From Methanomicrobiaceae archaeon (lineage in GTDB: Archaea; Halobacteriota; Methanomicrobia; Methanomicrobiales; Methanomicrobiaceae), in assembly GCA_016926855.1 (NCBI GenBank), contig JAFGNT010000002.1, positions 1 to 64,000 of the forward strand: a DNA stretch of 64,000 nt, read 5' to 3'. The position numbers and the translations under genes were made by a program. Positions 1 through 64,000 of the stretch are shown here, piece after piece. Each line of letters opens with the position of its first letter. Position 1 is the first letter of the stretch. The notes under the pieces were generated by a model. It was not told the DNA's origin, searched no databases, and worked only from the letters and a program-made list of their open reading frames with translations.

Positions 1-444
1 ATCGCCTATGGCCCCCGCATCCACGGCATTAAGAATAAGAAAGCTCTCGACGAGATCGTACAACGGAGCCTGAAATCCGCGGCACTCTGGGAGGAAGTAA
101 AAGATCGCATGCACGAATCGGCGATGAGCCTCTCCGGGGGACAGCAGCAGCGGCTCTGCATCGCACGCACGCTCTCCGTCGAGCCGGAGATCATTCTCAT
201 GGACGAACCGTGTTCCGCACTGGACCCGATAGCGACCGCAAAGATCGAAGGCCTTATGAACGAGTTAAAGACGCAGTACACGGTGATTGTCGTCACGCAT
301 AATATGCAGCAGGCGGCCCGGGTGAGCGATATGACGGGATTCATGTACCTCGGCAGGCTCATTGAATTCGGGGATACCGTCGAAATTTTTGAAACACCGA
401 AAGAAGAACTCACGAATAACTATATTACCGGAAGATTCGGCTGA
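1..444 (+). CDS. pstB: Phosphate ABC transporter ATP-binding protein PstB (5'-truncated by window edge)
   Basis: The reading frame is open from base 1, so only the C-terminal 147 residues are present. The ABC signature LSGGQQQ and the Walker B segment [11 protein letters not shown] are visible, followed by the H-loop VVTHNMQQA and the PstB-typical end [10 protein letters not shown] with a NNYITGRFG tail. PstB hydrolyses ATP on the cytoplasmic side to drive phosphate import through PstCA. The next gene is phoU, 13 bases downstream, the usual pst operon order. The Walker A motif lies outside the window. Confidence 0.95.
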
Positions 445-457
445 GGAGGAGCGGAAA

Positions 458-1108
458 ATGAGTGACAAATTCCATGGAGAACTCGAATCGCTGCGCAGGG
501 AGATCTGTGAACTGGGGGAGTACGCCATCGGGATGCTCAGGGATGTTCTCTGCGCTCTCTATGAGAACGATGCGGTACGTGCAAAGGAAGTGTATCTCCG
601 CAAAGAACGGCTTGCCGAATGGAACCACGAGATCGAGGATAATTCCCTGAGGATTCTTGCGCTCTATTCCCCGACGGCGGTGGACCTCCGGCTGACTGCC
701 TGTATCCTCCGGATGAACTACTCCCTGTTCCGTATCGGGAGAATGGCGAAGGATATTGCAAAGCTGGTCATGTATTGTGCGGAAGAGCCGGAAGGAGTGC
801 CGATGTCCGGTCTTTCGCATATGGGGGAGATTGTCCTTTCCATGCTCGATGATACCATGACGGCATATACGAACCGTGACCTCGCGCCGATCCGGGACCT
901 GAGCAGACGCGATGACAGTGTCGATTCCATGCGGTCGTCCATATTCCGGGAAAATCTCACCTACATGATGGAAAACACGAAAAACATCAAGCGGGGCATC
1001 GATTACATTACCATCTCCCGCCACCTCGAGCGGTGCGGCGATCACGCCTGCCTGATGGCGGAACGGGTCGTGTTCATGATTACGGGCGACCGCGTGGAGA
1101 TCCGGTAG
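458..1108 (+). CDS. phoU: Phosphate uptake regulator PhoU
   Basis: 216 residues, the normal length of a single-chain PhoU made of two three-helix bundles (about 10-95 and 115-205). The acidic-rich helices and the late stretch NIKRGIDYITISRHLERCGDHA match the PhoU domain, in which conserved Asp and Glu residues bind metal. I start at the ATG at 458 because GAGGAGG (444-450) lies just before it; the frame is open further upstream but only over pstB. PhoU restrains Pst transport when phosphate is plentiful. The T-rich run after the stop is a likely terminator. Confidence 0.93.
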   Translation: MSDKFHGELESLRREICELGEYAIGMLRDVLCALYENDAVRAKEVYLRKERLAEWNHEIEDNSLRILALYSPTAVDLRLTACILRMNYSLFRIGRMAKDIAKLVMYCAEEPEGVPMSGLSHMGEIVLSMLDDTMTAYTNRDLAPIRDLSRRDDSVDSMRSSIFRENLTYMMENTKNIKRGIDYITISRHLERCGDHACLMAERVVFMITGDRVEIR

Positions 1109-1141
1109 CCTGTTTTTTTATCGGCATCAGTCCTTTTTTTG
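1109..1141 (+). terminator. T-rich transcription terminator after phoU
   Basis: Two T-tracts (about 1112-1118 and 1133-1140) directly follow the phoU stop. Oligo-T runs of this kind are the usual archaeal terminators. The next gene is on the opposite strand, so the pst transcript should end here. Confidence 0.5.
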
Positions 1142-1233
1142 ACGCATCCCGGGCGTCTTCCGGCGGTTGACTGCCGCGAATTCGTTCGGGCGAAACGCCG
1201 CACACGTCCCGGCGGGAACGGAGGCGATCGCGG

Positions 1234-1653
1234 TTATGCATACCCGGTGATATCGTAATTAATTACATTCGAATTTTTTGCGCATTCCTCGCCGTAAATG
1301 AGCACTTCCTCGATCTGTTTTTTCAGCATGGCGGGGTACACGGCACCGACGAGTTCCATCACCGGTTTTCCCCCGCAGAAGAATTTGAAGGTCGGCGTGC
1401 CCCGCACCCCGTACCGCTCGCCGGTCCACTGGTTGGCGGCAACATTCAGGCGGACAAAGACCACCTTGTCCCGGAATTCCTGCGCAAATTCCCTGAAGGA
1501 CGGTTCCATCTGCCTGCAGAACTGGCATGTCGGCGAGTGAAACATGACAAGTACCGGCTTTTCACTTTTTTCGACAGCCACCTCCCACGTTATATCCGTA
1601 AGTTCGACCACTGTCGCGACCTCTGCTCCTTCCGCATCTCCCACCTCTGTCAC
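1234..1653 (-). CDS. Thioredoxin-like protein with CQFC active site
   Basis: 139 residues with a thioredoxin fold: a beta strand PVLVMFHSP, a CxxC pair (Cys43-Gln-Phe-Cys46) and a cis-proline loop RGTPTFKFF. The canonical WCGPC motif is replaced by TCQFC, which should shift the redox potential, so the partner may be a dedicated reductase or a specific client. The first 15 residues are poorly conserved-looking and the chosen start is GTG at 1653 with no good ribosome site, so the true start may be somewhat downstream. It is divergent from the permease at 1726, sharing a 72-base promoter region. Confidence 0.85.
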   Translation of the reverse strand: MTEVGDAEGAEVATVVELTDITWEVAVEKSEKPVLVMFHSPTCQFCRQMEPSFREFAQEFRDKVVFVRLNVAANQWTGERYGVRGTPTFKFFCGGKPVMELVGAVYPAMLKKQIEEVLIYGEECAKNSNVINYDITGYA

Positions 1654-1725
1654 CTGACTCTGAATTATTCCCGGCCCCTATTTAATGGTTGCATCGCCTG
1701 AACCGGAGCCGCATCCGTCTGCCTT

Positions 1726-2985
1726 ATGAGCAATGCATGCAAACGCCGTTTCACGTACGTCTCCTCTATCGTCCTCCTCTGTGTGCTCCTGCTCATCGCA
1801 TTCAGAAGTACCGGCAGGCTGTCCCTTTCCATCTGGCAGATCATGCTCGGGGGGGCGGCTCTGGTCGTGGTAACGGGTGAAATCACTCCGCTTCGTGCCG
1901 TGCAGGCGGTCAATGCCGATGTCATGCTCTTTCTCTTCTGCATGTTCATCGTCGGGGAGGCGGTGTGCCGGAGCGGTTTTCTCGAGAGGTTTTCCCGCAT
2001 GCTGTTTGTGCATGCCGGCACCACGGGCGAGATGGTCCTCCTCCTCATCGTGAGCACCGGCTTCTTCTCCGCACTCCTGATGAACGACACGCTGGCAATT
2101 ATCGGGACGCCGTTTGTCATCCGGCTTGCCCGCCGGACCGGCATTCCCGCACACCTGCTCCTGCTTGCGCTCGCGTTTTCCGTGACGACCGGCAGTGCGG
2201 CAAGCCCTATCGGCAATCCCCAGAACCTGCTCATCGCACTCTCGGGAGGGATCGCTGCCCCGTTCCCCGTTTTTGCATGGTACCTCGGGCTCCCGACGAT
2301 CGTGGGGCTGGTGCTTGTTTACCTTGTGCTCCGGGTGCGGTACCCGGGAGAATACGCACGCCCTCTTATCCCGCCGGCGGATAACGGGGAGGCCGATCCC
2401 GCACTGGCGGCCGTGGTCAGGGTATCGCTGGCGCTGCTTGTCGTGCTGATCTGTGCCCGGGCGCTGGTCCCGCTCCCCCTTCCCCTCATAGCCGCCGCCG
2501 CGGCGCTTCCCGTGCTGATCGGTGCACGGGACCGGTCCGGTATTGTCCGGTCGATTGACTGGCCGACGCTGGTGTTCTTCGCCGCCCTCTTCATCCTGAT
2601 GCGGAGCGTGAGCGATTCCGGCCTGCTGCCCTCCCTTATTTCAGGTTGGGGCGGTATTACGGGGTCGTCTGCCGCCATTTTCACCCTCGGGATCTTAGCG
2701 AGCCAGCTCATCTCGAACGTGCCCTATGTCGCACTTGTCCTCTCCCTCGGCGCCGGGCAGGGCATGGCGACGGCATCACTGATGGCCCTTGCCGCAGGGA
2801 GCACCCTCGCCGGAAACATGCTGGTGCTGGGTGCGGCGAGCAATGTCATCATCATCCAGCAGGCCGAGCGGTACGGCGAGACAATCTCGTTTTATGAATT
2901 TGCTCTGGCAGGCATCCCCCTCACGGTACTGCAGGCGCTGGTCTATCTGGCGGCGTTTCTCCTTATCCCGCCACCGCCTTTCTGA
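1726..2985 (+). CDS. SLC13/ArsB-NhaD superfamily permease
   Basis: 419 residues, nearly all hydrophobic, with about eleven transmembrane helices and a basic N-terminus. The stretch GSAASPIGNPQNLLIAL has the SNP-like signature of the ion transporter superfamily that includes SLC13 anion carriers, CitM and ArsB, and a second half ends with a similar helix hairpin (NMLVLGAASNVIIIQQA). It probably moves an anion, such as a dicarboxylate, sulfate or arsenite, or sodium across the cytoplasmic membrane. No neighbour reveals the substrate. The frame starts at ATG 1726. Confidence 0.82.
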   Translation: MSNACKRRFTYVSSIVLLCVLLLIAFRSTGRLSLSIWQIMLGGAALVVVTGEITPLRAVQAVNADVMLFLFCMFIVGEAVCRSGFLERFSRMLFVHAGTTGEMVLLLIVSTGFFSALLMNDTLAIIGTPFVIRLARRTGIPAHLLLLALAFSVTTGSAASPIGNPQNLLIALSGGIAAPFPVFAWYLGLPTIVGLVLVYLVLRVRYPGEYARPLIPPADNGEADPALAAVVRVSLALLVVLICARALVPLPLPLIAAAAALPVLIGARDRSGIVRSIDWPTLVFFAALFILMRSVSDSGLLPSLISGWGGITGSSAAIFTLGILASQLISNVPYVALVLSLGAGQGMATASLMALAAGSTLAGNMLVLGAASNVIIIQQAERYGETISFYEFALAGIPLTVLQALVYLAAFLLIPPPPF

Positions 2986-3103
2986 GCCGGAGATAAGCAA
3001 ACCCCCGGATGATGCCGGGATGTCCTCCGTAGCCGACACACTAAAAAACAACCGCCGGGTGTGGCAATAGTTAAAGCCCTGTGTGGTAAATTCCCTCACG
3101 TGC

Positions 3104-3110
3104 AGGTGAT
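3104..3110 (+). promoter_or_regulatory. Ribosome-binding site AGGTGAT deciding the start at 3117
   Basis: AGGTGAT matches the 3' end of archaeal 16S rRNA. It abuts the ATG at 3111 but is 6 bases before the ATG at 3117, so 3117 is the better start. The same arrangement (GGTGAT-like site, then ATG-TGC-ATG or ATATGTGCATG) occurs before the genes at 5215 and 56385. Confidence 0.6.
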
Positions 3111-3116
3111 ATGTGC

Positions 3117-4001
3117 ATGAGAACATTTACTCTCCTGATGCTTGTTATGATACTGGCGGCAGGACTTGCCGTTGCCGGATGCCAGGATCAAAAAGCGATC
3201 GTCATCGGAGCGAAACCCTTCAACGAACAGTACATCCTCGCGGAGATGGTCTCGCTGCTGCTGGAAGAAAAGGGGTACACGACGGAGGTGAAATCGGGCC
3301 TGAACGACGCCACGCTCTTTGAGGGGATCAGGAAAGGGCAGGTGGACGTGTACGTCGAGTACACCGGCACCGCGTATTCGCAGCTCCTGAAACTGCCGCC
3401 GCTCGATACATGGGACCCCGAGGTGGTGTACGAAGATGTCACGGCCGGCCTTGCCGCTGAAAATATCGTTGTCCTGTACCGCTTCGGGTTCAGGGACGAT
3501 TACGCGATCGCCGTCCGAAAAGACTGGGCGGAGGAGAATAACGTCGTCACCATCAGCGACCTGGTCCCCTACGCACCCGGTCTCGTCTTTGCGAGCGACC
3601 TTGTCTTCCACGAACGCGAGGACGGCCTCCCGCGCCTCGCCGAGGTCTACGGCCTGACGTTTCAGGACGTGAAGCCCCTCGCCCCGACACTCATGTACGA
3701 GGCGATCCAGAACGGGCAGGCCGATGCCATCCCGCCGTATACGACCGACACCCGTGTCGATCTCTACAACCTCAGGACGCTCGCGGACGACAGGTCGGCA
3801 CTTCCCCCGTATCACGCCATGCTCCTGATCTCGCAAGACCGTGACGCCGACGCGGAGCTGGTCAGTGCCCTTCGCGTGCTGGAGAACCGTATCGACACCG
3901 ATACGATGCGTGTGCTGAACAGGAAGTTCGACATCGACAAGATGGAGGCCCGCGACATCGCCCGCGAGTACCTTGTCGCCGAAGGGCTGCTTCCATCCTG
4001 A
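3117..4001 (+). CDS. Compatible-solute ABC transporter, lipoprotein substrate-binding protein (OpuCC/OsmF type)
   Basis: 294 residues. It begins with a lipoprotein signal peptide ending LAVAGC, so Cys22 is the likely lipidated residue. The mature part starts IVIGAKPFNEQYILAEM and includes DVYVEYTGTAYSQLL, signatures of the glycine betaine/carnitine/choline binding family. It should capture an osmoprotectant outside the cell and hand it to the two permeases below. It is the first of four co-directional genes (binding protein, ATPase, permease, permease). An upstream in-frame ATG at 3111 would add two residues. Confidence 0.92.
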   Translation: MRTFTLLMLVMILAAGLAVAGCQDQKAIVIGAKPFNEQYILAEMVSLLLEEKGYTTEVKSGLNDATLFEGIRKGQVDVYVEYTGTAYSQLLKLPPLDTWDPEVVYEDVTAGLAAENIVVLYRFGFRDDYAIAVRKDWAEENNVVTISDLVPYAPGLVFASDLVFHEREDGLPRLAEVYGLTFQDVKPLAPTLMYEAIQNGQADAIPPYTTDTRVDLYNLRTLADDRSALPPYHAMLLISQDRDADAELVSALRVLENRIDTDTMRVLNRKFDIDKMEARDIAREYLVAEGLLPS

Positions 4002-4076
4002 TTTCACTCCTTTTTTTCCGCAGCCGGCGTTTCATAATCTTTTTATCGGGCGGATGCCCACCTCCGGTGAGAATCG

Positions 4077-5204
4077 ATGCCCTCCCCCCGCCTCTTCGAA
4101 CGGATCGACCGTGTCGAACTGAAAAACCTGATAAAACGCTACGGCGACTCTATCGCGGTCGATGATCTCACACTGGACGTCACCGGCGGGGAACTCCTCA
4201 TCCTGATCGGGGGGAGCGGGTCCGGCAAGACGACGACGCTCCGGATGATCAACCGGTTAATCGAACCCGAGGCAGGGACAGTCTCCATCAACGGCACGGA
4301 CATCCGGACGGTCGATCCGGTCGCCCTCCGGAGAAACATCGGCTATGTGATCCAGCAGATCGGCCTCTTTCCGCATATGACCGTCCGTGACAATATCGGC
4401 CTGATCCCGCGCCTCGAGGGATGGGATGACGCCGCGATCACCACCCGGGTCGAAGTGCTTCTCGAGCTCGTGGATCTCCCCCCGGAGATGTTTATCGACC
4501 GGTATCCGCGCCAGCTCTCGGGCGGGCAGCAGCAGCGCATCGGCCTCGCACGGGCACTCGCCATGGACCCGCCGCTGCTCCTGATGGACGAACCCTTCGG
4601 GGCTCTGGATCCGATCCTCAGGAAGCAGCTTCAGGAGGAGTTTTCGAAAATCAAGGAGGACCTGGGCAGGACAATCGTCTTTGTCACGCATGATATCGAT
4701 GAAGCGTTCCGCCTCGGTGACCGGATAGCCATCATGCACGATGCCCGGATCATTCAGGTGGGAAAACCCGAGGAGCTGATCCTCGATCCCGCCTCCGATC
4801 TGGTTTCGAAGCTCGTGGATGCCGATCGGAAGTTCCGGCATATCGACAACCTGACCGTCCGTGACCTGATGCGCCCGGTCACCCGGCGGTACTTCTTCGA
4901 GGGCGGCATGCCGATTGGCCCGGCGCTGCTCGCGATGATGGAGGACGACCTCGGGCTCGTGATCGTGACGGACACGGCGTCGGGTACCGGCATTCTGAAC
5001 CGGCGGGATGCGTTCACGCACCGAAATGATCCCGTCACCGTCGGGGATGTGGCCCGGCGTCCGCTGGTGTTCGCTCCCGGTGATTCGGCGACGGAAGCTC
5101 TCAGGGTGCTGAAACGGAAAAAAAGCCCCTTTGCTCTCGTTATGGACCGTGAAACCCCGGCAGGGCTTTTCTTTTCCGACGAAGTCCTGATGCGGCTGAT
5201 CTGA
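4077..5204 (+). CDS. Compatible-solute ABC transporter ATP-binding protein with CBS domains (OpuCA/OsmV type)
   Basis: 375 residues: an ABC ATPase (about 14-245) followed by a pair of CBS motifs (about 255-375). Walker A is GGSGSGKTT (45-53), the signature LSGGQQQ, and Walker B LLLMDEPFGALD. C-terminal CBS domains in this family sense ionic strength and gate osmoprotectant uptake. GGTGAG at 4066-4071 lies 5 bases before ATG 4077 and fixes the start. A T-run at 4010-4018, after the binding-protein gene, may partly separate the two transcripts. Confidence 0.93.
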   Translation: MPSPRLFERIDRVELKNLIKRYGDSIAVDDLTLDVTGGELLILIGGSGSGKTTTLRMINRLIEPEAGTVSINGTDIRTVDPVALRRNIGYVIQQIGLFPHMTVRDNIGLIPRLEGWDDAAITTRVEVLLELVDLPPEMFIDRYPRQLSGGQQQRIGLARALAMDPPLLLMDEPFGALDPILRKQLQEEFSKIKEDLGRTIVFVTHDIDEAFRLGDRIAIMHDARIIQVGKPEELILDPASDLVSKLVDADRKFRHIDNLTVRDLMRPVTRRYFFEGGMPIGPALLAMMEDDLGLVIVTDTASGTGILNRRDAFTHRNDPVTVGDVARRPLVFAPGDSATEALRVLKRKKSPFALVMDRETPAGLFFSDEVLMRLI

Positions 5205-5214
5205 GGCGATGTGC

Positions 5215-5850
5215 ATGCTCTCCGAGATTCTCACGCTATGGGCCCGGTACGATCTCACCGCCCGGACCATCGAGCACCTCACCATGTTTGCCGTTGCCCT
5301 CACGTTCGCCTTCATCATCGGCATTCTCGTGGGAGTGCTCCTGTACAGGCACGAAAAGTATGCAGGGCCGGTCCTGAATGTCCTGAATGTCGTCGAGACA
5401 TTTCCCGATCTTGCACTCCTCGTCCTCCTGATCCCGCTCGTCGGCATCGGGGCGGCTCCGACCATTGTCGCCTGCGTGCTGTATTCGATTCTCCCGATCG
5501 CGAGAAACGCGTATACCGGCCTCTCTCACGTGAGTCGCGAGCAGATCGACGTGGCCGAGGCGCTCGGCCTGACCGGCAATGAAATACTGCTTTACATCAG
5601 GATCCCGCTGTCCCTCCCCCTGATTGCGGGCGGCGTCAGGATCGCAATCGTCTTTACCATGGGGATCGTCACGCTCGGCGGCCTGATCGGTGCGGGAGGG
5701 CTGGGGGCGCCGCTCCAGACGGGCATCTTCATCAATATCCCGATGCTGATTGTGACCGCGGGGATCTGGGTCGGTATTCTTGCGGTTGTCCTGGACGGGC
5801 TGGCAGGCATCGCGGAGACATGGCTCGCGGGGAGGTTCGGCGAATGGTAG
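5215..5850 (+). CDS. Compatible-solute ABC transporter permease (OpuCB/OsmW type)
   Basis: 211 residues with five or six transmembrane helices and the binding-protein-dependent permease EAA loop (EALGLTGNEILLYIRIPLSLP). The end has the family motif TLGGLIGAGGLGAPL. It forms half of the membrane channel with the next gene. GAGGCGAT at 5203-5210 sits 4 bases before the ATG at 5215; the in-frame ATG at 5209 overlaps that site and is less likely. It begins 10 bases after the ATPase stop. Confidence 0.92.
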   Translation: MLSEILTLWARYDLTARTIEHLTMFAVALTFAFIIGILVGVLLYRHEKYAGPVLNVLNVVETFPDLALLVLLIPLVGIGAAPTIVACVLYSILPIARNAYTGLSHVSREQIDVAEALGLTGNEILLYIRIPLSLPLIAGGVRIAIVFTMGIVTLGGLIGAGGLGAPLQTGIFINIPMLIVTAGIWVGILAVVLDGLAGIAETWLAGRFGEW

Positions 5851-6458
5851 CGATTGAGACCATCGCGCTCGCGACATTTCACCATATGGTGCTCGCGTAC
5901 ACCGCGCTTCTTGTCGGCATCGGGATTTCGATCCCCCTCGCCGTTCTTTCCCTCTATTCCCGGCGGTTTGCCTCGGTCGTCATTACGGGTGCGAATCTCG
6001 TGCAGGCGGTGCCGAGTCTTGCCGTCGTCGCCGTTTTCGTGCCCCTGATAGGGATCGGGTTCTGGCCGGCGATCCTGGCCATTGTCCTCCGCGCCCTTCT
6101 TCCCATCATCAAGAACACGTGGATCGGGCTCTCAGCGGTGGATCCGGCGGTCATCGATTCGGCACGCGGCATCGGCCTGACCGACTGGCAGATTGTGCGG
6201 CATATCCGCTTTCCGCTTGCCTATCCGGCCATGTTTGCGGGCATAAAGTTCGCGGCAATCCTCGCAAACAGCCTCGCCATCCTCACGGCCATCATCGGGA
6301 GCGGCGGGCTCGGGAGCATCGTGTTCGAGGGTATGGCAAGTGTAAATATCGCTAAGCTGATGGCGGGTGCGGTACCGGCAATCTGCCTTGCGATTCTCAT
6401 CGACGCAACCTTCTCGGCACTCGAGCGGAGGCTGACACCGTCGTTTATGCGGGAATAA
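5844..6458 (+). CDS. Compatible-solute ABC transporter permease, second subunit (OpuCD/OsmY type)
   Basis: 204 residues, homologous to the preceding permease: the same EAA-type loop (ARGIGLTDWQIVRHIRFPLAYP) and terminal IIGSGGLGSIVFEG. The ATG at 5844 overlaps the preceding stop (TAG at 5848-5850) and is preceded by GGAGGT at 5831-5836, so the two permeases are translationally coupled. Together with the other three genes it completes an OpuC/OsmU-type importer, probably for glycine betaine or a related osmolyte. Confidence 0.92.
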   Translation: MVAIETIALATFHHMVLAYTALLVGIGISIPLAVLSLYSRRFASVVITGANLVQAVPSLAVVAVFVPLIGIGFWPAILAIVLRALLPIIKNTWIGLSAVDPAVIDSARGIGLTDWQIVRHIRFPLAYPAMFAGIKFAAILANSLAILTAIIGSGGLGSIVFEGMASVNIAKLMAGAVPAICLAILIDATFSALERRLTPSFMRE

Positions 6459-6468
6459 AAAAAAGAAA

Positions 6469-6945
6469 TCAGAGATTTTTCAGGGCGACAATATCCACGA
6501 CACCGGTGAGTTTCCAGATATTTGAGCGCTCTTCCGAAACGATTGCCTCCAGCGGCTCGGAGGGTTCGTGGCCGAGTGCGGCAAGGATGTTTTGCGAGAG
6601 CTTTTTGTCCCGGATCATCTCAACGAATTTCTTCCGTATGATCTTCTTGTTTATTCCGTCCTCCTCCTGCACGAGGTACCCCTGCATGGTGACGAACGTA
6701 TAGCAGGAGAGATCCGGCGCGTACTTGTCGATTTCGACCGAAACATAGGGATTTTTCTTAAACAGGTCATTCTTCCTCCCGTATTTCGTCGAGAGGAAGT
6801 ACAGGAACGTACCGTCGAAGACGTACAGGAACGGGGCGATATACGGGTACTTCTCCCCCCGAAACGCGATCCTGCTCAGGCATCCCTCTTTGATCATCGC
6901 ATCGTATTCCTCTTTGTTCATCTTCGGAATTTTAACAATCTCCAA
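6469..6945 (-). CDS. Pyridoxamine 5'-phosphate oxidase-like FMN-binding protein
   Basis: 158 residues from a TTG start at 6945 (reading LEIVKIPKMNKEEYDAMI); ATG 6921 is the alternative and would drop eight residues. The split-barrel core is visible: CLSRIAFRGEKYPYIAPFLYVFDGTFLYFL followed by NPYVSVEIDKY and YTFVTMQGYLV. Such proteins bind FMN, F420 or heme and act as small reductases or flavin stores. It converges with the permease at 6458, leaving 10 bases. The exact cofactor cannot be read from the sequence. Confidence 0.83.
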   Translation of the reverse strand: MEIVKIPKMNKEEYDAMIKEGCLSRIAFRGEKYPYIAPFLYVFDGTFLYFLSTKYGRKNDLFKKNPYVSVEIDKYAPDLSCYTFVTMQGYLVQEEDGINKKIIRKKFVEMIRDKKLSQNILAALGHEPSEPLEAIVSEERSNIWKLTGVVDIVALKNL

Positions 6946-7212
6946 ACCAGAAACCCCCCGCTGATATCTGTGAGTGTCATCCCCCCCGCAATAAATGTTG
7001 TGAACTGATAATTCCGTCCCCACGGCAGGACGTATCGGGAGTGCCACGGAGAGCGGGGCGGGGCCGGATCGTAAACGTGGCCCCCCGCTCCCTGTTTCCG
7101 GAGTATCCGGCTGCCGTCATAACAACGCATATGTCCACCCGGTGCCAATTAACATCCATATTTATGCGGGGGGCGAATTGTCGCTCTCCCGTGGTGCGGA
7201 GGGGGTTTCGAA

Positions 7213-8835
7213 GTGGTGAACCGGGTCTATGTTATCGGCCATAAAAAGCCCGATACCGACAGTATCGGCAGTGTGATGGGATATGCAGAGCTGCTGAACC
7301 ATTTCGAGCCGGGGAAATATGTCGCCGCCCGGTGCGGCGAGCTGAATGCGGAGACGGAATATGCCCTCGCTGCGTTCGGCACCCCGGCACCGGAGTATAT
7401 CGAAAGCGTCGAACCGGATGTTGCAGATCTGCCTTTCACCTACACCGCAAGCGCCCGGAGCGATATTCCGACGATCGATGTCGTAGCGATGATGGACGAA
7501 CAGGATCTCCGGAACATGCCGATAACGGATGAGCACGGGAAGTATCTCGGCCTGTTCAGCGAACACGGGCTCGCCCGTGCGTATGTTCGCCGCCAGTCCA
7601 TCGAACCGCTCTCCATCGCCCCGATACAGCTCGATACCCTCGCCCGCATCCTCGGCGGCCGGATTGTCGTTCCTTCCGGCGACCTGCTGGAAGGCACGGT
7701 CTATATCGCGATCGACGCACAGCACGTCACGCTCTCCCGCCTCTCCCCAAACGATGTCGCCATCGTCGGCGACAACGAACCGGCACAGCTTGCGCTGATC
7801 TCGGCAGGGATCGCCGCGCTTATCATTGCGGATGATGCGCCGGCCGGGGAGCGGGTGATGAAAGCCGCACAATCCGGCGGCGTGGCAATCATCTCCACAT
7901 CGCTTGATGCGTTCGGCGTCGGGAAGATGATCAATCTCTCGCTGCCGGCCCGCGAAGTGATGGCGACGGACGCCCCGACGGTGCGCGTGGACGATTCGCT
8001 GGCATATGTCAAGCAGCTGGTCTCCAATTCACCGTACCGGACCGCCTGCGTTGTCGGCGGGGACGGAACGCTGCTCGGGATGATATCCCGGAACACGTTT
8101 CTCGAGAATGTGCACAAGGCGGTCATCCTGCTGGATCACAACGAGTATACGCAGGCGGTGGACGGGATCGAGGAAGCGGAGATCCTTGAGATCATCGACC
8201 ATCACCGCCTCGGCGCCATCAGCACGTTAAAACCCATCCGTTTTTTGAACGATCCCGTGGGATCGACATCCACCATCATCGCGCTGAAGTTTATGGAAGC
8301 AGGCATCGATCCCTCTCCCGGGACCGCCGGCATGCTCCTCGCGGGCATCCTCTCGGACACGCAGCTCCTGAAACTCTCGACGACCACGCCCAAAGACACG
8401 CGTGCCGTCGAATACTGTGCGGAGATTGCCGCAATCGATCCGGTTTCGTTCGGGACGGAACTGGTAGGGAGGGGGATGGAGCTGGAAGGCCTCACCATCG
8501 AGGAACTGCTTACGCGGGACATGAAACGATACCACCTCTTCGGGAAGAACGTCATGATCGGACAGGTGATGGTGCCCTCGTTTGCGTTTTCGGACGAGCG
8601 GCGCGATGCGATCGCACACGAGGTCGGGCGGCTGCGGTCATCGACCGGTACGGACGCATTCGTTGCGCTGTTTACGAATATCTTCGAAAACGCCAGTGAC
8701 TGTTTCATCGCGGCCGACGATTCGGTCATTGCCGCACTGGGCTACGCCTCCCAGCCGGTGCGGCTGGACGGCGTGATGTCGAGAAAGAATGATTTTCTCC
8801 CGGATTTCGGCCAGAAAATAAAGAATATCCTGTAG
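7213..8835 (+). CDS. ppaC: Manganese-dependent inorganic pyrophosphatase with CBS and DRTGG inserts
   Basis: 540 residues. A DHH phosphoesterase N-terminus (GHKKPDTDS, with His10, Asp14 and Asp16 as metal ligands) is interrupted by CBS1, a DRTGG domain and CBS2 (about 75-300), then resumes with LLDHNEYTQ and EIIDHHRLG and ends in a DHHA2 domain. This is the family II pyrophosphatase layout in which adenine nucleotides bind the CBS pair and set activity. It hydrolyses pyrophosphate in the cytoplasm. Start is GTG at 7213 or the next codon, GTG 7216, after GGAGGGGG at 7199-7206. Confidence 0.94.
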   Translation: MVNRVYVIGHKKPDTDSIGSVMGYAELLNHFEPGKYVAARCGELNAETEYALAAFGTPAPEYIESVEPDVADLPFTYTASARSDIPTIDVVAMMDEQDLRNMPITDEHGKYLGLFSEHGLARAYVRRQSIEPLSIAPIQLDTLARILGGRIVVPSGDLLEGTVYIAIDAQHVTLSRLSPNDVAIVGDNEPAQLALISAGIAALIIADDAPAGERVMKAAQSGGVAIISTSLDAFGVGKMINLSLPAREVMATDAPTVRVDDSLAYVKQLVSNSPYRTACVVGGDGTLLGMISRNTFLENVHKAVILLDHNEYTQAVDGIEEAEILEIIDHHRLGAISTLKPIRFLNDPVGSTSTIIALKFMEAGIDPSPGTAGMLLAGILSDTQLLKLSTTTPKDTRAVEYCAEIAAIDPVSFGTELVGRGMELEGLTIEELLTRDMKRYHLFGKNVMIGQVMVPSFAFSDERRDAIAHEVGRLRSSTGTDAFVALFTNIFENASDCFIAADDSVIAALGYASQPVRLDGVMSRKNDFLPDFGQKIKNIL

Positions 8836-8870
8836 TACCCGCCCGTCGCACTGCTTTTCGAGGAAGGAGC

Positions 8871-9794
8871 ATGGAATTTCTCATCATCGTCCAGAAAACA
8901 GGCTACCTCTTCCTCCTGATGGCGGCGGGATACCTGCTGGGGCGCACCACTCTTCTCTCCGCCGGCATGACCCGGAAGCTGTCCTCGTTTCTCGTAAACC
9001 TTGCCCTCCCGGCGCTTATCATCGTCTCGATGCAGATACCGCGGACGGACGCGCTGCTCGCGGCGGCACAGCAGATCCTTGTCATTTCGCTGGTCGTGTA
9101 CGCACTCTCCGCCCTCGCCGCGTGGAGGCTCCCCCGCCTTATCGGCTGCACCGAGAGCGAAAAAGGAGTGTTCGGGTTTATGATCATCTTCTCCAATGTC
9201 GGTTTTATGGGATTCCCGGTCGTCGAAGCGGTATTCGGGAGCGAGGCATTGTTCTACGCCTCTCTCTACAACCTCCCCTTTCATCTCCTTCTCTTCACGC
9301 TCGGGATTTTTCTGCTGCAGGAGGGTGCGGGCAGGGGGAAGTCCGCCGATATCAGGACGGTGGCGAACCCGGGCGTGCTTGCGGTGTGCACCGGCATCCT
9401 GCTGTTCTATTACGGCGTGACCCTTCCGCCCGTTCTGGGATCCGTTCTCGGCATCGCCGGATCGACAACGACGCCTCTTGCCATGGTCGTCGTCGGAGCG
9501 CTTCTTTCGCGTCTCCGGCCCGGCAGCATCTTTTCCAACCGGCGCCTGTACGTGCTCGGCATTATCAGGCTGCTGGTCCTGCCGGTCGTCACATGGTGCA
9601 TCCTTGTCCCGTTCACGAGAGATCCGCTGCTCCTCGGCATCCCGGTCATCATCTCGGCGATGCCCGCCGCGGCAAATACGGCAATCCTTGCGGAAGAGTT
9701 CGGCGGGAATGCGGATCTTGCGTCGCAGGGTGTGTTTCTCACAACCCTGTTGTGTATCCTGACGATCCCCCTCATTGCCCTGCTGGTCGCCTGA
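8871..9794 (+). CDS. AEC family transporter (auxin efflux carrier-like)
   Basis: 307 residues with ten predicted transmembrane helices in two halves. The N-terminal YLLGRTTLLSAGMTRKLSSFLVNLALPALI and the mid-protein SNVGFMGFPVVEAVFG are typical of the AEC family. In microbes these carriers usually move malonate, malate or similar anions, but the substrate is not apparent here. AGGAAGG lies immediately upstream of ATG 8871. It runs convergent to the next gene, which ends at 9815. Confidence 0.88.
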   Translation: MEFLIIVQKTGYLFLLMAAGYLLGRTTLLSAGMTRKLSSFLVNLALPALIIVSMQIPRTDALLAAAQQILVISLVVYALSALAAWRLPRLIGCTESEKGVFGFMIIFSNVGFMGFPVVEAVFGSEALFYASLYNLPFHLLLFTLGIFLLQEGAGRGKSADIRTVANPGVLAVCTGILLFYYGVTLPPVLGSVLGIAGSTTTPLAMVVVGALLSRLRPGSIFSNRRLYVLGIIRLLVLPVVTWCILVPFTRDPLLLGIPVIISAMPAAANTAILAEEFGGNADLASQGVFLTTLLCILTIPLIALLVA

Positions 9795-9814
9795 GTGCAA
9801 AAAAAATGGAATGG

Positions 9815-11137
9815 TCAGGTCCGGCGCCACCCGCGCCGTGCCGCGAGGACGACAGCCGCGGCGATCGCTCCGAAGACGGGGATCATGCCCGCCCCGGATT
9901 CTGTCGGGGTCGGGAATGCCTGCATCTGCGCGAGGATCGGGAAGACGGTGTTCTCCTGGACCGATATCTGTGCCGTCCACGTTTCGTACCCGTCGAGGGT
10001 CAGGGTAATGGTGTGCAGGCCGACCGGAATTTCCGTCATTGTCAGGGGGGTGGTGCCCTTCGGTTCACCGTCAAGGGCGACGTTTGCCTCGCCCGGAACG
10101 GATGAGACGGATATGCTTCCGACAGGTCCCGCGGGTGCTTCGGTTGGTTTAGGCGTCGGCTGCTCTTCCGTTATCGACGGAGAGGAAAGAAGGCGGAGCG
10201 TGCCGTCATCGGAGGCAACAGCGAGGTATTTTCCCTGGGGGGAGAGCGAGACCCCCCGGACATTCCCGAGTGTCGAATACTTCTGCACCGGAGTTCCCGT
10301 CCCGCTAAAAATGTGCGCGGCATTGTCGTTTGCGCCCGCGGCAACGAAATCTCCGCCCGACGATGCCGCCACGCCGTTCACCGCACCGCCGGCAGACGAC
10401 TGCCAGAGTTTTACACCGGCCGCATCGATGGCCGTGATCGATGCGTCGCTTCCCCCTGCGACCACCACGGTTCCGTCGAAAGCGACGTCGACATCATAGA
10501 CCTGTGCATCCGTCCTATACGTCCAGAGCCGGGTGCCTTCCCCGTCATAGGTATAGAGCTGGAAATTGCTGCTGCCGGCCGCCACGAGCGTTCCATCGGA
10601 GGAGATGCCGACACCGTTGACCGAACCGCCGATCTTACTGTTCCACAGCTCTTCCCCGGTGCCTGCAAAGAGATAGACGTGGCCGTCGTTCGATCCTGCC
10701 GCGACACGGCTGCCGTCATCCGGGAGGGCGACGTCATAGACCTTCTCCCCGAGTGTCGCCGTCCAGAGGATCGTGCCGTCGCGGTCAAAGAGGTAGCACG
10801 TGCCTTTGTCCGATCCGGCGGCGATTACTGCCCCGTCGCGGGCAACGGCAATCCCGTTCACGGCCCCGTCGATCTTTGTCGACCAGATGAGCGTTTCATC
10901 GATTGCGAACAGGTACACGGTGCCGTCAAAGGCACCGGCAGCCACATACGTCCCGTCGGGCGACACGCTTACGGAACGCATATTGCCCGAGATGCTGTGC
11001 GTCCAGAGGATCGCGTGATCATCGGCCGCCTGTGCCGGTGCGCACAGGACGCAGGCGAGCATAAAGAGGCCGATCACACCCGTCAGGGGGACGGCGGACC
11101 GGGTTCTTCCGGTTGATTTCAGGATGGATACTGTCAT
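9815..11137 (-). CDS. Secreted PQQ-like beta-propeller protein with PEGA domain and C-terminal anchor
   Basis: 440 residues. A signal peptide (about 1-37) precedes seven or so repeats of roughly 40 residues of the type VSPDGTYVAAGAFDGTVYLF, forming a beta-propeller to about residue 325. A PEGA domain follows (SISVSSVPGEANVALDGEP), then a Pro/Thr spacer (FPTPTES), a hydrophobic helix (MIPVFGAIAAAVVLAA) and an Arg cluster. That tripartite end looks like an archaeosortase substrate, but the PGF triplet is absent (VFG instead). It is probably displayed at the cell surface. Ligand or partner unknown. Confidence 0.85.
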   Translation of the reverse strand: MTVSILKSTGRTRSAVPLTGVIGLFMLACVLCAPAQAADDHAILWTHSISGNMRSVSVSPDGTYVAAGAFDGTVYLFAIDETLIWSTKIDGAVNGIAVARDGAVIAAGSDKGTCYLFDRDGTILWTATLGEKVYDVALPDDGSRVAAGSNDGHVYLFAGTGEELWNSKIGGSVNGVGISSDGTLVAAGSSNFQLYTYDGEGTRLWTYRTDAQVYDVDVAFDGTVVVAGGSDASITAIDAAGVKLWQSSAGGAVNGVAASSGGDFVAAGANDNAAHIFSGTGTPVQKYSTLGNVRGVSLSPQGKYLAVASDDGTLRLLSSPSITEEQPTPKPTEAPAGPVGSISVSSVPGEANVALDGEPKGTTPLTMTEIPVGLHTITLTLDGYETWTAQISVQENTVFPILAQMQAFPTPTESGAGMIPVFGAIAAAVVLAARRGWRRT

Positions 11138-11314
11138 GGTTTCCTCCTCCCCCGTACGGGGGATTCGTCTTCATGCTATTGGTACATCCCGCCCTATATT
11201 AGGGTTGCCGCAGGGAAAACGGCCGGAGGGGTGAAATAGATCGCTTTTTCCCGGAAACAGGTGCCTGCCTGAGGGCGGACAGGTATATGAGGGAGCCAAG
11301 GGATACAATGGGGT

Positions 11315-12274
11315 GTGACTCTCACCCCCGGCTCCCCTCTCGAGCGCCTGCTTCTGGAATCCGTGCATACGGGCGGCGTCACCACCGAAGCGATCCGGCT
11401 CTTCCGCGACCTCGTGTTGTCCCGCTACCGGGAGGGCGCGAGGACGCTTCCGTGGCGGCAGACTACTGATCCCTACCGGATCCTTGTGTCGGAGATCATG
11501 CTCCAGCAGACGCCTGTCGGGCGTGTGATCCCGAAATACCATGCGTTTATCGAGCGGTTTCCCGATTTCGTTGCGCTTGCACGGGCCCCGCTCCGGGACG
11601 TGCTCGCGGCGTGGCAGGGGCTCGGCTACAACCGCCGTGCCATCGCGCTGCACCGGACGGCAGAGAGGGTGACGGACGAATTCGGGGGGATATTTCCTGC
11701 CGATGTCGACACAATCGCGACATTCCCCGGCATCGGCAGGGCGACCGCCGGCGCCATCAGCGCTTATGCGTTCAACAGTCCCGTGGTCTACATCGAGACG
11801 AACATCAGGCGTGTCTTCATCCATTTCTTTTTTCAGGACCGGAAAGGAGTCCACGACCGCGAGATCCTTCCCCTCGTAAAACGCACCCTGTACCGCGAGA
11901 ACCCGCGGGAGTGGTACAACGCACTCATGGATTTCGGCACGGAGCTGAAGATGCGGGTCGAAAACCCAAACCGTAAAAGCGCCGGGTACTCGGTCCAGAG
12001 CAGATTTGACGGCTCTGACCGCCAGATCCGAGGGACAATCCTCCGGGTGCTGCTCGAACGGGGCGAAGTGGCGGTGGAAGACCTGCCCGCAGTTATCGGG
12101 GGCGATGAGGCCCGGGTCCGGGGAATTCTTTCCACTCTCGAGAAGGAAGGCTTTGTGAGAGTGCGGGCGGGAAAGGGGGCCACAAAAGGGGTGGCGGAGA
12201 TCATGCGCATGCGAGCAGAACATCCTCGGGATGCCTCCGCCTCTGAAAGCCCCACAGATGAGGCGACCGAATAA
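11315..12274 (+). CDS. MutY-like DNA glycosylase lacking the Fe-S cluster and with Glu for the catalytic Asp
   Basis: 319 residues from GTG 11315. The MutY-type N-terminus is clear (TLPWRQTTDPYRILVSEIMLQQT, with Glu60 equal to the MutY catalytic Glu), as is the helix-hairpin-helix FPGIGRATAGAIS (137-149). Where MutY has DGNV with the catalytic Asp this protein has ETNI (Glu161). No cysteine is present at all, so the 4Fe-4S cluster of classical MutY and EndoIII is missing. The C-terminus adds a winged-helix-like region (about 220-300). It probably removes a mispaired base, but which one is uncertain. Confidence 0.85.
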   Translation: MTLTPGSPLERLLLESVHTGGVTTEAIRLFRDLVLSRYREGARTLPWRQTTDPYRILVSEIMLQQTPVGRVIPKYHAFIERFPDFVALARAPLRDVLAAWQGLGYNRRAIALHRTAERVTDEFGGIFPADVDTIATFPGIGRATAGAISAYAFNSPVVYIETNIRRVFIHFFFQDRKGVHDREILPLVKRTLYRENPREWYNALMDFGTELKMRVENPNRKSAGYSVQSRFDGSDRQIRGTILRVLLERGEVAVEDLPAVIGGDEARVRGILSTLEKEGFVRVRAGKGATKGVAEIMRMRAEHPRDASASESPTDEATE

Positions 12275-12374
12275 CGGTTTTCTCTCCTTTTTACCGGAAG
12301 AATTCCATAATTTCTCCTCCACTATAAAAAAGCATAACATGTCCTCACCTCATAACCCTCTCTATAAGGGGGGG

Positions 12375-12923
12375 ATGGATCTGAAAACCAGCGTCTATAT
12401 TCTCTTAATTATGTGCATTGTCGTGCTCTCTTGCGGATGCACTACGTTCTTCACCCACATAATGTCACTTACAGAAGCGACCGATGAACCGGAATATGCC
12501 TCCAGGGTCTCCCTTGACAGCCCACGGCCACCCGCTGACGATCCAATGGATCCAGACTTTATCCGGCCACTCTACAGCACGGTCTGCAGGTCCGGATGTC
12601 GTGAACACGAAGCTCACTACCTGATATTCCGGGACTTCTACGAGATGAATTACCAGAATATCGGACTCTTTGCTGACGTGGTGGAGCAGCCCTTTATTGT
12701 TGAGTATTTCACTTCCGCCAGGCATGAAAGCCCGCACCAGTCTTACCTCGTTATCACCATCACGGACTACGATACTGAGGAGATCATTATCGAGGAGGGG
12801 TTCAACCGGGTGTACAGCAGTGAAAGCCCAAAAGAGATCATACTCAGAAAACCGGGCCGGTACCATATCAACATTCACGGCGCCATGACCGATGTGACGG
12901 TTAAAATGTATGCCGGCGGGTAA
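12375..12923 (+). CDS. Hypothetical lipoprotein
   Basis: 182 residues. I start at ATG 12375, after a GGGGGG run, because the next residues form a lipoprotein signal peptide ending VVLSCGC (Cys20 or Cys22). The mature protein has a Cys pair (STVCRSGCREHE) and a beta-rich C-terminus (PFIVEYF, SYLVITITDY, GRYHINIHGAMTDVTVKMY) suggesting a single beta-sandwich domain outside the cell. I do not recognise the family. It lies 100 bases after the glycosylase gene, on the same strand. Confidence 0.7.
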   Translation: MDLKTSVYILLIMCIVVLSCGCTTFFTHIMSLTEATDEPEYASRVSLDSPRPPADDPMDPDFIRPLYSTVCRSGCREHEAHYLIFRDFYEMNYQNIGLFADVVEQPFIVEYFTSARHESPHQSYLVITITDYDTEEIIIEEGFNRVYSSESPKEIILRKPGRYHINIHGAMTDVTVKMYAGG

Positions 12924-13092
12924 TCTCTTTTTAATTCTCCAAAAGATGCCCCACCAGAACTCATCTCATTCCGATCGGGCTGGTAAAAAGGCGGAATAGT
13001 GCTGATGCCGCTGTTCTTCCAAAGGCAGCGATATCCGGGTTTTTCACACGCCTACGCAACATTTTTATGGGCGCATACTCTATGCCCTCGGT

Positions 13093-13575
13093 ATGACTCC
13101 GGGTGGATCCAGTGGCCTCTTAGGAACCATTGCCACGCTGATGGGCATTCTTGGTGGTCTGCTGGCAGTGATTAAATATTTTTATCCGGAAGCAAAGGAT
13201 TTCGTTGCAGCCCTTTCGGAGAACCGGGGAATCCTTGCCGCTATTCTTTAACCCATCGGCGCTATCCTCCTGCAGGCGTCGGCTTTTTTCACCGGTCTCG
13301 GCCCGCTTATCAGTGCCCTGCTCCTCTTCGGTTCGATGATTGCCATCGGTCTTCTCAACGAACTGTTCATACTGGATCTGGAAGATTTCATCCACATCGA
13401 AGGTCCGCTCGGTGTTCTGTTGCTTTTTTTGCCGTTTGCCGTAATATGGTTCTGGCTATTCCCGATTGCAATTCCGGGACTGGAAATGATCCTGTTCATC
13501 CTCGGGTATGTGGTGTCCGGGATTCTCCCGACAGGCATGCTCTTTGCGTGGGATGCTACTCAGGGACACGTCTGA
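13093..13575 (+). pseudogene. Small multi-pass membrane protein interrupted by an in-frame TAA
   Basis: One reading frame of 161 codons is cut by a TAA at 13249-13251. The first part (52 residues) starts MTPGGSSGLLGTIATLMG and has one helix; after the stop the same frame continues PIGAILLQASAFFTGLGPL with three more helices and ends LFAWDATQGHV. Hydrophobicity, base use and length continue smoothly across the stop, so this looks like a recent nonsense mutation or a sequencing error. Family not recognised. The stop is TAA, so pyrrolysine readthrough does not explain it. Confidence 0.7.
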
Positions 13576-13649
13576 TGAATCCTCTCGTGCATGGTGAGGA
13601 CCGAAGGAGAGGTGGCAGATGGTGATCTGCAATCGGCCAAAGGGAGATT

Positions 13650-14594
13650 TCAGCGTTCGGCATCCGGGGGAGTACCGGGGGAAAGCCGGATCAGGTTCTC
13701 CCGTCCTTTCTTCACCTTGATGATCATGCCGCGTGAATGCAGGCCATTTAACACCGTGCTCACCGTGGACCTCGGGAGACCGGTCATCCTGACGATCTCC
13801 GACTGGAACATCTCTCCGCCCTGTGACCCGAGCAGCTGCACGATCCGGTCATCGAGGCTGATTTGCTCGACCGTCGTCAGGGGAGAGGGGTCCGGGGGCT
13901 CAGGCGTGTTTTTCCTCCGCCTGCGGGAGAGAGCACCACCGGCAACGACGGCTGCCATAACCAGCACGAGGCCGGCTGCAGCCGGAAACAGCGGAAACGC
14001 GGGCTGTTCGAGCACCACCCGCGGTTCACCGGCACCGAACGAACGCGGGCCGTACCAGGCCAGCCCGTCCCGGGAATCGTCGGGTTCAGGTTCGGCCCGT
14101 GCGACCGTATACCCTTCGGGATAGCGGATGACCAGCATATTATCCTTTTCAAGGTACAGGCCGCCGGTAAACGCATCGCCGATGGTAACCGTGGTATCGA
14201 GCCGGGTAAATCCGTCCCAGAGGGCCGTATACACCACCACCCCGTACCTGCCGGTCGGCGACTCCTGGATTACCGTGTCACCGGTGACACCGGTTATCTC
14301 CATGTGCCGCCCGGTCGCCACTGCGGCCTGAGCAGCCGAATGCTCCATCAGCTCCCGGAACCGGGGAAGATAGATCTCCGGAAGATCGCCGGCATATGCC
14401 TCGAAATCCGTCACATCCGTATCGGTGAGGAGGAGCGTGCGGTACTCAACGTGCCAGAGCGCCGTTCCGTCATCCCCGACCGTGACCGTGTACGCGATAG
14501 AGTAGTCCGGTTCTGCCGCTGCGATGCCGGTAAGGGCGGCCGGCACTACAAGAATGATAATCACCAGCATCCCCGGCCGCAGCAATCGTCTCAA
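13650..14594 (-). CDS. Membrane-anchored winged-helix transcriptional regulator
   Basis: 314 residues: signal peptide (1-27), an extracellular domain (about 28-200), one transmembrane helix (AAAGLVLVMAAVVAGGAL), a basic stop-transfer SRRRRK, and a cytoplasmic winged helix (about 250-305) with the recognition segment RMTGLPRSTVSTVLNGL. This topology, sensor outside and DNA-binding domain inside, is common among archaeal one-component regulators of the MarR/IclR-like group. The likely targets are nearby surface-protein genes, but no operator can be assigned. The next gene in the same direction is the DUF5667 protein upstream. Confidence 0.82.
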   Translation of the reverse strand: MRRLLRPGMLVIIILVVPAALTGIAAAEPDYSIAYTVTVGDDGTALWHVEYRTLLLTDTDVTDFEAYAGDLPEIYLPRFRELMEHSAAQAAVATGRHMEITGVTGDTVIQESPTGRYGVVVYTALWDGFTRLDTTVTIGDAFTGGLYLEKDNMLVIRYPEGYTVARAEPEPDDSRDGLAWYGPRSFGAGEPRVVLEQPAFPLFPAAAGLVLVMAAVVAGGALSRRRRKNTPEPPDPSPLTTVEQISLDDRIVQLLGSQGGEMFQSEIVRMTGLPRSTVSTVLNGLHSRGMIIKVKKGRENLIRLSPGTPPDAER

Positions 14595-14681
14595 TGGCTC
14601 ATCTCCTTTCTGGTATACGGTATCGTGCAGCCTGTAAGAGTAAAATATTTAGGAACCTGTAGTGGAGACGGAATTGCGGCT

Positions 14682-15515
14682 TTACCCGTCATTTCCGCTG
14701 ACTGATGGGGCATTTCCGGCTTTCCTGACAGCTGTCGGGTTTTTGGATGTCGGAGTTTCCGTCACCTTTTTCTGTTCTGTGCTGTCAATCCCTGCATTGC
14801 CCGATTGCTGTTCTGTGCTGTCACTCCCTGCATTGCCCGTTTTCTGCTGCCCTTCTTGAGTCTCCTGACCGCGGACAGCCTGAGTTTCGGCATTTTCCGT
14901 GTTCTGCTGCTGCCGGACTTCAAGCCTGACCGCTTTTACAAGTGTCAGTCTGTTCTGGTTCGTGACGCGGTCGAACCGGGTTTGTGTCTTCTCCTGGAAC
15001 TTCTGCTCAAGAGCGAGGCTGTTATCGTACGCCCGCATCAGGCCGGTGTTGCCGGGGTGGGTGTCAATAAGATTCTCGAGTACGAGCTGGTGTTTCAGAA
15101 CCATCTCCTGTGCATGCAGAAGGCCGTCCGCGGTCGAATCTGCGGAGGTCTGCAGTCTCTGCCGGGTCATATTTGTCTTCTGCAGATAGAGTGCAAGGGC
15201 GCGGTCGGCCGCATCCGTGTTGTTCCGCTGCAGCTCGCTGCGCACCTCGGAGAGCCGCTCCCTGTTGTTTCTCAGCAGCTTGGTAACGTACTCCGTCTCG
15301 TTTGCCGTGAACGACACGTCGAGGTCTTCAAACGCGATCTTGAGGCCGTACAGCGGGCTGCCCGGTCCGATCGGCCCGGTGTATGGCGGCACATCATCAC
15401 TGATCACGGTTCCCTCCGAATATGTTCCATTATCCTCCTGTGCTGCCGCCGTGCCTGCCATGCAGACGAGAGCGAGCACGAATATGCCGGCAATCCATCC
15501 TGTTTTTTTCATCAT
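14682..15515 (-). CDS. Secreted DUF5667 protein
   Basis: 277 residues with a signal peptide (MKKTGWIAGIFVLALVCMAG). The mature start TGPIGPGSPLYGLKIAFEDLDVSF matches DUF5667, followed by long charged helices (about 75-210) and a low-complexity Gln/Thr/Gly tail containing two copies of a 12-residue repeat. It is likely extracellular and helical; function unknown. GGAGG lies 7 bases before the ATG at 15515; a second ATG follows immediately. Confidence 0.8.
   Translation of the reverse strand: MMKKTGWIAGIFVLALVCMAGTAAAQEDNGTYSEGTVISDDVPPYTGPIGPGSPLYGLKIAFEDLDVSFTANETEYVTKLLRNNRERLSEVRSELQRNNTDAADRALALYLQKTNMTRQRLQTSADSTADGLLHAQEMVLKHQLVLENLIDTHPGNTGLMRAYDNSLALEQKFQEKTQTRFDRVTNQNRLTLVKAVRLEVRQQQNTENAETQAVRGQETQEGQQKTGNAGSDSTEQQSGNAGIDSTEQKKVTETPTSKNPTAVRKAGNAPSVSGNDG
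14775..14846. repeat. Two tandem 36-base repeats inside the DUF5667 gene
   Basis: Two adjacent 36-base units (14775-14810 and 14811-14846) differ at only a few positions. They encode a repeated 12-residue segment with GNAG and DSTEQ in the disordered tail. The repeat keeps the frame, so copy number could vary without breaking the protein. Confidence 0.7.
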
Positions 15516-15790
15516 CGTGTATCCTCCGGGTTTGGCATTTTTTCGCTGAAAGAGTGGTGAGGGCAGGGAGGGATAAGCCCCGCGACTGTTTCCAAAATCC
15601 GAAGTGGCCGCTGGTCGTTCAGGTGCGCACCAGACCGTTCAGGATTGTTCGGATAAGAGATCCAACCCCAGATTCCGGTAATCTGGATCGCAGGAAATCG
15701 GGCGGCAACACGGGAGTTTTCACTCCGTTACCGGCCGTCCGCGCACAAAACTGCAGCTCTCGAAGGGAGGGCCGGGGAAAAAGGATGGTC

Positions 15791-17821
15791 TCAGGGCCCG
15801 TCCATCCGGCACCGGTCCCCCGGAACGGTGATCTCGAAGCGGGCTCCCTTCCCCTCCTCGCCCGTCTCTTTAATGGACATGCCGGTGATGCCCAGTATCT
15901 CTTTTGTCAGGAACAGCCCGTAGCCGGTGTGTCTGCCGACGCCCCGGTTAAAGATGGTATCCTTCAGGGAGGCAGGAACCCCCGTCCCGTTGTCCTCCAC
16001 GACGATGACACAGTCCTCCCCCTTCTCATGGCAGGATACACCGATCTCCGTGACGTGGCCGCCATGGGCTATGGCGTTGTCCAGCAGGTTGTAGAAGGCC
16101 TTTTCCAGCATGGGATCGGCGAACACTTTCAGGCCACCGGTGGACACCGTCAGGCTAACCCCTTCCAGTATGACGCTCTCCGCCGCCCGCTTCACCACAT
16201 AGGTCACCTGCTGCCACACCGGATTCTTTTCTCCCATGTGCTGGTAGTCCCGGGTGAAGATGATCTGGCGGTAGATATTATCGGTGATCATGTTCAGCTT
16301 GGAAAACATCTCCACTGATTCGGGGTCCCCGCAATGCCGCTCCTCCATGAGGTACAGGAAGCCCTTCAGTGCCGTCATCTGGTTGAGGATATCGTGGCGG
16401 GTGATGCTGGAGAGAAGGTTGAGCTTTGAACTGGCCTCCTTGATGGCTTCCTGGTATTTATGAATGGCAGTGACGTCCTGGTCCACTCCCGTCAGCCTGC
16501 AGGGTCTTTTCTGTGCATCATGTGCCACCACCTTTCCCCGTGTGAGGATCCAGACATAGTGGCCCTCCTTCGTCTTCATCCGGTACGTTGCCTCGGCATA
16601 GGGGGTTTTTCCCCTGAGGTGATCCCGGAAGATCTCCAGCGTTCCTTCGCGGTCGTCGGGGTGTACATGCTCCTCCCATGGCACAATCGGATCCCCGGGC
16701 TCGTAGCCGATCAGCAATCTCCAGTGCGCATCGGTGATGACGTCGCCGGTCGCCAGGTTTTTGTCCCAGACTCCCAGCCGTGCCCCTTCGATGGCAAGGT
16801 TCAGGCGCTCTTTATTCTCCCGGAGTGCCTCCTCCGCCCGTAACCGCTCGATCACATTCCCGATCCGGATGGCAATGACGTCGAGCAAATCGCGCTCCTC
16901 GGCGAGAAACGGCCCTTCTTCCGCGTCCGGTTTCTCACTCCGGTAGCAGACCTCCACCGTCCCTATCGGTTGCCCGTGCGCGGAGATTGTGCTCGACAGC
17001 TTCCACTTCGTCTCGATAAAATTGGGGGTGGCGCACTCGATATCACCGGCACGGATGCGGGCGCAGGCGCTGTGGGGATATTTCCAGGCAGGGGGGATCT
17101 GCGCCACAATGCCCCGGAGGGTCTCTTCGAGCGGAGCCCTCCGCTCGATGACGCGGGCGATATCGTAGAGGCAGTGCAGTTTTTTTACCCGGTCGTCAAG
17201 GAGAATTTTCTGGTGTTGCAGTGCCTCCTGTGCCGCTTTCCGGTCGGTGATGTCGCGCAGCAGCCAACGCAGGTGGGCGGCTGCTTCCCCCTTTTCCCGG
17301 ACGGCGGATACCGACACCAGCACGGAGAGGGGGGGACGGTCCCGTGGCTGCAGCGCCAGCTCCCATTCCCGCACATCCTTCCCGATGCCTGAAGAGAGCC
17401 CGGTTACCCGTGAATGGAACACTTTTTTACTGTCATCGGCGACATACAGCACCAGCGGTTTGCCTGCAAGATAGTCCCTGCGGGCATTGAGCATCGACGC
17501 TGCGGCGGTGTTCACCTCGAAGATCACACCCTTCGTATCGGTCACCACGTAGCCGTCGGGGGCGCCCTCGAAGAGATCCAGGTACCGCTGCCGCTCGGAT
17601 TCCACCTGCTGACGGGCCTCTTCCATTATGTCGCTGGCCGCCAGCAGCTCCTCATGGGCGACCTCAAGTTCTTCCAGCGAGACGGTGAGTTCCTGGAAGA
17701 GGATATCCAGCCGGGATTTATCGGAGAGATGCGTGTCGCCGGCGATTTTTTCCAGCCGGCTGCGAAGGGCGCTGATATCCTTTTCGAACGTGGGGTGATA
17801 CTCCCCTTTTTCCGGTGTCAT
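15791..17821 (-). CDS. PAS/GAF sensor histidine kinase
   Basis: 676 residues, no transmembrane helix. Order: N-terminal helix, PAS (about 95-200, DLFEGAPDGYVVTDTKG), a GAF-like domain (about 220-360, LYDIARVIERRAPLEETLR), PAS with PAC (about 375-490, EGARLGVWDKN), a phosphoacceptor helix with SSITRHDILNQM, and an ATPase domain with DNAIAHGG, EDNGTGVP and GYGLFLTKEILG. The ATG at 17821 overlaps the preceding stop (ATGA), so it is translated after the PAS coiled-coil gene. No response regulator is adjacent. Probably part of the CheB/CheR-linked unit. Confidence 0.9.
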   Translation of the reverse strand: MTPEKGEYHPTFEKDISALRSRLEKIAGDTHLSDKSRLDILFQELTVSLEELEVAHEELLAASDIMEEARQQVESERQRYLDLFEGAPDGYVVTDTKGVIFEVNTAAASMLNARRDYLAGKPLVLYVADDSKKVFHSRVTGLSSGIGKDVREWELALQPRDRPPLSVLVSVSAVREKGEAAAHLRWLLRDITDRKAAQEALQHQKILLDDRVKKLHCLYDIARVIERRAPLEETLRGIVAQIPPAWKYPHSACARIRAGDIECATPNFIETKWKLSSTISAHGQPIGTVEVCYRSEKPDAEEGPFLAEERDLLDVIAIRIGNVIERLRAEEALRENKERLNLAIEGARLGVWDKNLATGDVITDAHWRLLIGYEPGDPIVPWEEHVHPDDREGTLEIFRDHLRGKTPYAEATYRMKTKEGHYVWILTRGKVVAHDAQKRPCRLTGVDQDVTAIHKYQEAIKEASSKLNLLSSITRHDILNQMTALKGFLYLMEERHCGDPESVEMFSKLNMITDNIYRQIIFTRDYQHMGEKNPVWQQVTYVVKRAAESVILEGVSLTVSTGGLKVFADPMLEKAFYNLLDNAIAHGGHVTEIGVSCHEKGEDCVIVVEDNGTGVPASLKDTIFNRGVGRHTGYGLFLTKEILGITGMSIKETGEEGKGARFEITVPGDRCRMDGP

Positions 17822-19131
17822 TTTTTCACCCCGGTGGTTTTTTCCACCCCGGTTGTTTTCTTCCCGCCAGCGGGTGCCTTTCCGGTCACGTCCTCGATGG
17901 CGAGCAGGATCAGCTCCTCTTCGCCCCGTGCCGGGATGAGCCGTCGTGCATTCAGCAGCATTCTCCGTGTGCCGATGCCGGGGAACGTGTGAACCACCTC
18001 GAAATTCCTGAAGGTGGACTCCTCGGGGAGGATCTCTTCGAGAAGCCTCCGCAGCTCGGGGATGTTCCATTGCCGGTTGCCGATGTCGTAGATGCGCTGT
18101 CCAATCGTGTCCTCGATTCCTGTCTTGAAAGTGCTGAAGAAGGACCGGTTGGCGAAGACCACCTTCAGGTCGCGGTTGAGAATGATCAGGGGCTCGCGCA
18201 GCGTGTCCACAATTCGCTTGTCGATTCCCAGGACCTCTTCCATCAGCAGGACCACCCCCTTGCGGGATCCGTGCTCGTCGATCAGCGGGGTTGCGATCAC
18301 CTGGCAGCGGAACGACCGCCCCCTCCGGTTCACCGCATCGAGCATCTGTTCGTGGAAGTCCGCCCTGTCCTTCAGTATCTCGCCGACGGGCGCCTTCAGC
18401 TGTTCCGTCGGCAGGCCGATATCGAGGGAGAACAGCGATTTGCCTGCCACCTCATCGGTTCGCAGCCCCCAGAGATCATGTGCCTCCTCGTTCCAGATGA
18501 GGACATTATACTCGCGGTCGACCACCACCACTCCCGAATGGAGACTGGCCAGGATGGCTTTGAGGAACTCGTTTGACATGTTCACTTCCTCGGTCCGCAT
18601 GCGGAGTTCGTCGTTGATCGTCTCCAGTTCTTCGTTGGTGGACTGGAGTTCCTCGTTCATGGTCTCCATCTCCTCGTTGGTGGACTGGAGCTCTTCGTTG
18701 GTGGTCTCCAGTTCCTCCACGGTGGACTGGAGTTCCTCATTGGTGGTCTCCAGTTCCTCGTTGGCCGAATTGAGCTCTTCGTACGAAGCCTCCAGCTTCA
18801 CTTTGGAATCGAGGAGTTCGATTTCCAGCTCCTTGGATTGGGTCACGTCCTGGAAGGCGATGCTTACTCCCGCCAGCTCGCCGCCGTTCGCGATAAGGGG
18901 CACTATCTGCACCTCAAGGTGCCGGGTGGTGCCGTCGGGAAGAGTTTTTTTCACATCGGAGAGGGAGGCCGGTTTCCGTCTCTCGATCACCCGCTCGATG
19001 GGGGAGCGGAGTTCCACCGGCCTGTACGAGAGCTCCAGGTCAGAGAAGGGACGGCCGATATCTTTTTTGGAGAGACCGAAGAGGGAGCGTGCCCGGTTGT
19101 TGGCCAGCACAAGGATTCCGTCGGCATCCAC
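17818..19131 (-). CDS. PAS-coiled coil-PAS signalling protein, C-terminal half of a split CheR-PAS protein
   Basis: The segment contains PAS (VDADGILVLANNRARSLFG), a long heptad-type coiled coil built from NEELxxTNEELE repeats, two more PAS domains (LHSGVVVVDREYNVLIWN and EPLIILNRDLKVVFANR) and a Lys-rich tail. It lies in the same frame as CheR upstream; only the TAA at 19243-19245 separates them, and the 37 codons between that stop and 19131 are open and read like the usual linker. The GTG at 19131 has no ribosome site, so independent translation is doubtful. In bacteria CheB, CheR and these PAS domains are one polypeptide. Confidence 0.75.
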   Translation of the reverse strand: MDADGILVLANNRARSLFGLSKKDIGRPFSDLELSYRPVELRSPIERVIERRKPASLSDVKKTLPDGTTRHLEVQIVPLIANGGELAGVSIAFQDVTQSKELEIELLDSKVKLEASYEELNSANEELETTNEELQSTVEELETTNEELQSTNEEMETMNEELQSTNEELETINDELRMRTEEVNMSNEFLKAILASLHSGVVVVDREYNVLIWNEEAHDLWGLRTDEVAGKSLFSLDIGLPTEQLKAPVGEILKDRADFHEQMLDAVNRRGRSFRCQVIATPLIDEHGSRKGVVLLMEEVLGIDKRIVDTLREPLIILNRDLKVVFANRSFFSTFKTGIEDTIGQRIYDIGNRQWNIPELRRLLEEILPEESTFRNFEVVHTFPGIGTRRMLLNARRLIPARGEEELILLAIEDVTGKAPAGGKKTTGVEKTTGVKK

Positions 19132-19242
19132 GACGATCTGGGCGGTCTGGGCGGTAGTGAATGCGACCTCCCAGAGAGGGACGGGACACGGTTCGGGGGC
19201 CTCCTGCTCTATAACGGAGACGGCGACCGGCGGGGCACGCCT

Positions 19243-20064
19243 TTATACGCCGGGTACCCGGGAAAAGACCCGGAACCTGAGAGTATCCGGCCTGAAGAAT
19301 CTGGCGTGGGTCAGGAGCATTTCGGCCTTCCCCAAAAAGAGAAAGCCGGTATCTTTAAGGGCGAAGTGAAAGCGTTGCAGGATCTTCGCCTGCGTTTCGG
19401 CGATGAAGTACATCAGGGTGTTGCGGCAGACTATCAGGTCGAGACGGGAGATGGGGGCGTCCTGAACGAGGTCGTGGCGGCCGAAGATCACCGTTCGTCG
19501 GAGATCGGAGAGGAAGACGTAGTTGCCCCCCTCCAGGATGAAATATTTCTCCCTCAGCCCGGGAGGGACGTGCTCCACGTCTCTTTCGCTATAGCTGGCG
19601 TGACGGGCGATCTCCAGCTCCTCTTCGTCTGCATCGGTGGCGTAGATCTTGACCCGTTTCTTGAATGCCTCCACCCCGAGGATCTCGGCCATTATGATGG
19701 CGATGGTGTAGGCTTCCTCGCCCGAGGCGCACCCGGCGCTCCAGATGCGGACGGGTTCGTCCTCCGTGAGGGTGGCCAGAATGCGGGGGATAATCTCCGC
19801 GGACAGGTAGTCCCAGGCGGGTTTGTCCCGGAAAAAGGCGGTGACGTTGATGAGAATGGTAGTGAAGAGGGCCCCGAACTCCTCCGGGTGGACCTCCAGG
19901 TAGTCCTGATAATCACCGAATTCCTCGATCTTTATCTCATGCATGCGTTTTTTGATGCGGCGCCGGAGGCTCGACCGCTTGTAGCCGGTAAAATCAAACC
20001 CTCGCTGGAGCTTTAAGTATTCAAGGAGATGTTCAAACCGCTCGTCATCTGAAACGGTAGTCAC
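19243..20064 (-). CDS. CheR-type protein-glutamate methyltransferase (cut from its PAS half by an in-frame TAA)
   Basis: 273 residues. An N-terminal helical domain (SLRRRIKKRM) precedes the SAM-binding Rossmann fold with motif WSAGCASGEEAYT, an acidic loop (ATDADEEELEIA) and the family segment VCRNTLMYF. CheR methylates glutamates on chemoreceptors or related sensors. The start is GTG 20064, overlapping the CheB stop as GTGA. The frame runs on past the TAA at 19243-19245 into PAS domains, so the original protein was longer. The CheB, CheR, PAS and kinase set resembles bacterial CheBR fusions and was probably acquired by transfer. Confidence 0.85.
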   Translation of the reverse strand: MTTVSDDERFEHLLEYLKLQRGFDFTGYKRSSLRRRIKKRMHEIKIEEFGDYQDYLEVHPEEFGALFTTILINVTAFFRDKPAWDYLSAEIIPRILATLTEDEPVRIWSAGCASGEEAYTIAIIMAEILGVEAFKKRVKIYATDADEEELEIARHASYSERDVEHVPPGLREKYFILEGGNYVFLSDLRRTVIFGRHDLVQDAPISRLDLIVCRNTLMYFIAETQAKILQRFHFALKDTGFLFLGKAEMLLTHARFFRPDTLRFRVFSRVPGV

Positions 20065-20651
20065 GAGACTTCACCTTTCGTTACAAGGGTCACCAGGGCA
20101 TCCGCGATTTCGTCGAGACCGAGGATGAAGTCCACGCACCCTGTTTTGATGGCGGCCTGGGGCATGCCGAAGAATTCGGATGTCTCTTCATCCTGCGCGA
20201 TCACCGTGCCCCCGACGTTCCTGATGGCCTGTACGCCCATGCTCCCGTCGCTGCCGGTGCCGGTGAGCACCACGGCGATGCTCCGCTCCTTGTAACTGCC
20301 CGCCACCGACTCGAAGAGCAGGTCGGCCGAGGGGCGGACAAAGTGGACCAGCTCCGACTGTGTCAGCGAGATGGTCCGGTCCGGGTTGACCAGCATGTGA
20401 TGGTTGGGGGGAGCGATGTAGACCGTCGCCAGCTGCAATTTCTCCCCCTCTTCGGCCTGTTTGACCGCAAGGAGCGTGCGACGGGACAGGATCTCGGACA
20501 TCAGGCTGCGGTGGCGGGGATCGAGGTGCTGGACCACGACCACCGTTACGGGAAATCCGTCGGGGAGCCGGCCGAGGATCTGCCCCAGTACGGTGAGCCC
20601 GCCTGCTGATGCCGCCATGGCGATGATGTCATAGGCCGGTGTGGGTGTCAT
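20061..20651 (-). CDS. CheB-type methylesterase domain protein
   Basis: 196 residues from ATG 20651; the frame is open to 20807 but the added N-terminus is Arg/His-rich and unlike CheB. The catalytic triad is visible: Ser15 in AASAGGL, His42 in VVVVQHLDPRH, and Asp135 in TGTGSDGSMG. There is no receiver domain, so activity is not controlled by direct phosphorylation as in classical CheB. The gene leads a unit in which CheR, the PAS segment and a histidine kinase follow with 4-base overlaps. No CheA, CheW or receptor gene is in view. Confidence 0.87.
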   Translation of the reverse strand: MTPTPAYDIIAMAASAGGLTVLGQILGRLPDGFPVTVVVVQHLDPRHRSLMSEILSRRTLLAVKQAEEGEKLQLATVYIAPPNHHMLVNPDRTISLTQSELVHFVRPSADLLFESVAGSYKERSIAVVLTGTGSDGSMGVQAIRNVGGTVIAQDEETSEFFGMPQAAIKTGCVDFILGLDEIADALVTLVTKGEVS

Positions 20652-21140
20652 GGGTGGCGCCCGGGGAGTGTCATGAGAAGCAGGGACGAAATGCAGTGCA
20701 TCAGGATACCACCCCCTCTTGTCAAATTCTTTTTTACTGTACGGACGGCGGTGTGCCGCCGGGCTGTTCCGGGAACGCATATGCCGCTCTTTTCCGGATT
20801 TTAACATTTCATATTCTTGTATGGTGTCTATTTATAGGTGGCGGGGGCTTTCGGGAGCGGGATACGCGGGCACGGGTACTCTCGGTTTATGGTGTGATAC
20901 AACAGTCTGTTTCGTGCTTTCATCCATTTTATTATTGATCTAAAGCTATTACATCGAGAAAGACTGTGTCCGGTTCCATAATTTTGACTTTGTGCTTTTT
21001 TTAAGGTAATACTGAGATAGATGCTGGCGGCGTGGAAATGCAGCAATATAAAAAGAGATTTATTGAATGTAACCATCGTTTACAGAGTAGAAGAAGTAGC
21101 AGAGATTGTTAAACAAGAGTTTCATAAAAATGGTATATAA
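20652..21140. other. AT-rich gap without a convincing gene
   Basis: About 490 bases upstream of CheB, becoming AT-rich after 20900. A possible 39-codon frame at 21021-21140 (+) reads naturally at its end (VYRVEEVAEIVKQEFHKNGI) and stops immediately before the Cas3-like relic, so it may be another scrap of foreign DNA. It has no good ribosome site and I do not call it a gene. The promoter for the CheB unit must lie in the right-hand part of the leftward transcript, roughly 20680-20830. Confidence 0.4.
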
Positions 21141-21416
21141 CTGATAGAGCGATCTTTCTTTCAGAGAGCTACGGGACACCAACCATATCCGTTTCACCAC
21201 AATCCTGCAACCTCAGAACTGCTTCCCGATCTGATCACTATCCCTACCGGCATGGGAAAGACTGATGCAATTTTTTTGAGTTGGATCCGGAGGAGGCGTT
21301 TTGATCCACGATCTGAGATCGCGGGTCGCACCCGGGGTACGGCATTTCCTGGCGTGGATGGCACTACACCGGGTGCACCGGGCCCTCACCGCGAGGGCGG
21401 CTATCGGCTCAGGTAG
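21141..21416 (+). pseudogene. Remnant of a Cas3-like helicase N-terminus (type I-G/I-U style)
   Basis: An open stretch of 91 codons with no usable start codon reads ATGHQPYPFHHNP, then LLPDLITIPTGMGKTDAIFL and SWIRRRF. This matches in order the start of Cas3 from type I-G (I-U) systems: TGHxPYPxQ, LPDxLxxPTGxGKT (Walker A), then LxWxxRRF. Similarity ends near 21310, and the frame then runs through unrelated sequence to a TAG. No other cas gene is near. I infer a decayed fragment left after loss of a CRISPR-Cas locus. A remnant of another superfamily 2 helicase is possible. Confidence 0.5.
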
Positions 21417-21521
21417 CATACGGCAGTGCGTATATCGTGAGCAGATATAATGCATATGCACGCTGAAATCCGGGAAAAAAGATGATTTATCCGAATTGTG
21501 AGATGTGCAATGTGGTGGATT

Positions 21522-22169
21522 CTAATGCCACCACCACCACCACCTGTTCATCACCACAACCACGCTCCGTGCGAAATCGCTGCCGGCATTATTCGAGACC
21601 CGGAGAGTGATCCGATAGATGCCGGCTCTGGTATAGGTGTGCATCGGATCCTTTTCGGTCGAGGTGCTGCCGTCTCCGAACCACCAGTTGTAATTGATGG
21701 GATCGTTCAGCGAGCGGTCCGTAAATGTCACGGTGAGCGGTGTCTTTCCGACATGCCTGTCCTGTCTGAACCTCGCAACGGGTCGCTTAATCTTTTCAGC
21801 AACGGTGATATACTCCGACTTCACGCAACTATCCGACCCGCCCGGGCCGGTGACCGTGAGTTTTACCGTGTAGGCTCCACTCCTGGTATAGAAAAAGGAT
21901 GGATGCTGCTCCGTGCTGTCCACGTGGCCATCATTCTGGAAGTCCCAGGCCCATGCCGTGATAGTTCCCGTTGATTCGTCTGAAAACTTCACCATAAGCG
22001 GGACGGTTCCCGCGGTAGGGTTCGCGGTGAAATCGGCCACCGGCGGGGCGGCCGGCACAACATCGCCCGTAATGGTGACGGAGTTGCCGGCAAGCACCGG
22101 AGCAACGAGCAGAGCCAGCGCAACGATAAGGGTAATGACCGTACCCTTCCTGAAAACGGTGAATTTCAT
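21522..22169 (-). CDS. Secreted protein with two PKD domains and a poly-Trp C-terminus
   Basis: 215 residues: signal peptide (MKFTVFRKGTVITLIVALALL), PKD1 (about 42-120, TITAWAWDFQNDGHVDS) and PKD2 (about 128-205, PINYNWWFGDGSTS). It ends VVVVMNRWWWWWH, the five Trp codons coming from a run of TGG triplets. There is no anchor helix. The ATG at 22169 overlaps the stop of the 1088-residue gene, so the two are coupled. PKD domains mediate surface protein contacts; likely a companion of the large protein above. Confidence 0.82.
   Translation of the reverse strand: MKFTVFRKGTVITLIVALALLVAPVLAGNSVTITGDVVPAAPPVADFTANPTAGTVPLMVKFSDESTGTITAWAWDFQNDGHVDSTEQHPSFFYTRSGAYTVKLTVTGPGGSDSCVKSEYITVAEKIKRPVARFRQDRHVGKTPLTVTFTDRSLNDPINYNWWFGDGSTSTEKDPMHTYTRAGIYRITLRVSNNAGSDFARSVVVVMNRWWWWWH
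21525..21543. repeat. CCA trinucleotide repeat (poly-Trp coding)
   Basis: About six CCA units on the plus strand, read as TGG on the minus strand at the extreme 3' end of the PKD gene. Slippage here would change the number of terminal tryptophans, and a shift in frame would extend or alter the end. Confidence 0.7.
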
Positions 22170-25100
22170 ACAAACGCCCCCGTAAAGGTAATCGTGATGT
22201 CATAATCACCCGGTTGATCCGCATCACTGATGGCCTGCTTTACCGACACGGCGCGGCTCCCGTCGTTTCCGGCACTTCCAGTCAGGAAGTCGGCGAAGGT
22301 AGCGGTCATGTCCTTAAATGAGCCGCCGTTTGAAAGCTGGAACGGACTGGCGAGATTTGCACTTCCCGTACCCATGTAGCCGCCGTTGCTGGCTTGCACC
22401 GTGACCGACCACGCAGTCCCGCCGGTAACATCGACATGCACTTCCGTGCCGCCGGTCGAATCGACACCGGGCTGCATGGTTCCGAAGGTGATGGACGCCG
22501 CGTCCACGGTCACTTCAATAATGGCATCGCCGACCAATACATAATCGGTCTTCGTTTTGGTGTCAGTATAATCCGGGCCGGTTGCGGTCAGGCTCACGGT
22601 ATAGGTTCCCTCGTCCAGGTACTCGTGGACCGGATTCTGCCGGTCGGAGATCTGACCGTCGCCGAAATCCCATGCCCAGGCGTCAACCTGTCCGCCGGTG
22701 TTTATTGCGGTAAACGCAACGGTAAGCGGCCGGGCGCCGCTTGTCGTGTCGGCCGAGAAGTCGATGACCGGAGCCGGTTCTTTGACGGTGATTGAGCCCT
22801 CCTCTTCGTCGCTCCCGCCGGGCCCCGTTATTGTGAGTTTTACGGTGTAGCTGCCGGGGTCATTGTAGATGTAGCTCGGGTTCTCATCGGTGCTGTCGGT
22901 CATCCCGTCATTGTCGAAGTCCCAGCCCCAGCCGGTAATCGTACCTGTGGACTGGTCCGTGAACTGCACGGTGAGGGGGGCATCACCGGAGGCAGGGTCT
23001 GCTGTGAAGGCTGCGAACGGTGCAGCATCCGCGTACTCCACCACCAGGAAGACATGGCTTACCGCCATCACCGGTGTGGCCCCCGGGGTGCTGCGAATCC
23101 CCGCCTCGTTCCCGGTTGCCTGAAGATATGCCGTCACGTCCCGGCTGTCAACCGCCACCTGCGGGCCGGATAAAGAGCCGAAATCCCAGACCGAGGTGGC
23201 GAGGGTCGCCCCGTTGAAGAGCAGGTCTCCCTCCGGTCCGTTCCCGGACGGGACGAAGGTGGTCAGGTATGCGTAGGAGACATCGGCCGGTACGATGGCC
23301 ATTCCGGAAAACGGCACATACGCGGTCGCCTCTTCAGGGGTAGTGGCATATCCGGTCTCATCAGCGCCGAGGATATCGAATTCTTCGTTCAGGAAGATCT
23401 GCTTCCGGGTTTCGGTGGCATCCTCGTAGATCACCGCAAGGGTGAGGCCGTAGAGTGCAACATTTGTATATGCATCATCCTTGGAAAGGAGAGCCGTATT
23501 TTCTGCCGGGTTGAAGAATGACGATACATCGTAGGTCATGAGCCCATAATCGTGATTTGCATAGCCTGCGAAATTTTTCCGGTCTTCGTAATGGTGCCCG
23601 GGTGTCAGTACGTTCCCGTTAAATGTAAGGTCGAACCTGTCCGGCATCTCGCCCGAATTATCCCAGGTATAGGGTACGTAGAGGCGTGCCTCCCGGACGC
23701 TCGCCCCTGCAGGAAGCGGCAGATCATCGCCCGTCCAGGTAACCGTACATGAGGACCAGCCCCCTCCGCTTAAACCGCCGGTCTGATAGGTACTGTCGCC
23801 GGATGAATGGAGAAGGCCGCCGCGGAGATCAAAGGTCCGCTGTGTGGTGACATCGTTGTTATCCCAGTAACGCTTGCCCTTGTACCCGTTGAACTTCACG
23901 GTCTTCGTTGTGCTGGCCTTATGATTGTTCGTTTCGTCTGTTTCTGGGACGATATCGTCAGGATCTGCGGTGGCGGAATACGTGACAGTTCCCCCCTCGC
24001 CGGTCCGGATGGTCGGATCGATCACGTACACCGTTTCGGTCGCAGCGGCGTCAAGTGACGGCACGGCTGCGCGGATATCAACCCCGTCGGTTGACGTGAG
24101 CCGGACTTCGGTGGTCGGTGAGGTATCGGGGCCGTTGTTCTTCACCGTGACCCGAACCCGGTTCGGTTCTCTGGCAAAGACGTTCCCCGTATCCGGGTTT
24201 ACAAGAGTGACCGTAAAGTCGCAGTCGGAAAGAGCGGTCACCGTGATGTAATCTTCCCTGATGTCATCGTCACTCCCGCCAGGATTGGTTGCCGTCAACG
24301 AAACCGAAAAGGTTCCTTCAGTCTGGTACTCGTGGATCGGATTTTGCAGGGTGCTGTCCACCGTCCCGTCGTTATCGAAATCCCACGCCCATGATCTGGG
24401 ATCGTTCGTCGAGAGGTCGGTGAACTGCACGGTGAGCGGTGCCGTACCGGTGGTCTTATCAGCTGTGAAATCAGCGACCGGCGGGTCAGCCGGGGATTCT
24501 CTCTCCATCTTCACCTCGAGCGTGGCCAGCGGGATCTTGTAAAATTCAACGTTCCGGTCGTAGGTGAGCGTGGTGCCGCTCCCCGGCTGAACTGCGGAGG
24601 TCACATCCCAGATGTTGTACCCGAAGTACGCGCCCTGGTAGTTTCCGGTGGCCGGATCGGAGGGGATGCCGGTACCCCGGAAGGTGTAGGTACCATCCTC
24701 GCTTGCCAGATGGTTCACGGTAAGGGTGGCGGACTCCACTGTACCGGTGAGTCCTGAGAGGTCGAAGAAAGTTTCACCGATATAATCCCCGATATTTTCG
24801 TCGGAAAGGTAGGAGTCCACATCATGACCCTGATTCACCCGGTAGTGCACATCGTCGGTATCACCGTCGTTGTACGCCACGACGAGCGTGATCATCTTGA
24901 TCCGGCCGTCGAAGATGGTCTCCCCGTCTGTGACAACATGCACCGCCGGGGTCCGGGATGTGATGACAGATGTGACATCGTACCACATCAGGTAGTCGCT
25001 CGTCACCCGGGTGCAGTGGTCGTTCACAACGACGGGCGTGCTGCCCCCCTCGTACTCATAGACATAGGCAACGTTCAGGTTCTCGGTGCTCCACGTCGTT

Positions 25101-25432
25101 TCGCAGGTGCCGTCGCCGTTCCCGTCGAAGGTAACGGTTGCGGTCCCCTTGCGGTTGTCCTGCATATGCCCGCAGTAGACCGCGACATAGAGCCGGGCCC
25201 ATACAATGTCGCTCACGTCCGGGATGCTCGCAAAGGTTTTCGTCACGTCCTGCGATCCCCAGGCGGAATTGTCGGCGTCCACGTAGAGCCCGCCCGAAAC
25301 CGTGCCGGACTGCACCGTTGCAGGCGGTTCGCCGCCGACGTAGCTGTCTGCGGAGGCCGCCCCGGCAAGGCACAGGAGCAGAAGGATACCCAGGACCGGG
25401 CCCCATTTTCGTTTTTTTATGATACTCTTCAT
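22166..25432 (-). CDS. Giant secreted DUF3344/PKD/CARDB surface protein
   Basis: 1088 residues with a signal peptide (GPVLGILLLLCLAGAASA). Order: DUF3344 module 1 (about 30-325, YVGGEPPATVQSGTVSGGLY, WARLYVAVYCGHMQ); PKD (about 330-400); CARDB (about 405-495); DUF3344 module 2 (about 500-800, FNGYKGKRYWDNND); two PKDs (about 805-960); and a C-terminal beta domain (about 970-1088, SITFGTMQPGVDSTGG, AWSVTVQASNGGYMGTGS). The last domain is nearly identical in pattern to the end of the 628-residue protein at 26621. No transmembrane anchor is visible, so retention must be non-covalent. Confidence 0.87.
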   Translation of the reverse strand: MKSIIKKRKWGPVLGILLLLCLAGAASADSYVGGEPPATVQSGTVSGGLYVDADNSAWGSQDVTKTFASIPDVSDIVWARLYVAVYCGHMQDNRKGTATVTFDGNGDGTCETTWSTENLNVAYVYEYEGGSTPVVVNDHCTRVTSDYLMWYDVTSVITSRTPAVHVVTDGETIFDGRIKMITLVVAYNDGDTDDVHYRVNQGHDVDSYLSDENIGDYIGETFFDLSGLTGTVESATLTVNHLASEDGTYTFRGTGIPSDPATGNYQGAYFGYNIWDVTSAVQPGSGTTLTYDRNVEFYKIPLATLEVKMERESPADPPVADFTADKTTGTAPLTVQFTDLSTNDPRSWAWDFDNDGTVDSTLQNPIHEYQTEGTFSVSLTATNPGGSDDDIREDYITVTALSDCDFTVTLVNPDTGNVFAREPNRVRVTVKNNGPDTSPTTEVRLTSTDGVDIRAAVPSLDAAATETVYVIDPTIRTGEGGTVTYSATADPDDIVPETDETNNHKASTTKTVKFNGYKGKRYWDNNDVTTQRTFDLRGGLLHSSGDSTYQTGGLSGGGWSSCTVTWTGDDLPLPAGASVREARLYVPYTWDNSGEMPDRFDLTFNGNVLTPGHHYEDRKNFAGYANHDYGLMTYDVSSFFNPAENTALLSKDDAYTNVALYGLTLAVIYEDATETRKQIFLNEEFDILGADETGYATTPEEATAYVPFSGMAIVPADVSYAYLTTFVPSGNGPEGDLLFNGATLATSVWDFGSLSGPQVAVDSRDVTAYLQATGNEAGIRSTPGATPVMAVSHVFLVVEYADAAPFAAFTADPASGDAPLTVQFTDQSTGTITGWGWDFDNDGMTDSTDENPSYIYNDPGSYTVKLTITGPGGSDEEEGSITVKEPAPVIDFSADTTSGARPLTVAFTAINTGGQVDAWAWDFGDGQISDRQNPVHEYLDEGTYTVSLTATGPDYTDTKTKTDYVLVGDAIIEVTVDAASITFGTMQPGVDSTGGTEVHVDVTGGTAWSVTVQASNGGYMGTGSANLASPFQLSNGGSFKDMTATFADFLTGSAGNDGSRAVSVKQAISDADQPGDYDITITFTGAFV

Positions 25433-25584
25433 CTTTTTCCCTCACTTCGGTACATTCATCCGTTTATTTCCAGCCGGCTGAAACGCTCCGGAACCGGGCG
25501 GCATTGACCCCCATATGTCCTGTCGTTGCCGAAAAAAGGAGGATGGAGTTCCCGGTGATGACTGCCGTGTTCTTCATCCCGGCA

Positions 25585-26529
25585 TCACCGTCCCCCTTTC
25601 CTGTACCTGAGTGCCCCGAAGAGCACGACCGCCAGTCCTCCCATTGCGGCCAGAGCCCCGAAGCCGGGGGTTGCGGCGGCTGAGGCTGAGGGGGCGGCTG
25701 CCGGATTTCCAATTCTCAGTGTGCCCGTCTTTTCGGCAAGCAGTGTTCCGTCCTGCTTTTCCACGCGGGCGATCATCTGGTAGGATCCTTCGGCAAGGCC
25801 GTCGCTGATGGCCATACTGAAATCAATCGACTGGCCGGGGACCACAGCACGGATAAACGGGTCATTGCGCACCGATGCGATCTCTGTTCCCGCTGTATCG
25901 TTTATCGTCACCGTACTCACCACCCCATAGTAGTGGTAGTTACCGGTGTTGGTGAAGGTCGCAGCAACCTCGAAGGGTGTTGCCGGGTCGGCAGCAGCAG
26001 GCGCAAGCGCAGAGATCTCCCCTGCCTCGGTGATGGCGCCGCTGCTTACCGTAAGAAACACCGGGATAGCAACCGCAGTGGCGAACGCCGCCGGCGCTCC
26101 CGACGCGGACGCGGCCGGATGGACGAGAATGATCGCGTAACGGCCGCCGTCCAGTGTCCCGGACGGTACCGTAATCGTCGCGGTGACGTCCGCCCGCTCG
26201 CCGGGCTTCAGGGTCACGGTCGGGGTGTCGATAGTGATGAATGTCCGGGCCGAATACGGGCTCGTATCCGCCGCTGCCTCAAGGCCGGTGTAGGTCCCTT
26301 CCGCGGGCGACTGTCCGAATCCCATCACGTCGATGGCAAACGTCCCTTCGGACTCTTCGGTATTGATGGAAATCACGATCGGAGACGTGGTGGTTGTTCC
26401 CGGTTCTACGTCGAGGGCGATCCGCGCCCCCTCCACTTTCAGGGCAAGGGCGGGCGCTGCGAACAGGGCCCCCGCTACAAGAAGCGTGAGTGCAACAAGG
26501 CAGAGTTTTTGGTTGTATTTCCGGTTCAT
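25585..26529 (-). CDS. Secreted DUF916-like protein with PGF-CTERM anchor
   Basis: 314 residues: signal peptide, a beta domain (about 31-150: ARIALDVEPGTTTTSPIVI, VTLKPGERADVTATITVP, GGRYAIILVHP), a second Ig-like domain (about 175-280), an Ala/Ser spacer, then TPGFGALAAMGGLAVVLFGALRY and a basic end. The PGF motif, helix and Arg/Lys tail make this a PGF-CTERM archaeosortase substrate, to be lipid-anchored. The first domain resembles DUF916, found in Firmicutes next to WxL-domain proteins. It sits between two large proteins sharing a WxL-like end, which suggests it anchors them. Confidence 0.82.
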   Translation of the reverse strand: MNRKYNQKLCLVALTLLVAGALFAAPALALKVEGARIALDVEPGTTTTSPIVISINTEESEGTFAIDVMGFGQSPAEGTYTGLEAAADTSPYSARTFITIDTPTVTLKPGERADVTATITVPSGTLDGGRYAIILVHPAASASGAPAAFATAVAIPVFLTVSSGAITEAGEISALAPAAADPATPFEVAATFTNTGNYHYYGVVSTVTINDTAGTEIASVRNDPFIRAVVPGQSIDFSMAISDGLAEGSYQMIARVEKQDGTLLAEKTGTLRIGNPAAAPSASAAATPGFGALAAMGGLAVVLFGALRYRKGGR

Positions 26530-26620
26530 GGTGGTATCAGTGCTCCGGCAGGAAATATTCTGTCGCGTTTTTCCGGGGATGCCGGAAAAATGGCGGGTGG
26601 AAAGATCACCCCCCCTCCCA

Positions 26621-28507
26621 TCACGCCATTGACCCGGTGAAGGTCAGCGTGATGCTGTAGCTCCCCGGTACATCGGCTGCATCGATGGACTGCTTCACAT
26701 GGGCTGTACCACTGCCGTTGTTTCCTGCAGTGCCGGTCATGAAGTCAGCGAAGTTCGCCGTCATGTCCTGGAACACACCGCCGTTCGAGAGCTGGAACGG
26801 GCTGGCGAGATTCACGCTGCCGGTACCCATGAATCCGCCGTTGTTAGCGGATGCGGTTACCGACCAGTCCGTGCCGCCGGTGACATCGACATTCACCGTC
26901 GTGCTGCCTTCCTCGTCGACCCCGGCCTGCATGGAACCGAAGTCGATGGATGCATCGGTGAGGGTGACCTCAATGGTGGCTCCGCCGACCTGGATATAGT
27001 TCTCCTCTATCCCGGTGTCCGAGCCGCCCGGGCCGGTTGCCGTCAGGGTTACCGTGTAGGTGCCTTCGCTCAGGTACTCGTGGGTCGGGTTCTGTTCGGC
27101 GGAGGTTTCGCCGTCGCCGAAGTTCCATGCCCAGCTGTCAACCAGCCCGCCGGTGTTCGTGGCGGCGAATGCAACGGTGAGCGGTTCGGTTCCGGAGGTC
27201 GGCGTGCCGGTGAAGGTGATGTCCGGTGCCGCTTCACTCTTCTCGACGACAAGAATAGTGTTCATGGCGTACATGTTGTCGCCTTCCGTGCTGGAAATGG
27301 AACTCTGCAGGCGTGCTTCGTTGGTACCGCCGGCAAGCACGGACGTCACATCATAAACCGAGAATCCTACCTGCGGACTGCTCTGGTAATCTTCCCAGAA
27401 ACCGGTATATTCCTGGCTGTTGAAGGAAAACGTGCTCTCGCCCGCGTCGCCGGCGCTGGCAAGAATGGCAATGGCGGTAGCGCTCCCCACGTCGGTGGTG
27501 TCGACCCCGGAGAACGATGCATATGCCGTCGCCTCGTCATCGTTCACAGAGTATGAATTCCGGGCCCAGAGCATGTCGAACTCGTCGTTGATCCAGATTT
27601 GTTTGATGGTGGTATCATCGTCCTGGTAGACGACAATCAGGTAGGCTCCGTAGATACCGTAGTTCTGCCCTGATTCGGGCGTGATTGTCATGGTATTTCC
27701 GGCTGTGTCGAACTCGTCGGTCACATCATAGACATAGAGGCCGTACGGGTAGCTGTAGCTGCCGAAGCCCTTGATATCCTGGTATGTCGCAACAGGTTCG
27801 ACGATATTGCTGTTGAATGTCATGGTGAATGCCGGGTCGACGCCCATCTTGTTGTATGTATATCCCTGGTACAACCGGGCGCTCTCCACGGTCGCACCTG
27901 CCGGGACGGGGAGATCGGAAGCCGACCAGTCGTAGGCTGTTTCTGTCCAGCCGGCACCATTGTATGCTGTCGTGCCGGCAGAATAAACGACGTCGTACCG
28001 GCCGTCAAATAACTCCTGCGTGACCAGATCGTCCCCGTCTGTCCAGCGCTTGCCTTTGTACCCGTTGTAGTACAGGATCAGGTCTGCGGTCATCGCGTTG
28101 TTTGTCTCGTCGGACTCCGCGATGACGCCATCAGAGTCCGCGGTTGCTATGACGGTGATGGGGCCGGTTGCATAGGCGTGAGAGACGGTGTCCGTCACGG
28201 TGACCGTTTCCGATGCGCCGGCGGCAAGTGCGCCGACTGCGGCGGTGCAGGTCTCGCTGCCGATAACAACCGATACGGTCGATGCTGCGGCCTCAAGTCC
28301 GCCGTTGTTCGTCACGATGACCGAGATGACGTTCGGCTCGTTGGCGAACATCGCCGCCCCGGCACCCACGTTGGGGTTGATAGCGGTGACCGTCAGGTCC
28401 TCATCCACAACGCTGCCGGAGACCGTAACGTCGGCGGCAGATACTGCTCCCGGCACAACCAGGAGCAAAATCAGGGCGATGATGCCCAGCAAAGTCAGGT
28501 GTTTCAT
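26621..28507 (-). CDS. Secreted CARDB/DUF3344/PKD surface protein
   Basis: 628 residues: signal peptide (LLGIIALILLLVVPGAVSA), CARDB (about 30-140), DUF3344 module (about 150-435, YYNGYKGKRWTDGDDLV, KQIWINDEFDML), one PKD (about 438-510, DSWAWNFGDGETS) and a C-terminal beta domain (about 512-628, SIDFGSMQAGVDEEGS, DWSVTASANNGGFMGTGS). It is a shorter paralogue of the 22166-25432 protein, lacking the first DUF3344-PKD part. GGAG sits 8 bases before the ATG at 28507. First gene of the leftward arm of the island. Confidence 0.86.
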   Translation of the reverse strand: MKHLTLLGIIALILLLVVPGAVSAADVTVSGSVVDEDLTVTAINPNVGAGAAMFANEPNVISVIVTNNGGLEAAASTVSVVIGSETCTAAVGALAAGASETVTVTDTVSHAYATGPITVIATADSDGVIAESDETNNAMTADLILYYNGYKGKRWTDGDDLVTQELFDGRYDVVYSAGTTAYNGAGWTETAYDWSASDLPVPAGATVESARLYQGYTYNKMGVDPAFTMTFNSNIVEPVATYQDIKGFGSYSYPYGLYVYDVTDEFDTAGNTMTITPESGQNYGIYGAYLIVVYQDDDTTIKQIWINDEFDMLWARNSYSVNDDEATAYASFSGVDTTDVGSATAIAILASAGDAGESTFSFNSQEYTGFWEDYQSSPQVGFSVYDVTSVLAGGTNEARLQSSISSTEGDNMYAMNTILVVEKSEAAPDITFTGTPTSGTEPLTVAFAATNTGGLVDSWAWNFGDGETSAEQNPTHEYLSEGTYTVTLTATGPGGSDTGIEENYIQVGGATIEVTLTDASIDFGSMQAGVDEEGSTTVNVDVTGGTDWSVTASANNGGFMGTGSVNLASPFQLSNGGVFQDMTANFADFMTGTAGNNGSGTAHVKQSIDAADVPGSYSITLTFTGSMA

Positions 28508-28688
28508 AGATGTACTCCGTCCGCATGTAGTAACACGGATATAACCGGGAGTATGTCGTCCTGAACCTTAAATATTATGATATTTGGTTTGATTAACAAT
28601 TTGTGTGATAAGAAATTACTATTTTCATACTTGATATGATCAAAATGTACATCACAACGTTAATACCCCCCGGTAACCTGTATTCATC
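28508..28688. promoter_or_regulatory. Divergent AT-rich promoter region of the surface-protein island
   Basis: 181 bases between two surface-protein genes on opposite strands. The centre (28568-28650) is very AT-rich and offers TATA-like sequences in both directions. It is the obvious place for coordinate control of the leftward and rightward arms. No clear palindrome was seen. Confidence 0.5.
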
Positions 28689-30476
28689 ATGCATACCGCC
28701 CGGATGACTGCTATCCCCTGCATTTTTTTCGGGATTTTCCTGATCGCGGCGCCCTGTGCTGCGCTCTATGACTTCGAAGGTCTTGCCCTCAGGCCGGCCG
28801 CCCACGGTGAAGTCCGGGGTGCCGTAATCACGGCAGGTACATACGGCCTGACCAACCCGCCCGCGGAATGCACCATCACTCTTGATCGCACCCCGGTGTG
28901 GGCACGGATATACGGCGGGATGTGGGGCGGGACCGAGAAGTACTCGGGCTGGGCCCGGTTCACGGTCAACGGGCAGGCCCTGGATCGCATCACCCTCTCT
29001 GGCGAGGACGATCGGAACGAGGGAGTCTATTGCAGCGGGCACGGGGTCTACTGGATCGCAACGGACGCAACCGCCCTTCTCGGGCCGGGTGAGAATACCG
29101 TCAGCATCGCCACCAGCAAGGGGGAGGCCGGGAGTAAGATCGACGGCCGGCTCTACGGAGTCATGGTGGTGGCCTCGGTCGAAAACGACGGCGGCGATCT
29201 CGTCCGGTACGTGGTGCTGGAGGGCAACGAGAACCTCCATGGCGAAGGATGGGCCGGGACCAACCCCACCTGCAGGGATCGGGTGGAGGTGCCCATTGAG
29301 GGCATGATCCCCGATGGCATGACGAGGGCGGAACTGTCTGTTTTCGAGCTTGCCACCGGCAGAGGGCAGCCGGACTATCTCCTCTTCAACGGGGCCGACC
29401 TCGGAGGTGCGCCCGTGACAGGTTCCTACCTGCCCGGGGCACGGGATATCGGGAACGAGCGGTCCTTCGATGCCGCCGGCGGTACGGGCACCGAGACCCG
29501 GTACGTCGACATAGAGTCATTTGACGTCACCGCATTTCTCCGGCGTGACAACGTCCTGGTCTTTGAGCGGGGCCGGGACCTTGACGGCGACGGTGCCATC
29601 AGCACTACCGGCGCCACGCCCGAGGGTGAAGACTACATGCATCCCTGCCTGGCAATCCTCACGATCACCAGGACGGGATCAGTCTCCTCTCCCCTTCTTT
29701 CCGTAGATCCCCCTGAGATAGCAAACGCGTATGCCGGCGAGGAGGCCGTCATCTCCGTGGTGGTGAGGAACGCCGGCAGCCCCCCTGCCGGCCCGGTCAC
29801 CCTGGACGTCATGGTCGACGATGTGCCGGTGGAGAGCCGGGACGTGCTCCTGCCTCCGGCAGGCTGGGCGCGGATCGCCGTCTCCTGGAAGGCGGCGGAG
29901 GGCATGCATGACGTTGCCGTAACGGCGTCAGCGGAGGGTGCAGCGCCTGCCGGGGCCGGAAAGAACGTGCAGGTGGGCACCCCTGTCGATATTGCCATAT
30001 CTATCAGCCAGCCGGTGCGCCAGGAGAGTGCGGCGGAATCCGGGGTCACGACTCCCGTCCCCCTTGCCGGCGGTGCCGCCGGTGCGGTGATCGGATGGTG
30101 GCTGTTTGCCGCGCGATCCCGGCGGTCCGCGCTGCTCCTGGCAGGGGCACTCATCATCGCCGTCCTGGCCGTCCCGCTGACCGCCGCGGCAGACAGTGAT
30201 TCCGGCTCGTATGTATCCTATATCCTTCCCGTCGAGATCACGAATACGGGAGGAAGCGACGCCCCGGCATTCGAGGTGGACGCTCTGCTTGATGGTGAGC
30301 GGGTGACCCGGCTGAGTATCGAAGGCGTTCCGGCCGGAGGCAACATCCGGGAACAGGTCCCCATCCACACCGCGCCCGGCAGCCACCGGGTTTCGGTAAT
30401 TGCCGATGAAAAAGGAGTCCTGAATGACCATGACCGTACCAACAACCGGGCTGACGGGAGTTTTACGTTCCCGTAA
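28689..30476 (+). CDS. DUF3344/CARDB surface protein with an internal two-helix hairpin
   Basis: 595 residues. A signal peptide (IPCIFFGIFLIAAPCAA) leads into a DUF3344 module (about 25-335, VWARIYGGMWGGTEKYSGWA) and a CARDB domain (about 345-430). Then come a helix (GGAAGAVIGWWLFAA), a basic loop RSRRS and a second helix (ALLLAGALIIAVLAVPLTAAA), followed by another CARDB-like domain (about 500-595). The second helix ends like a signal peptide, so the protein looks like an anchored protein fused to a second secreted one. Start could be ATG 28689 or 28704. Confidence 0.82.
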   Translation: MHTARMTAIPCIFFGIFLIAAPCAALYDFEGLALRPAAHGEVRGAVITAGTYGLTNPPAECTITLDRTPVWARIYGGMWGGTEKYSGWARFTVNGQALDRITLSGEDDRNEGVYCSGHGVYWIATDATALLGPGENTVSIATSKGEAGSKIDGRLYGVMVVASVENDGGDLVRYVVLEGNENLHGEGWAGTNPTCRDRVEVPIEGMIPDGMTRAELSVFELATGRGQPDYLLFNGADLGGAPVTGSYLPGARDIGNERSFDAAGGTGTETRYVDIESFDVTAFLRRDNVLVFERGRDLDGDGAISTTGATPEGEDYMHPCLAILTITRTGSVSSPLLSVDPPEIANAYAGEEAVISVVVRNAGSPPAGPVTLDVMVDDVPVESRDVLLPPAGWARIAVSWKAAEGMHDVAVTASAEGAAPAGAGKNVQVGTPVDIAISISQPVRQESAAESGVTTPVPLAGGAAGAVIGWWLFAARSRRSALLLAGALIIAVLAVPLTAAADSDSGSYVSYILPVEITNTGGSDAPAFEVDALLDGERVTRLSIEGVPAGGNIREQVPIHTAPGSHRVSVIADEKGVLNDHDRTNNRADGSFTFP

Positions 30477-31446
30477 CGTGTTCTTCGGATGCATGATGAC
30501 CGTCTGCCTCCTGCTCTCCATGGCACCGGTGACTGCGAGCTACGCCGGGGACCTTCCTCTCAAGGTGGTGTATTCCGCACACATGCGTGGCAATTATCTC
30601 TTCTCTGAGGGGGACGGGGGCTATAGTGGGACCCTGAACCCGGGAAGCGGGTACACTACATCCTTCTTCCGAACCATCCCGTCCGGGGCACGGATCGTGT
30701 ACGAAAGGATCTACATCTACTGGGCCTGGAGCCGGCTGGACCAGGCCGCCTCGTATCCCGCCATGGAAGTGCGGCTGGACGGGCCGGAAGGCCCGGTCCT
30801 TGAACAATCCGCACGCTATGCCGACAGCAAGGGCTTTGCCAGCAGGAATGACTTTTTCTCGGGCATGGACAGCTACCTCCCCCCCTCCCCGGGCGACCCG
30901 GAGGTCACCGTCCGGATCGTAAATACTGCTGCTGACGGGAGCACGTTCATCATCCAGGGAACGTCCCTTCTTACGGTCTTCGAGGAAGCCGGCGCACCCG
31001 AATCGGTCATCTGGGTTGCCGAGGGCGCCGATCTCCTCTACCGAAGCTATGGTATACCCGAGGAGCTTGCCACCAGCCGGGTGGAGTTCCCCGGAAGGGT
31101 GGATCTTTCCCGGGTGGCGATGGCCCGGCTCTACCTTGTGGCCCCCTCCGCCGGCTTTGCCCGGGAGGAGATCCCGGAGATGAACCAGCTCCGGCTCAAC
31201 ACGCCGGGGAGGGGAGAGCTTCCTCCCCTGATCGAGCCGTTCCTCAAAATCCTGTTCCCCAACTACCAGGGCCGGATCTGGACCGATGTCTTCTCGGCCG
31301 ATGAAGACCAGCAGATCGGGACGGCATCCCGCGAGCTCAGGCCCTTCCTCCGCTACTCCGATAACTTCATTGAAGTCCGTGATAACGGTGATTATTTCCA
31401 GCTCTGCAACGCCATATTGCAGGTGGAATACCGGGAGGAGGCATGA
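30424..31446 (+). CDS. Secreted DUF3344 protein
   Basis: 340 residues, one DUF3344 module (about 45-335: GDGGYSGTLNPGSGYTTSFF, RIYIYWAWSRLDQA, WVAEGADLLYRSYG) after a signal peptide (VFFGCMMTVCLLLSMAPVTA). GGAG at 30414-30417 is 6 bases before ATG 30424, so I accept the 53-base overlap with the preceding gene; ATG 30493 would give a start without overlap. Its stop overlaps the ATG of the ABC ATPase gene, so surface protein and transporter are translated together. Confidence 0.82.
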   Translation: MTMTVPTTGLTGVLRSRNVFFGCMMTVCLLLSMAPVTASYAGDLPLKVVYSAHMRGNYLFSEGDGGYSGTLNPGSGYTTSFFRTIPSGARIVYERIYIYWAWSRLDQAASYPAMEVRLDGPEGPVLEQSARYADSKGFASRNDFFSGMDSYLPPSPGDPEVTVRIVNTAADGSTFIIQGTSLLTVFEEAGAPESVIWVAEGADLLYRSYGIPEELATSRVEFPGRVDLSRVAMARLYLVAPSAGFAREEIPEMNQLRLNTPGRGELPPLIEPFLKILFPNYQGRIWTDVFSADEDQQIGTASRELRPFLRYSDNFIEVRDNGDYFQLCNAILQVEYREEA

Positions 31447-32111
31447 CGCCGCCTATCGTAGAGACCCGGAATCTCTGCCGCAGCTATGGTGGAGGGGTGG
31501 AGGCTCTCCGGGGTGTTGATCTGAGAGTGGAAACCGGGGAGTTCGTGACCCTGGTGGGAAGGAGCGGGAGCGGGAAGAGTACGCTTCTCACTATTATCGG
31601 GGGACTGGACGCCCCGACCGGCGGGACCGTCCTTATCCGGGGCACACCTCTTGATTACCGGGATCGCCGGGACCTTATCAGCCTGAGGAGGGAACTGGTG
31701 GGCTTTATCTTCCAGCAGTTCAACCTCATCCCCACGCTCACCGCCCGCGAAAACGTAGAGTACCCCCTCCTTTTCAATTACCGCCCCCCGATAGAGAGGC
31801 GGGAGAAAGCGCTGGAGCTCCTTTCCATGGTGGGCCTTGAAGGCCGGGCCTCCCACTATCCGGGCCAGCTCTCGGGAGGAGAACAGCAGCGGGTGGCGAT
31901 TGCACGGGCGCTGATAGCGGATCCCCCCCTCATCCTGGCGGACGAGCCCACCGGCAACCTTGACTCCACGACGAGCGAGGGGATCTTCTCCCTCCTGCAA
32001 CGCCTGAACCGTGAACGGGGAGTGACACTGCTTGTGGTGACCCACGAACGCGAGCTCGGGTCCTACTCGGATCGGACCATCGAGATGCGTGACGGGCGGG
32101 TGGTGGCGTGA
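31443..32111 (+). CDS. ABC transporter ATP-binding protein (MacB/LolD type)
   Basis: 222 residues, a lone ATPase: Walker [10 protein letters not shown] (about 39-47), signature [15 protein letters not shown], Walker [13 protein letters not shown]. This subtype works with FtsX/MacB-like permeases in mechanotransmission rather than ordinary import. The ATG at 31443 overlaps the stop of the DUF3344 gene (ATGA) and its own stop overlaps the permease start (GTGA). The embedding in a surface-protein operon suggests a role in exporting, releasing or sensing those proteins. Confidence 0.92.
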
Positions 32112-33328
32112 TCTCCCGGCTGCTGGAGTTCTTCCAGCTCGCGGTCCGCCAGCTCTCCCGCAGGAGGGTACGGGTCATCCTCACCGTGGCCGGGATTGCC
32201 ATCGGGGTGGCTGCGCTCGTGGGAACAGTGGCGCTCGGCGATGGGATCCGCACACAGGCCGTGGAAGCCATCCGCAGTCAGTCCGACCTCACCCTGCTTG
32301 AGGCGCTGCCCGGTGTGGAGGGAAACACCGTCCAGCTCATCACCGGCACCCGGGCCTCCGTGGTGGGTGGAATGGCAGGGGTGCAGGCATCCACCCCCCT
32401 GGTACGCGGAACGGCCGCAACCCGCGGCCAGACCTATGTCCGCGTGGTGGGAATATCCTCGCAGGGGCTGGAGGGGGTGCTTCTCCCCCTCTATCTCACC
32501 GGCACCACCTTCGCTCCCGGTTCACAGGAGGTGGTGCTTGGAGCAGCCCTCGGGGAGAAGCTCCAGCGCTACGAAGGAGTCCGCACCGGGGACCCGTTCG
32601 TCCTCATCAGGCGTTCCTATGACGCACAGGGCAGGCCGGCCGACGAGGAGATCACGGTTGTGCCGGTGGGGATCCTGGAGGAGCGGGGTGACGAATACGA
32701 CCAGGTTCTTCTCATGGATCTCGACCGTGCCCTCTCCTTCGGGGACGATGACGGCGGGTTCAGCGGAGTCCTGATCCGGGCCGAAGGGCCGGAAAGGGTC
32801 TTTCTGGTCGCGGAAGGGGTCCGGGGCCTCGGCCTCTCTCCCCGGGGATCGTTTGAACAGATCGAGGCGGTGAACCGGATGATGGATATGGTGGTCATAT
32901 TCCTGGGTGTCTTTGCCGGTCTCTCCCTGGCCGTCGGCGGCCTGATGATTGCCAGCACGATGATCACCTCGGTCTACGAGCGGACCCGGGAGATCGGGAT
33001 CGCCATGGCCGTCGGGGCCTCGGAGCGGGATGTGATGGAGATGATCCTCACCGAGTGTGCGGTGCTCGGGTGCATCGGCGGCGTATGCGGGGATCTGCTG
33101 GGGGTGGCATTCGCTGCCGTGCTGAATACGCTGGGAGGCCCCTTCCTGACTTCCCGTTTCGGGGACGCTTTTGCGGGACTTCTTGACACCGAGATCGCAC
33201 TGGTGACATGGCCGCTGGTCACCACAGGATTTATCCTGGCCGTGGGGCTTTCCCTTCTGGCCGGGCTCTATCCGGCATGGAAAGCGTCCTGCCTCAACCC
33301 CGTGGAGGCCATCAGATCAGGGAGGTAA
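32108..33328 (+). CDS. ABC transporter permease (MacB/FtsX-like)
   Basis: 406 residues from GTG 32108. One helix near the N-terminus (VILTVAGIAIGVAALVGTVALG), a large extracellular domain (about 48-265, the MacB periplasmic core type), and three C-terminal helices (MVVIFLGVFAGLSLAVGGLMIAS onward) ending YPAWKASCLNPVEAIRSGR, a hallmark of the family. Archaea have no outer membrane, so it cannot be a tripartite MacAB pump. It is followed within 3 bases by another DUF3344 gene with a strong GGAGGT site. Confidence 0.9.
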   Translation: MISRLLEFFQLAVRQLSRRRVRVILTVAGIAIGVAALVGTVALGDGIRTQAVEAIRSQSDLTLLEALPGVEGNTVQLITGTRASVVGGMAGVQASTPLVRGTAATRGQTYVRVVGISSQGLEGVLLPLYLTGTTFAPGSQEVVLGAALGEKLQRYEGVRTGDPFVLIRRSYDAQGRPADEEITVVPVGILEERGDEYDQVLLMDLDRALSFGDDDGGFSGVLIRAEGPERVFLVAEGVRGLGLSPRGSFEQIEAVNRMMDMVVIFLGVFAGLSLAVGGLMIASTMITSVYERTREIGIAMAVGASERDVMEMILTECAVLGCIGGVCGDLLGVAFAAVLNTLGGPFLTSRFGDAFAGLLDTEIALVTWPLVTTGFILAVGLSLLAGLYPAWKASCLNPVEAIRSGR

Positions 33329-33331
33329 TAT

Positions 33332-34537
33332 ATGAACGTCATAAACATGATCGGAATGAACAGGTTTGTTCTCACCACCCTTGCAGTCTGCATGCTTTGT
33401 GCCTGCATCACGCCGGCAGGCGCCAGTACCGGACCCGGAGGGTTGCTCACGGCGGCGTTCCCGCCGTACAGCTCCGGAAGTATCCCGCTGGAATCAGCCG
33501 GTGCAGCTGCAATGGCAGACAGCTTCATGCCCGCGACACTCGTCGCCCTCGAGGCGGACCTGGTAGCCGCATCAGGGCCGGCATCGTCGTCAGGCGAACC
33601 TCCGGCGGCATCAGGATACCGCGGATCGACGCTGGCGTTATATCGGCAGGGTACCCTGAACGGGATGCTCTTCTCCACGGCAGCCAGAGAGTACACCGGT
33701 TTGATTCCCTCCGGACAGCAGAAGGTCTATACTCTCCCCGACCCGATACCAGAAGAAGGCGGTTTTGTCCTTTCCCGCCTCTATCTCTATACCACCTGGA
33801 GCCACGACACAGCGGTGCGGGAGGGCATTTCCGCCTCCCCGGCGGTCTTCTGGAACGGAAAGCAGCTGGAGGCCGACGCTGTCTATTCCGACCGGAAAGG
33901 CAGCGGCATCTATGATTACCCGGTCGAGACCTTTGCCTTCGACCTGAACGGGGTAATCACGCCCGGCGGGAACGGGGAAGTAACGGTCGTGAACGGCGGG
34001 GGAAGCGGGCAGGAATTTGCGGCGTACGGCGTCTTACTGGTGATTATCGTCGAAGATCCCGCCGCACCAGAAATTACATACTGGTTGTGCGAGGGATCCG
34101 ACATCATCTTCGCGGACCGGAGTTTCGGCACCACCGCAGCCGATGCCCGCACCATCGTAGTTTTTACGGGGGACGTGGAAAATGACGGCATTTCGGAAGC
34201 CAGCCTCCTCCTCGTTAGCACCGCCGCTTCGGGCATGGAGAGCGACCCGCATCAGGTACTTTTCAACGGGGCTGCATGGGACAATCCCCTCACCACCGGT
34301 TCGTCGGACATCAGCATTGCCGAACTCGGGGTGCTCCCCATGCTCTCTGGCTCCGGAAACGTGCTTGAGATCGCGAGCGTCCCCGCCCCGTCACAAGGGG
34401 ATTATATGGAGAACAGGAACGCGGTGCTGGTGCTGACCCGGGAAGGCTCCGGGGGACACCCGACGGCGGCAGATTCCTCCGGAAACATTTTCGAGTGGCT
34501 TATTGACAGCATTCTGGCTGTGTTCGGGATCAAATGA
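33332..34537 (+). CDS. Secreted DUF3344 protein with C-terminal amphipathic helix
   Basis: 401 residues. Signal peptide (FVLTTLAVCMLCACITPAGA), an Ala/Ser-rich linker (about 35-90), a DUF3344 module (about 92-375, GYRGSTLALYRQGTLNGM, RLYLYTTWSHDTA, ITYWLCEGSDIIFA) and a short hydrophobic end (IFEWLIDSILAVFGIK). The module and the end helix closely parallel residues about 475-960 of the next, 1388-residue protein. GGAGGT at 33321-33326 overlaps the stop of the permease gene and sets the ATG at 33332. Last gene of the transporter operon. Confidence 0.84.
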   Translation: MNVINMIGMNRFVLTTLAVCMLCACITPAGASTGPGGLLTAAFPPYSSGSIPLESAGAAAMADSFMPATLVALEADLVAASGPASSSGEPPAASGYRGSTLALYRQGTLNGMLFSTAAREYTGLIPSGQQKVYTLPDPIPEEGGFVLSRLYLYTTWSHDTAVREGISASPAVFWNGKQLEADAVYSDRKGSGIYDYPVETFAFDLNGVITPGGNGEVTVVNGGGSGQEFAAYGVLLVIIVEDPAAPEITYWLCEGSDIIFADRSFGTTAADARTIVVFTGDVENDGISEASLLLVSTAASGMESDPHQVLFNGAAWDNPLTTGSSDISIAELGVLPMLSGSGNVLEIASVPAPSQGDYMENRNAVLVLTREGSGGHPTAADSSGNIFEWLIDSILAVFGIK

Positions 34538-34932
34538 GCTATTCCCGGCCCGTTCTCCGATGAAGAGCCCGAGGAAGGGGGCTGAGTTCACCCGCCCGGC
34601 GGTCCCGGTCATTATCCGGCATGCAGGAAATCCTGATATCGCCATCGGAAAAGGGAGGGCTGCAGTCACCGGGAGACCGGACTTTGACGGGGTTTCCCCG
34701 CCCTCTCACCTTGCCGACGCATCCGGTCATGCTGCATCATCATCATCTTTGAACCGCCCGTCCCCACCCTGTCGCAAAGGTAATCCGTCTTTGACTACTG
34801 TTGCCATACTTTTCTGATAAAATGTAATACAATGTAACAAATTTTTTATCTTTTCGCATCAGAACAGCATTCGCAGATCCCTGATTCCCGAACCGTCATG
34901 GTGCGTGACAATTTCTGCGAAAGGGGCAGTTT
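34538..34932. other. Intergenic region with promoter for the 1388-residue surface protein
   Basis: 395 bases with no supported gene. The left half is GC-rich and contains a CAT trinucleotide run near 34733-34746. From 34790 it becomes AT-rich, with a direct repeat of AATGTAA (34819-34836) and a T-run at about 34842-34850, a plausible promoter for the gene at 34933. Confidence 0.4.
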
Positions 34933-37900
34933 ATGATCCAATCCTTCACCACCGTCTCCCTACGCCGGTTTCTTCCGGTTTGCGTCGCATGCATTATGGC
35001 GGCTCTCTTTCTCATCCCGGCCGCCGTTTCAGCCGACACCTACGTCGGCGGCATCCCGCTGACGACGGAAAAGACCGGCACGGTCTCCGGCGGCCTCTGG
35101 TTCAACTCGTTATATGGCACGGCCGGGCAGCCCATAGGGCAGCCAAATACGGTGACCATGGCATTCCTGCTCCCGGAGCACTCGGAAATCCGATGGGCAC
35201 GCGTCTATGTGGCCGTCTACTGCGGACATATGCAGAACAATTACGAAGGGACGGCACGAGTGAAACTTGACGGCAACGGTGACGGAAGCTTTGAAAGGAC
35301 GCTTGGAACGGAAACATTAAATGTGGAATACTCGTTTCCCGGGGAAGGGGGTGACGGTACAGTCACGGTGAACGACCACTGCAACCGGGTTACGAGCGAC
35401 TATCTCATGTGGTACGATGTTACGGAGAACATCCATGGCAGAACCGTCGGTGTCGAGGTTTATACCGATAAAAATCCGGGATATACCGGCTTTTTCGATG
35501 GCAGGATCAAGCTCATCACCCTTGTTGTCGCCTACGACGACGGGGACGTTGATGAGGTGCACTACTGGGTCAACCAGGGGCACGACGTGGACTCTTATTA
35601 CTCTGATGATTATCTTGGAGAAGATTATATCGGCGAGTGCGTCTTTTCGGCAGGAAGCCTTGCCGACGACTGGGAGATGTCGGAGCTTTCCGTCATTTAC
35701 CTGGCAAGCGAGAACGGGGACTACAATTTCAACCTGGATGATCTCGATGTGGAATCTCCCCAGGGAGGCTACGCCGGTTCGCAAACCTGGGACGTCACCG
35801 ATAGCGTCACCGGCTCGGAAGACAATATCCTCGCCTATACCCGCTCCGCCGAGTTCTATAAGATCCCGCTTGCACTGCTGACTATTTCATATCAGGGTGT
35901 ACAGACGGGCTCCCTCTCCGTCACCTCCAGCCCTGCGGGCGCGACGATCCTCCTTGACGATGAAGAAACCGGCCAGGCCACGAACGCCACCCTCGGGGAA
36001 ATACCGGCGGGCGATCACGTCGTGACCGTGGCACATGAGGGCTACCGGGAGCCGGATGAACAGCTGGCGACTGTGGAGGCGGGTGCCACGACAGAGATTC
36101 ACTTCACGCTCGAACCCATTACCGGCAGCATTCACGTCGATTCCGACCCGGCAGGTGCGGATATCTACCTCGATGCCGTGCAGCAGGATGAGAGGACCGG
36201 GGCAACGTGTGAGGATGTGATTATCGGCGAACATACGGTACTGGTCAGGAAATCAGGATACGCCGATGCTTCGGAGACGGTTTTCGTCGAGGAAGGGGAA
36301 ACGGCAGAGGTATCGTTCGAACTATCCCCCATTATCTCCCAGGGTGCGGGCGACGCATCCGCCGACCAGCCCGGCTATTCGGGCACGGCTCTCTCCCTCT
36401 ACCGGACTGATACACTCTGCGGAGGCTTTACCTTCATCAATGTGAGCGGGTACTCGGGTCTTCTCAAACCTGAAGAGACAAAGGAATATACAATCCCGGT
36501 AACCGTTCCGTCCTCTGGAACCATTGAAGTCGGCCGCCTGTTCATTTACTCGGCGCAGGGGCATAACACCGAAACCAGGAGCGGTGTTGTTCCGCACATC
36601 CAGGTTTCTGTCAATGGAAAAAGTGCTCCCGCGGCGTTGAGATACACCGATCAAAACGACGAAGAAGAGTATGAGTATAGTCTCGCTACCGACTGTTTTG
36701 ATCTCACCGACAGCCTCACTGCACCCGGGGAGATCCTGATCACGGTGCGGAACGCGGGAAGCGGGGATGAAACGTTTGCCCTGCACGGAGCGGCGCTTGC
36801 CGTCATCTACCGGAATGAAAACAGCCCCCGCATTACCTACTGGCTCTATGAAGGATGTGATGCCATCCTTGCGTCTCCGGAATTTGGCACGACATCGGAA
36901 AGCGCAACCACGACCGTGTCGATTCAGGATGCAATCAACACCTCCGATATCACGGGCGCCCGGTTGACTGCCATCGCCACCGCGGCATCAGGAACCGGAA
37001 CCGGGGAAAACCTCATATCATTCAACGGCTGGGAATGGTTCAACCTGTTGACAGGAGATTCGTTTGGGATCAGCAGAGCCGACCTTGATGTCAAACCGTA
37101 CCTCAGCCGCTCCGATAATATCGTAGCGATCCAGAGCTACAATACAGGCATACAGGGTGCTTATCTCGAAAGCCGGAATATTTTCCTTGTTCTGAATCAG
37201 GAAGGTGCCGGTGATCCTTCCGTAGATACTATCTATCAGTCAGCGGCGGGAATTGTGCCGCAGGACCGCATGCAGACAGGCGGGAGCGACACGCACGGTA
37301 TGGCGTACGCGCTCTCGCTTGCGAACGGAGATGTTGTGGCACAGTATATCGTGCTGCCCGACGGGAGCCTCACGCTGTATATCAGGGAAGGGACTGAGAT
37401 CCGCGACAGCACCGGCGGCATGATCGGAACGCTCAGAATATCCCGCCCGGAGCCGGATAGCGCCGAGGCTGGAAATGCCACCGGCTGGATATATCGCATC
37501 AGCCCCGACGACGCAACGTCGGACATCCCGATGGTCCTGACCGCGCCGGTCAATGCGACCGGTCATGCGGGTGTTCCCGGCGATTCCCTCTCGTTTGCCC
37601 GGTACAATCCGGGAACCGGCCTCCGGGAATGGATCCCGACCAGGTACGACCCGGAATCGGGCATCCTTTCCTGTGAGATAATCCGCACCGGAGTGTATGC
37701 ACTCCACAGCGTGGAGTCCGGAGCATTACACGAGCCGGACGAATCGCTCCTTGCGGGAAATCCGATCTTCTCCATGCTTATGGCCGTATGGAACAGCCTG
37801 TTTGGCTCTCTTTTCGGACCCGCACACGCACAGGACGACGGCGAGGGTACTGTGCCGCCGGATGTTGCCGGGGTGCTGTCCGAATTAATCATTGAGCCGG

Positions 37901-39099
37901 CAGAGATGACGGTGAATAGTACGGGCGCATCGAACAGCCTTTCTATAAGGTCGAATCCGCCCGGGGCCCTCATTTCCCTCAACGGGACCTATCTGGGGAA
38001 GACGACACCCGCAACAACAGGGCCCCTGGAGGTCGGAGAGTACCGCATTCGTCTCGAACTGGAGGGATTCCGGCCGGTCGAACAGGATATCGTCCTCACG
38101 GAGGACACATGCATTGATCTCGACCTCTCTCCCCGCGACGTTCCGTATCTGAACCGGCTGAAGTACGATATGATCGATCAGATCCCCGAAGTGAGCGTCG
38201 TTGGCGGGGTGCGCGTCGAATCGGTTCCCAGCGGTGCCGAGATATATATTGACAGCAGAAACGTGGGTTTTACCACCCCTAAGGTTATCTACGGGCTGAA
38301 AGAAGGGCTTCACACAATCAAGGTGAAGAAGGCGGGGGCGCTTGTCGAGGATGGAAAACTGGTCGCCTGGACGGCGTCGAAAAGCGTGTGGATTTATCCG
38401 GACACCATCATCCCGTTGCAGTTCGTGCAGGGAGCGCCGGTGCCGCCTCTAAGGACGGTCACGATAGAATCCGATGATTATTCGGGAAAGATGTTCTCGC
38501 TGTGCGGAAAATATCCTGCCTGTATATTCCCGCAGGAAATACAGATCCGCGAGACAAATCCCTTCATAACCATCGGGAATGACGGGACGTATCAGTCATA
38601 CCGCCTCGATAACGCCGAGGACGGAATAAACATAAAGATTCAGTCCGTATCGCAGGATTTTGGTGCGATCAGCGTGGCATCAGTACCTTCCGGTGCTGAT
38701 ATCTTTCTCGACGGCTTTCCTACGGGCTACTGTACACCTTATACTATCGGAAACGTTTCGGAAGGTCCTCACAGCATCATGGTGTCGAAGCAGGGGTATC
38801 TTCCCGCTGAAAATAATGTCTGGCTCGTCCCGGGGCAGGCCGATGAGGATGCCGCGGTGCGTTTCATCCTCGATTCATATACGTATGGTTCCATCTGGGT
38901 GGACAGCACCCCGGCCGGGGCAAAGATATACCTGTACGGGCGGGACACCGGTGCGACGACCCCGTACCTGTTTTCTTTTCTGGAGATCGGCACGTATGAT
39001 CTCAAGCTGAAGAGGGACCGTGCCTCCGAAAGCATCGAAGGAATTTTAGTGTCTCCCTACGAGGTCCGGCGCCTTGCCGTGGATATAACGGATCAGTAA
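34933..39099 (+). CDS. Giant secreted DUF3344/PEGA surface protein
   Basis: 1388 residues, signal peptide about 1-36. Order: DUF3344 module 1 (about 37-320, TYVGGIPLTTEKTGTVSGGL); PEGA 1 and 2 (about 322-462, SLSVTSSPAGATILLDD and SIHVDSDPAGADIYLDA); DUF3344 module 2 (about 475-760, GYSGTALSLYRTDTLCGG); an unassigned domain (about 770-930); a hydrophobic segment (IFSMLMAVWNSLFGSLFGPA); then four more PEGA domains (about 985-1388, for example VRVESVPSGAEIYIDSRN). PEGA domains are thought to bind surface polymers. No C-terminal anchor is visible. Confidence 0.87.
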   Translation: MIQSFTTVSLRRFLPVCVACIMAALFLIPAAVSADTYVGGIPLTTEKTGTVSGGLWFNSLYGTAGQPIGQPNTVTMAFLLPEHSEIRWARVYVAVYCGHMQNNYEGTARVKLDGNGDGSFERTLGTETLNVEYSFPGEGGDGTVTVNDHCNRVTSDYLMWYDVTENIHGRTVGVEVYTDKNPGYTGFFDGRIKLITLVVAYDDGDVDEVHYWVNQGHDVDSYYSDDYLGEDYIGECVFSAGSLADDWEMSELSVIYLASENGDYNFNLDDLDVESPQGGYAGSQTWDVTDSVTGSEDNILAYTRSAEFYKIPLALLTISYQGVQTGSLSVTSSPAGATILLDDEETGQATNATLGEIPAGDHVVTVAHEGYREPDEQLATVEAGATTEIHFTLEPITGSIHVDSDPAGADIYLDAVQQDERTGATCEDVIIGEHTVLVRKSGYADASETVFVEEGETAEVSFELSPIISQGAGDASADQPGYSGTALSLYRTDTLCGGFTFINVSGYSGLLKPEETKEYTIPVTVPSSGTIEVGRLFIYSAQGHNTETRSGVVPHIQVSVNGKSAPAALRYTDQNDEEEYEYSLATDCFDLTDSLTAPGEILITVRNAGSGDETFALHGAALAVIYRNENSPRITYWLYEGCDAILASPEFGTTSESATTTVSIQDAINTSDITGARLTAIATAASGTGTGENLISFNGWEWFNLLTGDSFGISRADLDVKPYLSRSDNIVAIQSYNTGIQGAYLESRNIFLVLNQEGAGDPSVDTIYQSAAGIVPQDRMQTGGSDTHGMAYALSLANGDVVAQYIVLPDGSLTLYIREGTEIRDSTGGMIGTLRISRPEPDSAEAGNATGWIYRISPDDATSDIPMVLTAPVNATGHAGVPGDSLSFARYNPGTGLREWIPTRYDPESGILSCEIIRTGVYALHSVESGALHEPDESLLAGNPIFSMLMAVWNSLFGSLFGPAHAQDDGEGTVPPDVAGVLSELIIEPAEMTVNSTGASNSLSIRSNPPGALISLNGTYLGKTTPATTGPLEVGEYRIRLELEGFRPVEQDIVLTEDTCIDLDLSPRDVPYLNRLKYDMIDQIPEVSVVGGVRVESVPSGAEIYIDSRNVGFTTPKVIYGLKEGLHTIKVKKAGALVEDGKLVAWTASKSVWIYPDTIIPLQFVQGAPVPPLRTVTIESDDYSGKMFSLCGKYPACIFPQEIQIRETNPFITIGNDGTYQSYRLDNAEDGINIKIQSVSQDFGAISVASVPSGADIFLDGFPTGYCTPYTIGNVSEGPHSIMVSKQGYLPAENNVWLVPGQADEDAAVRFILDSYTYGSIWVDSTPAGAKIYLYGRDTGATTPYLFSFLEIGTYDLKLKRDRASESIEGILVSPYEVRRLAVDITDQ

Positions 39100-39311
39100 C
39101 CGGGTGCAGCCGGGGCAGCTGCAACCGGCAGTGGCCCGGCACAAACAACCTGCAAAAAAAGCGGGCCCGGACCGGTGCCGGCGACTGCGCATCCCGCGGC
39201 AGGATCCGGCGCCCTCTATGTCCTTCGAAGCGGTCCCCTGAAAAGGCGAATGTTGATGCATCGTCCTGACGAATACCTCCACCTGAACCTTCCCCCTAAA
39301 TACGCTGACCC

Positions 39312-40262
39312 ATGATCGAGATCGGAGCCCTCCCTGCGTTCATCAATTATCTGGTGCAGGCTACCGTACTGATAACGGCAGGTATCATGCTTGCCAGTAT
39401 TATCGCCGAAACCGGGCTTTTTTCACGCCTTAACCGGATATCCCGCCCGCTCTGCCTGATTTGCGGCCTCTCAGAGCCCTGCGTGGTCTGCATTCTTGCA
39501 ATGGCGGTCAATGCTACAGCAGGAAAATCAATGCTGGCCGAATATTTCCGAAACGGACGGATCAAAAAAGAAGAGATCATTCCGGCGCTCCTGATGGGGA
39601 CCTTCCCGGCCGTTCTCGGCGAATCGCTTTTCCGGGTACAGCTGCCGACGGCGCTCGTGCTCCTCGGCCCGGTCGTAGGGTCACTCCACACGCTCCTGAA
39701 TCTTTTCTCAAGCTTCCTCCAGACGATGGCTGCCATCATCTTCTCTCAGCTCTGTCTCCGGACGCATCTTGATAACCTGATCCCTCCTGCCGGAGAGCTG
39801 CCGCTCTCGTTTTCCGCTTCCACCGTAAAAAAGGGCTGTCTCCATGCAATACCTACCCTCTGGCGCGTTCTCCCGGCTACCGTTTGTGCAACGCTGGTCT
39901 TTTCGGTGCTCTGGAGTATCGGCGGGATGGAGGTCCTCGCGTCGATCTTTGATCCTCTGCTCCGCCTTGTCGGTCTCCCCGGGGAGAGCAGCGCTGCGCT
40001 TGTCGCTCAGTTCATCCATTTCTCGGCCGGTTATGCCATCGTTGGATCGCTGATGATACAGGGCGTGCTCGTCCTGAAGACTGCCCTCATTACGCTCATC
40101 ATCGGGAGCATGATCATCATCACGAACATCTACATCAAGTACACCGGCCCGCTCTACATCTCCCTTTTCGGCCGGTACGGTTTTCGTGTGATACTGGTCA
40201 CCTACTGCGCCAGCATGGCGGCAAAGGTTGCGACAATCTCCATCGTCATGACGCTCCTTTAA
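39312..40262 (+). CDS. Nucleoside-recognition (Gate) domain membrane protein
   Basis: 316 residues with about eight transmembrane helices. Two Gate-like halves are recognisable: SEPCVVCILAMAVNATAGKSMLAEYF with LLMGTFPAVLGESLF, and FDPLLRLVGLPGESSAALVAQFIH. Proteins of this family are thought to be transporters or transport regulators and occur near metal and tetrapyrrole genes in archaea. It precedes the chelatase region by about 700 bases. The substrate is unknown. The preceding 212-base gap holds no gene. Confidence 0.75.
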   Translation: MIEIGALPAFINYLVQATVLITAGIMLASIIAETGLFSRLNRISRPLCLICGLSEPCVVCILAMAVNATAGKSMLAEYFRNGRIKKEEIIPALLMGTFPAVLGESLFRVQLPTALVLLGPVVGSLHTLLNLFSSFLQTMAAIIFSQLCLRTHLDNLIPPAGELPLSFSASTVKKGCLHAIPTLWRVLPATVCATLVFSVLWSIGGMEVLASIFDPLLRLVGLPGESSAALVAQFIHFSAGYAIVGSLMIQGVLVLKTALITLIIGSMIIITNIYIKYTGPLYISLFGRYGFRVILVTYCASMAAKVATISIVMTLL

Positions 40263-40721
40263 TGGACGCCCTCCATTTAAAAGCCAGAGTAACCCAGGGT
40301 GCATTCCCGGCATCGGGTGTCGGACGGATCGCTCGAACATGAAGCGCCCATCTGCAGAAATACCTGTATACTTCCACCCGATCGCCGGACTGGAGATCGA
40401 ATGTGCACACGCATTCCCGATCGGGATTTTCTTTATCATCGTAATGTTCATGCTGACAGTTCTTCTAGAGGAAGGTGATGAAAGGGTGGACACCCGTTTG
40501 ATATGGGGCTACTCCCTTCAATGAAGCCTGATCCGGGATCCGGAGAGCGATAGGCACGTACCCGGGAATGCATTTCTGGGACAGGATTTTTTTGGGCTGT
40601 CCTTTATTTACCATTATATGGCGGATCTGGTTTGAATGCTGCCAGAGTATAATGACCGCTGACAGCGGACAGGCGGAGTAATTTTGAAGATATTAAACAA
40701 TTTCTCAAAACTATTTCACCT
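40263..40721. other. Intergenic stretch with one doubtful small frame
   Basis: No confident gene. A 61-codon frame at 40339-40524 (+) would encode a protein with one hydrophobic helix (PIGIFFIIVMFMLTVLL) and an acidic end; it lacks a good ribosome site and I rate it at about 0.25. The stretch from 40585 on is AT-rich. Confidence 0.4.
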
Positions 40722-40859
40722 ATGCAAAAAATTCGTGTGCCTTTTTTACTCCTTCTCGTATTTTTGATACTACAGGGTGCACAGGCATTTACTGTTGCCT
40801 CAACCACAACCATTCTCCGGGATCCCCTCCAGTACATCGGCGGGATCCGGGATATATAA
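40722..40859 (+). pseudogene. Truncated N-terminus of a metal-binding ABC substrate-binding protein
   Basis: 45 codons: a signal peptide (MQKIRVPFLLLLVFLILQGAQA) followed by FTVASTTTILRDPLQYIGG, then the frame closes with TAA. That sequence is the start of ZnuA/TroA-type (cluster A-I) metal-binding proteins, which continue GGDRVxVxxIxDP and run for about 300 residues. The rest is absent, so I call it a remnant. It lies just upstream of the Mg-chelatase-like gene, where a metal-uptake gene would make sense. A functional short peptide cannot be excluded. Confidence 0.5.
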
Positions 40860-40904
40860 AGCGCATCATTTTTTGTGGCTTTTTGCGTCAAAGGTCTGAT
40901 TTCA

Positions 40905-40930
40905 TAATACTAATATAAAAATTAATATTA
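40905..40930. promoter_or_regulatory. Inverted repeat overlapping the promoter of the ChlI-ChlD gene
   Basis: Arms of 10 bases, TAATACTAAT and ATTAATATTA, with a 6-base spacer and one mismatch. It overlaps a TATA-like stretch 25-50 bases before the ATG at 40955, so a bound repressor would block transcription. A similar palindrome lies in front of the CobN operon at 52175. Confidence 0.45.
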
Positions 40931-40954
40931 CTTCAGCACAAATGATTCTGGTAC

Positions 40955-43027
40955 ATGGTTCACCACATCAGGAAAACCATCCTTCCGTTCACCGCGATCG
41001 TGGGACAGGACCAGATGAAACAGGCTCTCGTTCTCAACGCAATAAACCCAAGGATCGGGGGCGTGCTCGTCCGGGGCGAGAAGGGGACCGCCAAATCAAC
41101 GGCGGTGCGGGCCCTTGCGGAGATCCTCCCCGAGATCGAGATCGTCAGGGGCTGCCCCTTTAACTGCAACCCGGCGAACGACGAGGAGCTCTGTGATATC
41201 TGCAACGAGCGGATACGGAACGGGGAAGTACTTGACTCTCTTCGCAAGAAGGTGCAGGTGATCACCCTCCCGCTTGGCTCAACCGAGGACCGGGTGATCG
41301 GGACCATTGACATCGAACGGGCCATCAAGGAGGGTATCAGGGCGCTCGATCCCGGCATCCTTGCCGCAGTGAACCGGGGCATCCTGTACATCGACGAAGT
41401 GAACCTGCTGGACGACCATGTGGTTGACGTGCTGCTGGATTCTGCGGCAATGGGAGTCAATGTTGTCGAGCGCGAGGGAATTTCCCTGTCGCACCCGGCG
41501 AAGTTCATCCTGATCGGCACCATGAATCCGGAGGAAGGGGAACTCCGCCCGCAACTGCTCGACCGTTTCGGGCTGCAGGTGACCGTTGAGGGGATTGCCG
41601 ATGTGGATGACCGCGTGGAGATTGTCCGGGTGGTTGATGCATTTGAGACGGATCCCCGTGCGTTCATGCAAAAATACGATGCCGATCAGAAACATCTTAC
41701 CGAAAAGATCGTGACCGCAAAGACTGTGCTCCCCTTCGTCCGCATCGCGGATGGCATTGTGCGTAAAATCGCACAGACATGCGTGGACATGGGCGTCATG
41801 ACCCACCGGGCGGAGATTACCATCGTCCGGACTGCAAAAACGATCGCTGCGTTCAATTGCTGCGATGAGGTCACCCTCGGGGATGTCCGCGAGGCGATGG
41901 CGCTTGCCCTTCCGCATCGCATGCGGAAGAAACCGTTCGAGGATCCGCATGTCGACCAGCAAAAGATCAACGACCTGATGCAGGACGAGCAAAAAAAAAA
42001 CGACAGCGAGCCGGACCTGAACAACCAGCCCTCTCCCCCGCAGCAGGAAGGCCGGCACACCCCGCCTCCACTTCCCACGGACGAATCTGAAAAGGAGGGG
42101 GAGGGTCCCCTTGAATCCTCTTCATTCAACCCCCCGCCCGAACAGGTCTTCGACATCGGAAAACCCATTGAAACCTCGTATATACGCTACGGTGGTTGTA
42201 AGGACCGGATGAAGCGGTTGTACGTGTCCGGGCGCCGGGTGGAGACGATTTCAGCGGAAAATCGCGGAAGGTACGTCCGCATCCGCATGCCGGAAGCGTT
42301 GAAGGATATTGCGTTCGATGCTACGATGCGGGCAGCCGCCCCGCACCAGAAATTCCGGCAGCATAACGGGAACCGCATCGTCATCCGTGACCAGGATATC
42401 CGGGAGAAGACCCGGACGGGCAGGGTTGCCGTCACCTGCGTGTTTGTTGTGGACGTGAGTGGCTCTATGGGCGCTGAAAAACGCATGGAGAGTGCAAAGG
42501 GGGCCGTTCTCTCGCTTCTGGAAGATGCCTACCGGAACCGTGACCGCGTCAGCCTTGTCGCATTCAGGGGCAATGAAGCGGACGTCGTCCTCCCGCTCTG
42601 CAGCAGTGCTGACCTTGCCTATAAGCAGCTTCGCGATATGCCGACTGGCGGCAAGACTCCCCTCGCCCGTGGGCTGATGAAAGGCTATGAGGTACTGATA
42701 AACGAGAGGAAGAAAAGGAAAGAGATCATCCCGCTTCTCATCCTCATATCCGATGGTCGTGCAAATATCGGTTTTGGCATGAACATCAGGGAAGAACTCC
42801 TCGCAATCGCCCACCAGCTGAAAGAAACCGGTATACATACCGTTATTATCGATACCGAGTCCGTGAGGCGGTCGGCTGTCAATTTTAAGCTTGGGTATTG
42901 CAGGGATATTGCGGATACGTCGGGGGGAATCTATTATCCGCTTAGCGAATTGTCCGCACAGGGCGTCAGCTCGATTGCACAGCATGCAAAAGACCGCCTT
43001 GTTTCCGTATTCAGGCAGGGAGCCTGA
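40955..43027 (+). CDS. Magnesium/cobalt chelatase-type ChlI-ChlD fusion (AAA+ and VWA)
   Basis: 690 residues. N-terminal AAA+ domain: Walker [10 protein letters not shown] (about 42-50), a Cys cluster ([17 protein letters not shown]), Walker [13 protein letters not shown], and an arginine-finger region [10 protein letters not shown] Pro/Glu/Gln linker (about 345-400) leads to a VWA domain with MIDAS motif DVSGSMG (about 502-508). These parts equal BchI and BchD of metal chelatases and act with a CobN/BchH catalytic subunit, here the gene at 44839-48555 on the other strand. Methanogens make no chlorophyll; the metal and tetrapyrrole are open, cobalt being the obvious guess. Confidence 0.92.
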
Positions 43028-43323
43028 CTGTAGAGACGCTGGTGTCAGAACATGCGGTGATCGGGATGCAATCATCGGGCAGGCATTGTCGTCATCCCTG
43101 TATAGAGGAAAGACGGGAGATGAGTAACACAAAAATCTATTTTTTTATTACTTTTTATAAAAAATAGTAAAATATTTATGTGATTACAGGAAAGCAGGAG
43201 TGCCGGGAACACTGCGCCGGTATTTTCCGTTTCGGGAGAATACCGCGGGTGCAGCGTGAAACGTCTATACCTGTGTTGTTACTGGCATAACCGGGCTGTA
43301 CGTGCCTGGGGAGATGATGGAGA
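43028..43323. promoter_or_regulatory. Intergenic region with AT-rich near-palindrome
   Basis: 296 bases. The AT-rich core 43141-43182 contains TTACT (43148-43152) and AGTAA (43166-43170) flanking A/T tracts, a near-perfect 23-base palindrome reminiscent of the sites at 40905 and 52175. GGAGATGATGGAG before 43324 supplies the ribosome site for the next gene. Confidence 0.4.
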
Positions 43324-43659
43324 ATGCAACGAATGATTGAGGCCGAAGGAACGGATATCGTGCTCGATACCGGGGTTGATGTATTGATTTACCGTGCCCC
43401 GCGACCGGAAACTGAGGATGATCGGCGGTATCAGCGCGGCAGGGATCTGTTTGTAAAGGAGCGTGCCGGCGGACCGGATATATACTACATGCACAGTTGG
43501 TCTCTGCTCCCGGGAGAGCAGGAAGGTATACGTCTCGTTACCATGAACGCCGCCGAGCGGTTCCTCGAAGGACGTGGACTGGTCCTCGCCAGCTACCCCG
43601 GGAGCACGGGCAGCGCCATCCTCCGTTCGTACGGATACGGGATGCTGGAGGAATTCTAA
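43324..43659 (+). CDS. Conserved-looking small protein of unknown function
   Basis: 111 residues, soluble, charged: MQRMIEAEGTDIVLDTGVDVL at the start and GYGMLEEF at the end, with a mid-section GPDIYYMHSWSLLPGEQEG. The purine-rich GGAGATGATGGAG directly upstream is a good ribosome site. I do not recognise the family. Its place between the two chelatase subunits, preceded by a palindromic promoter, suggests a link to the same pathway. Confidence 0.6.
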   Translation: MQRMIEAEGTDIVLDTGVDVLIYRAPRPETEDDRRYQRGRDLFVKERAGGPDIYYMHSWSLLPGEQEGIRLVTMNAAERFLEGRGLVLASYPGSTGSAILRSYGYGMLEEF

Positions 43660-44019
43660 TATTTTTGCCCTCCGGGCGGCGGGCAGAAACTCCGTTCGAT
43701 GCCGGGAAAAATGAATAACGGGGGTGGCTCCCCATGGCCATCCGTTACGATCATTTGGCACGTGTGGGCGGAAATATAGAGGATTGCAGGGTGTGCATAG
43801 TGGCGGTTTCGTGCATAAAGAGTAAAATATGAATAGGAGATGTGTGCTCCATGCCTTCTTGGGTTCCCACCCACACAGAGAGGTATAATTTTATTATATT
43901 TATTTCTTACTTAATGTTATTTTTATAATGATTCATATGTATAAACACCTGGTGCCGGTGATGGGGATCCGCTCTTCCCTCCGGGTTGCATGCCCGGCAG
44001 GCCGGAGCACACGCCGGGA
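43660..44019. other. Intergenic region, no gene seen
   Basis: 360 bases, the middle part (43880-43940) strongly AT-rich. No reading frame with coding character and a ribosome site on either strand. The left end may terminate the small rightward gene and the right end the leftward pseudogene. Confidence 0.5.
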
Positions 44020-44820
44020 TCAGGGGTCCCGCATCCGGTTTTGGTATGCAGAGACGGTGATATTCACCGGGTGAATCAGAACCTCCGTATTCTCGATCTT
44101 CACGCGTACTTCGTCGCAGCCAATCCCTGGTATAGCGGCGAAGTTCCGCACGTGGGTGTATTTGATGTCCGGATTGCCGAGAGCCGATTCGCACCTGCCA
44201 AGGATGCTGGTGGTGAAGGGCAGGTGGAGATCCCGCTCACCACGGATGGTGAGTATGTCAGAGGCAACGGGAACGGTTATCTCCTCGCCCTTCTCTGCCC
44301 GGAGCATAAGCATGGCAACGCCGTTTCCGCTGATGCCGCTGTGCTTACCGGCGGTGAAATTGACAACGGTCAGGTGGATCCCCGAACATTTGCCCCCGCC
44401 CTCGTCCGCGATATCGATGAGCGTGTGGGTGAACCCGGTGCCTGCTAGCAATCCGGTCCCCCTCAGCCATCGTGCAGCACAGGAGAGGCATTGTCGGATC
44501 GCCTTTGGTCACGTTCACGCGGCCGAACCGCCATGCATACCCTGATCTACCCGGAAATTGTTGGCAGGCAGATAGGAAAACTGCCCGAGGGCGACGGAAA
44601 AGAAGCGTCCGCCGCAGGTGACCTCGAGGATGTTGTCATCCGGCTTCATCTCAGGCGTGCCCCCCGGTTTTACCGGGTGCAGGAGGATATCGCCGCCGCC
44701 CGGAGGCATGGTCTTTTTCGGCAGCACGTCGCGTTTGAGCGAGGGTGGGCCGGGGCGGATTGGCCGGCGGACGGACGCCGGCAGCGGCGTAAACCCAGCC
44801 CACCGCTCCGTCGGGATCAT
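44020..44820 (-). pseudogene. Frameshifted gene downstream of cobN
   Basis: Starting just after the CobN stop, one minus-strand frame reads PGGGDILLHPVKPGG, ILEVTCGGRFFSVALGQF, NNFRVDQGMHGGSA and hits TGA at 44515. The adjacent frame continues VNVTKGDPTMPLLCCTMAEGDR for about 60 bases, after which the first frame resumes at 44453: GTGFTHTLIDIADEGGGKCS through NITVSAYQNRM. A one-base loss near 44517 and a one-base gain near 44453 explain this; restored length is about 225-265 residues. I do not recognise the family. Either a recent pseudogene or sequencing error. Confidence 0.6.
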
Positions 44821-44838
44821 GTAAAAAAAAGGTTTCGG

Positions 44839-47800
44839 TCACGTTTTTTTCCGGATGTGCACCCCGGACTGCTCCATAGCCGCCCGCCACCCCCTGATCT
44901 CTTCGGAGGTGACGACATCAATCGCCCCTCCCTGCAGCCGGCCGGTCACCTCCCCCATCTCCTCTTCAAGATCGCCCTCGATCGCCAGATAGACTTCCCG
45001 AAGGCCGTTGATGGCCTCCTCGTCGGCCTGCCACAGCCCCCGCGCATGGGCCTCAAGCAGCCTTCTCCCCATCTCTTCCATCGCCCAGACATTGTGCTCG
45101 CGGAAGAACTCCCGGTTCTGTTCGTCGAGGAAGAAGGTCCGCGCGATCTCGTCAAAGATCCAGTCATCCACCTCGCCGGTGGTGGCGTCCCACCCGTAGA
45201 CCCTGCCGGTGCGCCGGGCAATCTCGCTGGCGCCGGCATAGCCGTGGGCCTTCAGCCCGTCGATCCACTGGGGGTTGAGCAGCTTGGTTCGGACCACCCG
45301 CCGTATCTCCTCCGCCAGCGTGCGGACCTCAGCATTGCTCACGTTCCGGGTGTCCCCGTAGTATGCCTCGACCTTTTTACCGGAGACGCTCCGGGCGGCA
45401 GCGGTCAATCCGCCATGCGATCCGAAATAGCAGCAGCACCCGAGGAGGTCGTACTCGTCGGTGGCCGTCTTGTTAAAGGTGAGATCGACAGTTTCGAGCC
45501 GTGCAACGAACCCCGCGCGTTCCTCATCGCCGAATCGGCCCCGGCCGTAGGCAAACCCGTTCCAGTAGATGAAGACATCCGCAAGGTCCTCCGTCGCCTC
45601 CCATGCCGAGGCATAGACGGCAAGGTTCACGCCCATCCCGTAGGTCCCCTTCGGTGCGCCGAAGATGCGGGGCGTTTCAGCTGCCGGTCCGGCATGTTTT
45701 TTGAGGAAGTTGACCGCCTCCGGTTCATCGAGAGAAGCGACTGTTTTCAGCGCATCGTCGAGGAGCTCGACGCACTGGTAGAAGCAGTCGCGTAAGATCC
45801 CGCTGATACGCACGGTCACGTCGATCCGCGGTCGTCCCAGTGCCTCCGGCGGGATGACGCGGAAGCTCTTCAGCCTGCCGTGCACCCAGACCGGCTCGAC
45901 GCCGATCAGGGCGAGGATCTGGGCGAACTGCTCACCGTCGGCCCACATGATGTCCGAGGCCATCCAGAGAATGGCGACGTTCTCCGGGTAGGTTCCCTGA
46001 TCGTCCCGGTATTTCTCGATCGTCAGATCCGCAAGCCGACGCCCCACCGTCCAGGCGGCAGCGGTGGGAACCGCCCGGGGGTCGAGGGAATAGAAGTTTC
46101 TGCCGGTCGGGAGGATATCGGTCTTTCCCCTCGAGATGAGGCCCGAGGGCCCGGGTGGGATATATCCGCCCGCCATGCCGTTTTCCAGGCTTCCTATCTC
46201 GTCCGATGCCGCCATCCGGCCGGCAAGGTCCCGCACCCGTTCCGTGAATGCTTCCAGACTTTTTGTTTTTCCGGAGACGAAGCGGTCACCGAGCACCTGC
46301 GAAGCAGCTTCCGCCGGACCGGTGCCGGCAAGTATCAGGCCGACGAGCCCTTCTGCAAACCGATTAAGCAACCGCACGAGCGCGGTCTCGGAGTCCGAAA
46401 CCGCAATGTCAAGCCCCATCAGCCCGGTAAGAAGGGCATGAACGCTCCCGTCATGGTTAAGGGTGGTGGCGATGAAGCGGGCACGGCGTTCCCCTTCGGG
46501 AACTGTCCCGAAGATGTGCATCCCATCGGGGATGTGGGTGGTGTAGATACCGGATATGACGCGGTGGATGCCCTCAAGGAGATCGTCAAACGCCGTTGCC
46601 GGCCCGTAGCCGACATCCCGTTCAAGGCCGGCACGCTTAACAAGGTCGATGATCTGGTGCTCGAGGGCGTGTGCTTTTGCCCGGTCCGCGTCCCTGAATT
46701 TGTCATACTCGCTGATCCGGTCTTCGAGCTCCTTAAGCGCCCCGTAGGTGCCGGTAGGTGCCATCACCGTCTGCATGTGATCGACGATGACCGCCGAAGC
46801 CCTCCTCTTGGCGATCGTTCCTTCGGAGGGGTTGTCCGAATTGTAGATATACAGATACGGGATTGGGCCGGTAACGGCGTCGGGGACGCAGGCACCCGAG
46901 AGCGCCGCCGATTTTCCCGGAAGAAATTCAAGGGTACCGTGGGTTCCCACGTGGATGATCACGTCGGCGCAAAACACCCGCTCGAGGTAGCGGTAGGCAG
47001 CAAGGTAATGGTGCGGCGGCGGGAGGAAGGGATCGTGCAGGATACGACAGACCTGGCCGTCGCATCGTGATCCGGCACAGCCCCGCTTGGGCTGGGTGCA
47101 GATTACCGCATTACCGAACGAAAGCCCGGTGACAACGATCGATCCCCCGTACACCATGGCGGGGGGCACCCCGTTCCGTTCTTCGCCGGGGGGTGCTCCC
47201 CAGGCGGCGGCGATGCTCTCCTGGAGGCCGGGATCGAGTTCCTCGAACCAGCGGCGGCAGGTGGGGCCGTCCACGAAACCGAGTGCTCCGCCGCGCCGGA
47301 TAATATCCTCGACTGTTGTCCAGCGAAACTCGTTCACCGCCCTTTTTTCGAGGATCTCTCTGGCAAGCGCATCGCCGCTCTCCGGGACCTCGACGCTGTA
47401 GCCGTGGTCGCGGAGGCGGCTGAGGATCCTGACAACGCTCTCCATGGCATCGAGGTGGGCGGCTGCCCCGACATTGGCCTCGACCGATGCACAGGGCGAG
47501 CTGTTCAGGATGATGGCCACCTTTTTTTCACTGTTCGGCTTCTTCCGGAGCCTGATCCAGGCCATCACGCGGCGGGAGAGTGCCGCTACGCGCTCGGTTA
47601 TCGGCTGGTGCCAGGCGTTTTCGGGCCCTTCCGGCCCCTCCTGCATTGCACAGGCCACCGGGATCATTCCCGTCATCCCATACATCTCGGGCAGGACCAC
47701 CGACCACCCGAGTTCGGAACTTGCTATCCCGTCACTGCTTCCGAGCCACTCCTCCTCGGTACGGTAATAGAGGACCAGGGGATGGAAAACCGGAACGTTC

Positions 47801-48555
47801 ATCTCCTGGAACAGTTCCTCCGGTGCTCCGGCATCGGGAGCAAGGGCCGATGAAGGGAGACAGACGAGGGCATCGATATGGCCGGACAGGTACGTCCGTA
47901 TCACCTCCGTTGCCGGCAGGGCGCCGGCCTGCTCGTCACCGGTCCCCGTGGTGAACACGGGGATAACGTTTGCGTGCCGCTCGAATTCCCGGATCAGGGC
48001 ATCGATTGCCCCGAGGTCGCCGTTTGCCCAGTAGATGCGGTAGAAGAGGATCCCGACGGTATCGGCGTGCGGGGTTCCCCGCCAGCGCAGGTACTCGGCG
48101 GTGGATTCGAAGATGCCGGGGGCATCGGGGTGGTACACGCCCTCCCAGCGGCCTGCCTGCGGTGGTGTAAAGCCGGTCGTTTCGCCAAGCACCTGCGAAC
48201 GGAGATAGGAGAAGAGATTGTCCATGTTCTCCGGCCCGCCGCAGGTGAAATAGGCATTCACCGTTGCAGTGACCTGCAGTGCCACGGTCGAGAGTTCCCA
48301 GAAAGACTGGTCGTGGCCGAAGGATATCACTGGAGCGCGGCCTCTCAGCCGGGGGATCAGGGTATCCCAGTAGGCGTCGGCGGTCGGGTGGAGGATGATG
48401 ACGTCACTCTCAGGCAGGCTTTCAATCGCGCTTTGTAGCATCTCCGGATCCTTCAGGCGGAAGGTCGCCCATGCGGTCAGCGAAACACCGCTCTTTCGGG
48501 CTGCTGCCGTCAGCATGGGAAGTTCGCTTCCCCAGACGATGGCGGTGACTTTCAC
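44839..48555 (-). CDS. cobN: CobN/BchH-type metal chelatase large subunit
   Basis: 1238 residues, normal for CobN. Family landmarks: HVGTHGTLEFLPGKSAALSG in the catalytic core, GYGPATAFDDLL, IPDGMHIFGTVPEGE, the late KGTYGMGVNLAV and the C-terminal AHGYAGASEIARRTGRVYGWDA. This subunit binds the tetrapyrrole and inserts the metal using ATP hydrolysed by the ChlI-ChlD partner (40955). The start is GTG 48555, overlapping the stop of the ABC ATPase (GTGA). It is the last intact gene of a five-gene operon with a FecCD-type importer, so import and chelation are physically coupled in expression. Confidence 0.93.
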   Translation of the reverse strand: MKVTAIVWGSELPMLTAAARKSGVSLTAWATFRLKDPEMLQSAIESLPESDVIILHPTADAYWDTLIPRLRGRAPVISFGHDQSFWELSTVALQVTATVNAYFTCGGPENMDNLFSYLRSQVLGETTGFTPPQAGRWEGVYHPDAPGIFESTAEYLRWRGTPHADTVGILFYRIYWANGDLGAIDALIREFERHANVIPVFTTGTGDEQAGALPATEVIRTYLSGHIDALVCLPSSALAPDAGAPEELFQEMNVPVFHPLVLYYRTEEEWLGSSDGIASSELGWSVVLPEMYGMTGMIPVACAMQEGPEGPENAWHQPITERVAALSRRVMAWIRLRKKPNSEKKVAIILNSSPCASVEANVGAAAHLDAMESVVRILSRLRDHGYSVEVPESGDALAREILEKRAVNEFRWTTVEDIIRRGGALGFVDGPTCRRWFEELDPGLQESIAAAWGAPPGEERNGVPPAMVYGGSIVVTGLSFGNAVICTQPKRGCAGSRCDGQVCRILHDPFLPPPHHYLAAYRYLERVFCADVIIHVGTHGTLEFLPGKSAALSGACVPDAVTGPIPYLYIYNSDNPSEGTIAKRRASAVIVDHMQTVMAPTGTYGALKELEDRISEYDKFRDADRAKAHALEHQIIDLVKRAGLERDVGYGPATAFDDLLEGIHRVISGIYTTHIPDGMHIFGTVPEGERRARFIATTLNHDGSVHALLTGLMGLDIAVSDSETALVRLLNRFAEGLVGLILAGTGPAEAASQVLGDRFVSGKTKSLEAFTERVRDLAGRMAASDEIGSLENGMAGGYIPPGPSGLISRGKTDILPTGRNFYSLDPRAVPTAAAWTVGRRLADLTIEKYRDDQGTYPENVAILWMASDIMWADGEQFAQILALIGVEPVWVHGRLKSFRVIPPEALGRPRIDVTVRISGILRDCFYQCVELLDDALKTVASLDEPEAVNFLKKHAGPAAETPRIFGAPKGTYGMGVNLAVYASAWEATEDLADVFIYWNGFAYGRGRFGDEERAGFVARLETVDLTFNKTATDEYDLLGCCCYFGSHGGLTAAARSVSGKKVEAYYGDTRNVSNAEVRTLAEEIRRVVRTKLLNPQWIDGLKAHGYAGASEIARRTGRVYGWDATTGEVDDWIFDEIARTFFLDEQNREFFREHNVWAMEEMGRRLLEAHARGLWQADEEAINGLREVYLAIEGDLEEEMGEVTGRLQGGAIDVVTSEEIRGWRAAMEQSGVHIRKKT

Positions 48556-49331
48556 CGATCGTCACCTCCGACCGGCTCTACGGGGAGGATAAAGGGCAGG
48601 CCGCCTTCTGTTCCCACCACCGCCCTGACCCCGTAGACCTGCTCGATGAGCGGCGGGGCGAGGAGCGTTCCGGGCGGGCCCGCGGCGATGACGCGTCCAT
48701 GGTGCAGCACGATGAGGGCATCGCAGAACCGTGCCGCCAGGTTCAGGTCATGGATGGCCATGAGCGCCGCGATGTTTTGTTCCCGGACGACCGACCGGAT
48801 CAGGGACATCACCTCGAGCTGGTGGCGGACATCGAGGGCGCTGGTCGGTTCATCCAGCAGCAGGAGCGCGGGTTCCTGCACCAGTGCCCGGGCAATCATC
48901 ACCTTCTGCCGCTCTCCGCCGCTTACCTGGGTGAGCTTTCGAAACGCGAGGTGCTGGATCCCGAGACGGGCGAGCATCCCCGTCACCATCACGAGATCGG
49001 CGTCCGAGACGCTCCACCGGACATGGGGTCTTCTCCCCATCAGCACCACTTCGAGAACGTTCATGGCCATCCCAATGGAGAGCGCCTGCGGAACGTAGGC
49101 GACGGTGCGCGCCAGTTCATCGCTGTGGTACTGCGCAAGCTCTTTTCCCCGGATCTCGACGGATCCCTCCGGGGCCAGGATCCGGTCAAGGCACTTGATG
49201 AGCGTGGTCTTGCCGCAGCCGTTCGGCCCGACAACCCCCAGCACCTGCCCCTCGTCGAGGGTGAAGGATATTCCGGAAAGAACCTCACGCTCCTGGTAGG
49301 AGAATGTAAGGTCGCGGACTTCGGCAATCAC
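48552..49331 (-). CDS. FecE/BtuD-type ABC transporter ATP-binding protein
   Basis: 259 residues from GTG 49331, preceded by GGAGGAG and overlapping the permease stop (GTGA). Walker A is GPNGCGKTT, the signature VSGGERQKVMIARAL, Walker B LLLLDEPTSALD, H-loop AIHDLNLAARF. It powers the iron-siderophore/cobalamin/heme class importer formed with the next two genes. The frame extends far upstream over the permease gene, but that part is not coding. Substrate is inferred from CobN next to it: a corrinoid, cobalt complex or related tetrapyrrole. Confidence 0.92.
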   Translation of the reverse strand: MIAEVRDLTFSYQEREVLSGISFTLDEGQVLGVVGPNGCGKTTLIKCLDRILAPEGSVEIRGKELAQYHSDELARTVAYVPQALSIGMAMNVLEVVLMGRRPHVRWSVSDADLVMVTGMLARLGIQHLAFRKLTQVSGGERQKVMIARALVQEPALLLLDEPTSALDVRHQLEVMSLIRSVVREQNIAALMAIHDLNLAARFCDALIVLHHGRVIAAGPPGTLLAPPLIEQVYGVRAVVGTEGGLPFILPVEPVGGDDR

Positions 49332-50419
49332 CAGTACTCCTCCTTCCGGCGCAGGAACAGGTAGAGAAAGAACGGAATCCCGATAAAAGAGGTCATGATC
49401 CCGACCGGGATGATAACCGGGGCAAGGATCGTCCGGGCCAGGCTGTCGGCCAGCAGCAGGATCAGGGCGCCGATCAGCCCCGATGCGATCAAAAGGTAGC
49501 GGTTGTCCCCCCCGAGGGCGAGGCGGGTGATATGCGGGGAGACAAGGCCGATGAATCCGATAGTGCCGGTAAAGCAGATGATCGACGCGGTGATGAGCGA
49601 GGCGATGAACATGTGGATGGTCCGGGTCCGTTCGACCCGCACGCCGAGGCTCTGGGCTACCTGGTCCCCCATGGCCAGCGCGTTGAGATCCCATGCCCTG
49701 ACAATAACGTAGGGAACGCTCACACCCAGCACCAGGAAGACGATCCCGCACTTCAGCCACGACGTCCGTTGCAGGCTCCCGAACATCCAGAAGACCACGG
49801 CCTGGAGCTGCTCGGTGCTCCCGGTGTACTGCAGAAACGAGGTGACGGCACCGAAGAGGTACATCAGGATAATGCCTGCGAGCACCATGCTCTCCGCCGA
49901 CATGCCCCGATAGCGCGAGAGGCCGTAGATGGCCGCCGCTGCAATCAGGCTGGCAAAAAACGCGCTGATCACGATACCCGCCTCGCCAACGGCGGTCTGG
50001 GGGATGACCATGATGGCGATGGCGGCCCCGAAGGTTGCAGCCGAGGCAATGCCGAGGGTGAACGGGCTTGCGAGCGGGTTCCTGAGCACCCCCTGCATCG
50101 TCGCGCCGGCAATAGCCAGGCCGAAGCCCGCCAGAACGGCAAAGATGACCCGGTGCAGGCGGAGATCCCAGACGATGGTCAGGGCGAGCGGATCGACACT
50201 GACCGAGCCGGGGAAAAAACGGGAGAGTATGGCAATGTACACCTCGGAAACCGTAAGGCCGGCCGAACCGAGCGTCACGGCCACGCCCGCGAGGAGCACG
50301 ATAGCCGCCGCAAGCAGGCCGAGGGCGACGGCCCTTCTGCCTAGCATCGCGCGGTAGGTCCGGGCTATCCGTGCTCCTTCATCCGGATCGTCAGCGGTTT
50401 GTTCTTTTGTGAGCGTCAT
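49328..50419 (-). CDS. FecCD/BtuC-type ABC transporter permease
   Basis: 363 residues with about ten transmembrane helices. Family motifs include FAVLAGFGLAIAGATMQGVLRNPLA and the late VSPHITRLALGGDNRYLLIAS. The N-terminal 30 residues are hydrophilic. The ATG at 50419 overlaps the stop of the binding-protein gene (ATGA). It forms the homodimeric channel for a vitamin B12, heme or siderophore type ligand. Confidence 0.93.
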   Translation of the reverse strand: MTLTKEQTADDPDEGARIARTYRAMLGRRAVALGLLAAAIVLLAGVAVTLGSAGLTVSEVYIAILSRFFPGSVSVDPLALTIVWDLRLHRVIFAVLAGFGLAIAGATMQGVLRNPLASPFTLGIASAATFGAAIAIMVIPQTAVGEAGIVISAFFASLIAAAAIYGLSRYRGMSAESMVLAGIILMYLFGAVTSFLQYTGSTEQLQAVVFWMFGSLQRTSWLKCGIVFLVLGVSVPYVIVRAWDLNALAMGDQVAQSLGVRVERTRTIHMFIASLITASIICFTGTIGFIGLVSPHITRLALGGDNRYLLIASGLIGALILLLADSLARTILAPVIIPVGIMTSFIGIPFFLYLFLRRKEEYW

Positions 50420-51645
50420 GGAACGGGATACACAAAGAGGGACGGATCGGCGACGGCAGGATCCAGCCCCTGGAACCGGCTCACATAGGTGCGGTGCAGA
50501 GCCGGTGGATCAAGATCGACAAAGAGATCGGGATAGAACCACCGGGCAAGGTAGGCTTCGCCGATGATGTACTGGGGTCCGCCGAAGATGGCAGTGTGCA
50601 GGAGATACACCCTCCCCTGAGAAACGGCAGGGATGGCATTCCACCCGGGCCTGCCCGAAAGACCTGCCAGGGCGGGGCCGAACGCCGACGCGTTGATCAT
50701 GGAATAGCCGCCGAAGGTGTAGTCCCCGGATCCTACCAGCTTGACCACCACCTCCGGCTGCCGCGAGATGATGGCTTCGGGATCAACTACCGGGTACTCG
50801 GCTGCGCTGTCGGCAAAGATGTTGCTGCCGCCGGCCAGTTCGATCTTGTCGTGGTAGCCGGATCCCGGACCAGCGCTCTTGTAGTCTGTCCAGCTCTCGA
50901 AGTACACCGCCGGCCAGGATCCTGCAGCCGGAGAGGCGAGGCCCTCTGCAAGCGTGTCGAGGACCTCCGTGTAGAACTCCACGAGAGCGTCGCTCTCCTT
51001 CGTCCGATCAAAGATCCCGCCAAGGATGTTCACATCATCACGGTAGGTTTCCGGATGGTAGCAGTCGATTCGGAAGACGATGATATCGGGGTTTGCCGAG
51101 AAGATGCGCTGTTCGATCTCATCGCAACTCTGCGCACTTACCGTCGCGTACAGGAAGACCGCGTCCGGCCGGCCGGCAAGAATCTGCTCATAGTCGGGGG
51201 ACCAGATCGATCCGACGGATGGGGTATTCTGGTATTCGGGGAAGAATTCAGGCATCTGGGCGATGTACTTATCGACGGCGACCACACAGGACGAGGGTAT
51301 TTTCAGTGATCGCATCGTTTCGAGAGTCTCGCTGTTCATCACCACCACGCGATGGAGCGGCCGGGTGAGAGAACGCACTTCTCCTGCGGAATCGGTAACC
51401 TGTTTGGGCTTGCCTCCCCAGAGCGTATAGATGGTGGCGGCATCGATAACGTCCTGCTCTGCCGGGGCATCGATGCACCCGTCCCCTGCGCTGCAGGCAA
51501 GGAAGCGGAGAATGCTCTCGGAAAGCTCCTCCCGCGTGAGCGTATCATCGCCGTTCAGATCGCCGGGCATAGTCCCCGCACAGGCCGACTGGGCGACAAT
51601 GCCGAAGAGAAGGATGAGCGCAGGCAGCCATCGCATCCCGTTCAT
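50416..51645 (-). CDS. FecB/BtuF-type substrate-binding protein with N-terminal EF-hand (dockerin-like) segment
   Basis: 409 residues. After a signal peptide (ALILLFGIVAQSACA) comes a dockerin-like stretch with a calcium-binding loop (GDLNGDDTLTREEL) and a second, weaker repeat (EQDVIDAATIYTLW), about 25-75. The helical-backbone binding domain follows (about 95-400): VVVMNSETLETM, GSIWSPDYEQILAGRPDAVF, and PGWNAIPAVSQGRVYLL. It captures the ligand for the FecCD permease. The dockerin-like insert could tether it to a surface partner. ATG 51645 overlaps the stop of the upstream gene. Confidence 0.9.
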   Translation of the reverse strand: MNGMRWLPALILLFGIVAQSACAGTMPGDLNGDDTLTREELSESILRFLACSAGDGCIDAPAEQDVIDAATIYTLWGGKPKQVTDSAGEVRSLTRPLHRVVVMNSETLETMRSLKIPSSCVVAVDKYIAQMPEFFPEYQNTPSVGSIWSPDYEQILAGRPDAVFLYATVSAQSCDEIEQRIFSANPDIIVFRIDCYHPETYRDDVNILGGIFDRTKESDALVEFYTEVLDTLAEGLASPAAGSWPAVYFESWTDYKSAGPGSGYHDKIELAGGSNIFADSAAEYPVVDPEAIISRQPEVVVKLVGSGDYTFGGYSMINASAFGPALAGLSGRPGWNAIPAVSQGRVYLLHTAIFGGPQYIIGEAYLARWFYPDLFVDLDPPALHRTYVSRFQGLDPAVADPSLFVYPVP

Positions 51646-52163
51646 GCACCCTCCTCCCGTCTGCGGTATCCGGCGTATGCAAGGGCGGCGAGGGTGCCTC
51701 CCGCCAGGATCGGGGAACTCCCCGCCTGTGTCGCTGCCGACATGACGGAAGACGGCGTGGGGAGTACCTCCGCGCCGTCAGCCGGGGTGCCCTCGTCACC
51801 GGCCGCCGTCACGCTTCCCCTGCTCCCGTCCGAAAAATTCACCCAGGTGCCGGCAGGCTCGCCTGATATGGTGCTTGTAAAGCTATACGATACATCCTGC
51901 TCTTCCAGTATTGCCATGTGCAGATACGTACCCTCCGCCCGCCATTGCGACGGCGGCAGCGAGCAGGAGGTAACCACCGCACCGTCCGGGATGATCTCCG
52001 TGATTCCCAGGAAGCTCCCTGCCGAAACGACGAGGGTGACGGTTGTGATGCCGTCCTTTCCCTGATCCGCTGTACGGATGACACCTGCTGCGGCTGCCGG
52101 GATAACGAGGATCACAAGAAAGATGACTGCCAGAATTAGTCTCCGTTGCATATGCTGTATCAT
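51642..52163 (-). CDS. Small secreted protein with C-terminal anchor, first gene of the CobN operon
   Basis: 173 residues: signal peptide (LILAVIFLVILVIPAAAA), a beta-rich domain (about 28-115), a Pro/Thr/Ser spacer, and a hydrophobic end SSPILAGGTLAALAYAGYRRREE. The tripartite end resembles archaeal sorting signals without a PGF motif. Two starts are possible, ATG 52163 and ATG 52151, neither with a ribosome site, so the message may be leaderless. It is coupled to the binding protein by ATGA and may help present the ligand at the surface. Confidence 0.75.
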   Translation of the reverse strand: MIQHMQRRLILAVIFLVILVIPAAAAGVIRTADQGKDGITTVTLVVSAGSFLGITEIIPDGAVVTSCSLPPSQWRAEGTYLHMAILEEQDVSYSFTSTISGEPAGTWVNFSDGSRGSVTAAGDEGTPADGAEVLPTPSSVMSAATQAGSSPILAGGTLAALAYAGYRRREEGA

Positions 52164-52174
52164 GTAATTGTAAG

Positions 52175-52193
52175 AACTATTGTAATAATAGTT
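52175..52193. promoter_or_regulatory. Palindromic operator candidate of the CobN/importer operon
   Basis: A perfect inverted repeat AACTATT-GTAAT-AATAGTT, extendable on both sides (GTAA on the left, TTAC on the right, with one extra base in the left arm). It lies 12 bases before the first start codon of the leftward operon, with an AT-rich TATA-like stretch further upstream. The position suits a repressor site. A comparable palindrome precedes the ChlI-ChlD gene. Confidence 0.5.
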
Positions 52194-52402
52194 TTACTAA
52201 ATCATTATAAAATTAAATTAGTGTGAAATAATAAGATATTTTTATCTTGTCAGTATATGGGAAGGGATTTCTCTTTTCGGACATGCAGTATATACTAAGA
52301 CGTACCGTCCTGATGCTGACCACCCTGCTCAGGCCTGCCGCGGGCGGCACCGGTCGTGAAGCCGCTCGTCGTCTTTTCGGAGCGTGCGGGTCTGACCACT
52401 TT

Positions 52403-52433
52403 CCATGTCTTAAAGACGTGGCCCCATTGAAAC
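52403..52433 (+). CRISPR. Solitary CRISPR-repeat-like sequence
   Basis: CCATGTCTT and AAGACGTGG form a 9-base stem (one G-T pair) around a single A, followed by CCCCATTGAAAC. A short stem and a terminal ATTGAAAC are hallmarks of type I CRISPR repeats, and the whole is of repeat size. Only one copy is present, with no spacer array and no cas genes nearby. It may be a leftover of a lost array, or chance. Confidence 0.4.
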
Positions 52434-52531
52434 AGAGTGCGGCACACCCCCCGCGGCCCTCCAATACCCCCCTCCCCCGGCAGTATCCTTAAATACCGCA
52501 ACCCCGTCCTTCTGTTCAGGATTCACCCGCC

Positions 52532-53446
52532 ATGCGCATCGGATACCCCTGCATCAACCGGAGCATCGGCTGCTCGGCCTCCCGGACCTTCCGGCTTGCG
52601 TCGTATTCCGAGGCCCGGCTGTGTGAGGCCGTCAACCAGAACATTGACTGCCTTACCCGGATCCTCGCGTACAATATCAGGGAGGGCCTCCTGTTCTTCC
52701 GGATCTCCTCGGACATGATTCCCTTCGCGTCGCACCCGCTCTGCGCCGCCGACTGGCAGGGGACGTTTCGCGGCCGGTTGTCCGCACTCGGCACCTTCAT
52801 CAGAAACTACCGGATCCGCATCTCCATGCACCCGGATCAGTTTATTTTACTGAATGCACGGGACGAGGACGTGTATAATAGGAGCGTTGCGGAGCTGGCC
52901 TATCACGCCGAGCTGCTCGACCTGATGGGCCTCTCCGCCACCGCGAAGATCCAGCTGCATGTCGGTGGGATCTACGGGGACCGGGAGGAGAGCATCAAGA
53001 GGTTTCTGGAGCGGTACGGCCGCCTTGACGAGACAATTGTCCGGCGCCTCGTCATCGAAAACGACGACAGCCGGTATCCGCTCGCCGACTGCCTGAGGAT
53101 TTCGCGGGAGTGCGGCGTCCCGGTGCTCTTCGATTCTTTTCATCATGCGGTCTTTTCCTCGGGCGAGGGGCTCCACGACTCCGCTCTGAGTGCCGCAGAT
53201 ACCTGGTCATCTGGCGACGGCCTGCCGATGGTCGACTACAGCTCGCAGTACCCTTCCGGACGGCCGGGAAAGCATGCGGAGCATCTCGATCCGGACGATT
53301 TCGCCCGGTTTCTCGCGGAGACCGCACCGCTTGACTTCGACTGCATGCTGGAGATCAAGGACAAGGAAAGTGCCGCCCGTTCCGCTCTCGGCATCGCTAC
53401 GGGGGACCCCCGCCTCGTCACGGGTCTGAAGGGGCAGCGGGAGTGA
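52532..53446 (+). CDS. uvsE: UV damage endonuclease UvsE
   Basis: 304 residues, the full family length. Hallmarks: MRIGYPCINRSIGC at the start, NIREGLLFFRISSDMIPFASH, RISMHPDQFILLNA, the metal-ligand segments LHVGGIYGDRE and VIENDD, then VPVLFDSFHHAVF. It folds as a TIM barrel with metal-bound active site and nicks DNA 5' of UV photoproducts, giving a repair route independent of UvrABC. Start ATG 52532 agrees with the family start. Transcribed alone, away from the CobN operon. Confidence 0.95.
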   Translation: MRIGYPCINRSIGCSASRTFRLASYSEARLCEAVNQNIDCLTRILAYNIREGLLFFRISSDMIPFASHPLCAADWQGTFRGRLSALGTFIRNYRIRISMHPDQFILLNARDEDVYNRSVAELAYHAELLDLMGLSATAKIQLHVGGIYGDREESIKRFLERYGRLDETIVRRLVIENDDSRYPLADCLRISRECGVPVLFDSFHHAVFSSGEGLHDSALSAADTWSSGDGLPMVDYSSQYPSGRPGKHAEHLDPDDFARFLAETAPLDFDCMLEIKDKESAARSALGIATGDPRLVTGLKGQRE

Positions 53447-53566
53447 GACCGCCCGTATCAGGGAAAACCTGCATCCGGTTTCCTGCGTCTTCCGTATATC
53501 TTTAATGTACCGCACAGCGAACGGGTGATTACCGGCCGTGTACCGGGATGCACGGGGTGAAGGACT

Positions 53567-54265
53567 ATGTTCGAACTCACTGCCGTCATCGTGCTCGCGG
53601 TCGCCCCGGGCCTCTTCTGGCTCTGGTACTTTTACCAGAAAGACCGGTGCAAGCCCGAACCGCTGCCGGTCATTATCACGATGTTCGTCCTCGGAATTCT
53701 CGTCACGTTTCCCGTCGCGTTTCTCGAGGAGATTGCCGGAAACTTCTTCCCGGAACTGGTCCTCTACGTCGTCGCCGGCCCGGTTATCGAGGAGGTAGGC
53801 AAATTTGCCGTGGTCCGCCATTCTATCTACCGGTCTCCGGTCTTTGACGAGCCGGTGGACGGCATTATCTACGCTGTTTCGGTGGGGCTCGGGTTTGCCA
53901 CACTGGAAAATGTCCTGTATGTCGGCACGTCCTTTATGACATCGCTGCCGCTCGCCATCGAAACCGGTGTCGTCCGTGCCCTCCTCTCCGTGCCCGGGCA
54001 TGCCATCTTTGCCGTGATGTGGGGGTACGCCCTCGGGCAGGCGAAATATCTGCCCCCCGGGAAGGGATCCAGAGTGGTCTTCGGAGGGCTCGTGCTTGCC
54101 ATCGTGTTCCACGGGCTGTTTAACTTTCTGCTGTTCGACGCCATCGGGTTCGCCGTCCTGGTCCTGGTCTTGGTTCCGGTGATGTGGCTTGCCGTGGGGC
54201 GGCGGATCGAGCTGGCGCTCGGGGTATGCCACGACGGGCTCAACGGTCCGGGACAGCTGCGGTGA
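53567..54265 (+). CDS. PrsW family intramembrane metalloprotease
   Basis: 232 residues with about seven helices. The motif EEVGKFAVVRHS (about 73-84) carries the EE pair of the PrsW/CPBP superfamily; FATLENVLYVG and the late LVLAIVFHGLFNFLL supply the further conserved Glu and His. PrsW-type proteases cleave membrane anti-sigma factors in bacteria; in archaea the substrates are unknown. GGGGTGAAGG precedes ATG 53567. Confidence 0.88.
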   Translation: MFELTAVIVLAVAPGLFWLWYFYQKDRCKPEPLPVIITMFVLGILVTFPVAFLEEIAGNFFPELVLYVVAGPVIEEVGKFAVVRHSIYRSPVFDEPVDGIIYAVSVGLGFATLENVLYVGTSFMTSLPLAIETGVVRALLSVPGHAIFAVMWGYALGQAKYLPPGKGSRVVFGGLVLAIVFHGLFNFLLFDAIGFAVLVLVLVPVMWLAVGRRIELALGVCHDGLNGPGQLR

Positions 54266-54405
54266 TCATCGGCCGAACCCATGCCGGCCGGGTGGGTATG
54301 GCGACAAAGGAAACGGCCCCGGGAGACGGGTTGATTGCCGGAAACCGGCAGCCTGACGGTCCTGTGCGGTCCATTTCTTATATCAGCGGCCCTCATAGAT
54401 CTGTG

Positions 54406-54948
54406 ATGAGCATGAGCTTCAGAGTACGTGTAATGGTACTGGTACTAGCGGCGGTCGTCGTCCTTGCAATCACGGCAGGGTGCACCGGGACGTCTCCGGA
54501 GGCAGGAACACCACCCGCCCCGGTCGCACAGCCCGGCGATACGGCCGCGGTGCATTATGTCGGTACCCTTGACGACGGCATGGAATTCGACAACTCGACT
54601 GCCCGCGGCGAACCGCTCGAATTTGTGCTGGGCAGCGGGCAGATGATCCCGGGCTTCGATCAGGCGGTCACCGGGATGGCGGTCGGGGAGACGAAAACCG
54701 TCCTGATTCCCGCGGATGAGGCATACGGGCAGCACCGCGACGACCTGATCCTCGAGCTCCAGAGATCCGGGTTTCCCGAAGATTATGAACTGCAGATCGG
54801 GCAGCAGATCCCCCTCGGGACGTCGAGCGGCGCAGTTGTGCCCGGCATCATCATCGCCCTCAACGATACCATCGTGACGGTTGATGCAAACCACCGGCTT
54901 GCCGGAAAAGACCTGACGTTCGTGATCACGCTTGTGTCGATCACCTGA
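54406..54948 (+). CDS. FKBP-type peptidyl-prolyl isomerase, lipoprotein
   Basis: 180 residues. Lipoprotein signal ending VLAITAGC (Cys26), a Pro-rich linker, then an FKBP domain with insert-in-flap: DTAAVHYVGTLDDGMEFDNS, PLEFVLGSGQMIPGFDQAV, MAVGETKTVLIPADEAYG, and an end segment DANHRLAGKDLTFVITLVSI. It is the SlyD-like archaeal long type and should help fold exported proteins on the outer face of the membrane, perhaps the many surface proteins here. The frame is open upstream to 54184, but the signal peptide fixes the start at 54406 or ATG 54412. Confidence 0.92.
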   Translation: MSMSFRVRVMVLVLAAVVVLAITAGCTGTSPEAGTPPAPVAQPGDTAAVHYVGTLDDGMEFDNSTARGEPLEFVLGSGQMIPGFDQAVTGMAVGETKTVLIPADEAYGQHRDDLILELQRSGFPEDYELQIGQQIPLGTSSGAVVPGIIIALNDTIVTVDANHRLAGKDLTFVITLVSIT

Positions 54949-55300
54949 AACCCGGGCAGAAATTTGCCCCCTTTTTTTAATCCACGGAAAGTTACGTGCC
55001 CCCTTCCCGGTATCACTGGTACAAGGGAAATATTGAAACCACAGCTCTGCCTATGTCTGATTCGAAAGTCGGTATTCAGTCATTTTCAGTGCACCCCTCT
55101 CTCGCATCGGTTTCCGCAGACGACACTGCCCGGACTCGTCCCGATAACGGACAATCGTGATCCGGGCGGAGGAGTTTTCGGGGCCGCATCTCACCGGATT
55201 CAGTCTCTTTCCCGGATATCCGCGGCTTTCACACGAACGACAGGGCAGGCCACACTCGCCGGAGAGCCTGTACAGGGTCTTTTGAAGGAGGAGAATTCCT
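54949..55300. other. Intergenic region upstream of the 55301 unit
   Basis: 352 bases. A T-run at 54968-54977 probably ends the FKBP transcript. No gene is supported. AAGGAGGAG at about 55285-55293 is the ribosome site of the next gene. ATTGAAAC occurs near 55031 but without any stem, so it is not a CRISPR repeat. Confidence 0.5.
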
Positions 55301-56395
55301 ATGGGTGGAGATACCGGAAAAAAAATCGGGCGGGGAATCGGCGCCGTACTGAGCGGCGGCCTGAGTGAACTGGTGATTGGAGGAATGAACGCGTCGGATG
55401 CCATCGGCTCCATCGGGGATGCGACCGAACAGCTGGGAGCGGCCATCGGGGTGATCGCCGCCACTGCTGCAAAGGTCGGCGATGAGCTCTCGCGTCTCCT
55501 CGTCGACGTGGACGACGGCCTTATCCGGGACCGCGAGACCGGAAAACCGGGTGAGCTGACCCGGGCAATCACGACGCTTGATGAGACCGTCGAGGACATC
55601 GATGACCTGTTCTCCATCGAACGCCTCACGCCGCGGAACGAACAGACACTCTGGCCGTCGGAGAAGGAGCGGCTCGATGCTCTCCGGGCACAACGGACAG
55701 CGACCGCCCAGGCGGAGGTGACGCACCGGCAGACACGCGATTCGCTTGCGGCAACGCTGAAATCCAAAACCCTTCCGGCGTTTCCTCCCGCGTCATGGGG
55801 GTGGATCTCGCCGGGAGTCAATTATAGCCCGATGTTTGAAGCCGCGATCGATCAGATGAGCTTCAATACGGTGAAGGAAGTCGATGTCGCCGAGAATTAC
55901 TTTGCGATCTGCGGGTACTCCGATATGGCGGGCATCAGGGCTCTCTGCCGCAATCTCCGGACGGCAATCGTGCAGCTGCGGTGGCACTGGGACACCATCC
56001 GTGACATCGATGCGGAGATCCGGAGTATCCTGTATCGTGAACCCGGCCTCGTGCCGGCAACCCTCAATAACGTCAACGAGACGATTGAGAGGTTCAACAC
56101 GCTTGAACAGCCGCGAATCGAAGAAATTCTCGACGCAGTCGACGACAATCTCGACGAATCACGGGAAATCCTCATACAGGTCAAAAAACTGTTCGTGGTG
56201 AAAAAGAAAAAACCGGTCGTCGTCGCCACCCTGCCGGACGTGGAGCGCACCAAACTCGAGTGGCTGGAGAAGAGGGCTGAGGTGCTGGAATCGGCATTCA
56301 GGAAAGAATATGACTTCTCTCTCAATCTTGAGACGGCGATTGCCGATTTCAGGCCGTCGTCGGTTCTCGTGGGGGGTGATGTGCATGGCGCCTGA
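55301..56395 (+). CDS. Unknown soluble protein with glycine-rich N-terminus and a repeated module
   Basis: 364 residues. The N-terminus (GKKIGRGIGAVLSGGLSELV) is glycine-zipper-like and may insert into or associate with membranes; residues about 55-150 are helical and charged. The section about 235-290 contains EPGLVPATL, NETIERFNTLE and QPRIEEILDAVDDNL, which recurs in the next protein. A basic KKLFVVKKKKP stretch follows. I recognise no known family. A strong AAGGAGGAG site fixes ATG 55301. It overlaps the next gene by 11 bases. Confidence 0.75.
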   Translation: MGGDTGKKIGRGIGAVLSGGLSELVIGGMNASDAIGSIGDATEQLGAAIGVIAATAAKVGDELSRLLVDVDDGLIRDRETGKPGELTRAITTLDETVEDIDDLFSIERLTPRNEQTLWPSEKERLDALRAQRTATAQAEVTHRQTRDSLAATLKSKTLPAFPPASWGWISPGVNYSPMFEAAIDQMSFNTVKEVDVAENYFAICGYSDMAGIRALCRNLRTAIVQLRWHWDTIRDIDAEIRSILYREPGLVPATLNNVNETIERFNTLEQPRIEEILDAVDDNLDESREILIQVKKLFVVKKKKPVVVATLPDVERTKLEWLEKRAEVLESAFRKEYDFSLNLETAIADFRPSSVLVGGDVHGA

Positions 56396-56990
56396 CGGAC
56401 GGATTCCGGCACCCACGGGTTCCGACGACACGACGAAATATCTCCGGTATCTTAACCGCGGTTTATCCCTCCCCTATGCGGAGGTCGCCGTGAAGGAAGA
56501 CCTGCTGCGGGACGACCTCGTTATGGCATCAGTCCAGCCGGTGGGAATGCGGGCGTTTTCAGACCTTTCCGTTGCAGGAAGTTCGTATTTTGCCGCCCAG
56601 AACAAGTCCGGGATTCATGCGGCGAAGATACAGATGAATATCCGGAACCTGGACAAGGCCCACCTCGCGGCAGATAAAATCCGGTATGTCGAGGAAGACG
56701 AGCCGGGTGTGATTCCGCGGACGCTGGATATCGTTGAGGACACACTCGGGCGGTTCCACACCGAATGCCAGCCCCGAATTGAGGCGATTCTCGACTCGGT
56801 TCACGGAAACCTGACCGGTTCGGAGGAGGCGATCGGGAAACTGAACAGTATATTCGGGGCTGTCACGGACTTTGCGGGCGACCACAGCCTTCTCGTGAAG
56901 ATAGGACTCGGGGTGGCGGCATGCGGATTCGTCGCAACGCTCGTGCTCATCCCCTTAGTCCTTCTCAGGATCCTCCTGATCGGTGTGTGA
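56385..56990 (+). CDS. Unknown membrane-anchored protein sharing a module with its neighbour
   Basis: 201 residues. The start ATG 56385 follows GGGGTGAT (56373-56380) by 4 bases; ATG 56379 overlaps that site. Residues about 105-155 read EPGVIPRTL, EDTLGRFHTEC and QPRIEAILDSVHGNL, matching the module in the 364-residue protein. The C-terminus is a transmembrane helix (GVAACGFVATLVLIPLVLLRILLIGV) with almost no tail, so the rest faces the cytoplasm as a tail-anchored protein. Family unknown. Two bases separate its stop from the LuxE-like start. Confidence 0.75.
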   Translation: MAPDGRIPAPTGSDDTTKYLRYLNRGLSLPYAEVAVKEDLLRDDLVMASVQPVGMRAFSDLSVAGSSYFAAQNKSGIHAAKIQMNIRNLDKAHLAADKIRYVEEDEPGVIPRTLDIVEDTLGRFHTECQPRIEAILDSVHGNLTGSEEAIGKLNSIFGAVTDFAGDHSLLVKIGLGVAACGFVATLVLIPLVLLRILLIGV

Positions 56991-56992
56991 CG

Positions 56993-58231
56993 ATGGAAAC
57001 GGCGGCAATCGCGGCGGAGATGGCACCGGCCGACTCTGAGGACGCACTGATTACTGCCGTCACCCGGCAGTTCGGCTGGTGCCGGCCGTACCGGGAGGTA
57101 TGCAGGTCGAAGGGCCTGGTGCTGACCGATCTCGTCGATAGGATCCGCTCGGGCGACTCCGCGATGCTGCCCTCCCTCCCGACAGGCTTATTCAAGCGTA
57201 TGGGTGGGCGGTTCCGTGAGACGGCCCACCCGTGGCTGTCCGGCCGGTGGCTTGTATCGAGTTCGACAAGCGGAAACCCGAGTTTCCGGCTCTCCACCCA
57301 ACGTGATATCAGCCACATCAATCAGGCATTTTTAAGCGCGTACGAAAAAATCCCCGACCATGATGTCCTTTTTTTCATGACGCCGACGCTCTCGTCGCTG
57401 GAAAAATTCTCGACGACTATTCATGTCGACGGCCGGGAGGCAATCATGTTTGCCATCCTGCCGATTTACGCAGGCCTCCAGAGATGCGCAAACACCTTCT
57501 ACCTGTACCATCCTGATCCGGACGGGGCATGCGGAACCCCCGCCCTCCTCCCGGGATTTCACCGGGATGAGGCTCTGGTCACACGGGTGCTTGATGATGC
57601 GGAGGAGAGCGGAGCGGTGGTGGTGCTTGCCTATTCGGCTCTCTTTCTCCGGACCGTTCTGGATGCCTGCCGGGAGCGGTGTTTCGATTTCGGCGACAAA
57701 ATCACCATCGCCACGGGAGGGGGCGGATGGTCGGGGAAAAAATCGGTATCCCGTGCCGATCCGATAGACAAGGCCCTGTTCTGCGAAGCACTCACGGAAG
57801 TGTTCGGCATCCGAAATCCCGAACGCCAGATCCTTGATATCTACAGCTCGGCAGAAACGGGGACTGCACACTCGGGATACTACGACGGAAACCTTGGCGA
57901 TTACGCATTTGACGTCAATCCCGATGTTAAACTCTATGCCATCTCTTCCGAAACCGGAGAACCGGTCGGAAAGGGTGAAACGGGAATTCCCCGGACCATA
58001 TCGCCTTACGGAACGGAAGGGGCCGCCGCTGCCGTGATCGACCAGGAGGATGACTGCATGACCGTTCTCTCGACAAACAGGGACGGCTCGGTTCGGCAGT
58101 TTTCCGCGATATCGCGGGTTCCGGGTGCCGGCGTTCCCGGCCTGAATGTCTGGATGGAAACCGACTGGGACGGGTGTCCGCTCGATCTGCTGGAGATGGT
58201 CACCCGCCACGCCCTCTCGTACTTCGACTGA
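56993..58231 (+). CDS. LuxE-like acyl-protein synthetase (ANL superfamily)
   Basis: 412 residues. The adenylation P-loop SSSTSGNPS (about 92-100), the region YSALFLRTVLDACRER and ATGGGGWSGKK, the A5-like motif YSSAETGTAHS and the end WDGCPLDLLEM fit the LuxE family. LuxE activates an acyl acid as acyl-AMP and passes it to a cysteine near its own C-terminus; the Cys in DGCPLD is at the matching place. There is no LuxC reductase nearby. The acyl group and acceptor are unknown; the two preceding proteins are obvious candidates. GTG 56987 is an alternative start. Confidence 0.82.
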   Translation: METAAIAAEMAPADSEDALITAVTRQFGWCRPYREVCRSKGLVLTDLVDRIRSGDSAMLPSLPTGLFKRMGGRFRETAHPWLSGRWLVSSSTSGNPSFRLSTQRDISHINQAFLSAYEKIPDHDVLFFMTPTLSSLEKFSTTIHVDGREAIMFAILPIYAGLQRCANTFYLYHPDPDGACGTPALLPGFHRDEALVTRVLDDAEESGAVVVLAYSALFLRTVLDACRERCFDFGDKITIATGGGGWSGKKSVSRADPIDKALFCEALTEVFGIRNPERQILDIYSSAETGTAHSGYYDGNLGDYAFDVNPDVKLYAISSETGEPVGKGETGIPRTISPYGTEGAAAAVIDQEDDCMTVLSTNRDGSVRQFSAISRVPGAGVPGLNVWMETDWDGCPLDLLEMVTRHALSYFD

Positions 58232-58322
58232 TTCCGATGCGGGAAAAAAGCTGCAGGGAAAACGGTGTCTCCCTCTGCTTCGGAAAAGGGGTTTCGGGGT
58301 ACCGGAGGGATTCTCCTTTTCT

Positions 58323-58362
58323 GGTATCTCACTATACCCTCTCTCCGGTATCTAGAAATACC
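58323..58362. promoter_or_regulatory. Tandem palindromes GGTAT-N6-ATACC
   Basis: Two inverted repeats of identical design, GGTAT(58323-58327)/ATACC(58334-58338) and GGTAT(58347-58351)/ATACC(58358-58362), are spaced 24 bases centre to centre, just upstream of the DUF4405 gene. Identical arms and regular spacing suggest cooperative binding of a dimeric regulator. A compact GGTAT-T-ATACC also occurs at 60261. Confidence 0.5.
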
Positions 58363-58385
58363 CTGTCTCCGATTCCCTGTCAGGT

Positions 58386-58643
58386 ATGGCCATGCAGGTG
58401 AAAACCATCAAATTCTGGATCGATATCGGGCTGGTCGTGACATTTGTGCTCTCGTTCGGAACCGGCATTATCAAATGGCCGGGATTTTTCGCGATGACCG
58501 GGCTCTCCCGTGTGGTGCTTCCGATGAACCAGATTACCCTGATCCATGACCGGAGCGGCCTCATTTTCGGGATACTCGTGATTGTCCATCTGGTGCTGAA
58601 CGGAAAATGGCTGGTGTCGACCGGGAAGAAACTCTTCCGGTAG
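58386..58643 (+). CDS. DUF4405 small membrane protein
   Basis: 85 residues with two transmembrane helices (FWIDIGLVVTFVLSFGTGI and LIFGILVIVHLVLNGKWLV) and two histidines (HDRSG, HLVLN) placed as in DUF4405, a cytochrome b561-like family that may bind heme. Start ATG 58386 or 58392. It is followed after 4 bases by the N-formylglutamate amidohydrolase gene, and preceded by tandem palindromes. Confidence 0.8.
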   Translation: MAMQVKTIKFWIDIGLVVTFVLSFGTGIIKWPGFFAMTGLSRVVLPMNQITLIHDRSGLIFGILVIVHLVLNGKWLVSTGKKLFR

Positions 58644-58647
58644 CGCG

Positions 58648-59556
58648 ATGCTCCCGCAACTCTTATGCCGGATGGATATCAACGGGCTCTCAGATGACGC
58701 TGTTTCCGGCCGGCCGGCGATACGGGAGCAATCGCCTGTGACATCCGGTGGAGCTGATAGTGTGCACCCGCCCTATCCCTTTCTCATCTCCGTCCCCCAT
58801 GGCGGCACCGTGATTCCCACAGAACTGGCAGACCGGATCGCTCTCTCTCCCGGCGAGGTGACATACTACAGCGATCCGCACACCCGGCAGCTGTTCGATT
58901 TCGGGGCCCGTGTGGCGGCCTGTGTCACCGCCGACATCTCCCGGACGGCAATCGACGTCAACCGCTCCCCGCTCCACCTCCCCCCGGCGTACCCCGACGG
59001 GGTGATCAAGTCCGAAACCGTCGACGGCACGCCGGTGTACCGGGAGGGTTCTTTTCCCGCCGAATCGATGATCCACCTGCTGCTGCTCCGGTATTACTTC
59101 CCCTTCCACATCAGGATAAAAAACGTCCTTGAGGCCGGAAACATACGCATCGGCTTCGACTGCCACAGCATGCTGCCCGAAAACCCGCCCGGCAAAAAGA
59201 ATCCCGGCACTGCCCGGCCCCTCATCTGCCTCTCGAACGGCGGCGACCGCGAGGGACGGCAGGTGGCCGGGAAGATGCCGGTGACGTGCCCGCCCGAATG
59301 GATGCAGGCTCTCGTGGCCCGGTTTTCGGAGGAGTTCGAGGAGGGTGCCGTTCGGCTGAACGACCCGTTTACCGGGGGATTCATCTCGCGGTTTCATTAC
59401 CGGCGGCACGGGATCCCGTGGGTGCAGTGCGAAGTGAACCGTTCACTTTATGAGTCGGAGGATGGCGGTGTGGATTCGGACATGATCGAGGCGGTGCGGG
59501 AGGCGGTGTTCCGGGCCCTGGCGGGGTTCTGGGATGATGTGTCGGGTGGAGAATGA
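58648..59556 (+). CDS. N-formylglutamate amidohydrolase family protein
   Basis: 302 residues. Family landmarks: PFLISVPHGGTVIP, SDPHTRQLFDFGARV, RTAIDVNRSP, IGFDCHSMLP and the late VQCEVNRSLYES. HutG-type enzymes hydrolyse N-formylglutamate to formate and glutamate, using metal-binding His and Glu. No other histidine-degradation gene is visible, so the physiological substrate may be another N-acyl amino acid. The first 40 residues are unlike the family and the true start may be ATG 58672. It is coupled to the DUF4405 gene. Confidence 0.88.
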   Translation: MLPQLLCRMDINGLSDDAVSGRPAIREQSPVTSGGADSVHPPYPFLISVPHGGTVIPTELADRIALSPGEVTYYSDPHTRQLFDFGARVAACVTADISRTAIDVNRSPLHLPPAYPDGVIKSETVDGTPVYREGSFPAESMIHLLLLRYYFPFHIRIKNVLEAGNIRIGFDCHSMLPENPPGKKNPGTARPLICLSNGGDREGRQVAGKMPVTCPPEWMQALVARFSEEFEEGAVRLNDPFTGGFISRFHYRRHGIPWVQCEVNRSLYESEDGGVDSDMIEAVREAVFRALAGFWDDVSGGE

Positions 59557-59587
59557 CGGTGTTTGCAGTGCCGTTTCTCCTGCAAAG

Positions 59588-60073
59588 CTATGCTGTATCC
59601 TCTGCCTTTAGCTCCTCGAGTTTCGCCTTCACCTCGGCCACATGCCCCTTCACCTTCACCTTCCGCCACACGGCGGCGACCGTACCCTCCGGATCGATGA
59701 TGACGGTGCTTCGCCCGACACCCATGTACTCCTTTCCGTACATCTTCTTCGAGACCCAGGCACCATAGGCCCCGATCACCTCATGATCGGGATCTGCGAG
59801 GAGACGGACGGAGAGGTTTTGCTTCTCGGCAAACCTTTTATGGCTCGTGACTGAATCCGGGCTGATGCCGATGATTGCGGCCTCGAGGCGGGCAAATTCC
59901 TCCATCTCGTCCGAAAACGACCGGGCCTCAAGCGTGCACCCCGAGGAGTTGTCCTTCGGGTAGAAGTAGAGGACGAGCCAGCGATCCTTGAAATCTGCAA
60001 GGCAGACTTCTTTTTCGTCCGCATCGGGAAGGCAGAAGGCGGGAGCCGGCATTCCGGGTGTGAGTTCTGTCAT
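59588..60073 (-). CDS. Peroxiredoxin, Bcp/PrxQ type
   Basis: 161 residues. N-terminal GMPAPAFCLPDADEKEVCLADFKDRW, then LVLYFYPKDNSSGCTLEARSF, with Cys46 as peroxidatic residue. The usual PrxQ resolving Cys five residues later is replaced by Arg, so Cys14 or Cys24 or an external thiol must resolve the sulfenate. It reduces hydroperoxides in the cytoplasm, valuable to a strict anaerobe. GGAGGAA precedes ATG 60073. Convergent with the amidohydrolase gene. Confidence 0.93.
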   Translation of the reverse strand: MTELTPGMPAPAFCLPDADEKEVCLADFKDRWLVLYFYPKDNSSGCTLEARSFSDEMEEFARLEAAIIGISPDSVTSHKRFAEKQNLSVRLLADPDHEVIGAYGAWVSKKMYGKEYMGVGRSTVIIDPEGTVAAVWRKVKVKGHVAEVKAKLEELKAEDTA

Positions 60074-60260
60074 GGGAGTTCCTCCTATCCGTGATGTGAA
60101 AAGGATATCGCAGTGTTCAGGTAATGGGCTGGTTTTTCATGAATCTGTTATCTGCCCGAAGTAAAAGGCCGTTCACCGTCATTTTTTTGAAACTGGTTAT
60201 AATGGCAAAACAGACGTTTTTATGGTGCGTGGCCAAACAATAACTTTTTTATACTTATAG

Positions 60261-60299
60261 GGTATTATACCTTTTTGTATCTTAATACATCATGATACA
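60261..60299. promoter_or_regulatory. Palindromic promoter region of the HTH/VIT-VWA pair
   Basis: Within very AT-rich DNA, GGTAT-T-ATACC (60261-60271) and TGTATC...GATACA (60276-60281 and 60294-60299, 12-base gap) lie side by side, 20 bases before the HTH gene start. They probably overlap the TATA box and could bind the HTH protein itself. Confidence 0.45.
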
Positions 60300-60319
60300 T
60301 AGAAATAGACCTCTCAACC

Positions 60320-60634
60320 ATGGCCCCACAGAACAATCATCAGGATCCTCCGAAAAAGGACAGCAATAAAAAGGCAGCGTCATCTCCGGGAGAGGAGTAT
60401 CTCAAGGCACTCGGGCGCCGCAGGTCCTCCCGGTCGCACCGGATTTTTTCGGATCAGAATTTTTATGCTATTCCTGAAGTAGCAGAACGGCTCAAGATCA
60501 CCGAAGAACTGGTCCGCGAACTGATCCGGCGGGGTGAGCTTCACGCGTACCGGATCGGAAAGGCCTACCGGATCACTGACGATGATATCGATGCATTTCT
60601 CGAATCATGCAGCACCGGACATGAGAGGCCCTAG
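60320..60634 (+). CDS. Excisionase/MerR-type helix-turn-helix protein
   Basis: 104 residues. A basic, disordered N-terminus (about 1-45) precedes an excisionase-like winged HTH: YAIPEVAERLKITEELVREL followed by IRRGELHAYRIGKAYRITDDDI. Such domains bind DNA, and the same fold serves as a small regulator outside phages. No ribosome site precedes ATG 60320, so a leaderless message is likely. The VIT-VWA gene starts 12 bases downstream; the palindromes just upstream fit autoregulation. Confidence 0.85.
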   Translation: MAPQNNHQDPPKKDSNKKAASSPGEEYLKALGRRRSSRSHRIFSDQNFYAIPEVAERLKITEELVRELIRRGELHAYRIGKAYRITDDDIDAFLESCSTGHERP

Positions 60635-60646
60635 GGGGAATAACAC

Positions 60647-63034
60647 ATGGCGATCAATGCACTCTTTTACGAAAACAGCATCCCGAAAGGGACAGGTATC
60701 CTCGAAATACCCGGCGATGACGGAGGATCAGGGTTATTCATACCGCTCCATGCAACAGCCATCACCGGAACCTTTCATGGTCCGCTCGGCTCTCTCAATC
60801 TTACCCAGACGTTTCGCTTTGCAGGCACGGCACTGGACCGCCCGGTCGAGGCTATCTACCGGTTCCCGCTGCCGGGCGATGCGGCGGTCACCAGCGTGGT
60901 GGCGACCTTCGGGGACGAGACCGTCCGTACACGGCTTGCCGAACGAAGCACTGCCGAAGAGGAGTACGACAATGCCTTCAAAGAAGGGAAAAAGGCCGTC
61001 CTGGTCACCCGCGAATCTGCCGACGTCTTTACCCTCCACCTGACCGGCATCCCGCCCGATACCGATGTCGTGGTGCGCACCACCGTCGCGCTTCTCGCCC
61101 GGGCCGTCCCGAACGGATGGGAGATACGCCTTCCCGTGACGATAGCGCCGCGGTTTGTCCGGCACGATGAGGATCACCCGGGCGTCCGGGCCAATCCGCT
61201 GCTTACGGTTGTTGATCCCGGGTACCGTGCTTCACTGGATCTGGTGCTGCAGCCTGCAGCGGATATTACCGTATCCCCACCCGCGGCTCTGGTAACCCGG
61301 ACCGCCGATGAAACACAAATTAAGATCGAGAACACCAGACCCGACCACGATCTCGTCGTCCGGTGGGCAGCCGCTCGCGGGGGTGACTGGCTGACGGCCT
61401 GGGCCGCAACCGATCCGGACGGCTCTTTCACGTATCTCCTTGGCCTCATCACGCCACCGGACGGCGTTCCCGAACAAAGAATCCCCCGCGAAGTCATCAT
61501 TCTCGCGGACCAGTCCGGCTCCATGTCGGGCAAAAAGTGGGACGCGGCAGCGAAGAGCATTCTCGCATTTCTCGATGATCTCGAACCTGACGAATCGTTC
61601 AATCTCTGCCTGTTCTCGAATGAAGCCCTCTGGTTCAGCCCGCGTGGCCCTGTTGCCGCCACCCGGGAGGCAATCCAATCAGCACGGCGGTTTGTCCGGA
61701 CGACGTCGCTCTTCGGGGGCACCGAACTGGGGGTTGCGCTTGAGCAGGCGCTCCGCCAGCCGCGGAAATCCGGCGAATACTCCCGCCATGTGCTTGTCGT
61801 CACCGACGGTCAGGTCACTGATGAAGCCCGTCTCTTCCGCCTTGCCGAAAGCGAGGCAGCTGTTGTGTCACCCCGCCGGCTGAGCGTCATCTCCATCGAT
61901 ACCGCCCCCAACGCCCATCTGGCCCTCGAGCTGGCACGGCTCGGCGGCGGGGTTGCAAAGTTCCTTTCCGATGAAGGGGATGTTGCGTCGGCACTTGAAG
62001 AGCTGTTCTCGTTCTGGCAGCCGCCGGTACGTGCGAATGCGCACCTCACCGTCAATCAGCCCGGGATCGAGGTCGCGGAGTTGCGGATGCTGCCCGGATC
62101 CGAAAACCGTGCCGTCGATATCGGGGACCTGCGCCCGGAAACGCCGGTCTTTCTCGTATGCCGGCTGCCGTCCGCTGTTTCGGCCCCGGTGCTTACGCTG
62201 GCCGCACGGGACGAAACATTCGTCGCACGCGTTTCGCCTTCTGCCGGCAACGATGCCCTGTGTACTGCCCTGAAGGTAGCCTTCGGGGCGGGCCGTCTCC
62301 GGGCCCTCGAGTACCTGCATTCGGCACGGTATGCCGACAGCGACCTTGCCGACCATATGCGAGAGCTCGGGTATACTGTCCCTCCGCCTGATTCCTCCCT
62401 GTATCCGGAGAACCAGGGCCAGGCCCTCCGTGACCATCTCGACCGTCTTCTCGTCGACGAATCGCTCCGCTACGGCATCCCGTCGACCCGTACCGCCTTT
62501 GTCGGCGTGTCCGAAACGAAGGGAACGGTCCCGTCGGTCACGGTCGCCGTCCCGAACGCACTCCCGGGCGGATGGGAAGCGCAGCCGCACATTAACGTCC
62601 ACATGTGCTGCGATTCCATGCGTGTTAAGAGTGATAGCGTGTATGGAGGGATACATGCAATGCAAATCTCCGAACCGCCGGCTGCCCGGTGGCAAAAGAC
62701 GACGAACTGGACAATTCCGGCCCTTGATGTCTGGAACGGCGAAGCGGTTCTCATTGAATCGTATCTCATACGGAAGGGAACCTACACCGTCATTCTGGCC
62801 TTTTCGGACGAGGTATCGGGAGATGACAGTGTCGTTACGGCATACCTCGATGGCGACGAGATCGGGTCATGGATCGGTGAGGCCCTGGATGCGGAAAAAG
62901 GGGCAATCCTGCTTTCCATCACCGTGCCACGCACCGGCCTTCTGGATGTTGTAGTTCGTAATCCGTCGGGGGCATGGGCCGGGCGGGAGATAGCGGTCTC
63001 GGTGAGAAAAGATATCGCCGGGAACAACCGGTGA
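60647..63034 (+). CDS. VIT and VWA domain protein
   Basis: 795 residues. A VIT domain (about 28-150, LPGDAAVTSVVATFGDETV, AEEEYDNAFKEGKKAVL) is followed by a VWA domain (about 283-455) with MIDAS DQSGSMSG and VVTDGQVTDE, then a beta-rich region and a final domain (about 690-790) resembling a carbohydrate-binding or galectin-like sandwich. No signal peptide or membrane helix, so it should be cytoplasmic, unlike animal inter-alpha-trypsin inhibitors. Archaeal members are of unknown function. GGGGGAA is its ribosome site. Confidence 0.88.
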   Translation: MAINALFYENSIPKGTGILEIPGDDGGSGLFIPLHATAITGTFHGPLGSLNLTQTFRFAGTALDRPVEAIYRFPLPGDAAVTSVVATFGDETVRTRLAERSTAEEEYDNAFKEGKKAVLVTRESADVFTLHLTGIPPDTDVVVRTTVALLARAVPNGWEIRLPVTIAPRFVRHDEDHPGVRANPLLTVVDPGYRASLDLVLQPAADITVSPPAALVTRTADETQIKIENTRPDHDLVVRWAAARGGDWLTAWAATDPDGSFTYLLGLITPPDGVPEQRIPREVIILADQSGSMSGKKWDAAAKSILAFLDDLEPDESFNLCLFSNEALWFSPRGPVAATREAIQSARRFVRTTSLFGGTELGVALEQALRQPRKSGEYSRHVLVVTDGQVTDEARLFRLAESEAAVVSPRRLSVISIDTAPNAHLALELARLGGGVAKFLSDEGDVASALEELFSFWQPPVRANAHLTVNQPGIEVAELRMLPGSENRAVDIGDLRPETPVFLVCRLPSAVSAPVLTLAARDETFVARVSPSAGNDALCTALKVAFGAGRLRALEYLHSARYADSDLADHMRELGYTVPPPDSSLYPENQGQALRDHLDRLLVDESLRYGIPSTRTAFVGVSETKGTVPSVTVAVPNALPGGWEAQPHINVHMCCDSMRVKSDSVYGGIHAMQISEPPAARWQKTTNWTIPALDVWNGEAVLIESYLIRKGTYTVILAFSDEVSGDDSVVTAYLDGDEIGSWIGEALDAEKGAILLSITVPRTGLLDVVVRNPSGAWAGREIAVSVRKDIAGNNR

Positions 63035-63089
63035 AGAACGGCAGGATTGGTTTCTTCCCCTTTTTTCTCTCCTGATGCCAGTCCTTCTC

Positions 63090-63962
63090 TTAAAAAAGCA
63101 TGCTGATGATGAATACCATCATAAACGCACCCCAGGTAAGGTACAGCCGGCGGACAAGCACATGCCCTTCTTCTGTCGTAGTGCTCCGGACAAGCCCGAA
63201 AGAAAAATACACCATGAACAGATCCGTGATTACGATAAGAAGAAGATAGACATCCCCGAGCCACCCCATCAGGAACGGAAGAAAGGTCAGTGCAACAAAA
63301 ATACCGAATATACCGCCGGATAGACGAAGGGTACAAGATCTCCCCTTTTGCATCGCGAGACTTTTCGATGTCCGCAGCGCATCGCCCTCGATATCCAGCG
63401 CATCCGAGGCGATCTCCTCGGCAAGATCGAAGAGCGCTGCCAGCGCTGCAAACGTCAGGACAACGCCGTTTACCGCCCCGGCGGCCAGCCCGCCGATGAG
63501 AATCGTCATCCCGACGCAGAAGGCCACGCAGAGGTTTCCAAAAAAGCCCGCTTCCTTGAATTTCATGTTATAGAAATGAGCAACTCCCCACACGACCGCT
63601 GCTGCCGCGAGCACCATCGGCCCGAGGAGCCATGCGGCTGCAAGGCCGGCGGCACTGAAGAGAAAAACAAGGATCCACAGTTCGGCAACGGTAATGCGGT
63701 TCGAGGGGAGGGGCCGGCCCGGCCGGTTTATCCTGTCGACATCCCGGTCAAAATAATCATTGGCACTATTTGCGGACCCGGAGACGAAAAACCCGGTCAG
63801 GAATCCCAGCAGTATCCGGTCCGGGGAGGGCACTCCCCCAAGGCCGAGAATCTCCCCGGCCACGACAAATATCCCGGCCCCGATGACGAGGTCCAGCCTG
63901 ATCAGTTCGGATATAGCACGAGCTTTCGCAAGGATGCTAAGTCCCATCCGGTTCCTCATCAT
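63090..63962 (-). CDS. UbiA family prenyltransferase (probable digeranylgeranylglyceryl phosphate synthase type)
   Basis: 290 residues with about eight helices. The two prenyl-diphosphate binding motifs are NSANDYFDRDVD (about 66-77) and DLAEEIASDALDIEGD (about 190-205). In archaea the closest well-known role is adding the second geranylgeranyl chain to geranylgeranylglyceryl phosphate in membrane lipid synthesis; a quinone or heme role is also possible. The start could be ATG 63962 or ATG 63947, the latter after GAGG. Convergent with the VIT-VWA gene across T-rich DNA. Confidence 0.85.
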   Translation of the reverse strand: MMRNRMGLSILAKARAISELIRLDLVIGAGIFVVAGEILGLGGVPSPDRILLGFLTGFFVSGSANSANDYFDRDVDRINRPGRPLPSNRITVAELWILVFLFSAAGLAAAWLLGPMVLAAAAVVWGVAHFYNMKFKEAGFFGNLCVAFCVGMTILIGGLAAGAVNGVVLTFAALAALFDLAEEIASDALDIEGDALRTSKSLAMQKGRSCTLRLSGGIFGIFVALTFLPFLMGWLGDVYLLLIVITDLFMVYFSFGLVRSTTTEEGHVLVRRLYLTWGAFMMVFIISMLF

Positions 63963-64000
63963 ACCGTAACAGGCGACGGAATTAATACTACTGATACAGT

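What the first reader, a model, noticed from the sequence alone, without database searches (positions are those of the whole stretch)
21141..21416. Cas3-like helicase relic in an AT-rich gap
The reading ATGHQPYPF ... LLPDLITIPTGMGKTDAIFL ... SWIRRRF follows the order of the type I-G/I-U Cas3 N-terminus, has no start codon and stops matching after about 55 residues. It suggests this strain once carried a type I-G system at this spot. The preceding 39-codon frame may belong to the same debris.
Basis: partly seen in the sequence, partly recalled or inferred. Interest (0 to 1): 0.6.

Follow-up and report, generated by a model that had tools for sequence, protein, structure and literature searches.

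The report
Leftover fragment of a CRISPR gene
A methanogenic archaeon carries a dead 160-base stub of the Cas3 gene of a type I-G CRISPR immune system, joined to a scrap of an unrelated enzyme gene; it is ordinary genomic debris showing that an ancestor once had (or received) DNA of that system.

Summary
The Cas3 reading is real. Frame 21153-21311 (+) matches the N-terminus (positions 4-59 of 854) of the type I-G Cas3 family TIGR02621 at E 2.6e-11; the best PADLOC model is Cas3g. The closest intact or contig-cut Cas3g genes are 73-76% identical over 55 aa and 79% in DNA, over the same 159 bases in both. Homology then stops dead, before almost all of the helicase and the HD nuclease. There is no start codon, and an in-frame stop lies just upstream. 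No Cas8g/Csx17, no Cas4g/Cas1g and no I-G repeats were found in the same assembly, whereas G060 has a complete I-G operon with array. So this is a pseudogene stub. The 39-codon frame upstream matches nothing convincing. Whether a whole I-G locus stood here and was deleted, or only scraps landed here, is not settled; I favour deletion. Ordinary; low interest.

The parts
21153..21311 (+). Stub of the 5' end of a type I-G cas3 (cas3g) gene, 53 codons including the Walker A motif (TGMGKT); no start codon
   Evidence: TIGR02621 positions 4-59, E 2.6e-11; PADLOC Cas3g 7.3e-12; 79% DNA identity over exactly these 159 bases to cas3 of G060 and G139
21318..21410 (-). Internal fragment of a carboxymuconolactone decarboxylase (CMD, PF02627) gene in antisense, about 27-31 codons, both ends missing
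   Evidence: 75.6% DNA identity over 90 bases to the intact CMD gene on contig C34 of the same assembly, E 7.9e-12; only Pfam match is CMD, weak, E 0.07, positions 31-57 of 84; 54-61% protein identity to three intact CMD genes
21312..21317 (.). Junction between the two gene fragments, resolved to within a few bases
   Evidence: Cas3 DNA match ends at 21311; CMD match starts at about 21318-21319
21138..21140 (+). TAA stop in the Cas3 frame directly upstream of the relic
20652..21152 (.). Upstream intergenic DNA, AT-rich in 20841-21152; includes the 39-codon frame 21021-21137. No family or relative identified
   Evidence: 41 bases at 20777-20817 match G019 at 83%

Best explanation
A dead remnant. 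An ancestor carried a type I-G cas3 gene of the kind now found in family f4 of the same order. A deletion removed everything after about codon 53 of the recognisable part, and presumably the rest of the operon and array, and joined the stub to the inside of an antisense CMD gene that is itself missing both ends. The stub has no start codon and lacks almost all of the helicase and the HD nuclease, so it makes no Cas3 and has no function. Shown: the Cas3 and CMD identities, the truncation points, and the failure to find the other I-G parts that were searched. Inferred: that a larger I-G locus was present here, and that deletion (not insertion of scraps) made the junction.
For: Family match TIGR02621 E 2.6e-11, Cas3g E 7.3e-12. 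Best relatives 76% (G139, gene cut by a contig end) and 73% (G060) over 55 aa. Cas3g of G060, G015 and G007 score 775-799 bits in frames of 801-857 codons; the G060 operon is cas3g-cas8g-cas7g-csb2-cas4g/cas1g-cas2 by family models, followed by an array. In G000: no other TIGR02621 match above 24.3 bits, no match to Cas8g, only one Cas1, a separate gene and not Cas4g/Cas1g, no I-G-type repeat with up to 3 mismatches, whereas the same pattern counts 144, 56 and 32 in G060, G007 and G015. dN/dS of the stub against G139 and G060 is 0.23 and 0.28, with 19 of 33 and 19 of 34 differences at third positions, so most of its divergence passed as a working gene; G139-G060 is 0.13.
Against: The site itself gives no sign of a whole operon: only the 5' stub remains, and no other I-G gene was found on this contig. 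The stub's nearest relatives are in another family (f4) than the host's own (f1), so the segment may have arrived by transfer, possibly already broken. The assembly is about 89% complete, so an intact operon elsewhere is not fully excluded.
Confidence: 0.72

Rival explanations
1. Filler DNA: only short scraps of cas3g and CMD genes, from other places or other cells, were joined into this intergenic gap during break repair; a whole I-G locus never stood here.
For: Two short fragments of unrelated genes in opposite orientation lie within about 260 bases; the CMD piece lacks both ends; nothing else of I-G found on the contig; collinearity with genus g8 breaks at 20642, at the start of cheB, so this is a rearranged place.
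Against: The Cas3 piece begins about 10-30 codons after the usual Cas3 start and is in one unbroken frame, as expected for the 5' end left by a deletion.
Confidence: 0.2
2. Assembly chimera in a draft assembly (35 contigs, about 89% complete).
For: Draft assembly; no second assembly of the species could be examined.
Against: The stub carries its own substitutions, is not identical to any searched cas3, and lies 21 kb inside a 95.5-kb contig.
Confidence: 0.04
3. The 91-codon frame, or the Walker A stub, is expressed as a small protein with a new role.
For: The frame is open for 91 codons and TGMGKT is intact.
Against: No start codon before the Walker A motif; none of the other 99 genomes searched has a match that covers both halves of the frame in an open frame; residues conserved in the intact proteins are changed (W to R, L to P); the tail is another gene read antisense.
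Confidence: 0.03

Closest known systems
Type I-G (formerly I-U) CRISPR Cas3, TIGR02621 cas3_GSU0051 / Cas3g
   Same: N-terminal block of about 55 residues with order and spacing ATGH-PYPF-...-IPTGMGKTDAI-...-RRRFDPR, 49-73% identical to three intact Cas3g proteins of the same order
   Different: About 795 of 854 model positions missing, no start codon, fused to antisense CMD sequence
Carboxymuconolactone decarboxylase family, PF02627
   Same: 27 residues ALAVRARCTRCSAIHARKCRTPGATRD align to the middle of intact CMD proteins
   Different: No N- or C-terminus; conserved positions altered; only 13.6 bits in Pfam, below its cut-off of 23
Degraded or lost CRISPR-cas loci as a known class of genomic debris (general knowledge, recalled)
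   Same: Truncated cas gene without partner genes or array
   Different: Very short, and joined to a second gene scrap

Membership tests
Type I-G Cas3 (Cas3g) | Sequence match to TIGR02621 in the N-terminal helicase part | tested here: met
   E 2.6e-11, positions 4-59 of 854
Type I-G Cas3 (Cas3g) | Full-length match above the curated cut-off (400 bits) | tested here: not met
   43.1 bits; so it is a fragment derived from the family, not a member gene
Type I-G Cas3 (Cas3g) | C-terminal HD nuclease domain (cas3_HD match at 622-742 of G060 Cas3g) | tested here: not met
   No such sequence after 21311; none elsewhere on the contig
Type I-G CRISPR-Cas system | Cas8g/Csx17 in the genome | tested here: not met
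   No match in G000 at E 0.01 with G060 Cas8g; the query's own gene was found in G060
Type I-G CRISPR-Cas system | Cas4g/Cas1g fusion | tested here: not met
   The only Cas1 in G000 is a separate gene of 336 aa around C1:21771-22586 that scores 93.5 bits against the cas4g_cas1g cut-off of 560
Type I-G CRISPR-Cas system | Cas7g, Csb2 and Cas2 genes | tested here: inconclusive
   Not found on contig C12 or in the stretches of C1 and C34 examined, apart from one insignificant Cas2 match, E 0.018; not searched in the rest of the genome
Type I-G CRISPR-Cas system | CRISPR array with the I-G repeat of relatives | tested here: not met
   0 matches with up to 3 mismatches in G000
CMD family (PF02627) | Complete domain above the curated cut-off | tested here: not met
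   13.6 bits against 23; identified as a fragment by DNA and protein matches to intact genes

The most novel reading that the evidence does not exclude
The Cas3/CMD chimera is a footprint of break repair that stitched short scraps of two genes into one intergenic gap, so that the host never had this CRISPR system here: filler-DNA capture in a methanogen.
Probability: 0.2. Interest if true: 0.3.

Novelty: new member of a known kind. Interest (0 to 1): 0.15.

Why it matters
It is a small fossil: it records that type I-G cas3 DNA was once in this lineage, although its genus mate G001 shows no I-G Cas3 above background and no Cas8g, and only 6 of 232 genomes of the order match the stub, its own genome included. 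It is one more example of CRISPR loss or failed gain. It changes nothing about how I-G systems work.

Tried and rejected
Unrelated helicase: rejected; the next NCBIfam match is 10.6 bits, E 0.081. Cas3 continuing in another frame past 21311: rejected; no frame of 20700-21560 gave a further Cas3 match to G060, G015 or G007, and the G060 operon matches contig C12 DNA only at 21153-21311. The 39-codon frame as a gene fragment: best outside match E 0.24 among 100 genomes, chance level; no Pfam, NCBIfam or PHROG match. Phage or plasmid carriage: no phage record matches, no viral contig encodes a relative, one plasmid record (Embleya) has a distant 42% match. RNA gene: no Rfam match in the window. 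tRNA-targeted integration: no tRNA in the window. Literature: three paper searches were seen as listings, plus passages of PMC9638904; no paper on this locus was seen in them.

Full report
The observation. The frame at 21141-21413 (+) is open for 91 codons, starts after an in-frame TAA and has no start codon before the methionine of TGMGKT. NCBIfam gives one significant match, TIGR02621, type I-G Cas3, E 2.6e-11, residues 5-57 of the frame on positions 4-59 of 854. PADLOC gives Cas3g at 7.3e-12. In a scan of the whole assembly with the same model the stub scores 40.4 bits and the other 7 matches at most 24.3; all 14 control genomes have some match but none over the cut-off, so weak helicase matches are common and the stub stands clearly above them in this genome. 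Three other helicases in relatives G060 and G007 score 33-37 bits, but on other parts of the model.

Relatives. Of 100 related genomes searched with the 91-codon frame, 7 matched at E 0.01, the window's own included; three others were strong: G060 (70%), G015 (55%) and G007 (54%). Of 232 genomes of the order searched with the 55-codon Cas3 part, 6 matched at E 1e-4, own included; G139 was best at 76%, then G060 at 73%. G060, G015 and G007 hold full-length Cas3g; the G139 gene runs to a contig end. By family models the G060 operon reads cas3g, cas8g/csx17, cas7g, csb2, cas4g/cas1g, cas2, and repeats follow. G015 and G007 have the same order of gene sizes and repeats, but of their genes only the G015 Cas3 was checked. 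The stub is closer to family f4 (G139, G060) than to its own family f1 (G015, G007).

Truncation. DNA homology to G060 and to G139 covers the same window bases, 21153-21311, at 79%. Upstream the intact proteins of G060, G015 and G007 have 9 to 27 further residues, which are not recognisable here. Downstream the relatives go on with RTPRRLVYCLPMR (G060) or RTPRRLIYCLPMR (G139), while the window passes into a different gene.

The second scrap. Bases 21319-21405 match, in antisense, the intact CMD gene on contig C34 of the same assembly, 75.6% over 90 bases, E 7.9e-12. On the minus strand 21318-21410 reads EPIAALAVRARCTRCSAIHARKCRTPGATRD; 3 of 100 genomes have a match at E 0.001, own included, and the three intact genes are 54-61% identical, in frames of 114-121 codons. 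Pfam sees CMD only weakly (E 0.07). Both ends of the CMD domain are missing. Differences at codon positions 1, 2, 3 are 5, 7, 8 against the C34 gene, 4, 8, 14 against G021 and 3, 7, 11 against G023, over 27 codons, so a third-position excess shows in two of three comparisons only. In none of the 90 loci held was a CMD gene found beside an I-G operon; that covers only the flanks fetched.

State of decay. Nei-Gojobori dN/dS is 0.23 (stub-G139), 0.28 (stub-G060) and 0.13 (G139-G060), on 53 codons. Where G139 and G060 share a codon the stub differs at 11, five of them changing the residue, including W to R at a place that is W in the three intact proteins aligned. This fits a gene that worked for most of its history and died later, but the numbers are small and include the branches of the intact genes.

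What else of the system is left. None of the six G060 I-G proteins matches contig C12 outside the stub, apart from insignificant matches (E 0.018 and 0.16). In the whole assembly Cas8g is not found, the only Cas1 is a separate gene, and no I-G repeat is found. Cas7g, Csb2 and Cas2 were not searched genome-wide. The assembly is about 89% complete, so these absences are good but not final.

The site. The block 15795-20642 (cheB, cheR-PAS and a sensor kinase by my reading of the sequences) is collinear at 80% with G008 and G014 of genus g8, and collinearity ends at 20642, at the start of cheB. There the next gene upstream is a response-regulator-like frame; here it is the gap with the two scraps and then PKD-domain proteins (by my reading). 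Genus mate G001 has no close cheB (32%), so no orthologous site could be read in it. The gap is thus a rearranged place.

Mechanism and verdict. I judge a remnant left by deletion most likely (0.72), capture of scraps second (0.2). The Cas3 identity itself I hold at about 0.98. It is ordinary debris; the one correction of substance is that the frame is a chimera of two dead gene pieces. The only experimental source consulted, PMC9638904 (passages seen), reports that Walker A and B mutants of type I-G Cas3, K39A and D164A, bind and nick but do not give the degradation smear of the wild type; a stub that ends just after the Walker A motif, without the rest of the helicase and the nuclease, therefore cannot act as Cas3 (inference).

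Noticed in passing
G000 contig C1:21771-22586 (L063:11681-12688, -): Separate Cas1-family gene with no array in the 35 kb examined and no I-G neighbours; similar separate Cas1 genes occur in G001 (L065:5136-6068) and, beside the I-G one, in G060 (C1:1159595-1160410).
   Followed up: partly
18561-18812: Nine 21-base-spaced repeats inside the coding sequence of the cheR/PAS-type protein, reading ELQSTNEELETTNEE-like heptads on the minus strand, probably a coiled coil; matching repeats in G008 and G014.
   Followed up: no
20642-20817: Collinearity with genus g8 stops at the start of cheB; a 41-base stretch at 20777-20817 matches G019 C9 at 83%.
   Followed up: partly
20061-20807: The cheB frame as listed probably starts near 20651; the extra upstream codons are not matched in G008 and G014.
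   Followed up: partly
21522-28507: Several PKD-type surface proteins (by my reading) in a row on the minus strand beside the relic.
   Followed up: no
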